From: Saxidomus purpurata
Taxonomy: Eukaryota > Mollusca > Bivalvia > Venerida > Veneridae
Assembly (NCBI GenBank): GCA_022818135.1
Contig: JAFMSR010000018.1
Coordinates: 17,908,595 to 17,972,594 of the forward strand
Reading direction: 5' to 3'
DNA length: 64,000 bases
The notes beneath the pieces are model-generated. The model saw only the letters and a program-made list of their open reading frames with translations, had not been told where the DNA came from and searched no databases. This document shows, in pieces, positions 1-64,000 of this stretch (the first letter of the stretch is position 1; the number at the start of each line of letters is the position of its first letter). The position numbers were made by a program, and so were the translations under genes.

Positions 1-2023
1 TTAATGAAATATATTATCATCCATCCTGGTGGTGAGGCTAGAGCAAACAGTTCTGTATCTGATTTGTTTCATGGCCAATTTGCTTCAATACTCTTTTGAA
101 ACTGTGCTCTATTTTAGAAAGATCACACTTTTAAGCCCCGCCCCCTAGTACAAGGCAAGGTATCACAAAGAGATTAGACTTGTCTTATGTAGATTCACCC
201 CAAAGCTTTGATACAACGAGGATATTTCAAAACATAAAATTGAGTTATACGTCTATCTTATGACTTCTAACTGTGTATACGCGTAATAAAATATTAGTCC
301 TTTAACTTTGTGTAAAATATTAATCAATCCTTTCACAAAAGACACGTAATTAGTTAATGTCATGGCAAGAACAACAAAAGAAATTATTGGAGATAATCCA
401 AAAATGAGACATGTAAACTTAAGGTTCTTGGAAATTGTACTTGCCTTGTAGAGAGATCATCTATTTTTAAATACAGTTTCAGCAAAAACATTTCCTTTTA
501 ATAAAATGAAGTACAATTTGCTTATGCTATCGACGAAATCTCGTTGTAATCTTTTGTCAATATCCGTTGAATATTAGACAGATAAGATTTCTGCAAACGA
601 CAAGAGTAGGACAGGAAATATCGCATTCTAGGTTTTCCAACGTTTTTAAGTACGGCACTTGTAACATAAGAGTATAACCGCCGACATATCTTCCTGAATT
701 ACGGTTTCTTTCTGTTACCGTCAGGTTAACTTGACCCGAATGTTTTATTGCCTGTTCTTAAAGTCAGGCGCGGATTTAATTGAAGATCAGTCCTTATTGA
801 ATTGAATTAGAAGACAGCAATTTCAGTAGTTGACTTTAGATATCAACCAATCAGGCTGCTTGTCAGACCTTGCGCAATTAAAGTTGAATTCCTGGGGAAA
901 TTCCTCACTTTTTTACAGTTTTCTCATGAGATGAACCTTCTATGAGACGAGGTATTCCAAGAAAGAAGTCTTGACAGAAACAGGGTTAATACTGTTTGTG
1001 GTTTTAATTAAGCTGACAAGTTTCAATAAAAATTGAAACATGTTTGTGTACCTAAGCTAAAATATTCAAAATCTTGAACAAAGTCAATTATGGATTAGAT
1101 CAAACGAGTATGAACAGGGTTTTTGGGTCAAATTGGATAAAAATGTTACGTGTGGAATTTGGGTCCAAGATTATTGTTGATTTTTGTTATTATTTAGATA
1201 GTGTATATCTTCTAAGAAAGTTATCTGTAGACATGGCAATCCTATTTTCTGCGGGTTTTTTTGTCACAGTCGATTCGAAGTGGAAATACGTATGGGCTAC
1301 ATACAACACTTAATTTCTATGACGTCATTAGGATTGAAGTGTGAAAAATAAACATACAGTCACCTAAATCAATACTGTTTAAAGTGAAGCGCTGCAGCAT
1401 TTAATTAGAAATTTGATATTTTAGGAAATATTTGCCATTCTTCACCATATGAGAAGTTACTGCTTTGCTGTAAGGGTGATCACATTAAAATAATATTCCA
1501 ATGCTTCCTTTTAGTGATTCTGACGTCTCAAATATTGCATATGAAATGTTCATAGGAATTACCCAATTACTGCGATTGTTTCATACAGTTGCAAAAATAA
1601 CTGATTATTTTAATTCGTAAATACAAGTCTTACATAAGAAAGTCTGATTCGCGCCCAAAAGTTTTTAGAGGCACTAATATTAGACAAGATTACTCGTATC
1701 TATAGATTGACAGAATCGAAACAATTTGTCACATAAATAGACATGGTCAGTAGGATAAGTTGAACCTGTGACCCTCATTCAGTGAAAAGTTACAATGAAA
1801 AAAAGTTCCAAATATGGTGGTCTTTGACAGAAAAAAGCGGTAAACGCTCACTTTTATTTACCTGGTAACGTACGTTAGAGTAAACAAGGATGCCTAGATG
1901 CCTATGGGTATCTTATCTTCTAGTTAACTAATTAATGCTTTACTGTTACCGCAACTTCTATGAATAATTGATAATTAATGCAAGTGCACTTGATAATTTC
2001 TACCGCTAACATGTGCTAATCTA
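1..2023. other. AT-rich stretch without recognised gene
   Basis: I see no exon, tRNA-like box or clear repeat here. Open frames are short, have AT-rich codon use and match no family I know. It could be intergenic or intronic sequence of a gene that begins outside the window. Confidence 0.4.
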
Positions 2024-2032
2024 TTGTTTCAG

Positions 2033-2233
2033 ATCATCTTATGTTGTGAAGATGCAACTGATTTATGTGAACAAGAGGGTCATGATTGCCTTAATCGCTT
2101 ACCTGAGTATCAATGCCTTCACTCCAAGATCACACAGTCCAATACACTACAAAAACATCTAGATATGGACTCATACATTGCTGTGTACCAAAGTTTAATC
2201 AAAATTTGCCGATTAAAGATTTTTCGACCATAA
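2033..2233 (+). CDS. Weak candidate terminal exon, unknown product
   Basis: A plausible splice acceptor (branch-like GCTAAC, then ATTGTTTCAG ending at 2032) is followed by 66 open codons and a TAA stop at 2231-2233. The frame begins IILCCEDATDLCEQEGHDC and carries several cysteines. Codon use is more mixed than in nearby chance frames. There is no usable in-frame ATG at its start, so if real it would be the last exon of a gene whose earlier exons lie to the left or outside the window. I recognise no domain. A chance open frame is at least as likely. Confidence 0.2.
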   Translation: MILCCEDATDLCEQEGHDCLNRLPEYQCLHSKITQSNTLQKHLDMDSYIAVYQSLIKICRLKIFRP

Positions 2234-2409
2234 ACTGTTGTTGTTTTTATTATTTAAAGTAACAGTGATTCTATTTTTAGAATTGTGACTTTGACCCGAG
2301 ATTTGCGAAACTATTTTGAAAATTAGGTCAATCCTTTCCAACAAAATACTTTACAGCTTTTTGTTGTTGTTTTTTTTGCAATATTGTCTTAATAAAACAT
2401 GTTTCACTA

Positions 2410-3392
2410 AGGGCGTGGTCAGTTTTTATCCCAAGGGCATGATTTCAACAAACTAAGTTGATGTCCACTAGACAATGCTACATACAATATATCTAAGCTC
2501 TGGGACTTGAAGATTTTTAAGATGTCCCTATATAACTCGTATGTATAACTACTGACACCCGTGGTATGATTGGAACCAACGCAAGGACCACTAGACAATT
2601 TACACATCAAATATTTAAGATCTGGGCCTTATGTTTTCAGAAAAGAAGATAACTGTATAACTCCGGGCGGGGTCAATAATTTAAAAGACCGCTAGAATGC
2701 TACTAACAAAACATCTAAGATCTGGTCTCTGTGTTTTTGAATTTCCAATATTTACATATGTGTAACCCTAGGGCAGGGCTAGTTTAGACCCATGGGGCTT
2801 CTTGAATGAAATTGGTAGAGATCCACTAGACAATGTTGCTCACCAAATATCTATGCTCTGGGACTGCGGTTTCAGACAAGATGATTTTTCAATATTTCAA
2901 GTATGGTCAAGTATGATCTATGGGGCATGGTTTGAACAAACTGGGTAGAACACCACTGGGCTATGCCGTACACAAACTATCTTAATCTCTTTATTTTGTT
3001 GTTTTGGAGCAGAAGATTTTCAAATAGTTTTTCCAGTTTAGCTCAGGCAGCAATGCTGTTCAGTCAACCGGAACCATTTGATGTATCGATACTCTACACC
3101 GGGAACGCAAAAGAACCAACGGAACTTTTTGTAAAAGACCTAGGGTCTTGTACCCGGATTCCCTTGTATCTTTATCTGTCTCTTCAACCTACGCCTGTCA
3201 GGGATTTTGGCAATTTTATCGTATGAGAAATCCTAGGGTCGGCCGGGACTAAACATTAATCATAAACAGTCGTTTATTAGAAGAAGTCACTGTGAAGCAA
3301 TTGTAGACGCCGGACGAACAACAGGCATCCATCGATCCTAGAAGCTCACCTTAGACCACTGGCTCAAAGTGACACAGGTGAGCTAAAAATAC
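2410..3392 (-). repeat. Interspersed repeat with ~120 bp internal tandem units
   Basis: Five diverged units share the words CCACTAGACAATG and ATCTAAGCTCTGGG at about 2467, 2588, 2690, 2823 and 2952, spaced 100-135 bp. The right edge holds AGCTCACCTTAGACC and AGGTGAGCT (about 3333-3385), which read on the minus strand as the start of an interspersed repeat type I recall from bivalves. A SINE body (about 3068-3262) appears to have inserted into it. The boundaries are approximate, and the strand is inferred from the AGCTCACC end. Confidence 0.5.
3068..3262 (+). mobile_element. SINE body, headless copy (same family as 59522-59866)
   Basis: The segment with ACACCGGGAACGCAAAAGAA, GACCTAGGGTCTTGTACCCG, CTTCAACCTACGCCTGTCAG and CTAGGGTCGGCCGGGACT aligns by eye over about 180 bp with the 3' part of the SINE at 59.5 kb. 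No tRNA-like A/B boxes precede it, so this copy is 5'-truncated or its head has decayed. Confidence 0.6.
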
Positions 3393-3759
3393 ATAGACTA
3401 CTGTAAGTCATAAGCACGTGGCCGTGTGTTAGACAATTATCTAAAGAGAACACATGGTAATTTTGGTCACAAATATAGTTTTAGTAATTTAGATATACAT
3501 GTTTGTACACACTTGCAGTGTTGATGGACAATGTTGGGTACAAACCTTTAATTAAGATTAAAATGAATCTATAAACATTCCACGCGAAACAATACAATAA
3601 ATAGATACAATTTATTTCTCGGCCATGGATCGGAGTACCTACCAGAACATTTCCTCTACATATTTATAACCATCTATAAACTATAGTGAAATCAAAATGT
3701 CAACTGCGCAGGGGTAATAACAGTAAATCTAAATGAAAGCTTACCATTCATCCATTCAA

Positions 3760-3897
3760 TCAATATCCAATAAAATCCTTTCTTAGATAATGATTTGTAA
3801 TTACATCAATATCCAATAAAATCCTTTCTTAGATAATGATTTGCAGTTACATCAATATCCAATAAAATCCTTTCTTAGATAATGATCTGTAATAACA
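3760..3897. repeat. 46-bp tandem repeat, 3 copies
   Basis: Three adjacent near-identical 46-bp units each contain TCAATATCCAATAAAATCCT and CTTAGATAATGAT. Copies differ at only a few bases, so the expansion is recent. Confidence 0.85.
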
Positions 3898-3961
3898 ACA
3901 CTAGTGTGAGATGGAAATTGCATTTTATAGATGTGACAGGTGATTTAATCTTAGGTGCGGA

Positions 3962-4035
3962 TCAGTGGACTGGTGGTTAAGACGCTAGTCTGGTAATCCG
4001 GGGACCACATGTCCGAATGCCCACTCCTCCACTAA
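3962..4035 (+). mobile_element. Degenerate tRNA-like SINE head
   Basis: GGTGGTTAAGACGC resembles a Pol III A box, and ATGTCCGAATGCCC, about 50 bp later, resembles a decayed B box. Spacing fits a tRNA-derived SINE head, but no recognisable SINE body follows. Confidence 0.3.
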
Positions 4036-4335
4036 AAAAAACTAACGGTCTCACGGATGAAACCCATTATACTTTGCGTTACGGTGTTATCAAAGGGAAA
4101 CAACTATAAATTTTCAATATCGTTTGTCATGATTTAATATCTATATATTTCGGTATTGTTGGTCGTACGCGAGGTTGCTTTAAGAGGAAGAAATTGTGTA
4201 ATTAACAACATCAATAAATGCATACCAATGAGCTTGATTTTATTCAAACCGATTAATTTATGGAACACAAAACTTCGCCGTTCAATAAAAGCTGATACAC
4301 ATCACTGCAGTACACAAAACTACGGTGGCTGATTT

Positions 4336-4445
4336 CTACCATTTCTAGAACGACAAATGAAGCGCACCAATAAGACAAGTGACATATTTGTCCATTAAGC
4401 GGGGCGCCAACTCGCCAAATCAAGAATTTGTCGTTCTGCATCCAA
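4336..4445. repeat. GAACGACAAAT / GGCGCC motif block, left of Harbinger relic
   Basis: AGAACGACAAAT (about 4348), CGGGGCGCCAACTCGCCAAA and AATTTGTCGTTCTGC (about 4424) form inverted copies of one word. The same words recur at about 10392-10840, on the far side of the transposase relic, so both blocks may be end regions of one element. They may instead belong to an unrelated repeat. Confidence 0.5.
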
Positions 4446-4458
4446 TTGTATAAACATT

Positions 4459-4612
4459 GGTTAAATTTAACCATTGGGTTAACTTTTAGGTTAACTTCTG
4501 TTTTTGGTTAAATCTTAGGTTAGTGATTGTATAAAAAAACTGGTTAATATTAACCTAGAGTAGATTTGGGTTAAATTTAACCCAGGTGGTATTGCTTGGT
4601 TAAATTTTAACC
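4459..4612. promoter_or_regulatory. Cluster of GGTTAAATTTAACC palindromes
   Basis: Palindromes GGTTAAATTTAACC (4459-4472), GGTTAATATTAACC (4542-4555), GGGTTAAATTTAACCC (4568-4583) and GGTTAAATTTTAACC (4598-4612), with single GGTTAA half-sites between them, stop 11 bp before the transposase ATG at 4623. They look like repeated protein-binding sites, perhaps subterminal sites or the promoter of the Harbinger element. That role is inferred. Confidence 0.5.
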
Positions 4613-5752
4613 AGAAAGCAAAATGGCTGCTTTGGTTATCCCGAACGCTAGACGACCCAGACAATTTCGTAGAATTGATAGACAGACGGACGATTTAGAC
4701 GACAATGAACTGCGAAGACGGTACGGTTCGGTGCAGCCAACTTGGATAGACTGGTGACATTGCTTGGTGACAGACTACAGCGACGACACAACGGAACAAC
4801 CCACTGACACCGAGACAACGATAATGATTGCCCTTCGTTTCTATGCCTCCGGGGCTTTCTCCAACTGATAGGGGATACTTTGGCGTTGATATTGCCACTG
4901 TGTCCAGAACTGTGACTCGTGTGACCGACGTACTTTTTGATCTAAAGGACGAGTTCATCAAATTTCCAACGACTGACAACCAGAGACTGGCTGTAAAACG
5001 TGGGTTTTACACGATGCGTGGCTTTCCAGGCGTTGTCGGTTGTATAGATGGCACGCATGTACGTATCATTGCCCCTGTAAAGGCAGAGGAGCGAGCATAT
5101 GTCAACCGCAAAATGGTTCATTCAATAAATGTGCAAGCTACTTGCGATCATCTTGGTAAGTCGTCTTTGTTTTTCTTTTAGAGTTACTCCCCTTCATGAC
5201 ATATTTAAAGGTCAAGGTAGGGAGGCTACCTTGGGAGAACTTTAGTTTTAAAACGAAATAAGGACTTTGTTTGCTATAAACTGATCATAAAGTTCGTTTA
5301 TGAAGTTAACGAGATTTGTTGTTGGATTACCATTTATAAGTATGCATTTGTAAACCGTTAAAGTGTAATTAAATTTAAAAACAGTGTAACACTCTTTAAC
5401 AGTGTCCAACACTTTTTGAACAAGCTTCAAGCTTTTATCTAACAGTGCTGTATTCTAATATACAGGAAAGTTCACAAGTATAAACGCATCGTAGCCAGGC
5501 AGCTGTCATGACAGCCATGTGTTCAGGGTGTCCAACTTGTGCCACTATTTGGAAACCCATCATCAAGGTAAGCTCTATTATAACTTTACAATATTAATAA
5601 TAATAAATATAGCTTTATGGATTTTTTAACCAATGTCATGTGTTTCGAAAGTTCTGGCTACTTTATAGTCAGTTGAAAAATTCAAATAAGATCACAGACT
5701 TCTATACACACCGGTGATTTTGTTATATATGCTAATTTCAGAGGAGTAAAAT

Positions 5753-5858
5753 CTTGTGTCCCCAGCTGGGATTGAACCCTGACCGCCAGCATAGGAAGCA
5801 GACACCACAACCACGTCGTCTGCCTTGTATCTGCATCTGTCTCTCTTCAACATTTGCT
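5753..5858 (-). mobile_element. tRNA-like SINE head (minus) with adjacent SINE-body fragment
   Basis: Read on the minus strand, 5822-5753 has GTGGTTGTGGTGTCTGC (A-box-like) and GGGTTCAATCCC (B box). On the plus strand, 5818-5858 contains CTTGTATCTGCATCTGTCTC, matching the body of the 59.5 kb SINE family. The two parts are in opposite orientation, so this may be a nested or rearranged pair. Confidence 0.4.
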
Positions 5859-5882
5859 TTTAGCCGTAGATCTCACTTTTTT

Positions 5883-7235
5883 AGCTCGACTATTCGAAGA
5901 ATAAGGAGACTATTGCACTCGCCCCGGCGTCGGCGTCTGCGTTGGTTAAAGTTTTTAATAAAGTCAAATATCTTGAATACTATCAAAGGTATTGACTTGA
6001 AACTCAAACTATATCTTTACCATCAACATCTACACCTGAGGAAACAATCCCCATAACTCTGTTTTGATTTTTGACAGATTTATGCCCCTTTTTAACTTAG
6101 AATTTTTGGTTAAAGTTTTTAATAAAGTCAAATATCCTGAATACTATCAAAGGTATTGACTTGAAACTCAAACTGTATGTTTACCATCAATATCTACACC
6201 TGAGGAAACAATCCCCATAACTCTGTTTTGATTTTTGACAGATTTATGCCCCTTTTTAACTTAGATTTTTTGTTAAAGATTTTTATAAATTCAAATATCT
6301 TGCAAATTATCAAAGGTATTGTCTTGAAACTCAAAATATATCTTTTACCATCAGCATCTACACCTGAGGAAACAATCCCCATAACTCTGTTTTGATTTTT
6401 GACAGATTTATGCCCCTTTTTAACTTAGATTTTTTGTTAAAGATTTTTATAAATTCAAATATCTTGAATACTATCAAAGGTATTGACTTGAAACTCAAAG
6501 TATGTGTCTACAATCAACATCTACACCTGAGGAAACAATCCCCATAACTCTGTTTTGATTTTTGACAGATTTATGCCCCTTTTTAACTTAGAATATTTGG
6601 TAAAAGATTTTATAAAGTCAAATGTTTTGAATACTATCAAAGGTATTGACTTGAAACTCAAAGTATGTGTCTACCATCAACATCTACATCTGAGGAAACA
6701 ATCCCCATAACTCTGTTTTGATTTTTGACAGATTTATGCCCCTTTTTAACTTTAATTTTTTTATGGACTTAAAATGTATGTTTACTGTCAACATCTTCAC
6801 CAATGTTTTTGATTTTTGACATTTATGCCCCTTTTAACTTAGACTTTTGTCACAGTTTTTACCAGACTAACATGGAAATACTCGAAATGGCTTTCTTTTG
6901 AAATGTCATAGAATAATTATGCAGCATGCAGCGGTCATGCTTTTTTAATTCTATACATTTCAATTTTGAAAAGTTACAGAGTTATTCATGATCAAATTTA
7001 CAAGGTTATGTATTTCTTTGAAATTATCCCCTCCTCCCTCCACTTGGCTTACAGAATCCAGAGTAAGGCTTTGAATGTAATGTACATTTACAAAGGTCTT
7101 TGAACAAGTTTCATATCTTTGACCTTAATTCTTACAGACAATTAATTACACAATACTCCTGTTCTTTGACAAAAAACCCATTTTACCAACAACCTTTCGA
7201 ATAGTCGAGCGTGCTGTCATGTGACAGCTCTTGTT
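5883..7235. repeat. 1.35 kb interspersed repeat with short TIRs and 164-bp tandem core
   Basis: A 13-bp inverted terminal match, GCTCGACTATTCG (5884-5896) and CGAATAGTCGAGC (7198-7210), bounds it, and a GACAGCTCTTGTT tail ends near 7235. Inside, about five units of ~164 bp (5947-6840) share ACACCTGAGGAAACAATCCC and GACAGATTTATGCCCC. It sits in intron 2 of the transposase relic. I recall these end sequences from an abundant bivalve repeat; that is unverified. Confidence 0.65.
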
Positions 7236-7684
7236 AAAGTCTAAACTAACATGACTATTCGGGCCACAGAGGCAAACGTCCAATGTAGCCTTTTTACTCT
7301 ACTAAACCACAAATACCTCATTTGATCCTGCAATCTACATGTATGTACATAACTATCTTACATAATGTGGAAACATGAACTGTATTATTGGTATTTGAAT
7401 CCAGGTGCAATTGAGCTTTATAATCACCATTGTGCCATAATTATTTCTTCAATGTTCACTCCTGCCCAGTGTATTTTAAGAGTAATGCTGACCATTCAGT
7501 ATATTCTTTTTTGACAGAATTCTCATCACTTTTGATGAATCTAGATTAATGCTTATGAGAAATTGTAATAATATGTTGGCTGTTGAAAATAAATAAATTC
7601 CAACCAGATATTACCAAAAATTATGACCTATGTAAATGTGAAATGTTTATTTACCATTAATAAACTAACCTTTATCCTACTTGC

Positions 7685-7870
7685 TACAAATGCTCATTTG
7701 CAACAAGTGTAGATCATGATCAGCCTGCACTCTGTGCAGTCTTATTATGATCTGCACTGATTGATACTCAGTCAATACATTTTCACTTAATACCTCTGTA
7801 AACAATTAATGGTACTGTCCAAATTGATAGGTGAAAGAGTAAATCTTAGAAATAAACAGGGAAAGAGATT
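7685..7870 (+). mobile_element. MITE-like repeat with GATCATGATC core
   Basis: The block GTAGATCATGATCAGCCTGC ... TTATGATCTGCACTG ... CAGTCAATACATTTTCA is partly palindromic and recurs at about 19690-19870 and, in shorter form, at 37325-37380. It resembles a common short bivalve repeat. Ends are approximate. Confidence 0.5.
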
Positions 7871-8639
7871 ATTCTTTTATGAAAGAAAAAGATGTATAGA
7901 AATATTTGTCCATTGATAAATTTGATATGTTTTAAAATGTTTTGTGTGTATATTAAATATTTAATGAATTTTCAGTAACTGTTATTATTTCTTTTTCTGT
8001 TTTATACACAAAAATGTTTTTGAATCCCTCTTGTGTTGTGAATGGAAAAATTACAACTTCCAACTTTATCTAGAAAAATCTTTACCATAAAGTAAGAAAC
8101 ATCTGGGCTGACATCAATGATAACAAACTATGAAGGAAATAGGGGTCAAGTCCTGATAATAATAACATCTCCAGCAGAGGTGCTAATAGCCGATACTGTT
8201 ACCTTCTCCAGGAGAATTTCATAGAATTCTGTCATTTTACTACATAGTGCATTGCCAAGTATGTGGTGATTGTTTTTAAATCATGTTGAAATTATGTAAA
8301 GAAGATTAAGTCTTATTAAAAAAGAAAAATATTGATCTCAGTTATATTTGCAAGTCTGATGTATCTGCATTGTAAATGACTATTTGCCATCCATACACAT
8401 CTACATGCAAACTGATACATTATGTACATGTTTTTTTAATTTCATTTCTAGATTTAGACAAAGGTGTCTTGCTTGGGGACAGTGGGTACCCTTGCAGACC
8501 CTTTTTGTTGACGCCCTACCCTAATGTTTTAAATGAAAGACAGGAGAGATACAACAGAAGACAAATGGGAACAAGAAATATCATTGAAAGGGTTTTTGGT
8601 ATGTGGAAGAGGAAATTCCATGTTCTACATTCAGAGGTA

Positions 8640-9275
8640 ATAAATACTGAAATATTACAAAATATATCTTATAAATTGTTGATTGATATAAATAAAATTG
8701 CTGCATATTATGTACATTTCCATTTCATGTTATAAAACATGATGACATGATAATCCTTGTGTTCTTAAAGAAATTGGATAAAATTTTAATGCATTTACAC
8801 AGTTGTTGTCTTGAAAACCATATTGCACATTTCATTGGGAAATTAATGCAGACAGGAAAATACTTTTTTTTACCTGTTTTACCTTGCATGATATGTTCAT
8901 GTTATTGACTGTTGATCATCAGTGTCTGGTGATTTACATGTACATTTTAATCAAGCTTTTGTAAAATTTTATTTTATATAATTTATGTTATTAAATTTAC
9001 TGTACTTATGGAAAGTAAATTAATCATAATATATAGAGATATAACATATTAATACAAATATCAATCTGATCTCATAAAAGTATGCATGACATGTATAACA
9101 ATATACCAAGTATAACTGTAATTGGATAGCTGAGTTTTTGTCACCTTTTACAAGTACATGTACTATAATGATTGTGTACTTTTTTTGGACACTGGCAACT
9201 TCTTTAAATTAAAAACAATTGTAAGACAAATTTCATAATCCAATATTAGTACATGTATATTATTGTAAATTTCAG
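8640..9275 (+). other. Intron 3 of the transposase relic
   Basis: AT-rich sequence between donor CAGAG|GTAATA and acceptor ATTTCAG|ATCAGG. I see no further repeat or exon in it. Confidence 0.5.
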
Positions 9276-9473
9276 ATCAGGATGAAACCAAGAAAAGTGA
9301 GCAGGGTTATTGTTGGTTGTGCAGTTTTGTACAATCTATCCATCCTGTGGGAAGAACCAGAAGACGATGAAGGTCAAAACATGGTAGACGATCAGCCACA
9401 AATGGATAACTATGCAGGCCCACAGGATGGTCATGGAATACGAAATTACATAACCAACAACTACTTTGCCTGA

Positions 9474-10390
9474 ACTTGAGGTATTTTCTCACAACAGTTA
9501 CTGAAAAAATACTTAACATTCCAGGAGGAAATATTTTTGAAAGGCTCTGTCCTTGCATATTAATTAATAAGCAACCTTCTTTTGTGGTTTGAATTAAAAA
9601 AACAAGCATGGATTTACATTTACCATACAAGATTTCTGTGTGACATTAAAGAATAAGGTGCAGTTAAACAAGTGCTAATAGTGGGTGTCTGGTGTGTCAT
9701 AATAAATGAACACTATATTGAAACTGTGTCAACAGAAGAGTTGATATTTTATTAATTAACATAAAATTTAATGTTAAACATTCAACTGCTTTTGAAGCAA
9801 TGCTATAAAATACCAACAACAGTGAGTCATGTATGAACATACATATTTAACATTTTTAACATTATTATTACCGTACACAAAATGTATAGTGGATAGTTTG
9901 TTCTGTGGTCAAGCAATTTGCTAAGTTGTTGTAAATACTTTAAGTAAAGTATGAATTACATGAAATAAACAAACTTAGATATTTCTGAATACAGTATGGG
10001 TTCAATTCAAATATTCGATGAGCTCAGCGAAACAAATTCATGAATTTTGATATAGGTTTGACATATTAAACTGAATTCATTTTTATAATGAATCTATGTG
10101 CACTGCTTTTCTTAAGTGTATGTGAATGTTAATTGAGGTACAATGTATCACTTAAATGCTCTTCCATAAATTTCAGAGATCTATGAAAATGATAAAAAAA
10201 AACAACAACCAACATCTGGAAGAAGAACATCACCGTATGGAACAGCTAACAGTAACTACTTGGTAGTGAATTTGTCTACAAAGAAATCAATGGCGTTGTT
10301 TATTTTATTCAGTGTTGCAGTTTGCTTCAAGCACAATTCTTGCTGCTCTTTGTGAAGGAAAGACTTCTGCTTTTGATTTTCAATTGCAGC
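9474..10390. other. 3' flank of transposase relic
   Basis: Polyadenylation-like ATTAAA (about 9645) and AATAAA (9701-9706) fit the end of the Harbinger transcript. Beyond them I see no gene; an A-rich tract lies near 10193. Confidence 0.35.
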
Positions 10391-10391
10391 C

Positions 10392-11280
10392 ATGTAGAAT
10401 TCAGTGTCGTGTTGGCGTGCTGAACGACAAACCAAGAGCGCCAGTACGACATTTTCATATGTGCCAGAACGACAACACGACACTGAAATATAGGCGTATT
10501 GGCGCTTCAGAGTTTTCTTTCTGGCGTGCTGGCGGCACGACAACTCGCCAACACGCCAGAACGCATCCTCGGTAACCCAGGCTATTCATTACCCATTGAA
10601 GAAGCGGCAGAAATTAACCGTGGGTTCCGACGATGGCCAGAACGACAAATAGCTTATAATTATGTCGTATCAGCTCGCTTATTTGGCGTTCTGGTATGTT
10701 GGTGCGTTAGTGAGGCGACAACGCGGAACGCCAACACACCAAAACGCAAGAACGACAAATTTGGCGCCTCGCCAAAATGACAAATATGTCTATTGTCGTA
10801 TTGGCGCAATTTATTTGTCGTTCTGGCATGTTGGTTTGTTCACGGTGGGGAATCATGTGATCAAAATAATCTCTAAACAAAAGTAAATCTATGAAAATGT
10901 TAAAAAATAATAAAAATTGTTTAGCTTTAAATATGAAATGTAGCCTATCTTATGGCGACATTAATGTATTCTAGAACAACATAGGTCTCAATCACAGTCT
11001 CCTTCCGATTGTAATAAACACTTCAGTACACTGAACTAGTTAATTTTTGAAGTGTTTAGCACAATCAGAAGGTGATTGTTATTGAGACCTGAGTAGTTCT
11101 AAAATACGTTTATGTTGTCATAAGATAGGCTACTTTTTATAATCACAGCTGAACAGCTTTCATTATTTTATAACATTTTTCATATATTTACTTTTGTTTA
11201 GAGATTATTTTGATCATGTGATTCCCCACCGTGTTGCTGGCGACCTTCAAACGCGCCAACACGCCTGAATGAAATGGCAG
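10392..11280. repeat. GAACGACAA / GGCGTGTTGGCG motif block, split by a nested MITE
   Basis: Direct and inverted copies of GAACGACAA, GCCAGAACG, TTTGGCG and GGCGTGTTGGCG recur about every 30-60 bp from 10400 to 10840 and resume at 11234-11280 (TTGCTGGCGACC, ACGCGCCAACACGCC). The 393-bp foldback MITE interrupts the block and so is younger. Related words lie left of the Harbinger relic at 4336-4445. Confidence 0.55.
10841..11233. mobile_element. 393-bp foldback MITE (CACGGTGGGG ends)
   Basis: The element starts CACGGTGGGGAATCATGTGA and ends with its inverse. The two halves match as inverted arms almost to the centre (about 190 bp each, roughly 85% by eye), sharing ATCAAAATAATCTCTAAAC, AGCCTATCTTATG and GGTCTCAAT. 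It has no coding capacity. A target duplication is not clear, so I do not assign a superfamily. Confidence 0.8.
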
Positions 11281-11283
11281 GAA

Positions 11284-12200
11284 TCAGCCACCATACAAAA
11301 CGCTCATATCAAGCAAAACAAATCATAATTATTATATCGTAGAGTATCCTAACATTAAAGGACATATTTTAACTACATCATCGCAAATTCAATTCTTAGT
11401 CAAGGAGAAATCTATGTTTTGGTAAACTTAGAAAAAATGTATAGATTCTGAAATTGAGCCTCAAACCAAAACCTAATTTCCGGGATAACCATTTGCGTTT
11501 TCGTATCAGTTACTCGGGTTACTCCAGTTGAATAAACACGCATGCGCAGTTGCATTATTCTATCTCTATATCCCGAAGGTATCTTTTCGTCAACTCATAC
11601 TATTTTCAACACATTTTAGTTTGACTAAAAGTTTGATACCGGACTAACTGTCTATTTCTGTTTGACTTCCTGTGAAAATATTGAAAATTGTTGCCTAAGA
11701 ACGCAAAGCAAAGTGGTATAATCTGCAAACAATCCCTAATCCTGTCCGCCATTTTGAACTTTGACTTACCCATGAGCAACTGGGGATTACAAGAATCAAA
11801 CATGTTAGGAAAAATGCGCATGCGCACATGTCTTATTCGACGTATTCGTTTTAGAACTCTGTCTCCTCGTAAAACCAGAGTAGATAATCCGAAAAAGCTT
11901 TATGTACAAACAATTTCAATATATTGACAAAGAAAATAGAGCTGCACATCAACTTTTAATATGGCGTATAACATACTATTTCATTACCGGAACACAATTT
12001 TCCGTTGAACTGCGTAATATAAATATTTTATAGGATACATAAAACTGCTCCGTCACTATTCCGTTTGGCAATAGCAGGAAAAAGAATACTACATATATAA
12101 GCCATAGAACACTTGTTTCTTTATTTAAGATAGTTTCAGATGTCAAAGGCAACCTGACTATTCCTGGGCCGGTCCCAAAGGTAGTCCAGAATCCATTCAG
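11284..12200. other. Gene-free AT-rich stretch
   Basis: No exon, RNA gene or repeat family recognised. Two opposing open frames at 11606-11927 are chance shadows with no known domain. Confidence 0.35.
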
Positions 12201-12204
12201 TTTA

Positions 12205-12388
12205 TACTAATTTATTTTAGCTCGATTGTGAAGAAAGCTTTCAGCTTATCAAGTCACTCTCGAGTCCGCCTCCTTGAAAAACCAGTACTGGTGTCATGTC
12301 AGGATGTACGGTCGTGACCCCAGTGGGGCTCGAATCCTGAACCTCCGGGATGAGCGGCGGCCAACTTAACCTCTACACCACCGCTCTC
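12205..12388 (-). mobile_element. tRNA-derived SINE, minus strand
   Basis: On the minus strand from 12388, GGTGGTGTAGAGGTTAAG (A box) and GGTTCAGGATTCGAGCC (B box) form a clear tRNA-like head. A body with GGAGGCGGACTCGAGAGTGA and a TTCACAATCGAGCTAAAATA tail follows. The tail resembles that of the copies at 18.9 and 57.8 kb. Confidence 0.65.
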
Positions 12389-12389
12389 C

Positions 12390-13309
12390 TTTATAGCTGA
12401 TGTTCAGGCCAAGTTGATTGCTTGTTCTAAAATTTTGAACAAAATTTGAATGTACATCTAAGCGGTATGTACAAATGTTCATTTGGAATGGTCACTCAGG
12501 CCGATCACTTGAAAAACAAAACACGATCAGACTAATTTTTCTCTGACAGAGATACAAGCTCCCAATAACATACAGCCTTTGGCGCTTTGAAATTCTGGGA
12601 CATGTCAGTGACATGCATTATGGGTAAATTAAATAATCACTTTACCGCTTTTAGACATAAATATCAATATAAAGTTCTTTACTTTGAAGCACAATTCTCC
12701 CTTTATTTCAAAGAAGATTTCTGGCATCCTATCGTAGAATTAGTTTTGATGTTGTAGTTTCATCTTCTGTCTGAAAAGACTCCTCATAGATACATGCGAT
12801 TGTCATTGATTCTGCTGTCAGATTTTTTCTTCCCGCACATATGTGAATTTTCTGTCAATTTGAACGGATACATTTCCCTTCTTTCAAACATGACCTAAAT
12901 CATACATTTTGATTAACAAAGACGTGTTTGACAGAATAACTTGGTTCTATAACTACATGTACATGTAGTTGATTTATTTCATTTAAACTGAAAAAGAGAA
13001 ACCACCATCAGGTTTGTTATGACCCAGTTAATGCAAAAGTTGACAATCTGATGATGTTGTAGTTGTTTTAGATCGAGATCAGCAGTACGTTCATGCTGAA
13101 AACCAAGCATGTTCAACAACATATCAAATGTTTTTTGCAGTACAAGAAATACTTCGTTACTTCGACCAATTTCATACACCTTTCTAATAGACCCAATGTA
13201 CGGGATAAATATATAGATATTTTTTAAAAGCATACTATCAACAGTGCAAAAATCAAAACAAAGAGATGTTTGTAAATCACATCTTTAACCTTTAAGATTG
13301 GCACCTTTG
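12390..13309. other. Gene-free stretch; contains a 20-bp perfect palindrome
   Basis: The only notable structure is AACTACATGTACATGTAGTT at 12951-12970, a perfect palindrome. The 84-codon minus-strand frame at 12979-13233 has no recognisable domain. Confidence 0.35.
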
Positions 13310-13945
13310 AAGAACTAAGATCAAAACATTGTCAAAATTTCGAGCGGAAACCGTAAAGTTACTGTGACCTTGACCTTTGACCCAGTAACCCTAAAATCAA
13401 TAGATTTCATCTGCTGTCCATGACTAATGTCACTGTAAAGTTTGAGGCCTTTTTGTCAAAGCCTTCTAAAGTTATTGAGCGGAAACCGTTTTTAAATTTT
13501 AAACCACTGTGATATTGACCTTTGACCCAGTGATCTTTTAATCAATACTGTCCATGTACCTTCCAAGTTTGAGACCTCTAGGTGAAAGCTTTCTCAAGTT
13601 AGTGAACGGAAATCGATTTTAAATACGAGGTTATTGTGACCTTGACCTTTGACCGAGTGATCTCAAAATGAATAGGTTTCATCTTCTGTTCACGATCAAT
13701 GACCCGACTAAGTTTGAGACCTCTGGGTCAAAGCGTTCTCAAGTTTTGCAGCGGAAGTTTTTTTAAATGTGAGGTCACTCTGGCCTTGACTTTTGACCCA
13801 GTGACTTCAAACTGAAGAGCTTTAATCTACTTAGTTCGAGACCTTTAGGTCAAAACCGTCTCAACTGAGCGGAAACCAAAGATCTGACCAACCTATTTAC
13901 CGACCGACCGACTTCCACTTCTCTAAATGGGGGCATAATAAATTG
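13310..13945. repeat. Interspersed repeat, four ~127-145 bp units with TGACCTTGACCTTTGACC boxes
   Basis: Boxes start at 13365, 13510, 13637 and 13781, each followed by a diverged copy of AAGTTTGAGACCTCTAGGT and GAGCGGAAACCG. The region ends in ACCGACCGACCGACTTCC and a GGGGGCATAATA tail. I recall this family as widespread in molluscs. On the minus strand the box reads as a DR1-type nuclear receptor element overlapping TCAAGGTCA. Confidence 0.7.
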
Positions 13946-15640
13946 GCGCGTAAACAGCCGTTAATTGTCTTGTGGTTAACATCAAAAAGTTTTTGTCAGT
14001 GACCTTGAAATGACTGCTTCGTAATAACCAAGATTCAAAATATCCATTTTTGTCTCAATGTTGTGAAACTGTCATGCGTTAGAAAAAACAAACCATTCAT
14101 CTTATGTCTAAACAGAGGTTGTTATAACCAGTGAGTTCATCGAGGCAAGAAGTAGCTGATTAAGTATGGTTAAGTTTCGCCTCACTTATACAAGATACAC
14201 GAAAAAGTGATTAATACAATTACTTTTGGTAAATATGTCACAAACATCGTACAACCGTATTTACGTTTAACCACCAGCCTAAGCATCGTCAATATGAGGG
14301 TAGTAGAAGAACCTAAACTAAAAACTTCCACTTCATTCCACTCGTCTTATTGCAGACTTTAATAAGTTGTCTCCCTTTATCACTCTCTCAAAGATCCTTT
14401 TGTTTGGATTAGTGCCAGTGTGAGCTTTTAGTGCTGTTGCGCCCGCTCTCCGTCATCGTGCGTCTTTTGTATTGGCAACAAAGCATGAACTGTTGAAATT
14501 AATGATAAAGATGTTTCTGACTTTAAATGTGTTTATTTCACCTTTTATCTTGGTCAAACGTTGAATCGATTTGTGGGTTAAAGCCTGTTTTTCTGTTCAT
14601 TTTTATCACCCCTCAGAATCAGAGTTGAAAGTGCGATGCGTTGTAATAATGTATGCTATATACATCTGATCATTTTCATTTAAGAAGACTGTGTTTACAT
14701 TATTTCTAAAACTATAAAATGTCCTTGTTTCAGATGTCATTTTTGACACAGAAATCACTTTTAGTCAATTTCTGCACTTCAGTTTTATTTCCATTTAACA
14801 TAAAGAAAATCAGTGAAAGTCTGTTCCGACTATCCTAGTCAAAAATGTAGAATTCACGCTTTCCTTCAGGTATAACTCAAATTGTATATCTAAATAAGAA
14901 AATTAACTCGGCATCTCTGATTATTTACACGTTTATTTCTTGACCATAACTCAGTTATGTAACAGTTGAAGGGTATTATAACTTCAATACATGTAAATCA
15001 TTTTCCATAGGGAGCTTTTTAGGCTATTTACATAATTTTACCTGAAATGACTACAATAATATGTTGCATTGCCTAGATAAAATACTCTAAATATGTAAAA
15101 ACTTACAACTATTTTCATCGCAAGTGAAACTGAAACCGCCATATATAGAAGAGAGAAATGTAAACAGTAAATCACGCGACCTTTGCCACCTCGTGTCTTC
15201 CTCTGTAAGGTCAAACATTTGTCTTCTCGGTTACCGCGACAACTTAATAATACAGTAGCACGATACTCTATTATATTAATGTTGATATAAAGTCTGTACG
15301 TCTAGCCGTGTTCAGCATCAAAAGTCAATGCGGTTGGTATTTTATACCGCAGTGCATCTCGGTTAACCGTCCGAAATGTTTTTTTACTCCTTACTGTTTT
15401 ACGAGATGAGGGGCCAACATTTTGTTTTTCGAATTATTTGTGAAAATGCTAAAAGTACTAAGTCCACGATCCTCTGGAGTTTTACTAGCAACACTATGAA
15501 GATATATGTATGTTGAATAAGCAAATTTCTTACAAACAGGAGTAATCAAATTTTATGTATTCAGTAACTGTGTTGAAATAACGAATGAAATCTCCTTTTC
15601 AATTTAAGTTAATTCTTACTTGCACTTGGACGAAATAAAA
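13946..15640. other. Gene-free AT-rich stretch
   Basis: No exon or repeat family recognised across about 1.7 kb. Confidence 0.35.
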
Positions 15641-15645
15641 GATAG

Positions 15646-15815
15646 GTTATGTTATGCTATGTTGTGTTGTGTTGTGTTGTGTTGTGTTGTGTTGTGTTGT
15701 GTTGTGTTGTGTTTTGTGTTGTGTTGTGTGCTGTGCTGTGCTGTGCTGTGCTGTGCTGTGCTGTGCTGTGCTGTGCTGTGCTGTGCTGTGCTGTGCTGTG
15801 CTGTGCTGTGCTGTG
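15646..15815. repeat. Pentanucleotide microsatellite (TTGTG)n then (CTGTG)n
   Basis: About 34 pentamers run from variant TTATG units, through a TTGTG block with one TTTTG unit, into a uniform CTGTG block. All six frames are free of stops across it, which produces false proteins rich in LCCVV or TQHNT. Confidence 0.95.
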
Positions 15816-16925
15816 TCACCGAATGCAGCTTTAACAGTTTTTTTAATTACAAATCTACCAAAAAAATGCATAACGAAAAAGAAATACAGTTAACTTCAGT
15901 AGAAAAAATGTTTGGAGTATACAGCCACAGTCTATACAAAATTATAAATACACTTGTTTTTAAAACAAAATGGCATATTTGGAAATATAGGAATGATACG
16001 AAATTTTCAGTTCAAAGTGTGTCAAATAGGAAACCTATAAATTTCTTAAAGCTTAATATCAAGCAAATTTTTAATTTCCACGGCCGGTGTACACCATATA
16101 AAAACGCAACAAAAGCGATATGGTAACTAGTCTTTCGGTATATGTCTGCACAATTAATTTACATTTTTCTCAAGGGTTCATGATTATGATATGGTGACAA
16201 AAAAGAAGCAAAACACTTATTTGTAAAGAATCAGTCATTACTCTTGCTGTTTTTTTTTTTCGGTTTCGAAACAAGGACATGATGCATTTTTAGTTTCTTA
16301 CTTGTGTTTGGTATTTTTGCTCTTTTGTTAACATTTTCAAATACTGTTCTTATTTTTTCTTGTCAAAATGACCGAAAAAATGCTTTAATAACAACGATAA
16401 AACTGAACAATAAGCATTCAATATCTTCTGTTCTTGTAATGTATGAAATGTGTGCGGGTACAAATGTCACATTTTCCAAAGAATTAACTTTTTTTATATA
16501 CTCCTTAATGTATGAACTTATACTATAATATAAAATATAAGAGACATTCTTAGTAAAAAATTACATGTTTTTTTAATATAAGATTTATGAAACACACAGT
16601 TGTGATACCGAACATGTGATTGTGACATAATACATGAACATACTTTATGATTTTTTTTCGTTGTGAACAATTCCCTTTCAAGGATGTAGTTTATACAAAA
16701 AAAACTGTTAATGCTTAAAATTTTATGGCGTCAGTTAAATAAGGCGAAGAAGGATGCTGAAAACACAAATATACTTTGAAATGTCATAACCGTGTTAGTT
16801 CGCGTATTGACAGATGGAAATGAAAATATACCAGTTAAACCCGGAGTAGTTTCAATTTATAACTAGTTAGGAAAGTAAACAAAATATTTTTACAAATTGT
16901 CAGTATACTCAATGGGAATGAAAAT

Positions 16926-17397
16926 TGCATACAGAATCATGTTTTTTGTTATAACTTTGGTAATTTTCATGAACCAGCGATAATTTTACTTGAAATTATG
17001 ATTGCCATTTTGAGCGGCATAATAGCACTTCGATATCTTTAGTTACAGGTGATAGACCACTTCTACCAGGACTCTTAAAACATTGAAAATATGTAATAGC
17101 CAAGACGTTTATCTCTTTTTGTATTAAATTTTCAAAGTTTTAACAATGATTTATTTAAGAAAGCATATTCAAACAGAATCATGTTTTGTTATAACCTTGG
17201 TAACTAATAAACCTGTTATAAATTTCTTTGAACTGTGATTGTCAATAGCACTTTGATATCTTGCTTAATTACATGTGACAGACCACTTCTACCAGGACTC
17301 TTAAACCATTGAAAATGATATAATAGCCAAGACGTTTAATCTTTTTTCGTATTAAAATTTCAAAGTTTAACAATGATTTATTTAAGAAAGCATATTA
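16926..17397. repeat. Tandem duplication, two ~235-bp copies
   Basis: Copy 1 (16926-17166) and copy 2 (17169-17397) share CAGAATCATGTTTT, ACCACTTCTACCAGGACTCT, AATAGCCAAGACGTTTA and AACAATGATTTATTTAAGAA, with scattered substitutions and small indels. It ends about 360 bp upstream of the stem-loop gene's ATG. Confidence 0.85.
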
Positions 17398-17498
17398 ATA
17401 CCATAAATTTGTATCTCCTTTGATGTAACCGGCGCTAAATGGTTTCGCAGTGACCGGCTTCTACTCAAACCGCGCAGGCGCGATAAAGAGTGTTGGCA

Positions 17499-17508
17499 CG
17501 CGCCAATT
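17499..17508. promoter_or_regulatory. CCAAT box / E2F-like GCGCCAAT
   Basis: GCGCCAAT at 17500-17507 contains a CCAAT box and is one base from an E2F-type GCGCCAAA. It lies about 165 bp upstream of the TATA box. Relevance to the stem-loop gene is inferred from position only. Confidence 0.3.
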
Positions 17509-17672
17509 TTCACACCTTTATCTTGCTGTTCAAACACGAAACCTTTTCGTCTGCTTTTAATTTGTCGGCAAGTAACTGAGGTTGAGATGGTTATCGCCAT
17601 TTAAAGCAGCCGATGTTGTTTTTAAAATTGACACATTTGGTTGGTTTTATAATGTAGGAATTTTAGTTTTTC

Positions 17673-17679
17673 TATAAAA
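17673..17679 (+). promoter_or_regulatory. TATA box of the stem-loop gene
   Basis: TATAAAA lies 81 bp upstream of the ATG at 17760, which predicts a start near 17700 and a short leader of about 55-60 nt. This geometry is typical of replication-dependent histone genes. Confidence 0.6.
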
Positions 17680-17759
17680 CGTCAATGTATATTCTTTCAA
17701 GAGCATATCCGTTTCAGATTTTAAAACAATTACACGTTATTATATCTCCAACAAATACA

Positions 17760-18089
17760 ATGGCTGAGGGCGACCATCAGAAGTTCTCTATTCGAGACTT
17801 ACAGGGAAAACTACTCCGCGCCGAGAACCAGTTCCAGAAAGCATGCAACCAGATCGTCCTGATGAACTCAAAACTCCGAGATTGCAACATCCGCTACAGA
17901 AGAGCCAGATCGAACAACCTGAAGTCCTTCCGGTATCCTCTACGCCTGCGCCTCGCTGTCGTTGAAGGGGTAAGGAACATGTACTACGACTATGCCACGA
18001 AAAAAGCACATGAGGTCGAGCATCTTCGAAGCATAATTGCAAATGTTGTTGCTTCTGTAATCACAATAGATTCAGAGGAAGAATTATGA
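17760..18089 (+). CDS. 109-aa intronless protein of unknown function with a histone-type mRNA 3' end
   Basis: I do not recognise a named family. ATG at 17760 has a strong context (ACAATGG) and follows a TATA box; an in-frame ATG at 17685 lies too close to the predicted start site. Codons are GC-richer than the flanks, which supports real coding. Residues 10-50 (SIRDLQGKLLRAENQFQKAC, then LRDCNIRYRRAR) look like one long basic helix. FRYPLRLRLAVVEG (57-70) forms a conserved-looking turn, VRNMYYDYATKKAHEVEHLR (71-90) a second helix, and the tail ends IDSEEEL. There are 19 Lys/Arg against 13 Asp/Glu, and no signal peptide or membrane segment. It lacks the histone-fold motifs of H2A, H2B, H3 or H4 and the winged helix of H1. 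A histone stem-loop lies 28 nt after the stop, so the mRNA is predicted to be S-phase regulated and poly(A)-minus. I have an unverified impression of similar short proteins with an LRLRL...EGVRN core in other bivalves. Confidence 0.75.
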   Translation: MAEGDHQKFSIRDLQGKLLRAENQFQKACNQIVLMNSKLRDCNIRYRRARSNNLKSFRYPLRLRLAVVEGVRNMYYDYATKKAHEVEHLRSIIANVVASVITIDSEEEL

Positions 18090-18117
18090 GTTCTGCTTGA
18101 AAACTCCAAACCACAAA

Positions 18118-18133
18118 GGCCCTTTTCAGGGCC
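18118..18133 (+). promoter_or_regulatory. Histone mRNA 3' stem-loop (SLBP-binding type)
   Basis: GGCCCTTTTCAGGGCC forms a 6-bp stem (GGCCCU/AGGGCC) with a UUUC loop, exactly the metazoan form GGYYYU-NNNN-ARRRCC. CACAAA precedes it and ACACAAA follows, as flanks of histone stem-loops do. In histone mRNAs SLBP binds this hairpin, and cleavage occurs about five nt downstream, expected here near 18138. Confidence 0.88.
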
Positions 18134-18145
18134 ACACAAATATTC

Positions 18146-18151
18146 GAAAGA
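18146..18151 (+). promoter_or_regulatory. Histone downstream element-like GAAAGA
   Basis: CGAAAGA lies 12 nt after the stem-loop, where the purine-rich histone downstream element pairs with U7 snRNA. The position and core fit, though the surroundings are less purine-rich than sea urchin or vertebrate examples. Confidence 0.65.
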
Positions 18152-18367
18152 TACCTCTCAATATTGTCATATAAAATGTTGTTCGAGAACCACACATCCA
18201 CACATTATTAATATATGTTTCGTGTTTTGCTACTCAAAAGCGTTTTTGAGTATTCGTTTTAATTAAATATCAGATCTTGTTTGTGTCTCATATATCATAT
18301 AACTGTTGCCGTTTTTTCCTCTCTTTTAAATATTCCAAAATATTATTTTTATTATATTTGAAGTCTT

Positions 18368-18373
18368 AATAAA
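18368..18373 (+). terminator. Backup polyadenylation signal AATAAA
   Basis: AATAAA lies 279 nt past the stop of the stem-loop gene, with ATTAAA at 18262. It could yield a polyadenylated read-through form, as many histone genes do, or be chance in AT-rich DNA. Confidence 0.35.
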
Positions 18374-18719
18374 TTTCAATGCGAGGCTTTTTCAGTGAGA
18401 TCTGTTTTCAAAGTGAGAGATAAGATGGGTTTAGAATTATAAAGAACAGTTCAATGTCTTTCATTTTATTGTGGAAAGTCTATTTTTTAGCAGTATCATG
18501 TCTAGTGCCCATTAGATAACAATTACGTCACAGTGACATAACAAGCAATATGACGTATAACCTGAAAAATTGTCATAGACTTTTCGATTTGGTTCTTTAA
18601 AGTGTCAGATAACACATAAATTTTGTCTCAACACATTGCAATAGATGAATCTAACAGTGAAAAAATAATTGGATAGAACTGTGACATATTTTTGCAAAGA
18701 TTAATCTCTAAAATGATTT

Positions 18720-18885
18720 CAAGCAAATTTGATATACTAACAATGGTGTAAAACGAAATTGGATATAGTGCCAGTGGTGTAAATCGAAAATGCATATAGT
18801 CAATGGTGTAAAAACGAAAATGGATATAGTGACAATGGTGCAAAACGAAAGTGTAAAAAAGAAACGTTGCCATGGTTTGCTAGTG
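18720..18885. repeat. 31-bp minisatellite, block 1
   Basis: About four diverged units of AAAACGAAAATGGATATAGT plus GACAATGGTGT end in GAAACGTTGCCATGG. The block abuts a SINE. It matches block 2 at 19284-19480, including the shared AAGAAA(C/T)GTTGCCATG end. Confidence 0.8.
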
Positions 18886-18892
18886 GTTCGTG

Positions 18893-19137
18893 GAGCCGAC
18901 GTGGCGCATTGGTAGCGTGTTCGCCTCAAGATCGAAGGGCCTCGGGTTCGATCCTTACCATAGCCATGTTGGTAGTGTCCTTAGGCAAGACACAAATAAT
19001 TCCACATTGCCTCTCTCTTCGAGGTTGACTCCGTCTGGAATGAGTCTCGAGAGCAATTGACCAGACGCCAGGTGTCAATGAAGTGACTTCATTACCTATC
19101 AATATTCGACTTTACCTACGACAAATAAATGCACGTG
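18893..19137 (+). mobile_element. tRNA-derived SINE (family with GAGTCTCGAGAGCAAT body)
   Basis: Head: TGGCGCATTGGTAGCGTGTT (A box) and GGGTTCGATCC (B box). Body: TCCTTAGGCAAGACAC, CACATTGCCTCTCTC, GGTTGACTCC and GAGTCTCGAGAGCAATTGA, then an ACAAATAAATGCACG tail. Related copies lie at 34740 and 57762, with minus-strand heads at 12388 and 21953. Confidence 0.75.
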
Positions 19138-19283
19138 GAAAAGGTTTGAATGGATTCTTTTGTTATAAATAATCCGACAACAACAAAGGGGTGGGGTTAT
19201 AGCACCATTGGCGTCATGTCAATTAATCTAAGTTGTAAGAACTTGTTTCGCAATCGAGAATAAATAAATTAGTATATATATAT

Positions 19284-19480
19284 TAACGAAATTGGATATA
19301 GTGACAATGGTGTAAAACGAAAATGGATATATAGACACTGGTGTAAAACGAAAATGGATATAGTGACAATGGTGTAAAACGAAAATGGATATAGTGACAC
19401 TGGTGCAAAACGAAAATGGATACAGTGACAAAGGTGCATAACGAAAATGTCAAAAAGAAATGTTGCCATGATTTGCAAGT
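19284..19480. repeat. 31-bp minisatellite, block 2
   Basis: Five units of ACGAAAATGGATATAGTGAC plus AATGGTGTAAA are followed by AAGAAATGTTGCCATGATTT. It is a second copy of block 1, more homogeneous, separated from it by the SINE and about 150 bp. Confidence 0.85.
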
Positions 19481-19639
19481 GGATCTCTGTAAAACAGTCG
19501 TACGAGTTTCAAGTGGTTTCGATTTAGATATAGCGTTTTGTTTTGTCGTTATAGGACTTCAGCGTTCCGGAACTTCTTGGCTATTAACTTTCTCCTGCTA
19601 GGTTTTTAAAAACGCGAGAAACTATTCTGCACTATGACT

Positions 19640-19890
19640 GATGATCTAGCAGATCTGTGTGACTCGGTAGCACGTTATAACTTCTTTTCAGCTGAAGGTC
19701 CTGCCTTTGCGACCAGTGAAGGTCATAATCAATCTGCATATCCACGCAATCTGATCATGATCTGCACTATTCTCTACTCAGTTGGTAAATTTCCACTGAG
19801 TGCCTCTTTAATATAAACAGCACATGCTACTTTCCAAATTAAAAAAATGAACAAATCCATTTGAAATATTTAGCGGAATTTGGGTTAGTT
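19640..19890 (+). mobile_element. MITE-like repeat, second GATCATGATC copy
   Basis: ATCTGATCATGATCTGCACT, CTACTCAGTTGGTAAATTTC and CACATGCTACTTTCCAAATT match the repeat at 7.7 kb in order. Ends are approximate. Confidence 0.45.
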
Positions 19891-20199
19891 AAACAACCAT
19901 TTCTTGGCATAGTTTAGTAATTAACGCATTATCTTAAATCCCTTAAGTCATCTTAATGGAACATAATACCAGGACGATGAGTCTTACGATTGAATACTAT
20001 TTTACTAGGCGAATGGAAAATTAATTACGTGTAATTGGGTTCTCTCTAATTTCTTCAAACGTAGAAACAAAAGAGAAATTATATAGGATTTCACGCCTAC
20101 TTGCAGATGTTACGACATACCAGTAATTAAGCAGTTCATGTATTTTGATTTTATTCAAAATTAACTACCAACACGTATATTAAGGGCATTTTCAGCTGA

Positions 20200-20416
20200 A
20201 CCTAGACTGGCATCAGTCGTTAGAGTCATTACCTCGTCTTTTCTGAACATTTTACAACATCTTCACAATTTCTCCTTCCCTTGACTTTAAGCTGAGTTGA
20301 TAGAGACAAATTCTTGATAGAAATATTTTTCTTAAAAGAAAATAAGACTTTGAGAGAAAAAAAAACACCTCTCAATCACAACAGACTTTTATAAGTCTAA
20401 GCTGAACCTGGTGTCA
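20200..20416 (+). repeat. ~205-bp interspersed repeat, copy 1 (inverted copy at 58.6 kb)
   Basis: CAGTCGTTAGAGTCATTACC, TTTACAACATCTTCACAATT, TCTCCTTCC and CAGACTTTTATAAGTCTAA occur here in order. The inverse of each occurs at 58625-58836. Internal AGACTTTTATAAGTCT is a hairpin. No coding frame spans it. Confidence 0.8.
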
Positions 20417-20419
20417 TTA

Positions 20420-21850
20420 AAATGATTTCTTTCTCCATTTTAACGACCACGAGAAGCATAAAAGGATAACAAAAAGAAAACTATACCAACGCGAAAATGT
20501 ACAATGCGCATACATGTATATAACTTTTTGTACGGCTGAATGCAGTCAATATTTTGTGTTTGACGGGTGTAAACAAGACAGTTGTGACACTGCAAGCAAA
20601 CGGACTTGTACTTTTTAAAAATGATTATTCAATCAACGAGAACTTGATATTCTACTTCCTGCAAATGTGCAGAAATCAATTATCTTGCTGGTACGACCTG
20701 GATAAAAGTTATCTATTTTCTGCACGTATTACACGGAAACCATTTTGAGTGTCTTTTTTAATTCACAGTTTCAGCAAACTATATTCTTTTAACTTTGCAG
20801 CTAGGTCATTTTTACGCTGTTTTACTGGCGAAAATATTCGTACGGTGCCAATATGGCAACCATTTTTACAATATAGCCATTAAATTACCATGACAGTTTT
20901 TTTTAAATGATGAGATCATGAAATGTAAAATACATAAAGTAGTCCCTAAACACCATCAAGCACATCACTATATGTACAAAACAGCAAGAATGGATCCTCC
21001 AACTATGCATGAGAAAATGCAGCCGACACTTTGGTACACATGTACTGCTAGCAGCATATGATTAAGTTATCTATATTAAGATGAGCAAAGGAGAAACGAT
21101 TCCTTAATTAATCTCTGTGGTATCGTTTTCAGAAGACTTTGAAAAACGCTTAATATCTGTTCCGTATTAATTCGTTTTCGTGAAAGTATGTACACCGAAG
21201 GTGACCCGCCATTAGTATTATGGTACATGTATGTTGTGGTTTTTTTATTTGAGACCCTATTGTTAATCTTCCATTTACATTCTTTGTTATCGGAGAAAAA
21301 TATTAAAATTCTGAGTCGATCTCTTCAAAATCCAGCTTTGTAAACAGAAGTGACAGGTCGCGAAGGAATACTTGGCAACGTCAGAATTCACTGAAATATA
21401 CTTGGCGACGAGTGTTAGACTGAGTAAAAATGCAGGAAAACACGGAAAACAGTTTGGAATTGGAATCAAATGCATTCTTTGGATTATGTATGGAATGAGA
21501 GATAACGGATAGAGATATGATGTTCTTGTAACTGCGTAAGTATGTAACAGCGCAGTAAATACAATGGTAGAACACTATAATATGTTCCATGTTGTTGAAC
21601 GACAGCTGCATACAGTTAAACATACACATACACAAAAACATACATAACTAACCTTTCTGTACTTTACAACGTCACTACATATATAACCTATATAAGAACT
21701 ACCTAAGCGGGTTGAAATACACTGGAATTTTAGTGGGATTCTATTTTCTGTTTTCGATTACAATACATATGAGATCGCTCCATATCGAAAAAATTTGGAC
21801 GAGAGAGACATACACAAACAAACAGACAAACAGACAGAGAGCCATAGTCG
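20420..21850. other. Gene-free AT-rich stretch
   Basis: No exon or repeat family recognised. CAAACAAACAGACAAACAGA at about 21816 is simple-sequence DNA just before the next SINE. Confidence 0.35.
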
Positions 21851-21854
21851 AAAT

Positions 21855-21953
21855 TATGCGCTTTGTCCCAGAAAAGTACTACCACCATGGCATGGTGGTG
21901 GATCGAACTTTAGATCCGAAGGTCCTGAGACGAACACGCTGCACCTTAGTGGC
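21855..21953 (-). mobile_element. tRNA-derived SINE head, minus strand
   Basis: Read on the minus strand, CACTAAGGTGCAGCGTGTTC (A box), CTCAGGACCTTCGGATC and AAGTTCGATCCACC (B box) match the head of the 18.9 kb SINE. The body is truncated. Confidence 0.6.
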
Positions 21954-21959
21954 TGCATG

Positions 21960-24900
21960 ATCCCTCATTTCAGTGTGAGTACTGTATAGAACTCCAAGAA
22001 GCTTGCATGGAGAGAAGTTAATATAGATTGTAAGAAGAATCGCATAAATATGCCTAAACTATCAAATCACTATACAATAGCGGTTTTTGTGACAAAGTGA
22101 TCAAGTTCGTAAGATGAGAGCCACTTGCCTAAATCCCTTACGCAACAAACAGATTTCTGTACATTAAATCTGTACACAATGACACAACTAGAATTCAAAT
22201 TTATGATGTATGACTTTTGGGAAATATTCAGACAATTTATTTCAAACCCCCGTTTTCAGAGCAAGATTCAGTTACATCGTAGATGACAATTCCGTGACAA
22301 GTTATGCCGGTAACATTGGTTTTACTGATTGACAGAAACCTTTGAAGTAAACAAAGACCAACGCCAAAGGTACATCTTCGAGGTCAAAAGACATCGGTGT
22401 ACTCCGTGGAATTTTTGGCATTGTAACAAGACAGTTATTATCCTGTTGTGGTCGCCTTACTCACTCAGATATCAATGAAAAACACCTTATGGTGAAAATG
22501 ACGTTTACAAAATTATGAATAATAGTAACATTAACGTCCTGTCTGGCCAGTGACCAGCCAGCACAAAGACATCATAGTGTTTGAGATGGTATGTAGAGGA
22601 GACAATGAAATGGAATTTTATCGAATAAAATATTGTGCAATCAATTCAATGATTTTCCCATTGCCTGTCCCACCCTGCCCAAACACTGCCTTGTCCCGCC
22701 CGTCTGTCAGCCATAAACATAATATGAAAAGTTTTCGAGCTTATGCAGAAAAAACATTAACATGTTGACATCTATATAAGGGAGGTAATCCGTGCAAGTT
22801 TTCTCTTGCTCGTGTCATCACTCCTGTAGTGAACACGTGCATTGCAACTGTAAATACTGAACAAAAGGCGATATACTTTAGAGCTCAAGCGAAAATATGT
22901 GATTTTTTTCTGGCATAGCTTAACATAATAGGACGATTGTGCGACAAATGTCAAGGGTCCTTGAGTAATTGTCCCTGTAGATAGCTATCACTTTCTGTAT
23001 TGAAGGGGTTACAAGTGGTTGAATTGCACAATATATTTGATAAGCCAAGGCAATACAGTCATGTAGACACCACTTGAGTCACTTCCTGAAAACACGCCGT
23101 ATCATCCCACCGCCAGATGTGTTCTTTTCGTTTGAACTGCATGTTTGAAATTATATAATAAAATACTTTTTTTCTTTCGGCAGATCTTAATTTTATATAA
23201 TTATAAAAGCCCTACATGATCCAAAGATCTGGCGTTCTTGGTAAAAATCACATACAAATGTAACACCCAAGAAAAATTCCTTACGCGCGCCAAACCTAAC
23301 TGAGTTCATTCCATCGTCAAACCAACTACAATGACGGATATTTGCCGTGAAAGGGACAAACTCAGCCGGTAAAGTAGAAAAGGGATTGTATGCCTATATT
23401 CTCTGTATTTGTGATACACTCCAAGCTGAAATGAAAGGTATTTTAAAACTCCTTTCTATATAGTTGTTGAACAAACATGTATTGATCCCGTTTGGTATAT
23501 TTTTTTAACGAAAATGTTTTGCTTTTCCCAGAAAGGACAGAGGAAGCGGAAAACTGCTATAGATAGAGTCGGTGAAAGTTGCACTTAAATAAAGATATAC
23601 AGATTGTATTTGTTCGTCACCGAATTGTGACAATTGTTTGAAAGTGCGAAGGCCCGAGACGAACGTATCTTGAATTTCAGTTCAAATTTTTCTATTAGCA
23701 TCCCTTTGTTCACTCTGCCTGTTTATACATGTGTTTGCAATAGACCCTTATTGAATGAGTTTTACTTGAATTTCCCATGATGCAGCTTGTTTGTTTTTCT
23801 GTGGAGATTTTAGATATTTTGTTAGGCGAGAGCATCTCACAGGGTCACTCTTTCTGGTGTAAGATCCCAGAGGACCATCTTTGATTGAAGAAACCTGCAA
23901 CATTGCTGATAAAAAGTTCATATTTCGAATGTCCTGAAAAGCAGGTTCGAATGATCTAAATCCGCCTTAAAAACTCCGGAATTCAAATATTAACGCTTTT
24001 GTTGTAGGAAAATATGTTATTTTTTTTAAGACAAAACAAGTTCTTTGATTGCTCCCCCGTCACCCTCCGCATCGCCACTCCCGCCTACACCCGCCCGCAC
24101 ATCACCACACACCCGAACCATAGCCCGCAATTATGCGCTTGCAATGAAATAAAGGAGTAATATTTAAGAAAAATAGTGTTTCCTGAATCTCGGCATATTT
24201 ACAGAGACCACGGAAATGTAATAGACAGTCTCATTTTTCACAATCACTCCAAACAGAAGAGCAATTGCTTAAAAATACGAACGTTTCCCTAAAAATTTGG
24301 CTACGAGGCAACGGTTCAATCAAATACAAGTTCATTCAAGCATGTGACTGGAAAAAATTACAAATGCCGAATTTCTTCCCGAAACAATTTGTCATATTTC
24401 AGAAAGATTATCTGACTGGACCAGTGAACGCATAGATCAAACATTAATCATTACCAGTGTACAATACACTAATACACAGTTTTGTCTGTTTTTTATTTAT
24501 CGGTTGTTCTAACCTCATACAGTGAGATACGCAGTTATTGTAGGAAGAGCATTCTCTAATCAATAAGTTTTCGGAGAAATCGGCAATGGCATGGATCTAT
24601 TAAACCATCCTAGTCAGAGTGGCTGGGACCGGTGCCATTACATTACCGTATATATTCTGATCTATGCACGGAATGACTGACAGCTTTCAGCCTTTGATCG
24701 TATCACAAAATACTTTGTTATATTGTCGGATACTATTTTTACAATAGTATGTCCTTAACAGTTTCTTGTAATTTTTTGACAGAATGGTCATTTGCATGTT
24801 ATTTATGGGTTTTTTTTATCTAAGATTCGAATAAATGAGACTATTATACTATGAAACAAACTGGTAAGCAGTGTGGTTACCAGGTCATTACGTCACAAAT

Positions 24901-26490
24901 GTGACTCTACATGTTATCGAAGCGAAATACATTCCATAACCACTTAAATCTTGTTTAAACATTTAGTTTACGGTTTTCAAGACAAGTTACCGCTGCATTG
25001 ATGAAGTTATAATCGGTGTCGTGAGTCGGCCCTTCGGCCTGGGTAAATATCACATACCACAGGTTCATAGATTTGACTATTCACCTCATCATCCTGAAGT
25101 CATTATTTGTAGAATATAGTGACCGTCCCCTCTGATGAATGTAGGGTATTGAAAGCCCAAATTGTGAATAAACTGTCCTTTTTGTGGATTTGCTCATATC
25201 TATGACTTTAAAAGTGCACTGAGCTAAAACCCGTGTAACACGTTCTTTACCGTATTTAGGACTACATTGTAATTTTGGTGCAACATCGACGACATGACCA
25301 GGGTATATCATGTATATATCTAAGGTAATATTTTTTGTATATCATACAATTATAAACTAAAGCTGAGGTCAAATGATAAAGCTTTGCTGAACAGTATAGT
25401 GATTTATTCTCTTTACAGGTCTGCAAAACTACATACTGGCCGAAACGCAAGTTTAAAGGCAAATATTTTCTAAAAAATATTCCATTTTCTAGGTCTACTC
25501 ACATAATAACTATTGACCAATTGGAATCATTGAGTGTCTATGACGTATCCGAGCATGTGATCAATATTGTCCAATAAGAATTCAGAATTTATAAAAGGCA
25601 AACGATATATTGCTATATCATCTTCTTGCTTTACTAGTTCGTTTCATTGAAATGTACGATATGTTTACATACTGACATTATCTCTGGTATGCCACGTGTT
25701 ATTCAACTTCACTTATAGTGTAACACCAGAGAGATAAGCTCCACCCTAAAATTCTTTTTTAATGCCAAACATTTTCTGATATTAAGCTAACATACATGCT
25801 CTTTAGGATATAAAATCCAGTCAAACAAATCAACGTATTACAGAGGAAGAAAAAATTGCTGCGGTTCGCTCACGCTCCCTTCCAATTACATTGCACATGC
25901 GTGTAATATTGATACATACCAAGTAACCTATGCACTGTATCCTAGCGCAGTACATTAACGAGAGATGCTACGGTATCAGCTTCACTGGGATGAAGCCTGT
26001 TATCTTATCGAGTTAATCTTTGAATTCTGAACAGCCGAAAATATTTCCGATAAAGATAAAGATGTACTTTGTGAATGTATTTGAGAACGGAAACAGTTAC
26101 AGAAATGTTGCAAGAAAAGGCGCATTCAGAATGTGTCTCCAGGGGTACAGTTTTATGTATTGATATAGAAGAATTGGGTTTCCACCAAATGAGATACATA
26201 TCGATTTCCACAAAAGATACAATATTAATTTGCATGTGATTTTCGTTGTAAGAAAGTGTTTTTTATGTCGTTTATTTATTTCTTCGCACTTGGGTGTGGA
26301 GCTTGTAGCGTCGATATTTCACAAGTTTGAAGCGATGCTTGAATGTAGAATTTAATTGTTTCAACATGAGCTGAATGTTTACACGGAATAAGAAATAAAA
26401 GAAAAAAAACAAACTGAATGTCTTGGTCGATCGCTTACAGTTGTTCTCAAGTGCACTTTTTTCCAAATGGCTGAAGGAGTTACATCCGTA
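21960..26490. other. 4.5 kb without recognised gene
   Basis: Open frames here are short, overlap on both strands and match nothing I recognise. A C-rich patch lies near 24053-24118. No SINE, minisatellite or inverted element was found. Confidence 0.35.
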
Positions 26491-26498
26491 TATAAATA

Positions 26499-26657
26499 CA
26501 GTAAACTCCGTTTATAACGACTCCGGATATAACAAAAATCCGGATATAAAGGAAAAATTCTGGCCAAGATTTTTCTTCTTTATGGATATAACATACTTCG
26601 GATATAAGGAACACATTTAGATAGTCCCGAGGATTTCGTTATGTACAAAGTTTACTG
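26499..26657 (+). mobile_element. 159-bp pogo/Tigger-like MITE, copy 1
   Basis: Ends CAGTAAACTCCG ... AGTTTACTG are inverted and flanked by TA on both sides (26497-26498, 26658-26659). The inside has repeated CCGGATATAA words. TA duplications and CAGT ends fit non-autonomous Tc1/mariner or pogo elements. Confidence 0.75.
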
Positions 26658-26762
26658 TACGTTATTTCTTCTATTACTGATCACGTAGTATACAATGGCA
26701 CAAGCAGTAGTGTAATCAGCAATTTTCGTTTTTTTCGTCTATAGTTGAAGAATACATGTATA

Positions 26763-26945
26763 CAGTTAACCCCATTTATTACGAACTCCTTCGGGCCATT
26801 TAAATGTGTTCCTTATATCAGAGGTTTGATATATCCATATAACATTTACGTATTAATTGAAAGAAGATAAACTCGGGTAGAGAAAATCTGTTCCTTAAAT
26901 CCGGATTTTCGCTATATCCGGAGATGTTATATGCGGAGTTTAATG
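26763..26945 (-). mobile_element. 183-bp pogo/Tigger-like MITE, copy 2 (inverted)
   Basis: The ends CAGTTAACCCC and GGAGTTTAATG are flanked by TA (26761-26762, 26946-26947). Read on the minus strand, its interior follows copy 1: CCGGATATAGCGAAAATCCG, TAAGGAACA, then ACACATTTAAATGGCCCGA. Confidence 0.75.
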
Positions 26946-26949
26946 TACA

Positions 26950-28610
26950 TGTTATACAGTTTAATATACATGTATAACTATCAAGGACAAATGTTCCAGA
27001 CGTACATAAATTGAGTGGGGCTCTTCTAAAACATTTCAAAGAATAATGCAAACTTTGCAGAACTTGAATGCAATTAGTACACTAAACCCTAGAGTGCAGA
27101 CCTTGCATCATTGAATTTTTAAATATAACATTTTAGCTGTCAACTGCCTGCCTGTCATTTCGAATCCCTACTTTCGTGAAATTTAAGTTTGCAAAACCAC
27201 AATAATTTGTCCCTTGAGTATCGAGTAGTGTTTACTCCCAGCAGAAATTTGATGGGCTTCAATTCTTGGTGTTTGCTGTAGGTAGACATGACAACCTATC
27301 AAGTTTTGTTACAACTTACATTGACGCTCTGTGAGTAAATCTAGTGCCGTGAGAATAGTGTAAGATATTCCATGCCATATTAAACCTAGTTCTACTTTTT
27401 GTCAAGGGACGTTTCGGAAGTTTGGGACGGACACCGTCAAAGTCCCGGAGCAAAGAGGTCGTATACTGTATATAAATGATAATTTTCTGAGTCAGGCCTG
27501 TATTCTATGATTCATATACAATTTGAGCTTACTGTGGATATAGATAAACCTTCGTCTTGGACCCCGGTCACAATGAGCAATCACCTTTTTCGTTAGAAGT
27601 ATTTGAAGAAATTCACGACGAACAAGGATTGTTGTATTTTTAGGATATTCAAGACTTGACTATTACAGTTTCAAAGGAAAATGATACAGTCTGATTACCT
27701 ATAAAATTTAAGCTGTATAATTTAAATTTAAGAGAGAAAAAAAAACAAATGACTTCATCGATATTGATATTAGTGATGTATTGATTATTGGTAAACAAGG
27801 GAGATTATTATTGGTAAGGAACAAAGTTCTTTTAAAAACATGCATAATAAGTAGCTCAAGTGCATAGAGGGCATGCTGGAATATTGCTGAAATTTCAGCA
27901 CATGAACAGTTTCTCTTTAAATTAAGGAGTAGCAATTGCATTTCATGGGTATTCACGTGTAACAAATTTCATTTATTTCCACAAGGAAACTTAACAGTTC
28001 AAAAGGAAGAGATTTAGCGATAGGAAAACTAAATTTTCCGTCAACGTGATGTTCTGCAGGAGAGTTTTACTAAAATGACTCTGCATGCACATGTATGTGT
28101 TTAGGATTCATTTAGATCACAGAGGAATTTCGTTACTACAAGGGCTGTCACACTATTTAACTTATTGGATCGAGTAATTATGTATTAATGTCCTGTCAAA
28201 TATACATTTGCGACAAAAGGCAAGCACAAGCAATATGTACTAAAGTCTTAGATCAAAGTGCATGTCAGTGGCCCGTTTTGACATTTTCGCAAACCAGGAG
28301 TCCTTTTTTCAACACAACATATCGTACAGAGTATACCGGACAAGTCAAATTCAGCTCCGTATACCCAAACTTACAACATGATTTATTCTGTGACCAGTCG
28401 AAGTCTCTTCTTTAAGAAAACAAAATATCTTTTTGCTCTTGTACTCAATTAGGTTACAGTCGCAAAATTATGACGTCATATTAGTATTGGGTGCGTGGGG
28501 CTCGTTTTGGGGAGCCTTTGGTACGGATTCCTGTTGAAAGAAATACAAAATGTCTTTTGCAATAGAAACCAAAAGGGGGTGTTGTACTCAATTATGTTGT
28601 TACAAGTGAC
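26950..28610. other. Gene-free stretch
   Basis: No exon or repeat family recognised over about 1.65 kb. Confidence 0.35.
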
Positions 28611-28613
28611 TTA

Positions 28614-28767
28614 GTGTTTGCCCTACATTTAGTCTTTATTCAATACTTTGCGTCCGCAAAATGTTATAGTGTCGCGCTCTATCAGATGGGATACATATTA
28701 TGTCAGAGGTTTATGGGATAAGACAGAACTTTAAATTTTAGATAATGAAGAAATGTAGGGCAAACAC
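28614..28767 (+). mobile_element. 154-bp MITE with GTGTTTGCCC ends, copy 1
   Basis: The inverted ends GTGTTTGCCCTACATTT and AAATGTAGGGCAAACAC are flanked by TA at 28612-28613 and 28768-28769. It is non-coding and mariner-like by its TA target. Confidence 0.8.
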
Positions 28768-28860
28768 TATACAATATAAAAACCCAAAGGAGGCAGCGCT
28801 AGCGACCGACTCGGTTTCTATGTTGTATAAATTTCTCTATTTTAGCCTTTGAATGACTTT

Positions 28861-29047
28861 GTGTTTGCCCTACATTTAGTCTTTATTTACTACATTTTAT
28901 GACGTCATGGGCAAACAGGTCTATAGAGTCTCGCTCTATCAAGATAGAGTAAAAAATAGAGTAACCTGTCAGAAGTTTATCGCAAATAGACAGGGAACAT
29001 TTCAAATTTTTAGATATTTTCATTGGACAGAAATGTAGGGCAAACAC
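28861..29047 (+). mobile_element. 187-bp MITE with GTGTTTGCCC ends, copy 2
   Basis: It has the same 17-bp inverted ends and the same orientation as copy 1, 93 bp away. Shared interior words include TAGTCTTTATT, CGCTCTATCA and GTCAGA. The left flank is TT and the right TA, so the duplication has mutated. Confidence 0.8.
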
Positions 29048-29049
29048 TA

Positions 29050-31405
29050 ATGCTGAATGGCAGGTTAAAAAATAGTCTAGCAAACCTGCATTCGTAAAGT
29101 TTCAGAAGAATTCGACAATTGCCAGTAAAATTAAACCAAATTAAAATGTTAAATACATCGCGGTATTGACGTTTTACTCTAGAGACAAATTTGATTTAGA
29201 CATTCCCAAGTTCCTTTCAAACGCAGATTAAAATGAAGTTTGCTGCTTTTTCCCTCCGAAAATCGAAAATTTACGTCTGCATGTGACATACCAATCAAGT
29301 TTCTACTGATTTGCGCTGCATTTATATTATGTATTAAATCACCTATTATAAATCACTGTCTACAAAACCATTAATCTTCATGTTTGAAACATTTTGAATG
29401 AATCCTCATTATTATCATTATTTTTACTGCCTCTGATGTCAAAACATGGAAAATACGAAATAGATTTGTATATTATATCATCGATTCTGCGGTCCCAAAA
29501 GGACGAAGGTGTCATAAACATTTTCATTTTCTCTGATATTAATATATTGGCTACTCTATCAGCGGAGAATTCCCAAGGTTCTGTTCATGACCTATTGCTC
29601 CATTAGCTCATTTATCGCTGGCCATCCCATTGTTAGGATTGCAACAGGCTATTTCAGGACGATCGCCACGTATTGAGGCTTAATATTTAGAGACTGGGCT
29701 GTATTCCAATCAGGGATTCGAACTACGACCAAGGGCCCTACAACACACACATTAAATTTCAAAACTTCATTCCGTAAATATTTTTGTACGGACTGACATA
29801 TGGTGAAGTGACAGTGCCTATTTACGAAACTTACACGCTAAAGATATGACACATAGATTCTTCTCTGAAGACATTTCCAAATTAAATATTCAGGATGCGG
29901 TTTCTTGTGCAATCAAGGAGTGAGTGCTCATAAATACAGTAATAGAACCTATTTATAGGACTTTCGTCTTTATTCTCAACTATCAGCAGTCACCTGAGGA
30001 TAATGAAAAACAGCATACATGTATTTAACTTAGAAAAATCAACAACAAAAAAGCTGTTAAATAAATATTTCCGATTCATGAATATATACATGTATGTAGT
30101 TTTGGAACCATTGTTCGTGGTAGGAGTTTCTTAAAGTTGTGTCCTGTAAATAAAAAAAACAATTCGACGTTCATTAATAATTTAAATTATTTAATACGTA
30201 ATTTCTATAGCTTTTGTTAGTTGTAGGATGGCCCTTTTTAGTTAAACGGTTCATAAATATATGATTCTTTTGAACTATTCTACGTGAATAGAGTTAATGT
30301 TATTTTGTGTTCTTTTCATAAAAACAATTTACGTTTGTTAATATTTTTAATTATTAAACGTAATGTCGTACATCTCTGTTGGAAGTGGGCCATTTTCATT
30401 CACTTCAAAAAATGTTTGAATGTCTGTTGAAAATGAAGAAGAAAATGTTATTGTGTAATACAGTTTGTAGTAAGCTATCTAAGACAAAAAGTACCTTTAA
30501 AGTGTTTGGATTTTTGTGGTGTTGCGGTTGCCAAGTGGTCTAATTTATATAGGCAGACGGTGCAGATTCGAATTCTCACTTCTATGACAAGTGAATGCAG
30601 ATGGTACCTTTAAATAGCTAGCAACTCATCAAACAGTCGTTTCACACACAACAGATCCCGGAGAAGATTCGAACCTTTGACCTCACATATCTGAATACCT
30701 GAACCACTTTGCTAAAAGAAATAATTTACGAAAGTTTATAAAAGAAAAAAAACATGCTATCACTTCACATGAAGGCTTGGCGATGACAGATTGAAAGATA
30801 TGGTCATGGTTTTTTTTTTCGTGTGACAAACCTCTCTGGAACTTACACACTCGACTATATTACATGTTATTTGGCTTTTAAACGTGGTATATGGGAATAT
30901 ATTTCCCACCTAGATTAATATTACCCGAGCCGTCGATGACAACCCTAATCAGTCAGGTTTTGTGTGATGTAGTGTAAAAAAATGCGCCCTCTAGATTCTT
31001 GTTTTTTATGTTTCCATGTCATTCTGGAAAAGAATAAAGTTCACTTTTGTTTAGTACATGTATTTATTTAATAAAATGGTACCCATGGTATATTCTTTAA
31101 TAAGAAACTCTCGATTTCAAGTACACATGCATTGAAGCTATTGTTCTTGGTTTATACACTTACTGTCTCTTTAACCCCGCTCAGTTCAAGCCTCTCCCAT
31201 ATGTTCTTGACACGAGAATACACTAAGTACGACAGTTTGTGTATTTCTACTAACAATTACTGCAAATGCGTTCCAGCTAAGCAATTATCATACTTCTGTT
31301 TACGATAAGAATCTGTATAATGCAAGCATGTTACATTGTATACTTACATTTCCAAGGCCAAATAGCAACATAATGTATGCAGCATGCATAATACCTATAG
31401 TGGAG
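29050..31405. other. Gene-free AT-rich stretch
   Basis: No coding exon recognised. One decayed tRNA-like segment lies at 30520-30600 and is listed separately. Confidence 0.35.
30520..30600 (+). mobile_element. Decayed tRNA-like SINE head
   Basis: GCGGTTGCCAAGTGGTCTAA resembles an A box and GCAGATTCGAATTC a B box, about 45 bp apart. No matching SINE body follows. Confidence 0.35.
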
Positions 31406-31408
31406 TAT

Positions 31409-31937
31409 ACAGACTTCATTCATCGAGCCTGGTTCTGTGAAAACCGATGTCTTATTACGTAGATTTCATTCATTGAGCCTCATTATGTGAAAACCGATGT
31501 CTTATTACGTAGACTTCATTCATTGAGCCTGGTTATGTGAAAACCGATGTCTTATTACGTAAACTTCATTCATCGAGCCTGGTTCTGTGAAAACCGATGT
31601 CTTATTACATAGACTTCATTCATTGAGCCTGGTTATGTGAAAACCGATGTCTTATTACATAGACTTCATTCATTGAGCCTCGTTATGTGAAGACCGATGT
31701 CATTACATTTTCAGTCCTGGTTCTGTGAAAACCGATGTCTTATTACGTAGACTTCGTTCAGTCAGTCTGGTTCCGTGAAAACCGATGTCTTATTACATAG
31801 ACTTCATTCATTGATCATGGTTCTATGAAAACCAATGTCTAATTACATAGACTTCATTCATTGAGTCTGGTTCTGTGAAACCCAATGTCTTATTACATAG
31901 ACTTCATTCAGTATGCCGGGTTATGTGAAAACCGACA
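31409..31937. repeat. 50-bp minisatellite, ~10.5 copies
   Basis: Units read AGACTTCATTCATTGAGCCT, then GGTTATGTGAAAACCGATGT, then CTTATTACGT. Variants (GTT(A/C)TG, TTAC(G/A)T, CAT(C/T)GAG) alternate between neighbours, which suggests higher-order structure. One unit near 31700 is shortened. Confidence 0.95.
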
Positions 31938-31939
31938 AT

Positions 31940-33864
31940 ATACACTAACGCTGTTATCCGGCGTAACTACTGTCACAATAAATAAGAATTATGTACATTT
32001 CAGCATTCTACTGCCATTTTGCCATTTTGTCTCAGAAGTTCTCTGGTATTGGTAAACAAAGCGGACATTGGTCAAACATGTCAGAATGTGTGAATAGCTG
32101 TTATCACAAACAGGGTTTCTCACAGCGAGGCTCTACAATTCAAAATCTACATAGTGAATAAAACTATACCAGTAACAATATAACCTATAATTGGTTTCAT
32201 TCCAACGTCTATATTAAAACCATGACGAAAACAACACAAGTTCCAATATGCATGTTGATGCCAATCCCTTCTTACATAATTTAGACATTGTTTCGTTTTT
32301 GTGTCATAAAAAACGGACATGTTGCAGAATCCTGTATCCGTTCTTTTTAAATTAAGAAAAAGACGGATTTGGCTAGAACCAATCATTAGCTTTGGATTTC
32401 AGAAGATAAAGGGTGTCACAAAAGTACGAATACAATTCTCTTTTTCTGTACACAAAACATTGTTTCACCCCTCACGCACTCATTTTACCATCACACCTAT
32501 AAAGCTGTTAAGTTGCAGAAACCAGGCATTAATCATTGAACATTATTATTAGACACAGTCGTATAAAATATTTATTTGAATATCTAATTAAGAACTTGCT
32601 CCGTTTTTTATCTCTCTGGGTTCAACGATCATTCCTATACCTTTCTTTTAGTCAGCTCACGTGCAGAAAGATAGATTGAAAGCAATATGCATAAAAAGAG
32701 AACAGCCGAGAAAAAACGGCAGTTTAATTCTGAAAACATGATATTTCTAGAATGAAGTCGCGTGCCTCAAGGAAAGTGTTGTGAACACGGAGATACAAAC
32801 TCATTAAAAAAATGATTTTTTCACTGTTAAGTTGTGTAATTTAGATTCTATTTCACCAGGTTTTGTTCGTTAAAATGCAAAGACAGGTCTATAACCATGT
32901 TTTTTTCCTCGTCTATAATTGTAATTAAAAGAGTTAAAGACAATAACTGAGCCCCCACCCTCTCCCCAACCCCATTGGATGTACAGGGAAAAGTTCAAAA
33001 CGTTGCACGTCAATGGTTGTCCGGTAGACAGGTGATATTTTATAACCTGATGCTGACTCATGACATAAAAAGGGACAGTTCCTACGTCAATTAAACTTGA
33101 TTAATATTTATTAAGCATGGATTGAGTCATTTGTCGAGCTCTATACTTTTGAATCGGATGATCTTTGTTCTCGCAGTTCGGATCGATAACTTGGTGCAAG
33201 GCCTCTTTTAAGCTTTAAGGAAGGCGAGCGGTTAACGATCTTAATTAGAGAACATCCTATGAATATTGAATATGACATTATTAACCATCTGTTAGTAACG
33301 ACCTCGCGTGCGTCAAGGTCACAGTAATGGCGCCAGAATGCATCAGTTTTCAAATATCGATCGCGGCATTAATGGAACTGCATGATTTTGCTATTGGTCT
33401 GATTGATTGAAGACGAATTAACAAAGAGCGGGAGATTAATTACACTGTGTAACTGTATGATATAAAGAATAAATTCAACCATTAATTTCATATACAATAA
33501 CAAACGTAGATCTATAGACCTGGATCATAAAATATTTATGAACAAGCATTTGACTTTGCCAACAGTTAGATATAACTAGACCATTATCTAAGCAAAACAT
33601 CAGATACAAAATAGTTTCTTCCAATTTCGTATTCATAAAATGCGTCTGAGAATCTTGCAAACATGCAATTCTGCCTCGACGACCCACGGAAAATTATAAC
33701 GGCTTAGCTATATATGAAAACTATCGGGCATTAACTGACGTACATGACATTTTGAACCTATATGAAGTTTGATTGTGGTTGAGCCCTAAAGAGGTGAGAA
33801 AGAATACACTTTTTGGGTACAACTGGTCCTGTAAACACGCCAGTTACACTACCCTTACGGTCTA
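31940..33864. other. Gene-free stretch with one G-quadruplex-prone tract
   Basis: No exon recognised. On the minus strand 32973-32952 reads as four G-runs (GGGG-TT-GGGG-AGA-GGG-T-GGGGG), a canonical quadruplex pattern. Confidence 0.35.
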
Positions 33865-33865
33865 T

Positions 33866-34275
33866 GAGGAGGAGAGGTGTGGTTCTGGCATAGACTCGGG
33901 GTACAGGCAGAGGCTATGAGGAGGAGAGACATGGTACTGGCAGAGACTATGAGGAGGATAGGCGGGGTACTGGTCGAGACTCAGGGTACTGGCATAGACT
34001 CGGGGTACTGGCACAAACTCGGGGTACAGGCACAGACTCGGGGTACGAGCAGAGACTATGAGGAGGAGAGGCGGGGTACTGGCAGATACTATGACGGCGA
34101 TAGGCGGGGAACTGGCACAGGCTCGGGGTACTGGCACAGACTCGGGATACTGGCACAGAGTCAAGGTACTGGCACAGACTCGGGGTATTGGTACAGACTC
34201 GGGGTACGGGCAGAGACTATGAGGAGTAGAGACGGGGTACTGACAGAGACTATGGGGAGAAGAGGCGGGTACGAA
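33866..34275. repeat. 19-bp minisatellite with interspersed GAGACTATGAGGAGGA units
   Basis: The main unit is TACTGGCACAGACTCGGGG (19 bp), mixed with GCAGAGACTATGAGGAGGAG units carrying AGGCGGGG. The plus strand is strongly purine-rich. Long frames open on both strands (for example 33862-34284 minus) come from the repeat and are not genes. Confidence 0.9.
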
Positions 34276-34735
34276 CAGAGCCATTCTTCCTTCTCCATAT
34301 TTAGCGCCATTTTTTCTTTTATTCTACTTGAAAATCATAGCTTAACTAGGACCATACTAGTATGTCAGTGTATTAGTTCTGTTAAAATTCCACAGTAAAG
34401 CTGAACATAAGTATAAATACGCTCTCCAAGGCTGCATTAAAGAATCTCATATGATATAGCTAATAAGAAACTAATATAAACCACGCGAATTCCACACCAT
34501 TTAATCAGCAAAGCCAATACATAGAAATGTACAAAGGCATGTAGAAATATTATGTGTAACAATTATCCGCTGGTAGTATATTATTTTCTCAACCGCCGTA
34601 ACAAATTAGTCTTTGTGCTGCATATATAAACAAGCGAACTCTTGTAATCGAATATAGAGGGTGAGAAGGTTTGACCCACGATCTTACCCACAATAATTCA
34701 CAATTGAAAAATAAATCACAATTCACCTCTCTTAT
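34276..34735. other. Gene-free AT-rich stretch
   Basis: Nothing recognised between the minisatellite and the SINE. Confidence 0.35.
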
Positions 34736-34739
34736 GAGA

Positions 34740-34955
34740 GGAAGTTGTTAGCTATATTGATGAGGATTGAACATGTGAAAACTCGGTACGAGTGGAAGTT
34801 CGATCCTCACCAGTGTCATGCCGAAAGTGGCTTAGGTGGCACGCATGACATTTCCACACTGCCTCTCTCTCTCTCTCTCTCTTATCGAGATTGATTCCAT
34901 GTGAAATGAGTCTCGAGGGCAATTAATCTAAAGAGAAATAAATAAATATAAATAA
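34740..34955 (+). mobile_element. tRNA-derived SINE with (CT)n expansion
   Basis: The head is decayed, but AAGTTCGATCCTCACCAGTG (B box) remains. The body has CCACACTGCCTCTCTCTC, GAGATTGATTCC and GAGTCTCGAGGGCAATTAA, matching the 18.9 kb SINE. The CTCTCTC in the body has grown to about ten CT repeats at 34862-34882, and the tail is AAATAAATAAATATAAATAA. Confidence 0.7.
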
Positions 34956-37310
34956 ATGTGTGGAAGTTGTCAGTTACTGGGTTTTTCTGGTAGATGCCAG
35001 TCTACTCTTGGTGAGAGCAGGGTTTTTGGAAGCTGCGGAATGCTTGGTGAGGATTCGGAGTCACTTGACAAAGATGTACCAAACTAGCATATATGGAATA
35101 TCACTGCCCTTTTTTGAGATCTTGGAGTGTTCGGTGTTTTGCATGTGAGGAAGTTGTTGCTGGAGTGTTGAGAAGTTGGTATGTTGAAAAATTTTGATCG
35201 TTCGGTGAGCGCTGCGCTCTGTGTATTGGTAATCATTGAACTGGGTGGTGATGTTATTGGTTACTACTCACTGTGTAATTAGAAAGCGTTAACCCGTATA
35301 TCCTAAAATGAGGTTTGCGTACTATATTGCTAAGTGCTTGAAAATAAATTCAGGGATCGGGGGTTTTAAATCAGCTGTAAAACTGCTTTAAGCTGGAACA
35401 CGAACAAACTGCTTGTAAATACGTTTTCACCCTAATCGCAGTCTGCTGGGGCATCAGCAGAAGACAACAAAAATGGCAAACTAGAATCGTCCACGAATTA
35501 AGTACACTAAAATGGACTAGATGCAATTTCACAGACGTCCCTAGTGACAAAACTTCTGCATTATAATAACGTTCTACGGAAAATGAGAACGATTTACAAA
35601 AGATCCGTATTTGCATAGCAGTAATCTGTAATTTGTGTGGATTGTTAAGAGAAATTCAAAGACAATAAAACATGTGATCTTGCTAACCGTCTGGCTCTTT
35701 ATTTCTGATTAATTCTCAAATCGACCATTTTAACTGTGAATAAAGATTGAATTTTAAGAAAAAGCCTGCCATGCGCATACACAGTGCTGTTTTTTTCTCT
35801 GTGATTCAATACAAATGGCTTCCGTGACAAGTTCTATTTTTAGAAATTTAGTGCGAGCCTCGTCGTGAGAAAAGCAAGCCTCGTATTCAATCAGGAAAAT
35901 AACCATTTTCTATTCTTTGTAGATTGCCGGAATCCGGAGAAAAGAAACTCTATTGCAGATTCAGAACTTTGAAAGTCATTGTTCGCAAAACCCAACGGTT
36001 GGTTCTCTTTTAGGGTGAAATGGTTATTTTTCATAATATTTAAAGGTCCAATACTAACGAAAGCAAAAATTCAAATATACTTTAAAAAACACAGAAATCA
36101 GTTATTTTTAATAAAAAATGAAAGTTGGTATGTAGAAATTCTAAATAAACCACAGTACATGTACACTTTTTTACTATGCATTTTGAGAAGTTAAAAAGAC
36201 CTGGGTGGTCTTATGTCCAATCACTGAGATTTCAATATAATACACATACTTTTCTTTGTGTTCCAAACACTATCTGTAAATTTTAACCTGACAATTTCAT
36301 TTTTAGTGTCTTGCAAAGGTAATGTACTGCCATTGAAATAACTGTCACTTAATTTTCCTGTACCTTTAATAAAAAATATCCCATATCTCTGGATATTGAT
36401 ACTTGTGAGGGATTGAAATATTTGAAAAGCTGGTATACATTGTAGATGTGAAGATCAGTTCTGTTAGGAAAAGCCTTCCACTTTTTCGAAATATTTATTT
36501 TGTTCGTATGTTTTAACAATATTTTAGTTATTCACAGGCGGCTAGTGGCTTTAAGAAGGACCAGTAGTCAACTCCCCTAATTGTAGACTTTCTTACATAA
36601 AGAGCAAGGCCGATAGCGGGGTTCGAAGTTCGAACCTACACTCCCCAATCAGTGCGTGTGACACGTGAACACACATTTTTGCAGGACATGTAACTGTTAT
36701 GACACAGTTCATTGTCAGTTCCGTGTAAACATTAGCTCACTGACTATATATCTAATTAAAATTCCTCTCACGCTGTTCGCATACATGCATATTATCTCGC
36801 ATTAATAACTGTATTGCCCTAGATATATTAACTGTATGGATGGCATCGCTGTGTGACTGGAGAGAAATAAAAATATCCGTACATTTATTAACATTGTAAA
36901 AATGTAGCATAATATTTACGGGGCGCTTCGTTATTGTTATCGCCGAGTCTTAATTTTGGTAACCATAGTAACCAGAATAAAACGGTGTCTATTTCATTGG
37001 TAGCTTTGACAAGTGATTTGAATTGATCAGGCAAGAGCAAACACATAAATGATTCATTTCGGTATCGCAGAAACATCTTCAAATTCTACACTGTTATACG
37101 CTGCTCAGAACTGTTCATTTAATAGGATTTGTTCAACTGACATGGTTTTCTCTCCAAGCAGAAAGAAATCGGTAAAGATATTTTAGTTTTGTCAAGTGCT
37201 TGTAAGACTTCTTTGAATTAAACTGTAGTACTCTAAAGCAAATTTCCTCGAACAAAGAAAAAGTGTACTATCCAAAAAAAACTAAGCTGTCTTGGTACTA
37301 TAAAGTGATT
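34956..37310. other. Gene-free stretch
   Basis: No supported exon. A possible tRNA-like scrap lies at 36540-36660 but is too weak to call. Confidence 0.35.
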
Positions 37311-37314
37311 CTGT

Positions 37315-37400
37315 ATTTGCAGCCAGTGCAGATCATGATCAGTCTGTATAGCTACGGTATACTGATCATTTGCACTGTTCCAGTTAGTTTTTTTTACCGA
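37315..37400. mobile_element. Short GATCATGATC MITE-like fragment
   Basis: TTGCAGCCAGTGCAGATCAT, GATCAGTCTGTATAG and CTGATCATTTGCACTGTTCC match the core of the repeats at 7.7 and 19.7 kb. Confidence 0.4.
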
Positions 37401-37862
37401 GACACCCTCGAAATGATTAATGACACTGTCTGAAAACAGACACATCAATTAGATTTTTTAGGAGTTCGATTTAAAGCAATGGGGAGTAACACTTAAAGCT
37501 GGTCGTTTTCTATTCGTGAACAAAAATCGTGCCCCTATGAGAAGTCCTACTTTCTTTGTGATTTGAAGTTCAAATTTGGAACCCTCAGACCTGCATGATG
37601 ATCATTTTTTAACATCTACACCTTATGAAATCAGGATTCAGTACCAGCTTAATAATAATACTCATGTCATAATACCAAGCAATCTGAGGTATCAGAAAGA
37701 CAGAAGTATTACATGTTGTATAGAGCTACCATCCTAGTCAAACCCTGTCTTAAGCACCCACCTCAGGATGTAAAGTGGCTTCTCTAAGCAGGTGACTGTT
37801 TAATACAGGTTATATAATACAGGAGTAGCCAGTTGAGCTTCAGCTTTGGCAGCTGAATTGTG

Positions 37863-38160
37863 GACCGCCTCTATGGCCGAGTGGTTGGAGTCCCTGACTT
37901 GAGATCACTGTAACCTCTCACAGATTGAGGGGCCGTGGGTTTGCACCCTGCTACCGACCAGATTTCTTTATGTGAGAAAGTTGGCAGTTTCTTCCCCCCC
38001 GAGACGATTGTTGGGTAACCTGCCCGCCTATTTAAATGACAGCTTAATTGAGGGGAGGACTTACAGAGTGTAAGCTGTAAGTGTATTTGACTGCAGTCAC
38101 ACTGGCTTGGTAGACTTACACTGGTTTTACTGTCGTTAAAGGCACAGTAAAGCACTAAGA
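37863..38160 (+). mobile_element. tRNA-Ser/Leu-like SINE
   Basis: The head reads TATGGCCGAGTGGTTGGAGT (A box) with a long variable arm and GTGGGTTTGCACCCTGCTAC (B box), typical of a type II tRNA. The body has GTGAGAAAGTTGGCAGTTTC and GGGGAGGACTTACAG and ends GGCACAGTAAAGCACTAAGA. A fragment of the family lies at 48655. Confidence 0.75.
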
Positions 38161-38164
38161 TAAG

Positions 38165-41100
38165 CCCACAGATGGATAAAACTCAACTGGAACCCAAACA
38201 CTGCATCTTAGTTCAAAATAGTCTGGTTCCTATTTGTCTTAATGACATAGTCACAATGTTAATTTTAAAAAAGATAATGTTTGTGTCCTAGTCAAGTGAT
38301 ATTCCCACTCAGATGAAACACAACAGACAAAGGCAATGAAAAGTTGTTCCCAACTGCACTATATTAAGGCAGGAATGAAAATGCAAATGTTTTCGAAAAT
38401 CAATCATAAAACTGGATTATCTAGTCTAAGGGATTGTCCACCATATTCAAAACATAGGAACAACTTATCATAGTCCTGTAACAAGTAAGACAAAAGCCAA
38501 GCATTTTTATTGTACTTTTAATAGCAGAAAAATAAAATTTTACATTTCATTTGAGTCTTGAAAAATCTGCAAATATAGTTAAATATAAGTAGGGGCTTGA
38601 ACCCGCCCGTAAAATAAAAAATATTTATGTATATTTGTTAATTCAGCCGGCTCCACCGACACAGTCTCTTGTCTAGAACTCTACTATACACATATAGTTG
38701 CATACGGTTAATATATACGAAAATAATAAAATAGAAAAATCTAAGCTATAACAACTTTTGGGTAGCAATTTGCACATTTCGCGTGTGAAAAACAGTATAA
38801 ACAACATTTACAGCAAAGTCTCTGCGTAACAAACAATATAAAAGAAGGAACCCCCTAAGCATCTTGCGTCAAAACATATTACCAAGACCAGCGCACCTTT
38901 GTGTATTCCCTCATAATTAACTGGTTGCTATTTTAAACATTTATATACAGGAAAACAAACCGTTTTGTTCTTCAGGAAATGCTGTTTAGAATAATTCTTT
39001 CTTCGAAATAAAACAAAAGAAAAACTAACTGAAACATGTTAACAAAAGATCTAAACATAATCATATTTTAATTAAAGTTTACACCTCCCGCTTTCAAAAT
39101 ATACAAAACATCCGTTAAAACATAAATACCCTATTTAAACCAAACCAGTAGTAAGACAATATAAACAAAGAAGTTCTTTCACTTTCTAAACAAAAATAAA
39201 CGGGGTTCCCCGTTCACTACTTCAAATCATAATCAACATTTTGCATAAAACGAGTAAGAATTCCTCAACTAAAATGTACCCCCTAAACATCGCACTTCCA
39301 TTTCTAAGATTTCACATAAAATCAACATACTTGAAGTGCTAAAAGAACATTTCTAAAGCCAGGTTACTAAAATAATGATCGTAAAATCTGAAGCATGGTT
39401 TAACTGGATTTAGAAGTAACATTCCTTGAACCTGTTGTCAGATACACTGTGGATTCCTCAAAGTAATTTACTCAGTAACAAATGGCATTACCAGGGAGCT
39501 GTTTCATTTGCCAAAAATTATTGAAGCATTACTGCACTAGAATTTTATTCACATTTCAATTGTCAGTAATTTCTACAGAATGTAGCATAACATGAGCCAG
39601 GTCACAAGAAAATGTACCATATGCATTAAGTGCATCGCTTATATTTCCGACTTGTTTATTAAACCAAACATAAAATTCATACATGTTGTAAAACAAAATG
39701 TTGAAATTCTCCTCTTTTTAATTTCAACGTAATTATACTGCCAGTTTGAAGCAGTTCTGGCATTCCATAATAATTACTTTAAAGTACAGAATCATTTGAA
39801 CTGCTTTGGAAAAACGAAACTTTTAAAGGTACTTTTTTTTATATTTCTAACTTCTGTTTCAAAAACACTCGCACCTTTAATCCAATCTTTCTAACAAGGT
39901 ATCAAGATGTTAAGTCAAACACTTCAAGGGTCAGTACTTTATACTTCAAACAGTGCTCAAGTATAGTACTAACGAAATAACATATCTGCACTTCTCTTCA
40001 ACAATTTGAACAGCTTATACAAAAATATACAAATAAAGTTGACAAAAGGGTCCTAAAGTAAGTTACTTTTGGGCCCAAAATATTCAGGGTTTTATCACAA
40101 GTTCTGGAATAAAGGTAAATTATGTGGTCTTCAGATTATAAATAATGCATTTCCTTTGTGCACATACAATTTCTAGACAAAGGGGTGTTCAAAAAGTAAT
40201 GGTGCAAGACTCGCAGAAAAAGGATTTCATCGGAGTGAGGGAAGGTCAACAACAACCATTATACAAGATTATATCTTACTTGTTTATAAAAATAATGTTC
40301 TTCTTTTTTTTCTTACACATTTTCACCAACATTTTGGGTAGGTACAACACATGGGAAGAGACATTGTGCTTTGAATACACAAAGTAAATGTACGAAGGGC
40401 TATACCATCTAAAATATTAAATGCAAGTCCCTTTAATATTGCATATATAACCAATCTATCAGTTTCAAACAGGCATAATTTTTTCTTTTCACATTTTTAA
40501 GCCACAGGCTTGTTTTACACTGTTATTTTTACTTTTTCTTGTTTGTTTCAAGTGTTTAAATCATACAATGTCAGTAAACCTTTTGTGTTACTGGGTGCCT
40601 GAACCAGTGGAAAATGCTCTAGCAATGTACAGAATTGACTCAACAACCTTTGCCTAGGCAAGGCTACCTGACCTTGAACCAAATCAAGATCCCCCAAATA
40701 TGTGAGGAAAGCGCACTTACCAATTCGCACTAATTACTTGTATTGAAAACCACAACAAATTATTGAACTTTCTAAATATGACCAATTGATTGAAAGTACT
40801 TTGAACATCTATGTAAAGTCCTCTTCATTAAAACCAATGAAAAATCAACCTTTTTAAAATATAAACACACGCATCTTTTTGTGCATTTTGGCATGAAGTT
40901 TCGCACTCTCAAATCACTCAACTAAAAGATGAAAGGAACAGTGAATCATCAGCGGCATTGTGTACCAGTAGCCCATGATTTATAACAAAAAATGAAACAT
41001 TACATGGAAAAAACAGTCAAATCATTTGTGCATAGATAAACAGTGATCTCTTAATTAATAGTTTAGAGATGAAAATGGTGATGATTAGGTATTGATTATG

Positions 41101-44021
41101 GTGATGACTTTATTCTTTAACAATATCACCAACATATACATGTACATGTTTACCGATAACAAATGTGCGATGTAGTTAACACACCCTAGGTCTATCGTCA
41201 CACTCGCAAGACTATTTCGCTTCTCCAAAATATCAGCAAGTGTAGACTTTATTTGTAACGGATGTAGACTACTGTTCATGGTCTACATTTTTATAGTTTT
41301 ACAAATACCAAAAAGTCTACCTCAAAATGTGTCAAAGTAATTTATTGGTACTGGTCTTCAGTTAACTCTCTGCCTGTTGAAATCCTCATTAGAAATGAAA
41401 GTAAAAAATAAATCAGCACTGTTCACAGTTAAAAATACATGCCTAATGTCTGTGATTCTGTTTTTGTTAAACATGGTAAACTCTATCGCTGTCACATCTC
41501 TCTCCATACAAAAAAAAATTATTAAAGAAAAAATTCAAAGGTATCTAGCAAACTACTTGAAACATTTTATGCCTGTTTAACAGTTTCACAGGTACTTGTT
41601 ACACTTTGCTAGTTTACATTAGAACAGCTTTATTCATCAGACAAGGTCTTTTTTTGTATCGAATTCGTGCTACTGGGACTCTTGTATGATTCCGATGTCG
41701 ATTAACTGTTGGTGAATACAATAAAAATCTACATGACTTGGAAGACTGATTTTTACAGGAAGCGGAATTTGTTACATAAACTTTGTAAATGCACTTTGGA
41801 TGGAAAAATGTAATATTCTAACATTGAATTTTCCATTCTGACTCACGCATGTCATAATTAGACGAGAGAACATTTAATTACTAAATATGAAGCAAATATA
41901 TATACCAATTTAAAGCAACAACACACTGTGTCTCATATACTATAGAGAAATTTAGAGTTATGTTCTACATGAGAGCATGAAATATGGTTGTGTCAGGTCT
42001 AATGAAGAAAATTTATGAAATAATATACAAATAGTTTTGACTGAGACATCTTGTTTATATGGTTACCAAACAGAAATAACTGAGAAATTATTGCTGTTAA
42101 ATAAATTGGTTTGGAACAAGAGCTTTAAATGTGAAACCTTCTGCTGGTAGAACTCTTTATTCTCACCGCGTCCTATGGGAACCATTATTTCTGTAGTTTT
42201 TTTTTTCTGGCTGAAAACCAAACAATGAATCCCCAATGGGAAGGCAATGTGTGTGATGTGTTCATTGTATCTGGAAGGTACATGTATATCGGACATGGTG
42301 TATCCAACTTAAGTCATCTAGAGCACTTTAAATCCCCTAACCCTTTCCCACACCACTGGCCCCATCCCATCACACCCCACCAATAATGCTACCTGACCTA
42401 ACCTGGGCTTCGTTAAAGAGACAATTACACTATACATGTATGATGGCTATTATATATATTTACGATGAATCATGTCATAACATAACGAGCATAATTAATA
42501 TCAATGTGAAAGAAATGCAGATCTATTTGAATCCAATCGGCAAAATATATATTACAAAAAACTCCCAATATATTACTCTTAATATATTTTATAGAACAAA
42601 ATAAAGCTGTACTTTGGAAAAACAAAAAATATATGTATATATAACATTTGCCTAGTTAATCTATGATAATTTTACAATTTGTACAAATAAACACATTAAC
42701 ACATTTGCAAAATTGGAAAAAATGTAGGCATATTTGGTATACACAAAAATAACGTTAAGCACTTGAATTTGCCTGAAATTTCTGAGACATTACCTCCTCC
42801 CACAATTAGAAGAAATTTCAGAAATAACAATGGCGTGTTGATTGATTCAATGAATACATTAATCTAAATCTAATTATAAACAAAGGCAAGTTAATATTTC
42901 TTTTCTGAAAGCATTAATTAACAAATGACTATTTTTAAACAGATCCACTCTCTCATAAAAAGTAAAAAGCTGTTTTTCATAAAAAAAAACAATCAATGTA
43001 CATGTATATTCCGACTGTTTGTCAAATACAGAAATCAAAGCAAGAGTTATCAGCACATAGAAAAAAGGACTATGGAAATCCTTTTTGGAAAAGAAAATCA
43101 GGCAAATTCAAGATACCTTAAACAGTTTAACAAGACAAGTAAACAAATCTTTGTTACATAATATACTGTAAACAGTGAATAAAATATTTCTATATTATAA
43201 TTTGTCTCAAATATAAAAGTCATTAATTAAATATAATACTATTGTATTACTGGATAATCTGAAATGTACACAAGTGTTTATGACATGTGGAAAAAAAATG
43301 ATGCATGATCAGTAAAATGTTGATTTGCATTATATCTTAGTATCCATATAATCTCATAAAGTAAAGTAATATGCATGATTCAGAGAGGGGGGTATAAGAT
43401 ATTGGTTCTGCCAAAACTTGGCATGAAATTTTTTTCTTATTCGGTACATTCACTGGAGGGATTGTTTACCCAGAAAATAATCAGCAAAATGCCTAATTTA
43501 TATAATTTGAGACTGATATGAACAAGTTTTGTTATGGATTGTCAACACCGAACTTCAAAATAGGCTTACAACATAACTGTTCCCAACAACATTATAGACT
43601 GAAAGCATACTTGGCTTTTCCAGAAATCAATTAAAAGCGTAGAAAGTGTTTGCACAATTAAGTTTTCGAATCAGGTCATTTCAAACAGAAACTGAAATAA
43701 CATAGTATGTGTTATACAATACATTCTACGTCGTTCCTTCCAGAGTTTTAGTGGAATCCATTGATTATTGGACATAGTCGTGCTATGGCAGAATCAACTC
43801 AGCTATGTTTAAAGATAGGTATCTATGTATTTCTCCTGGAGCTCACCAGTCTATAACTTACTACAGATAACAGGCAAAATTCCAGGATCATAATTCCCCA
43901 GTTATGTAGTCTGCTTCTTAGTAATTGAACATAGCAGCAATATGAAAATTGGCACATACCCTAAGAATGGAATTTTCGTGATTTTGGTAAATTGATTATT
44001 TCATAGAATTTTTTGTGATGT
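38165..44021 (-). other. Repeat-poor AT-rich region, possible long MEX3 3'UTR
   Basis: No SINE, MITE or minisatellite is visible between the 37.9 kb SINE and the MEX3 stop, although such elements are frequent elsewhere in the window. On the minus strand AATAAA signals occur at about 42161-42156 and 38511-38506; the second has T/G-rich sequence after it. A 3'UTR of up to 5.5 kb is possible, but no transcript evidence is available. Confidence 0.35.
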
Positions 44022-45409
44022 TTATGAAATGATGCGGATGGCCTGAGATGGTTCTTGTCGACAAACTGGACAGATTCTGTCCACTGTACCTGTTGGCTTC
44101 TCAACGATCAGACTTGCACATTCCATACAAAAGAAATTATGTCCACATGGAACGAGTGCTGCGACAACTTCACTTTCTGAGCACATGATACAGTTCCTGC
44201 GCGCACCTAAACCCGAATCGCCAGAAGCACTCAACGTGCTTGCTTCAGCACTGGTAGTATTAACATTTATTCCATTAACAACATTTGTGTCAAGTCCGCC
44301 ACTGCTGGTGCATGTGATTCCAGACACAGCCGGAAACAGCTCACTCTGCAGAGTAACAAACGGAGTAAAAGCACTAGCAATAGGGTCGCTGCGTATCCTG
44401 CGTGATGAGGGTGGCTCCGAGGGAGGTGAATGAGATGTTGAATTTGTACCCGTTGCGCTCGACCCGGTAGACATTTCACTAGAAGTTGGCGATATTCTTG
44501 GGATTCCACTCAGCCCAGAACCAATGGCATTCATGTTTGTTGTACTTGTTGTTCCAAACATAGAGACTAGGTTAGGATTTCTGTTGTCGTTAACTTCTGA
44601 CCACACACCAGCGGGAACAGCTGTATCAAACGAAGGAGAACCGATACCTTCGTCAGTTAAACCATCATAAATGTTCGGAAAACCATTGAAAGTGGAACCA
44701 AAACCATTCACTTGGCCATTAAAGTCCGAAATTTTCGATGTGCCATTGACTGGAGGGAAGTTAAACACAGTTTCTGGTCCCCTGTTCATTAATCCAGTTC
44801 CATTGAGAGCATTGTTATATGCTGTAAATGCAGACATCCCATTGGGTGATTTATTGAATATAGAACTAATATAGTCACTACTAGATCCATTGAGTTCGTG
44901 AAATCCGGAGTCGATTCCGTTGCGATGAAAATCATCATCTGGAGAGTTGTCCACTATACCTCCTGTCCGAAGAGCGATGTGGCTCTCTATCTCTTGCCTT
45001 GCCTTTTCAACATTCTCTGGAAGACCCGTCACCTCAAACACAGGCTCTTTGTCTCTGCTAGGGGTAACGATGTATGTGTGGGTCTGTTGCTGAATACGCT
45101 TAATTGTTGCACCTTTGGGTCCGACAACAAGGCCAACAACTCTGTATGGAACTCGCACCTGTATCGTCACCTGACCAGGTGCATTTGGACTTGGCGGGCC
45201 TGACAACCCATTGCTCGAGATACTTGTGACACTGGAGTTCCTGCGTGATGCCCTGATCTGACTGAAGTGCTCAGCAGCTGATAATATTTCCCTTTTCGCC
45301 AGCACGACATCGTCCTTACGTCCTGTGACCACAAACACTGGTTCTTCACCTCTTACTGGGGTCTTAATGTAGGTGTTGGTCTTTGCTCTAAGGGCTTTAA
45401 TTTTGCATC
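44022..45409 (-). CDS. mex3: MEX3 RNA-binding protein, exon 2 (rest of KH1, KH2, RING)
   Basis: Exon 2 encodes residues 84-545 and the stop. It opens after acceptor TTTCAG|GATGC (exon from 45409) and continues KH1 as CKIKALRAKTNTYIKTP to about residue 130. KH2 (about 162-230) has the GPKG loop at 180-183. A low-complexity Ser/Asn/Gly linker follows. The C3HC4 RING finger uses Cys490, 493, 505, His507, Cys511, 514, 530 and 533. The protein ends QAIRIIS, close to the IRIFS end of vertebrate MEX3, so it is full length. MEX3 proteins bind specific mRNA motifs through the KH pair, controlling translation and stability in germline, stem cells and early fate decisions; the RING can act as a ubiquitin ligase. 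There is one clear reading frame and no break. The paralogue (A-D) cannot be assigned, since that split is vertebrate-specific. Confidence 0.97.
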
Positions 45410-46622
45410 CTGAAACATATAAGATGTGGATAGAAATATGCCTTACAATGCAACAAAGTGAATTAGCTTCAGCACTTAAAACCTTTAACTTCACAGCACA
45501 GATGAATTTCTCAACGATACCAGAAATTACTGGTAATACTGGATTCAACAGTTTGAGAATATGTGTACAGTTATTGTATACAATTGGAAAGATGTAAGTC
45601 AAGGTATTCAAAAACTGGTTTTACTGATCATACCTGTAATTTTGTTGCAACTATTCTAAAGTATTAAATTTTATGTAAAAATATGTCATACAAAAATATT
45701 CACAGCCTTTTTTTCTCAACTATATAGACTTATTCCTAAGAAATTCATTTCATTTTGTTATAGAGCAACACAGGGTTACATCTAACTTTTAGACAAAGAC
45801 AAAGTAACGGGTACTTAGATCTGGCAGACACATTCTTTAAAATTTTAAAAATTCATATCACCTCTTTTCAGTATCACAGCAAGATGTATGGTATTTCTTA
45901 GTCTTATAGATCAGATTAAATTTCTGTCACAAAAATTCAAATATTTGTACTATAAATTTATGACTATACTAGACTTTTTTTCTCTAACATAGTTTTCTTA
46001 AAACTCTCTTTTTAACACAAATATTTTTTGACATAATAAGCTTCAAGTGCTTGCAGTTAACAGCCCTGTTGTGAGCCTACAGGAAATAATTTATTTTCAA
46101 TCAAGGATTGCCTGCTGTTTGAAGACCTTCACTCTCTGCTGTAAAAATTTAGCAAATGTAACTGGTATGAAAGACTTAATATTTTATAGGTGTAAACGAG
46201 AATTTTATGTCTTGCAACAACTTTGCTTATACTGGCATTTCGCCATAACATCTAAGTTATTTGACTGGAGTAATATTTCATTTCTCAATCTAGTACAAAA
46301 ATGTTCCCTGCATGTACATTTCGACCTCACCTTACAACATAAATAAACTAACTTCACATACATAAGATGCGGTTACTTGAGTAGGGTCATTTATACGCAA
46401 TAAATCTCAAACAAACCGTTTATTGTTTTACAAAGAAAATAACGGGTTTAGCTACGAAATTTGAGTAAATCTTTATAATCTAGAATTTCTATTAGACTGG
46501 GTTAGCACGCACATGTGTTTCAATGAATAACGCGCCAAACACTTCGTGCGATAAAGCAAATACACTACACCACGAGACGTTTAGCGGAAAATACCTCATG
46601 TAAATAAAGAGTTACACAGTAC
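45410..46622 (-). other. mex3: MEX3 intron (1213 bp)
   Basis: Donor CAAG|GTACTG at 46622 and acceptor TTTCAG at 45410 give a phase-1 intron within the glycine codon at the end of KH1 GRQG. It is AT-rich, with no recognised repeat. From memory, vertebrate MEX3 genes carry their intron at the same place. Confidence 0.9.
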
Positions 46623-46872
46623 CTTGTCTTCCCACAATTTCCGCCACATGTTCTGAGCTAGGCACAGGAACGCACTCTGTCATGTTTGCACTGCGACGTT
46701 TTGCCTGTTCTTCTGCGAAACTCTGGGGAGAGAGGTTTCCGGTATTCACCGGCACACTTTCATCATCACCATTCAAACCTAACAACGAAAGTTCAAAAGC
46801 GAGCTGCAGAGCACGTTGGTCCTCCATCAACTGTGGATTTGAATTCATATCCGTATAAACACTTGCTGGCAT
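46623..46872 (-). CDS. mex3: MEX3 RNA-binding protein, exon 1 (N-terminus and start of KH1)
   Basis: ATG at 46872 (context GTGAAAATGCC, A at -3) starts [10 protein letters not shown]. An in-frame TAA lies 18 nt upstream (46890-46888) with no ATG between, so this is the first possible start; a GTG two codons earlier is not credible. The conserved [16 protein letters not shown] block (18-33) matches the N-terminal motif of MEX3 proteins. KH1 begins near residue 64 with [20 protein letters not shown] and is cut by the intron after the first base of Gly84. Joined to exon 2 it gives 545 aa. Confidence 0.96.
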
Positions 46873-46882
46873 TTTCACTTCA

Positions 46883-47026
46883 TTAATTTAATCCACAGTA
46901 CAAAAAATATAAATAATATTTAATGTTTTCGTATATTTTCCACGTTCTACACAGTTCGAAGCATGTGAAATGTCTGAATATGCCTCCTGATGTACATAGC
47001 ATAAAATGATGGTGGCGTGACGTCAT
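46883..47026 (-). other. Upstream ORF before MEX3 (47 codons)
   Basis: An ATG at 47026 opens 47 codons ending at TAA 46885-46883, just before the MEX3 start. A second mini-frame, ATGAAGTGA (46883-46875), ends two bases before the MEX3 ATG. If transcription starts upstream of 47026 these would lower MEX3 translation. The first ATG overlaps a CRE, so it may lie in the promoter rather than the leader. Confidence 0.35.
47018..47025. promoter_or_regulatory. Perfect CRE (TGACGTCA) upstream of MEX3
   Basis: TGACGTCA, the full palindromic CREB/ATF site, lies about 150 bp upstream of the MEX3 ATG. It fits a proximal promoter element; activity is inferred. Confidence 0.55.
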
Positions 47027-47077
47027 TTCCCAAGATCCATCAAAATCGTAAATATTGCTTGCTGCATCAGCCGCTCT

Positions 47078-47082
47078 ATTGG
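47078..47082 (-). promoter_or_regulatory. CCAAT box upstream of MEX3
   Basis: On the minus strand GACCAATAG carries CCAAT about 55 bp upstream of the CRE. CCAAT plus CRE is a common TATA-less promoter pairing. Confidence 0.45.
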
Positions 47083-47099
47083 TCAATTTTCGTAGAAGG

Positions 47100-48650
47100 C
47101 GGAGTCAGACAGGCATGTATTACAAACAATAACATTAGTAATTTGCGTGCGTAATTGTCAATTTTTTGTTTCCTGCTAATATTATAATTACTTTACAGGT
47201 GTAAATTGATTGAGTTTTCCTTTCTGTAATTGGTGATCAAAGATTTACTCAAAATTAATCCCATATTAAAGCGGAAAGGTGATAAATAATTACAACAATT
47301 ATCAGCCACGTGGGACTAAATATAGTAACGGTTTGAAACTCTTTGTTACCCCGTTTTCTTATGGCTGGGTAACTTCCCATTCATCGTTTTTCGGCGCGCG
47401 GCATAGACAAGCACGTGGAGTTAATCCGTTCTTCCGTTATAACATTTGAAAGGGGCACAAAAGAAAAGGAAACAATGTTACAAAAGTTTATTTCAGTCAT
47501 ATCCCAGTAAATAAGAAAGTTCACACTTTTCAGTGGCTTATAACAATTAATAATTTAGATGTCTATTAGTCAGTGATTTAAATAGTATTTTATACATCAC
47601 TTACATCGATTATTAACAGACCTTCATTTCACCAAATGTAAGCCTTGTAAACAAATCTAAGAATTATTTGGAGCCTTAGAACTGGCACCATTAAAAAGTG
47701 TTTAAATGATCCTCTGAAGGGAGGCGAGGGGGCTGTAGGGGGATACACTGGCCTCGAAACCGCAGGAGGGGGATACACTGGGCTCGACACCCTGTATATA
47801 ATACACTTTGTATATATCTGTAAACATTTTGCAGTAACTTTATTCAGTAGAAAAGGATAACGTATATAGTTTAACCATGACTGCCCATAACTTAATTGTC
47901 CGCTTACATTTGGTCATTGTTATTAACATGTGGTTGTCTTGCGTAACCTGACAGACATAAAACAATCTTGGCCTAGTTTTGTCCATCTCCCAGCAGCAAC
48001 AGAGATTGGTTGCTGTACATCGTGACCGGGACAAATTTACCAGATTTGACCAAATGGTTTTCGAAGAGCTAGAATGGCAAACGGGGTCAAACAAATCATA
48101 TATTTTCCGCATCCGTTCCCTGTCTGTTTCTTCATCGACAGGAAGAGACCAATAAAACCAATATGACACGGTTGTAAATTATCACTTCAAAACAAAACTG
48201 TGAGCCGCAGGTCATGTGTAATTCTCAACAACATTGTGCCAGACTGACCACCTGTGTGAGCATTTCCTTACAAACTGTTGGTCTTACATCATTATAGTTC
48301 GTCTCTATTGTGTTTTTCATAGTCAATTGTAGTTGAATTTCGAAGAATATGATAAATCCACAACATTGTCTCAAGTTGGCAAGGTTCCTGTTTCAAGGTT
48401 TCATACGCTAGAAAAATGGGAGGAATGGCGAGAAAGACGCAGTGCCTCTGTACTCAGGAAATCCCCAGAATTTTTGTTGTTGAGAAGTTAAAAGACCGAA
48501 AGCCCCTGTTTTCAGTTCCTGTTTTCCCACTTTGGAAATACACAAAACTAACAGCCCAGGCTGACTTTGAAGATTAGGCAGTCCGTATGTAGGTGAAATG
48601 TAAAATGTGAAGTATAGACACATGTATATAATATACCTTCATAACATCGG
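47100..48650. other. Gene-free stretch upstream of MEX3
   Basis: No exon recognised. At 47715-47775 two similar G-rich phrases (GGGGGATACACTGG) form a short imperfect duplication with quadruplex potential. Confidence 0.35.
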
Positions 48651-48654
48651 CCTG

Positions 48655-48830
48655 TCTCAAAAAACATGGTCGCTTACTTGAAATCACCGTAACCTTCAAA
48701 GATTTAGGGTCATGGGTTCGAGGCTTGCTACCGGCAATGTCTGTTTTTGTGAGAAAGTTGGCAGTTTCTTACGGAGGATAGGACTTCGCAGGAACGATAG
48801 TTAGGTCAAACTCAGTCTATCAATTACTAG
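48655..48830 (+). mobile_element. Fragment of the tRNA-Ser/Leu-like SINE
   Basis: TACTTGAAATCACCGTAACC, GGGTTCGAGGCTTGCTACCG (B box) and GTGAGAAAGTTGGCAGTTTC match the 37.9 kb SINE in order. The 5' head and 3' tail are lost or diverged. Confidence 0.65.
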
Positions 48831-48834
48831 TATT

Positions 48835-51800
48835 GTGTGTTGCACGTGTAATATGTTGGCCGTTTAAATTGATATAACTCTTCAAATTTACCATCGTAAT
48901 TTCAGAAAGTCATGTATTATTAATTTATACTCATCGAACAATAAACATTACCAAATTTGAAACCAAAGTGTATACATTTGAATAACAGTTCCACTCCCAT
49001 AGTTATTATAGAGAAAAGTTTGACTACCCTGCATGGTCAAAAATTGAAAATCTACCTGTTTATTTTATGTTATATCAGTCAATAAGAGAAGTAAGTTTGT
49101 ATAACTCATTACATGTTTTCAAGGCATTTACTGTTTTCAGCATCATTCTTGACAATAACTCAAGATGGCCATTTTGAAGGGTAATATAAAGAATACTTTA
49201 AGTATTAATTTCTAAAGTGTACGTGTCCATCTTTCATTTTGTAAAGTACTATTTATTGTTCAGGGGCGAGGGGATGGGGTGCACTGAAGTTTACTGACTA
49301 AATTGCGAATAGTGCATCTGATGAGCAGACAGTAAACGTTTGCATTACTACCGGGTCGCATGTATAATATTCGCATACAGCTTAAAAAGATTTTTTGGCG
49401 GGAAACGAAAGTGGGGGTACAATATTATGTTGTTATCAGTGATGTACAGGTGTACTAATAACATGGTACATTATAATAAAGAGACATACATATGTATTTA
49501 CAACGAAAATCACACTTAAGTTCAGATCATTATATAGCCCCAGGAGTTATAAAACTGCCCATTTTGTTCGACCATGTTTATAATGACCGGTGTAATTATG
49601 ACGTCTGTATGACCAAGTCAACATTTAAAACTTATCTGCTTAAATAACACAGATTTGCCAATTTAATACAAGATTTTTATTATTATTGGACCAATATATC
49701 AGCTCTTTGCAGCACTTCAACGAATTTACGATATTTTACCATAGCAATTTATTTGCAAATGAACCTTTGGGTAATATCTGGTGTGGTTTAACATTGTGTA
49801 CACATACATTTCAAGGACAGAATGTTTAATTTGTGTTTGATCAGAAATTTACAAAAGATTTAAATTTACAAGCCATCGTTGCATTAATTCACTTTAAAAG
49901 TCAAACTTTAAACAAAAACATTACAGAGTGGGCCGTAACTTTGTTTTTTGCACGTACATATATTATAATGAAATACTTTAACACATTTTGGTTTTAAATT
50001 TATAGCCGGTCAACTTTTGATAAAAACAAACATGTTCTATGTATAAAACTGCAGTAAATGTTCTGAGTCACGTTATATATGTACTCACACCGGCTATAAA
50101 CGAAGTGTCCTGAATGGAAAATGAAATGGGCATTACTATTCAAATCAAATCTGCTTATTTCCTGCATGACTTCCAAGTCTAGCACGATTTAGTATATTTG
50201 ACTAGCATGTAGGTAAAAACCTACAGTAGGTACTCGGTAATCACATTAAGAAATTAGATTGTGAAATATTAATATTTCACTGTTTTGTTCTAGAGCCAGA
50301 CTACCACCCAGGGGCTGATTTCATATGATAAAACTGCTCCGATAAATAATAATTATAAAATAGACTGGGAATAGTGCGTGAAATAAAGTAGAAAAAACAT
50401 AAATTCTATCAGACTAGTAACTTGTCTACATACACCATTAACACCAACGAACCCATGGTGCTGTGATTTACAGACGTAATACACAATCCATAAACCGCAG
50501 ACACAAGACCAACCAAGTGGCTAGTTAACCACGCGATCTCATGCCAAAAGTTATGTCATTCACATTATGTAATTCCTGAGATATACAGAGAGGATATATT
50601 AATTTGATACAAGTGTCACCAAACATCAGTCAGGTTAATTTGTCACTGATGCCAGTAAATCACATGCAGTGTAACGTAAATCATAGAATGTAACGTACAC
50701 AAAGCATCACAATACACTGGAACATCCGTGACAATATACACAAAACATGTATGACACTTTTAACAAGGTGATACGTTCAAAAACATGCGAAATGGAAATC
50801 TTTACAATTGTCTTTGATAAAAATTTACCATTTTAAATTTCATACATTAAGTTTCTTATCAAATCAAGTTATAAGTTTTGTTACATAAAAACATGACAGG
50901 CTCTGATACTGCAGAACGGCGATACGCTGGCACTCGGCAGATGTTTTTCTTTTATTTTTTGGTAAACTTCATTGGATTATAAGTACATCCGGGCTTTAAT
51001 CCTCCAAGCGCTAAATAATCTTTTCATCTATTAAAAGAAACACGAGAAAAAAATTACCCATGATACAACGATTAATTCAGTACTGCGTTTACATGGTAAA
51101 ATTTAAAATGCATGTTAAGGAAATAAGTTAACATGTATTTTAATCGACGTGTTACATTTTTTTTCCCGGGTCCTTAGTTATTTCAAGAACATTGCCAGAG
51201 AGACTGAAAGGGCACACGAAATCAGGGTTATTTCAGGAATAAGACTTGGATACCATCCCAGATACTACAACATTTAAGTTATCTATTAAAGTTTATCTTG
51301 CTATCAAGAAGGTAAGCCGGATTATCTAAAGTTTACAAATCAGAAAAATAACAATTTCGTCGGCTTTCAAGTCGAAGTGCTATTAATATGTTACTATCTA
51401 TATAATCTCTTCTTCAAATTTACCTATTCGCTGATTAAACAGATTACAGTTTCTACACTTATGTAAGTCAACACACGCCATTTGAAAACAATATAAAATA
51501 TTAGAGAATAGAAACATAAGGCCACGACCCGAAAATTTGGATTGAACGGGATTGAACAGGGAAAGAAAATCTTGAGAAAAAAAACTGACCACTTAGTACA
51601 CCCCCTCCCCCTCCCAGACCCCCACCTCCTAGGAACACACCGCACACAGCCTGTACAATAATATATTTGCTTCGAATAACTATTTTTTTTGAAGTTAAAA
51701 GAACCCAAATCATCGTCTGTTTCTTTTCTTTCTTTGGAGTTTGAATGGATGATAATGCATATATTAATAATCTGGATATCTTAGCGCGCGGTAATGTCGT

Positions 51801-53160
51801 ATCCCATTGCCGCTTTTTCATATCGCATTGTCTCGAGTCGTGGCCCCGCGAGGATGCACGATAGCACAATGCGACAGTTCACAACGATATAGTGTTATCG
51901 CGAATTCGTTATAATATATACTTTGCAGTGAAATACAAGGTTTCAATTACATATCATAACAATTAAGTATGCATTGTTTCGAGCACCTAATCATCCGGAG
52001 ACAAACTACACGCGCGTTAACAATATTAGCTCAGCGCTCGTGAGCAGAGACACTGATCGATCGGTGTAAGTTCGTACTAGTCCCAAATTAGTCCCCTAGG
52101 GACCACTTGCCACCGGTTTTTATAACGATCCATTTGTCTTGAGTTTTCACTCGGGATGCTGTATTGTATACATCTTCATTTACTTGTCTTCAACTAACTT
52201 CAATATTGTTTTGTTAATTGGTCCGCTTAACAGTCTAGTGTTTGACCGCGTTTATGATTTATATAAGCCATTTTCAGCAGAAATGACACTTGAACAAAAC
52301 TCTGGGGGAATCAGCTACATGTGTTCATAAGTCATTAATATCGCTATGAGCATGCAACAGGAGGATTTAAGGGAGTACCAAATTACTGTCAACTTTTACC
52401 CCAACCCTGGTGCATGCAACCGCCAACAAAATCGATAATTTTACGATAAGTACAAAGGATGTATCACGTGACCAGGAAATGGTCACCAGTTCAGTCTCCG
52501 ATGCAGAGTGGTGACCAGCAAGTCCATCCATCCAAGCCAGCAAAACGGCAAATCAACGAACTGTACTGAATATGCGAAGAGATGATGACGGTTTTGGGAT
52601 GTCGTCTGCAAAAGATCGCTAAGCGTCTGAAAGATTTTCCATGTCGGTCTTCGTAATGTACTTATTCTGTTAATTTTGAAAAGTGGTCAGACCATGTTAA
52701 TGTACAGGTCCTTGTTTGCTTCTAGGGTACAGCTACTCAGCATAGCAACCAGACCCTGTTAGGCATTCTCTAAGCTTATCACGTGCATAGTGTGAAGCCA
52801 TTTTTTTTTACAGTTTATCACATTTCTTGGCGTTTTATTCTCAAAGTAAGACAAGAGTTCAAATTTAACAAATTAATTGACAAAAAACATAAAACAGGTC
52901 TTTCGGATCTGTTGATTGTGTTACCTATCCTTTTCGTATGCTTTAATTCTTTTGATCTATACTCGTGTTTACGACGTAAAGTCTGAGGTCTCATTCAAAT
53001 GTTTGACTTCTTTATCACAGTGCAGTTTATTACACCCAATATAAAATGAAGTTTAAATTATAATTAATGGCTTGAAACATGTAAGAAAGCAGTAAAATGA
53101 GTACCGAACAACCATGTGACTCCGGCGTTACCACATTAAGTCGTTAGTCGATTCTGATGT
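48835..53160. other. 4.3 kb without recognised gene; one G-quadruplex-prone tract
   Basis: Open frames are short and match nothing known. On the minus strand 51622-51601 reads as four G-runs with short loops (GGGGG-TCT-GGG-A-GGGGG-A-GGGGG), the strongest quadruplex candidate in the window. Confidence 0.35.
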
Positions 53161-53164
53161 AAGT

Positions 53165-54150
53165 TTACTGGCTAGACTCTTCGTATAGGACATCAGGAAG
53201 TTTGCTACATGTCGTCCAGTACAGAAGACTAAGATGTACGACATGACGAATTTGACATACAGAACCAGGAAAGAAGAAGGTATACGGCATGTCGTACAGG
53301 GACCAGGCAGTGTTCAACATGTCGTATAGGACAGAAGGTGTTCGTCGTACAGGGAACCAGACAGTGTTCAGCATGTCGTATAGATAGAAAAATGTGTTCG
53401 TCGTACAGGGAACCAGGCAGTGTTCAACATTTCTTATTGGATAAATGTGTTCGTCGAACAGGGAACCAGGCAGTGTTCAACATTTCGTTTAGGATAGAAG
53501 AAGGTGTTTCTCGTGCAGGGAACCAGACAGTGTTCAACACGTCGTATAGGATAGGACTGGTGTTCGTCGTACAGGTAACCAGGCAGTGTTCAACATTTCG
53601 TATAGGATAGGTGTACGAGACGTCGCATAGGGCGCCAGAATATGTACGACATGTCGTATGCGCATGTCGTATGTGACAGAAGAAGGTGTTAGGCATGTCG
53701 TACAGGGCATCAGAATATGTATAGCATGTCTTACAGGACAAAAGAATATGTATAGCATGTCGTACAGGACAAAAGAATATGTATAGCATGTCGTACAGGA
53801 CAAAAGAATATGTATAGCATGTCTTACAGGACAAAAGAATATGTATAGCATGTCGTACAGGACAAAAGAATATGTATAGCATGTCGTACAGGACAAAAGA
53901 ATATGTATAGCATGTCTTACAGGACAAAAGAATATGTATAGCATGTCGTACAGGACAAAAGAATATGTATAGCATGTCTTACAGGACAGAAGAATATGTA
54001 TAGCATGTCTTACAGGACAAAAGAATATGTATAGCATGTCGTACAGGACAGAAGAATATGTATAGCATGTCGTACAGGACAGAAGAATATGTATAGCATG
54101 TCGTACAGGACAGAAGAATATGTATAGCATGTCGTACAGGACAGAAGAAT
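53165..54150. repeat. Minisatellite array, 31-bp units with a longer-unit left part
   Basis: From about 53715 to 54150 some 14 near-identical 31-bp units read AGAATATGTATAGCATGTCG plus TACAGGACAAA. To the left (53165-53710), related but longer units carry CAGTGTTCAACAT and GTTCGTCGTACAGGGAACCA. The unit has no stop on the minus strand, so frames up to 198 codons appear in several phases. These are by-products of the repeat, not genes. Confidence 0.95.
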
Positions 54151-54665
54151 GTAGACTACATGTAGGAACTCCTGCATGGCTTTACAGTTTTTTATTTCAA
54201 ATCACGAGGACAAGTTCATTGATCCTCTGCACATGTCAGTGTGAGTCAGCAGTTTTTTTTGCAGTCGTCTGCTGCGGTGGCTGACTGATTCCCGCCGTTC
54301 CAATCAAAGAACTTAGTCATGTCGTCTGCGAGAAGAGTTAGTAATATTGGAACATTTTTTTTATCTTTCATTCTGTCATTACAAGGCCGTTACAGTGATA
54401 AAATTAACCTATAGCGAAATGATTCACCAGCCATCACGATACAAAGAAAACATGTCCGCTCATATATGGTGTTCCCATAGCATTCTGCAAGCTCTCTTTT
54501 AAAAAAAAAAGATTCAATCAAATCCTTCTTTTTACATTTGATAATCAATAGATTGACTCATAGTGATTAATCGGCTAATTTCTTGATGCACGACAATACA
54601 GCAGTTAAATTGTTAAAGTGGTGGAATTTATTATTAATATGGGCACTCATAACGGTTGTAGTTTT
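54151..54665. other. Gene-free spacer
   Basis: Nothing recognised between the minisatellite and the foldback element. Confidence 0.35.
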
Positions 54666-54667
54666 AT

Positions 54668-56151
54668 ATGTGCGTGAAGTTAGCTGCCAGTTGCCAGTTG
54701 CCAATTCAATGCCAATTCAATTGGCAACTGGCAACTGGCAGCCAACTTCACACTATTGTTGCCAATTCGTCTTCACTTGCAAATATTAACCAAAATCAAA
54801 ATTGTTAAACCACGCGAATTGGTAACTGGCAACTTGCAGCCAGATGCCAATTCGATTTTATGTAAAATCTTAATAAAAGTTGAATCGGGCAACTGGCAAC
54901 TGCCAACCAACTTCATATTCAACTTTCACTTGCACATAGCAAATTCGTTCAAACTCACGAATTGGTAACTGGCAATAGGGCAAATAAACTGTATGGCCGG
55001 TTAGGTAAAAATAATGTCAATCGTTAGGAACATTAATGTCCACGGAGTCATTTAACAAGACATGTTCAGATAACCTCAGTTCAATTAAACTTTTATTTAG
55101 ATTTTTACATAAAAATCGAATTGGCATCTGGCTGCCAATTCGTTAGGTTGAACGAATTGGCTATTTGCAAGTGAAAGTTGGCATCTTGAATATGAAGTTG
55201 GTTGCCAGTTGCCAGTTGCCAATTCACTTTTTAATAAGATTTTTAAATGAAAATCGAATTTGCATCTAGCTGCCAGTTGTCAGTTGCCAAATCGCGAGGT
55301 TGAACGAATTGGCATCTGGCTGCCAATTGCCAGTTGCCAATTCACGTTTTATTCACAATTACAGACAGAAGTGGAATTGGCATCTGGTTGCCAGTTGCCA
55401 ATTCGTAAGGTTGAACAAATTGACTATTTGCAAGTGAAAGTTGAATTGGCATCTGGAATATAAAATTGGTTGCCAGTTGCCTGTTGCCAATTCAACTTTT
55501 ATTAAGATTTTTACATAAAAATCGAATTGGCATCTGGCTGCCAATTGCCAGTTGCCAATTCGTTAGGTTGAACGAATGGGCTTTTTGCAAGTGAAAGTTG
55601 AATTAGCATCTGGAATATGAAGTTGGTTGCCAGTTGCCAGTTGCCAGTTGCCAATTCGACTTTTATTAAGATTTTTACATTAAAATCGAATTGGCATCTG
55701 GCTGCCAATTGCCAGTTGCCAATTCGCTTTTTATTCACAATTACTGACAGAAGTCGAATTGGCATCTGGCTGCCAGTTGCCAGTTGCCAATTGCCAATTC
55801 GTGAGTTTGAACGAATTGGCTATTTGCAAGTGAGAGTTGAATTGGCATCTCGAATATGAAGTTGGTTGCCAGTTGCCAGTTGCCAATTCAACTTTTATTA
55901 AGATTTTTACATAAAAATCGAATTGGCATCTGGCTGCCAGTTGCCAATTCGCGAAGTTGAACGAATTGGCATCTGGCTGCCAGTTGCCAGTTGCTAGTTG
56001 CCAATTCGCGTGGTTTAACAAGTTTGTTTTTAGTTAATATTTGCAAGTGAAGACGAATTGGCAACAAGAGTGTGAAGTTGGCTGCCAGTTGCCAGTTGAC
56101 AATTGAATTGGCAACCGGCAACTGGCAACTGGCAGCTAACTTCACGCACAT
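54668..56151. mobile_element. 1.48 kb foldback element built of TTGGCA/TGCCAA repeats
   Basis: Left end ATGTGCGTGAAGTTAGCTGC and right end (its inverse, GCAGCTAACTTCACGCACAT) open inverted arms at least 200 bp long, sharing CTTCACTTGCAAATATTAAC and AAACCACGCGAATTGG. Between them, GCCAGTTGCCAATTCG and its inverse recur dozens of times, with about four larger direct units of ~200-240 bp (ATTAAGATTTTTACATAAAA marks each). Single-stranded DNA or RNA from it would fold extensively. No protein is encoded and no target duplication is clear, so the class is open: foldback, MITE or satellite-derived. Confidence 0.8.
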
Positions 56152-56154
56152 TAG

Positions 56155-56985
56155 TGAGAGTGTAATAAAATAAATGTCACCCGTTTTGTTAAAAAAAATG
56201 GACTCCGGATGCATGGTGTCATTTTTTTTAGAAATGACGTCACGCTACGTTGAAGTACTAGAATTTAGTAAAATTACATTGCCGGTTTTGATAAAAGTAG
56301 CACAATTTTTTTCTAATTTTGTCCATGTAGGGCGTGACTGAGAAAAAAAAATATACGACAAAAAATGTGGAACATTTCACCTAGTGGGCCCATTAAAGAA
56401 ATCTCACTGTAATACTGCAAGAGGTGGAGTTCTTATGTATTATGATAAAGCATGAGGATCCATAATCTTTGCATTCGAAAGACGCCCTGTTAATCATTAC
56501 GGTTTGACATTAATACTACAATAACCGTACTCATTCCAACAATGCTTTCTTCGCTTCAGTTATATTCTGCTGTTAGTTCAATATGCTGTAAAGAGGAGAG
56601 GTCATTAATTGGACGAAAGCAATAATCAAGTCAAACAATTATCGTTACAGCACCAGACATCAAATGACGTATAAACTACATGTACATATCTTTTTAAAAA
56701 CACCCAAAGCAAAAAAACAAAACAACCCAGATCTGGCAAGTTTGTTCTACACTCATCAAAACTACTATCAGATATTATTCATAGAAAAAATTAACTCTGA
56801 TGCTATTTTCAATTTCCATAACCGCGACTATAGGTCTTTTGAGACATGTTTTATTGGGTTATGAAAATTGTGCAATTCATTCAGTTGGAAGCACTTGACG
56901 AAGCACGGAAGATTATTAAAAATAAATGGATCAAAATTCAGTTTGTTTTGGCATGTATATAAAAGAAAATGAAAACTGACCTGAT
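56155..56985. other. Gene-free AT-rich stretch
   Basis: No exon or repeat family recognised. Confidence 0.35.
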
Positions 56986-56990
56986 TGACT

Positions 56991-57161
56991 CAGTGAGTGA
57001 AGTGATCGAGTGATCGAGTGAGTGAGTGAGTGAGCGAGCGAGCGAGCGAGCGAGCGGGCGTGTGAAGTGATCGAATGAGTGATCGAGTGATCGAGTGATC
57101 GAGTGAGTGAGTGAGTGAGTGAGTGAGTGAGTGAGTGAGTGAGTGAGTGAGTGAGTGAGTG
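56991..57161. repeat. (GAGT)n microsatellite with GAGC and GATC variants
   Basis: Tetramers of GAGT run with an inner GAGC block and scattered GATC units, ending in about 15 pure GAGT copies. It encodes false THSLTHSL proteins on the minus strand. Confidence 0.95.
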
Positions 57162-57189
57162 AACTCCACGCCTTGTTTCTAAATGATTT

Positions 57190-57450
57190 CCAATCGCCAC
57201 GAAATGCTACTAAACGTTGTGATCCAACTTACTCTATAGATATCCACATGTAACAGATAAAGGGTGACGAAATATGGATTCCATCGTCTTGCAATGATTC
57301 CAGACATTTTGATCAAACTTACTCTATTGTTATCAAGGTCTACAAGTTTGCGAGGAAACTTGCTGCATCCCCTCGCAGTGGTTCCAGATGCTGTGATCAA
57401 ACTAGCTATCGCTTTCCATGCAGGTGTAAAGGTTTGTGACGAAATTCATT
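57190..57450. repeat. ~87-bp degenerate tandem repeat, ~3 copies
   Basis: Words such as ATGATTCCAGACATTTTGAT, GTGGTTCCAGATGCTGTGAT and ATCAAACTTACTCTAT recur about every 87 bp. The copies are well diverged. Confidence 0.65.
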
Positions 57451-57761
57451 TCCTCTCAGGCATAGGACAAAAGAAGTGTCAATGCGCAGGGCTGTACGAT
57501 TCTCAAGCGTCATTTCCGGCTACATGGACAGCTAGACTACAATGGTTTGGTCAATGAGTCAATAGCAAAACATCGTTTCGCTATTTGATCACATTTGCCG
57601 GTATGCGCAAAGTTGCAATTCGGATATCATAAAGGGCATCAAAACTTTCTAGATTGTCGACCGACGGCAACTCGCGCAAAGTTTTTAAATTTAAATAAGG
57701 TGATCACCATTGACATATCGTCTTGGAAACTATGTATCTTGTAGGTATGGTGAGCATGGTG

Positions 57762-57958
57762 AGCAGCCCTGGTGCAGTGGAAGCGCGCGCCTCAGGATCG
57801 GATGGTCCCGGTTCGATCCCCACCACTGCCATATTATGAGACAAGGCACACTAGTTCCAAATTGCCCCTTTCTCTCTGTCTGAGGTTGAATTCAAACTTA
57901 ATCAACTTAATCAAGAGTGATACTTCGCAATCGAGAGTAAATAGATAAGTATAAATCA
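57762..57958 (+). mobile_element. tRNA-derived SINE (18.9 kb family)
   Basis: The head reads CCTGGTGCAGTGGAAGCGCG (A box) and CCCGGTTCGATCCCCACCAC (B box). The body has GACAAGGCACACTAGTTCCA, TTGCCCCTTTCTCTCTGTCT and GAGGTTGAATTC, with an AAATAGATAAGTATAAAT tail. This is the best-preserved head in the family here. Confidence 0.75.
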
Positions 57959-57959
57959 A

Positions 57960-58620
57960 GCACACTGTTGTCCCCCTCTTTACCATGCAACGCATGACCG
58001 TTTTTTCCTAGAACGTTTTCGTGACAAAGATCTTTATAATTTTTATTTGCAGACTGGCCTTTTCATAATTGAAAGTTATATCATAATTAACCTCATTTGA
58101 ACGTCAATTCTGCAACATCAAAATTGATTTACTTCTAAGAAAACTTGCATATCTCTTATTCAGTACGGTTTCCTGATATTGAGTGGAAATGGCGGTTGAC
58201 TGAACATGGTTATTTCGAGGCCAGCCCCCACGCGGATTCCAGATTAAGATAAAACGGAACTTTGACAAGCATTCCTTTCATTTTAAAGAATTTCTTTGAA
58301 ATGATTTTCTGAGCAAATTGAAACCGAATTGATTAGTTGTAGATAACTATTGAATACTAGAGATAAATCTGGAGAAATGAGCTTTTGCCTGTCCATTGCG
58401 TGATAACTGAGCGTATTTATTATTCCTTATCGAGAAATAACTTGTAGTCTGACATGCCGTGTATTTTGCTTAAATTAGGCAAAATTATCCATGCAAGAAT
58501 ACGCGATAAAATATGACCAGTGACCATTTTCTTTCGATTAAATTAAATATTAAAGGACATCTTTATATTCAATCAATTAACCGAGATAATTGATGCTGGA
58601 TATCTTTGTCATTATGTGTA
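57960..58620. other. Gene-free AT-rich stretch
   Basis: Nothing recognised. Confidence 0.35.
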
Positions 58621-58624
58621 GGTG

Positions 58625-58836
58625 TTAGACTTATAAAAGTCTGTTGATATTGAGAAGCGTTTTTCCTCTCAAAGTCTTATTTTCTTTTATTAAAAATATC
58701 TCTATCAAAAATTTGTCTCAATCAAAGCTCATCTCAACAGTTAGAGTCAATGGAAGGAGAAATTGTGAAGATGTTGTAAAATGTCCAGAAAAGACGAGGT
58801 AATGACTCTAACGACTGATCAGTCTATGTAGGGGTC
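58625..58836 (-). repeat. ~210-bp interspersed repeat, copy 2 (inverse of 20.2 kb)
   Basis: It contains, inverted and in order, the blocks of the 20.2 kb copy: TTAGACTTATAAAAGTCTGT, AATTGTGAAGATGTTGTAAA and GAGGTAATGACTCTAACGAC. Differences are scattered substitutions and small indels. Confidence 0.8.
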
Positions 58837-58839
58837 TGC

Positions 58840-59520
58840 CATTGTCCCCATTTCTGCCCCGTATTACCCAATTTCTTGGAATGTGAAGCTGCGTTTTAGT
58901 GCAAATAGAAAAAAGATACTTAAACGGACAGAGAGCAGATTTGCTTTTGACAGATCTAATTACAGACTTCATGGGAAAGTCTTTTTTGCCAAATTTGATG
59001 ACACACAAAAGGGGCATTTTATTTTTTTCTCTTATTCTTTATATCGGGTCTTCCCTGTGCCTGTGGTTTTAGCTGATTATTGAGATTAAATGCAAAGTTT
59101 CTCTTTTGACATATATCATCAAAGAAACCTCTATTTCAGGTATCGATTACGCTTTACGAGACGATGTATTCATTAAACGACAATTGTTCAAACACCATCA
59201 CTGCAATTATTGTTTTACAAGGGAAATTGATTATCAATGGCCGGCGTAATCTCTGAATTGTGCAAGTATTTGTACTGATTTATCGTTAAGTCCCATCTCC
59301 CGGGAGTCCATAATGATCCATTGATGTATCCCGGTCTCTATTCACATCGTATAAAGAGGTGTGTTTGTGAAACAAAGCAAGAATAAAAGCCGTTGTAACT
59401 GTTTTTCCTTTGGGTAGACGTTACATGTTTAATGTATTTTAAATAAAGTTAACTGGTAGAAGTTTTAAGATACGGCAAAGCAATGGTACTTATTTTTTGT
59501 TTAAAGTATAATAGAAGACA
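58840..59520. other. Gene-free stretch
   Basis: No exon or repeat family recognised. Confidence 0.35.
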
Positions 59521-59521
59521 A

Positions 59522-59866
59522 AACCTCGGCGGCGGGTGGTCGGGTTGTTAACGCTCTGGACTACCAGTCCGGATGTCCTCGGTTCGAATCCCGACCGGGG
59601 CACTAGAAATTCCAGAAATGCTTTTAAATGTTTTCTACCCATCTAGAGATCTACCATCTACCCAGAGGTAGTCTCACGTGTCCAGTGCTATACACCGGGC
59701 ACGAAAGGAACCAAGGGGTCTATTCGTTTAAGACCTAGGGTCATGTACCCGGATTCCCTCGTATCTGTGTCTTTCTTCAACCTGCGCCTGTCAGGAGTCT
59801 TGGCAAGTCTTGGCAAATTCACCCAGGGACATGTTCCAGGGTCGGCCGGGACTGTAAACAATAAAA
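59522..59866 (+). mobile_element. Complete tRNA-derived SINE, ~345 bp
   Basis: The head folds as a tRNA-like molecule: acceptor CCTCGG pairs with CCGGGG, GGTGGTCGGGTTGTTAACGC holds the A box, CTGGA-CTACCAG-TCCGG forms an anticodon-like arm, and TCGGTTCGAATCCCGA is the T arm with the B box. The body (CACCGGGCACGAAAGGAACC, GACCTAGGGTCATGTACCCG, CTTCAACCTGCGCCTGTCAG, CAGGGTCGGCCGGGACTG) matches the copy at 3.1 kb and ends in ACAATAAAAAAAG. A free-standing tRNA gene is unlikely because the shared body follows. Confidence 0.8.
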
Positions 59867-59869
59867 AAA

Positions 59870-62800
59870 GAGCAGAAGACAAAAGCTGTGAATTGCGCCA
59901 AAAATATGTAGTTGTGGGTATAGGTAAGCATTACGTACAATGTAACAGATAATGTGTAAATCTTGTATTTAAAGTCATTGACTTTTTCTGTCAATCCGGA
60001 TAAATTGTAATCATGACGACTGCAGGCTAGACATGGTGTATTTATACACTGACCGGATAAGGGTATAGAGAGCGCCCGCTGCGTTAAGAAGAGATTTTGT
60101 TTGTGGTGTTTGTTCCCACTACGGCCACACAATGGTGTGACAGCAAACACATTTGGCAGGGGTTAAACCCCATCCAGTCTAATCCTTTCGGGACAGGCAC
60201 CAAACACCGTCACTTCCTGGTTATTCACTAAAACTACCTGTCAAAAAAGGTGAGAATCAAACAGACCTTTGTCAATTTGAGATTTTCTTGAGGAAACCTT
60301 CTCAGATTAAAGATTTACAGGGATTTCTACATTCTGATTTAAATACAAGAAATGGAACACAATGTTTGGCGCTGAAAAAGGTCTGGCTATAGATACAGAA
60401 GTTGCTGCCCATAAAGATATTTGTTAGATATTATTATCAAAGCTTTATATAATTGAAGATTAAATCGTCAGTGCTCGATAGTGACCTTCTTTTGTATCAT
60501 CAGGCAGGTGCAACAGTTAGAAAAAGTAAAATTTGCGCTCTTTACTTTTCTTTGTGTTCGTTGTGAGGTAGTGTGCCTTTTTAATCGAAAATCATAACCA
60601 CTGCTGTGGCACGCGCCCAGATCGTATCAAATATGCAAATAAGTGTATCCGACAAAGACATTTTACCTAAACAACCCACAAAAAAGACCGATATGGCAAC
60701 ATATTAGATTTATAACGCGTGAAACATTTAGTCAAGTTAAATTTACAAATTATAAATTATTACGGTGCCTGACGAACCGTGTTACGGGCGGGTTTAAATA
60801 GGAAATACAAAACATACAAAAAGAGTTTATTCAAACAGTTTTCAATATTATGGTATATCTTTGTTGAAACTTGAAATGTTGCACTTGAAATGCGGTTGCT
60901 ATAGGAGCGTTGAACTGCGTGCTTCTGAAAACGGTAAGGAAAAACAAAGCAAAACTTGAAACGATCTATATTAAAATTAAAACTAACGGTTACCATCTGT
61001 TTTACAACCTTTATGAAGGTGTTATCAGTTTTCAATCTGTTTTGTAACAGTTGACACTTTTATCTGTACATATGACACAAACCAATTACATGAGGGAATA
61101 GGATAACGTCACTTTTCTTTTTTTTATTTACATTTGATTTTCTTTAGAAGACTTTTTTGCTCTTCATCTTTCTCCAATTGTTTCTTTTTCGTAATTTTCA
61201 CTATAGCCTTTAACTTTAAATATATGCACAAAACAAGATTGTTCTTGTTTAATAACAAAGAACAAACTTTCCTAAATGTGTAAACCATACATAACGTTTG
61301 AATTTAACATAAATAAAAGTTCAGTATATTTTAAGACAAACTTGATTTATTTAGAAAAAGAAATGTTCCTGCTCTGTTGCTCAAAGGAAAGCTTGTTTAA
61401 AATAATTAAAATTTCACGACAGATTGAAAAGTACTCAAAATACGATACAAAAAGCACTTGCAATACACAGAATCCCGCCAAATTCTGTACGCTGGCTCAG
61501 CCTTCAATTTATTATTCATTCTCTATTGTTGGCTCGTAACAAAGAATAATATTGACTACATGAAATGTTTTTGCAAATAATCGAATAAATTCAAATAAAA
61601 ATGAGATGACTTTCTACGTTTCTTAGACAGATGTTCACTGGCGCTCTGACCTCCTTTATTATGGCGCGTGGCGGTTGCTTTCTCGAGCGAGACGTTGGTT
61701 TTGAAGCAGATGGTAGCAAAATGAAAACTCGTAAACAATTTTACACAAATGATAGTAATTTTCTGTATTGGCTATGACTTGTTAGGTAAAGTAAAGTGTC
61801 TGTGATTTTGCCTTTCTCTTCACATCTCGATTAAGCATTTAAGAAGCAATTTTACGAAAAAACAGGTTGCCTTTATTTGATTGGGGATTTTCTATCCATT
61901 CTTATGAGCGGTTATTTAAGCAAAATACTAGAAGTAAAAAATCTGTTATTGTAAGAGTATACTATATGCTGTCTTGGTGTTGCTGGCTTGTTCCGCTCGT
62001 ACATACGGAGCCATATCTAGTAGGGTGCTGCACCCTGCACCCCCGCCCCTTCCACTCCCCACTGCTACTGTAACCCACATATTAAAAAGAAACCATTTAA
62101 ATCTACGGAGAAGCATCTCTTTGCATGATATAAGAACAATAATAATCAGAATATAATTTTCATCGTATAAAGATGTTACATTCCTCTAGTTTTAATTTTC
62201 AAAGGATATTTTCTGACACTCAAGCGTTCAAACATGCAAAAATGCCTTACCCCTAACCTCAGTGCACCCTAACCATTTTGAAAGTCTACAATAATCCATT
62301 ATATTGAAGGAAATGCGGTCCTCAAAAGTCAACTTACTTCTGTTCTATAGTTTGGCGAAAAACATGTATTTGTTTATGCCAATAAACATTTTAACTTTGA
62401 CTTGACTCTATATATATGTACGTTTTCTTATTTACTAGATACATGTATTTATAAAAAAAGAAAAAGGCCTATCAACTAAATGGTTTTGATTATTCGTACA
62501 AAATTTGCAATAAATACTGTAAGCAGAAGTTCAGTTAAATTGATTGTAGTATACAAGAGTTGTGGTTCTTGGTCTATTTATAGAAACCTGAATTTTTTTT
62601 GTCCAGAATATTTTAAGCAAACTTGGTAGAAATGTTTACTGCAGTAAGAAAATGCGGTCCTGAAAGATTAAATTGCTTGTATGACATTATAGATGTAGGG
62701 CTCTTAAAACCATATATCCAATATAAAAAAAAAACTTGAAAAATCCTTTTCTCTTGAATGTTTTAGATCGTTTGTTGGTGTGAAGACAACTAAGAAAAAA

Positions 62801-64000
62801 GTTTTAACAGTCAGCTAAACACTGTGAACAATTGAAATTTTAAAGGCGTTTCAGTTCGGATTTTGTTACTTGTCTTCCCGCCCACCGGGACAGGTGGACC
62901 CTGCAGGTGACTCGGAACGGTATAATTCGCTCGTTAACATGGAATACATTTGTATCAAGTTATCGTTGTCGTCGTCTGATTAGCGTAAACTAGTGATCTG
63001 ATATGTCATTCGAGGTTTATTTGATTAGTTAATTGAATGTAAAAGTAAATAAAATTGAAACTTATCCACTTGTCTTCTTTTATGTTGTGTTGTTCGGGAG
63101 TATAATAATAGTGTATAAAACAAGTGTAGCAAAATCTCCGGAGACCTGATTTGTAATATAAAAATTACGCAAAATGAAACACGTTGTTATCATCTATAAT
63201 AACTATGGGCTTTAGACTTCAGCTGAAGAAAGAAAAAAAGACAAATGAAACATAAAAGGAAACTTCCTTCTGAATTCTTTGTTGACGTAAAAACCGTACC
63301 ATAGTCAGTCACGTACTTATTTTGTGTTGACACGGACACTGAAAAGTTCAACACGATTTTAAGTTTAGATGTTTATCGTTTCAATTTTAACAAAATTATT
63401 ACAGGTAGCGGGTCTTGGTAACATGAAAATAGATTTTAGATAACAAATAAAAGTTATGTGCTCTTTGTAGACTTATTTGACGTGAATGTGATGTCATTTA
63501 CTTTTTTACTTGGCAAGAGCACGGCTAAAATTCATATTTAAGCTGCAGTATGTTCCTTGTCTACGGCTTTTTCTCATAGTGGGGGATTTTGTCCTTCAGA
63601 GATTCACATTTCAAAAAAACTCCTTTCACATGTATATTGTGTCGGTATAGTCTATACAATGTTGGTCCAGAATCGCTCTACTAAACTTAAGTGTATGCGA
63701 GTTGTACGACAGCTCACGGAGAAACACCAATGAAATAAAAAAGTGACATATGTTTTGCCGCGTTAGTCATTTATACAGCTCTTTCCTTTTTCGAAGCGCG
63801 AATGTCTTCAGATTACCCTTTATACATATAGAAAACTGAGGCAAACGCCCTTAAACATATACCTACTCTTTCATCCGTTTCGAAGTATATATACATGTAT
63901 ATAGGGCTGTCATTTGACCAAAAATCACTTTACAAAACCAAAGAACACTATAAAGAACGCTCTAACTTTTCATTGGCTGATTTGGCGGAAACGCATACTT
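59870..64000. other. 4.1 kb without recognised gene
   Basis: Open frames are short with AT-rich codon use and match nothing I know. A hairpin, AAACAAGATTGTTCTTGTTT, lies near 61231. On the minus strand 62060-62033 has four G-runs. GCCAATAAACATTTTAACTT near 62378 resembles a transposon 3' tail. Confidence 0.35.

Follow-up and report, generated by a model that had tools for sequence, protein, structure and literature searches.

A bivalve gene family for a non-histone protein with a histone-type mRNA 3' end

Can a gene that encodes no histone carry the complete message ending that has been regarded as reserved for histones in animals? Core histone mRNA has been called the only known animal case of a stem-loop end in the accessible part of one source (PMC6303110), and in histone genes a module of this kind is described as being read by SLBP and the U7 snRNP (available sections of PMC1924863 and PMC5011920). 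The question was raised by one gene in a 64-kb window of the Saxidomus purpurata genome (the window being the whole stretch of 64,000 nt that was analysed), where a sequence-only reading had placed an ORF, a stem-loop and a GAAAGA motif, all of which were recovered at exactly the positions it gave. We consider it probable that the window gene is a member of a bivalve non-histone family using the replication-dependent histone mRNA pathway. The gene and its 3' side contain the following features.

17673..17678, + strand: TATAAA, candidate TATA box 87 nt 5' of the ATG, proposed from position only
17760..18089, + strand: intronless ORF encoding 109 aa and closed by TGA; the family to which it belongs has no Pfam match
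18118..18133, + strand: histone-type stem-loop GGCCCT-TTTC-AGGGCC, that is GGCCCTTTTCAGGGCC, from Rfam match and sequence scan
18145..18151, + strand: CGAAAGA, histone downstream element (HDE) and candidate U7 site, at the same place as CGAAAGA in the H1 and H4 genes of the same genome
18164..18169, + strand: TTGTCA, third downstream element, present in histone genes and family genes alike, from sequence comparison
18262..18267, + strand: ATTAAA, possible back-up poly(A) signal, from sequence scan
18368..18373, + strand: AATAAA, possible back-up poly(A) signal, from sequence scan

The ORF runs from the ATG at 17760 to the TGA at 18087-18089 by sequence scan, and the coding region has no introns, as the whole protein is covered by a single ORF here and likewise in relatives. 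A second in-frame ATG upstream, at 17685, would give 134 aa; this start is disfavoured, since the relatives P0001 and P0002 begin at the residue of 17760 and the TATAAA lies at 17673. Immediately 5' of the gene, a direct repeat with two copies about 227 nt apart occupies 17039-17401.

The stem-loop GGCCCTTTTCAGGGCC occurs once on the + strand of the window, 28 nt after the stop, and GAAAGA (18146-18151) follows the stem by 12 nt. Rfam family RF00032 (Histone3) matched 18113-18158 on the + strand with 39.2 bits and an E value of 5.4e-8, the sole gathering-level Rfam match within the window. With a 6-bp stem, a 4-nt loop, A-rich flanks, proximity to the stop and a purine-rich HDE, the gene has the 3' sequence traits of the histone-type mRNA class.

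The histone genes of the same genome provided the nearest standard of comparison. The PF00125 profile gave at least 121 histone matches, with 150 of 170 candidates scored; most of them lie within repeats whose lengths are about 5.5 and 6 kb, and RF00032 gave ten matches at seven histone loci with 35.5-38.2 bits. The H1, H3 and H4 genes have the same kind of ending, composed of stem-loop, purine HDE and TTGTC; in six histone segments the HDE lies 13-14 nt after the stem (CGAAAGA in H1 and H4, AGAGAG in H3) and TTGTC 32-36 nt after it. Among 19 distinct family segments, defined by a score cut-off of 7.7 set after the fact, GAAAG was found within 60 nt in 17 and TTGTC at 26-66 nt in 18, against a TTGTC background of 4.9% per 40 nt. 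The 3' end of the window gene is 85-86% identical to those of the H4 genes over 66-67 nt (best E 1.4e-15). With the HDE and the TTGTC in common and the 3' end of the window gene so close to those of H4, the family is, on sequence evidence, a user of the module of its own genome's histones and not merely of a similar hairpin; stem-loop, purine-rich element and TTGTCA stand, as read from the letters, in the order and spacing of those histone genes. Viewed against animal replication-dependent histone mRNAs (RF00032), the family is alike in its intronless ORF, its tandem arrays, the TTGTC that it has in common with the own histones and, in most copies, a purine-rich element at a distance of 10-14 nt from the stem; it is unlike them in its protein, which is not a histone, and in the HDE of the C2 and C10 paralogues. 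TTGTC was seen about 29-36 nt past the stem-loop in histone genes (L049, L065) and most family genes, and at 52-56 nt where an extra hairpin is present; TTGTC(A) is a possible third processing or termination element.

The same ending was followed through the paralogues. In the 1.13-Gb genome, 103 family matches were found. By hand count, 78 of the 103 rows, equivalent to about 75 array copies, lie on contigs C1, C1121, C1150, C1647, C2884 and C4006 at a spacing of mostly 1.4-1.6 kb, and the other 25 matches are dispersed. GGCCCTTCTCAGAGCC is located 39 nt 3' of the stop in each of the 43 array copies for which the 3' flank could be inspected. In the array copies read (including L037-L040 and L046), stem pair 4 is a C.A mismatch and the loop is TCTC, so that their affinity for SLBP may be lower.

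At the dispersed places, a stem-loop follows the stop by 17-45 nt, the range of the family (26-35 nt in the own histone genes), in 17 of 25, a variant hairpin is present in three (C14 twice and C2:14497770) and no stem-loop in five, namely C6:39643574, C12, C15:34694047 with a truncated ORF, the fragment C14:20755380, and C1:54848157, a doubtful match (E 0.38) that was not recovered by the family profile. The sequence-only reading had named homologues without the stem-loop as a finding that would speak against it; such homologues do exist, but they form the minority just counted. In the two C14 copies (L033), a TGGCCC-NNNN-GGGTCA hairpin was seen in place of the stem-loop, with HDE and TTGTC retained, and in the C2 and C10 paralogues (L021, L002, L028) an extra hairpin stands between stem-loop and HDE, the latter lying 33-35 nt after the stem. 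A gathering-level Rfam match was obtained at just three of 20 scanned paralogue loci (L024, L027, L035), the stem-loop calls at the others being based on position, pairing and context. A stem-loop score of at least 8.5, a cut-off set after the fact, was reached by 17 of 27 distinct 3' flanks versus 1.06% of random window pieces.

The stem variants include GGCCCT/AGGGCC, GGTCCT/AGGACC and AGCCCT/AGGGCT. In an alignment of 16 rows, picked for having the stem-loop and excluding the C14 copies, which the aligner had shifted, 95.8% of the cells are paired; pair 1 is GC in 13 rows and AU in three, pair 3 is CG in 11 and UA in five, and pair 4 is unpaired in four. The covariation score of this alignment was attained by none of 500 shuffles, and two other measures on the same rows were no better than shuffles (217/500 and 500/500).

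Relatives were found in a single-sequence search (21 at E<=1), in a search with a 22-row profile (431 at E<=1, of which the best 120 were listed) and in a search for longer proteins (77 at E<=0.001, overlapping partly with the others). All species names among the relatives listed are bivalves, which agrees with the molluscs to which the sequence-only reading pointed, and six species are named: Mya arenaria, Mactra antiquata, Dreissena polymorpha, Pinctada imbricata, Mizuhopecten yessoensis and Sinanodonta woodiana. The ORFs of some relatives pass the usual stop, or change frame near it, so that the 3' region is translated and the stem-loop can be sought in the protein by a back-translated pattern. 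Of the proteins, 34 extend 52 residues or more past a fixed anchor; the pattern was present at no more than one mismatch in 20 of these, with 13 exact, in various reading frames and always in the tail, in comparison with 0.13% of shuffled tails. The remaining 14 comprise five tails at two mismatches and nine at four or five, the latter being two fused predictions, three ORFs ending in or at a possible stem-loop and four long native-looking tails.

When P0142, P0147 and P0163 were added by hand, after their stem-loop had been seen, 23 of 37 tails were within one mismatch; four other proteins lacking the anchor (P0110, P0124, P0134, P0164) showed no stem-loop. Against the 37 tails, 300 scrambled patterns gave 0.05 matches on average and never more than four, and the reverse-complement pattern gave none at one mismatch and four at two, while none of 20 N-terminal extensions came below three mismatches. 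Residues with purine-type codons (K, R, E) occupy the positions +12 and +15 nt past the stem in 15/17 and 16/17 cases, relative to 32/301 elsewhere, among 18 distinct contexts selected for having the stem-loop. One named carrier is the Pinctada imbricata protein P0140 (one mismatch), and a quick tree, of weak resolution, places the carriers in several branches. Tails and paralogues are mutually related, and their counts are not independent.

As far as sequence can tell, paralogues and distant relatives alike have kept the module, its stem pairs covarying, in a family that has been amplified in tandem. Since relatives and paralogues have the same element at the same place, the stem-loop is more than chance, and the claim of a genuine histone-type 3' end gained support from both groups as well as from the H1, H3 and H4 genes. 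A chance hairpin, or a relic of a copied histone 3' end beside an unrelated ORF, is accordingly scarcely credible: the 85-86% identity to H4 3' ends would allow an ancient copy event, but the element persists at one place, with compensating changes, across paralogues whose proteins share 29-48% identity with that of the window gene, and is also present in relatives.

The protein itself has two features of note.

17811..18029, + strand: conserved helical-hairpin core, residues 18-90, calculated pI 10.3, from alignment and structure model
18057..18086, + strand: C-terminal VITIDSEEEL, SUMO-interaction-like motif, by motif pattern

The protein matched no Pfam family at E<=10, the histone profile included. 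AlphaFold2 predicted two long helices, H11-51 and H55-108 (41 and 54 residues), with a mean pLDDT of 87.9 from 22 sequences and 88.6 from 84, and the models contain neither the short-long-short three-helix histone fold nor winged-helix strands. The view that the protein is not a histone was supported by these results, which include the proposed comparison of its predicted structure with histone folds. That it might be a disguised histone, i.e., a highly diverged core histone, H1 or protamine-like protein retaining its 3' end, is very unlikely; the small basic core, the tandem arrays and the histone 3' end would suit such an origin, but the blank Pfam search, the modelled helices and the acidic tail argue against it.

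The charge of the window protein is split between the basic core and the acidic tail, and several dispersed paralogues have long acidic tails. A SUMO-interaction motif (SIM) consists of a quartet of the V/I-x-V/I-V/I type plus an acidic/Ser run. By this definition, a SIM-like motif is present in 84 of 124 native tails (the window's and 83 others), where 6.1 were expected from shuffles, and is missing from the other 40. The likeness to SIM proteins is one of motif, in that a hydrophobic quartet and then an acidic/serine run lie close to the C terminus, with no family relation claimed, and docking to SUMO is a prediction from sequence. The structure predicted for the family is a hairpin of two helices, in many members with a tail that resembles a SUMO-interaction motif.

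As a hypothesis held with less than even confidence, the protein would be delivered in large amounts along with new histones; the hairpin would self-associate or bind a partner, the basic turn would touch DNA or nucleosomes, and the acidic SIM-like tail would dock on SUMO-modified replication or chromatin proteins. The 'chromatin or replication-linked' role proposed earlier is a guess that the SIM-like acidic tail and the copy number suit.

Histone-type stem-loops are also located elsewhere in this genome. At least 75 RF00032 matches, 72 of them over the cut-off, were found genome-wide, which is a lower bound since 75 of 181,263 first-look candidates were scored. Scores of 40.2 and 37.9 bits recur in many matches, and by hand count 17 pairs are divergently oriented at a distance of 3.8-4.2 kb, for which reasons they look like copies of one element. 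By eye, overlap of RF00032 matches with family or histone places was limited to the window gene and one place on histone contig C749. One element stretch was read (L079 1-4501, at G000:C2:956900-961400) and contains six RF00032 matches, two over the gathering score and four below. Its small ORFs are non-histone ones; among six picked by strand from 13 listed, the stem-loop comes no more than about 50 nt after the stop in five and about 180 nt downstream in the sixth (1340-1789); HDE and TTGTC come after most of these stem-loops (by eye), and one 3' end is 86% identical to those of the own H4 genes over 70 nt. One ORF carries the CHHC zinc finger PF05253 over the Pfam cut-off (E 3.6e-5), and another observation is a SIM-like VIVISSDDED in one ORF. 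Its promoters have, by eye, CCAAT and a GTAGGTCA...GCATAAAAG stretch resembling that of the own H4 gene. This stretch and similar places are probably a dispersed element, and it looks like a mobile or viral one under histone-like control.

Such an element, with six stem-loops among small ORFs in the same genome, invites the reading that a DNA element borrowing histone control was the source of the amplified family, or the model for its spread, and that the signal would serve the element and not host chromatin. We regard this as improbable, as the ORFs of the stretch showed no resemblance to the family profile (best E 1.2) and the family is found in the six named bivalves, mostly in tandem arrays.

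For a bivalve non-histone family on the histone pathway, the course of events would follow histone biology: the stem-loop would be bound by SLBP, the CGAAAGA element would pair with the U7 snRNP, the pre-mRNA would be cleaved a few nt past the stem, and a poly(A)-minus message would be produced in S phase and degraded at the end of replication. Searches of the same genome for SLBP and U7 gave no match; the same searches matched no control genome, and introns may split the SLBP domain. The ATTAAA at 18262 and the AATAAA at 18368 raise the alternative of dual 3' ends, with the stem-loop used in dividing cells and downstream polyadenylation in other tissues, in which case the message would not be strictly poly(A)-minus. 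Replication-dependent histone genes can do so under certain conditions, according to the available part of PMC3661734, and the point on the other side, the conservation of the stem-loop module, is no direct counter-evidence; we rate dual ends as unlikely, yet well worth weighing.

Two human cases come close. A non-histone RNA bound by SLBP was reported by SpyCLIP with histone stem-loop-like structures (PMC6451120), a single CLIP observation for which the accessible text describes no gene family, downstream element or conservation. Non-histone mRNAs have also been scored as poly(A)-minus in humans (PMC3188798), whereas the stem-loop is described in the accessible part of that paper for histone genes only.

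The presence of a complete histone-reserved message ending on a bivalve non-histone family suggests protein production in step with DNA replication, possibly placing in S phase a protein without Pfam match that is made from dozens of genes. Such a family would escape poly(A)-selected RNA-seq, which may be why annotated gene sets contribute few of the relatives listed. Conserved and equipped with the whole module without encoding a histone, the family offers a natural test of what the pathway requires, and the TTGTCA that its genes share with histone genes is a candidate signal for processing or termination. It is conceivable, if somewhat short of an even chance, that the bivalve SLBP/U7 pathway is a general S-phase expression platform, serving a large arrayed non-histone family, whose product would be an abundant, replication-coupled chromatin protein that reads SUMO, and, independently, a dispersed element whose own small genes have the same histone-type 3' ends.

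Several other features were observed in the window. Tandem repeats, partly with 31-nt spacing, occupy 18716-19457, and inside them a tRNA-like stretch near 18895-18965, without an ARAGORN call, may be a SINE (by eye). DDE_Tnp_4 transposase fragments (Pfam) at 4843-5181 and 8376-8735 are presumably PIF/Harbinger-like. An ORF of 271 aa with a RING finger (zf-C3HC4_3) lies at 44022-44837 on the - strand, and a tRNA-Gly (acc) at 59529-59603 on the + strand.
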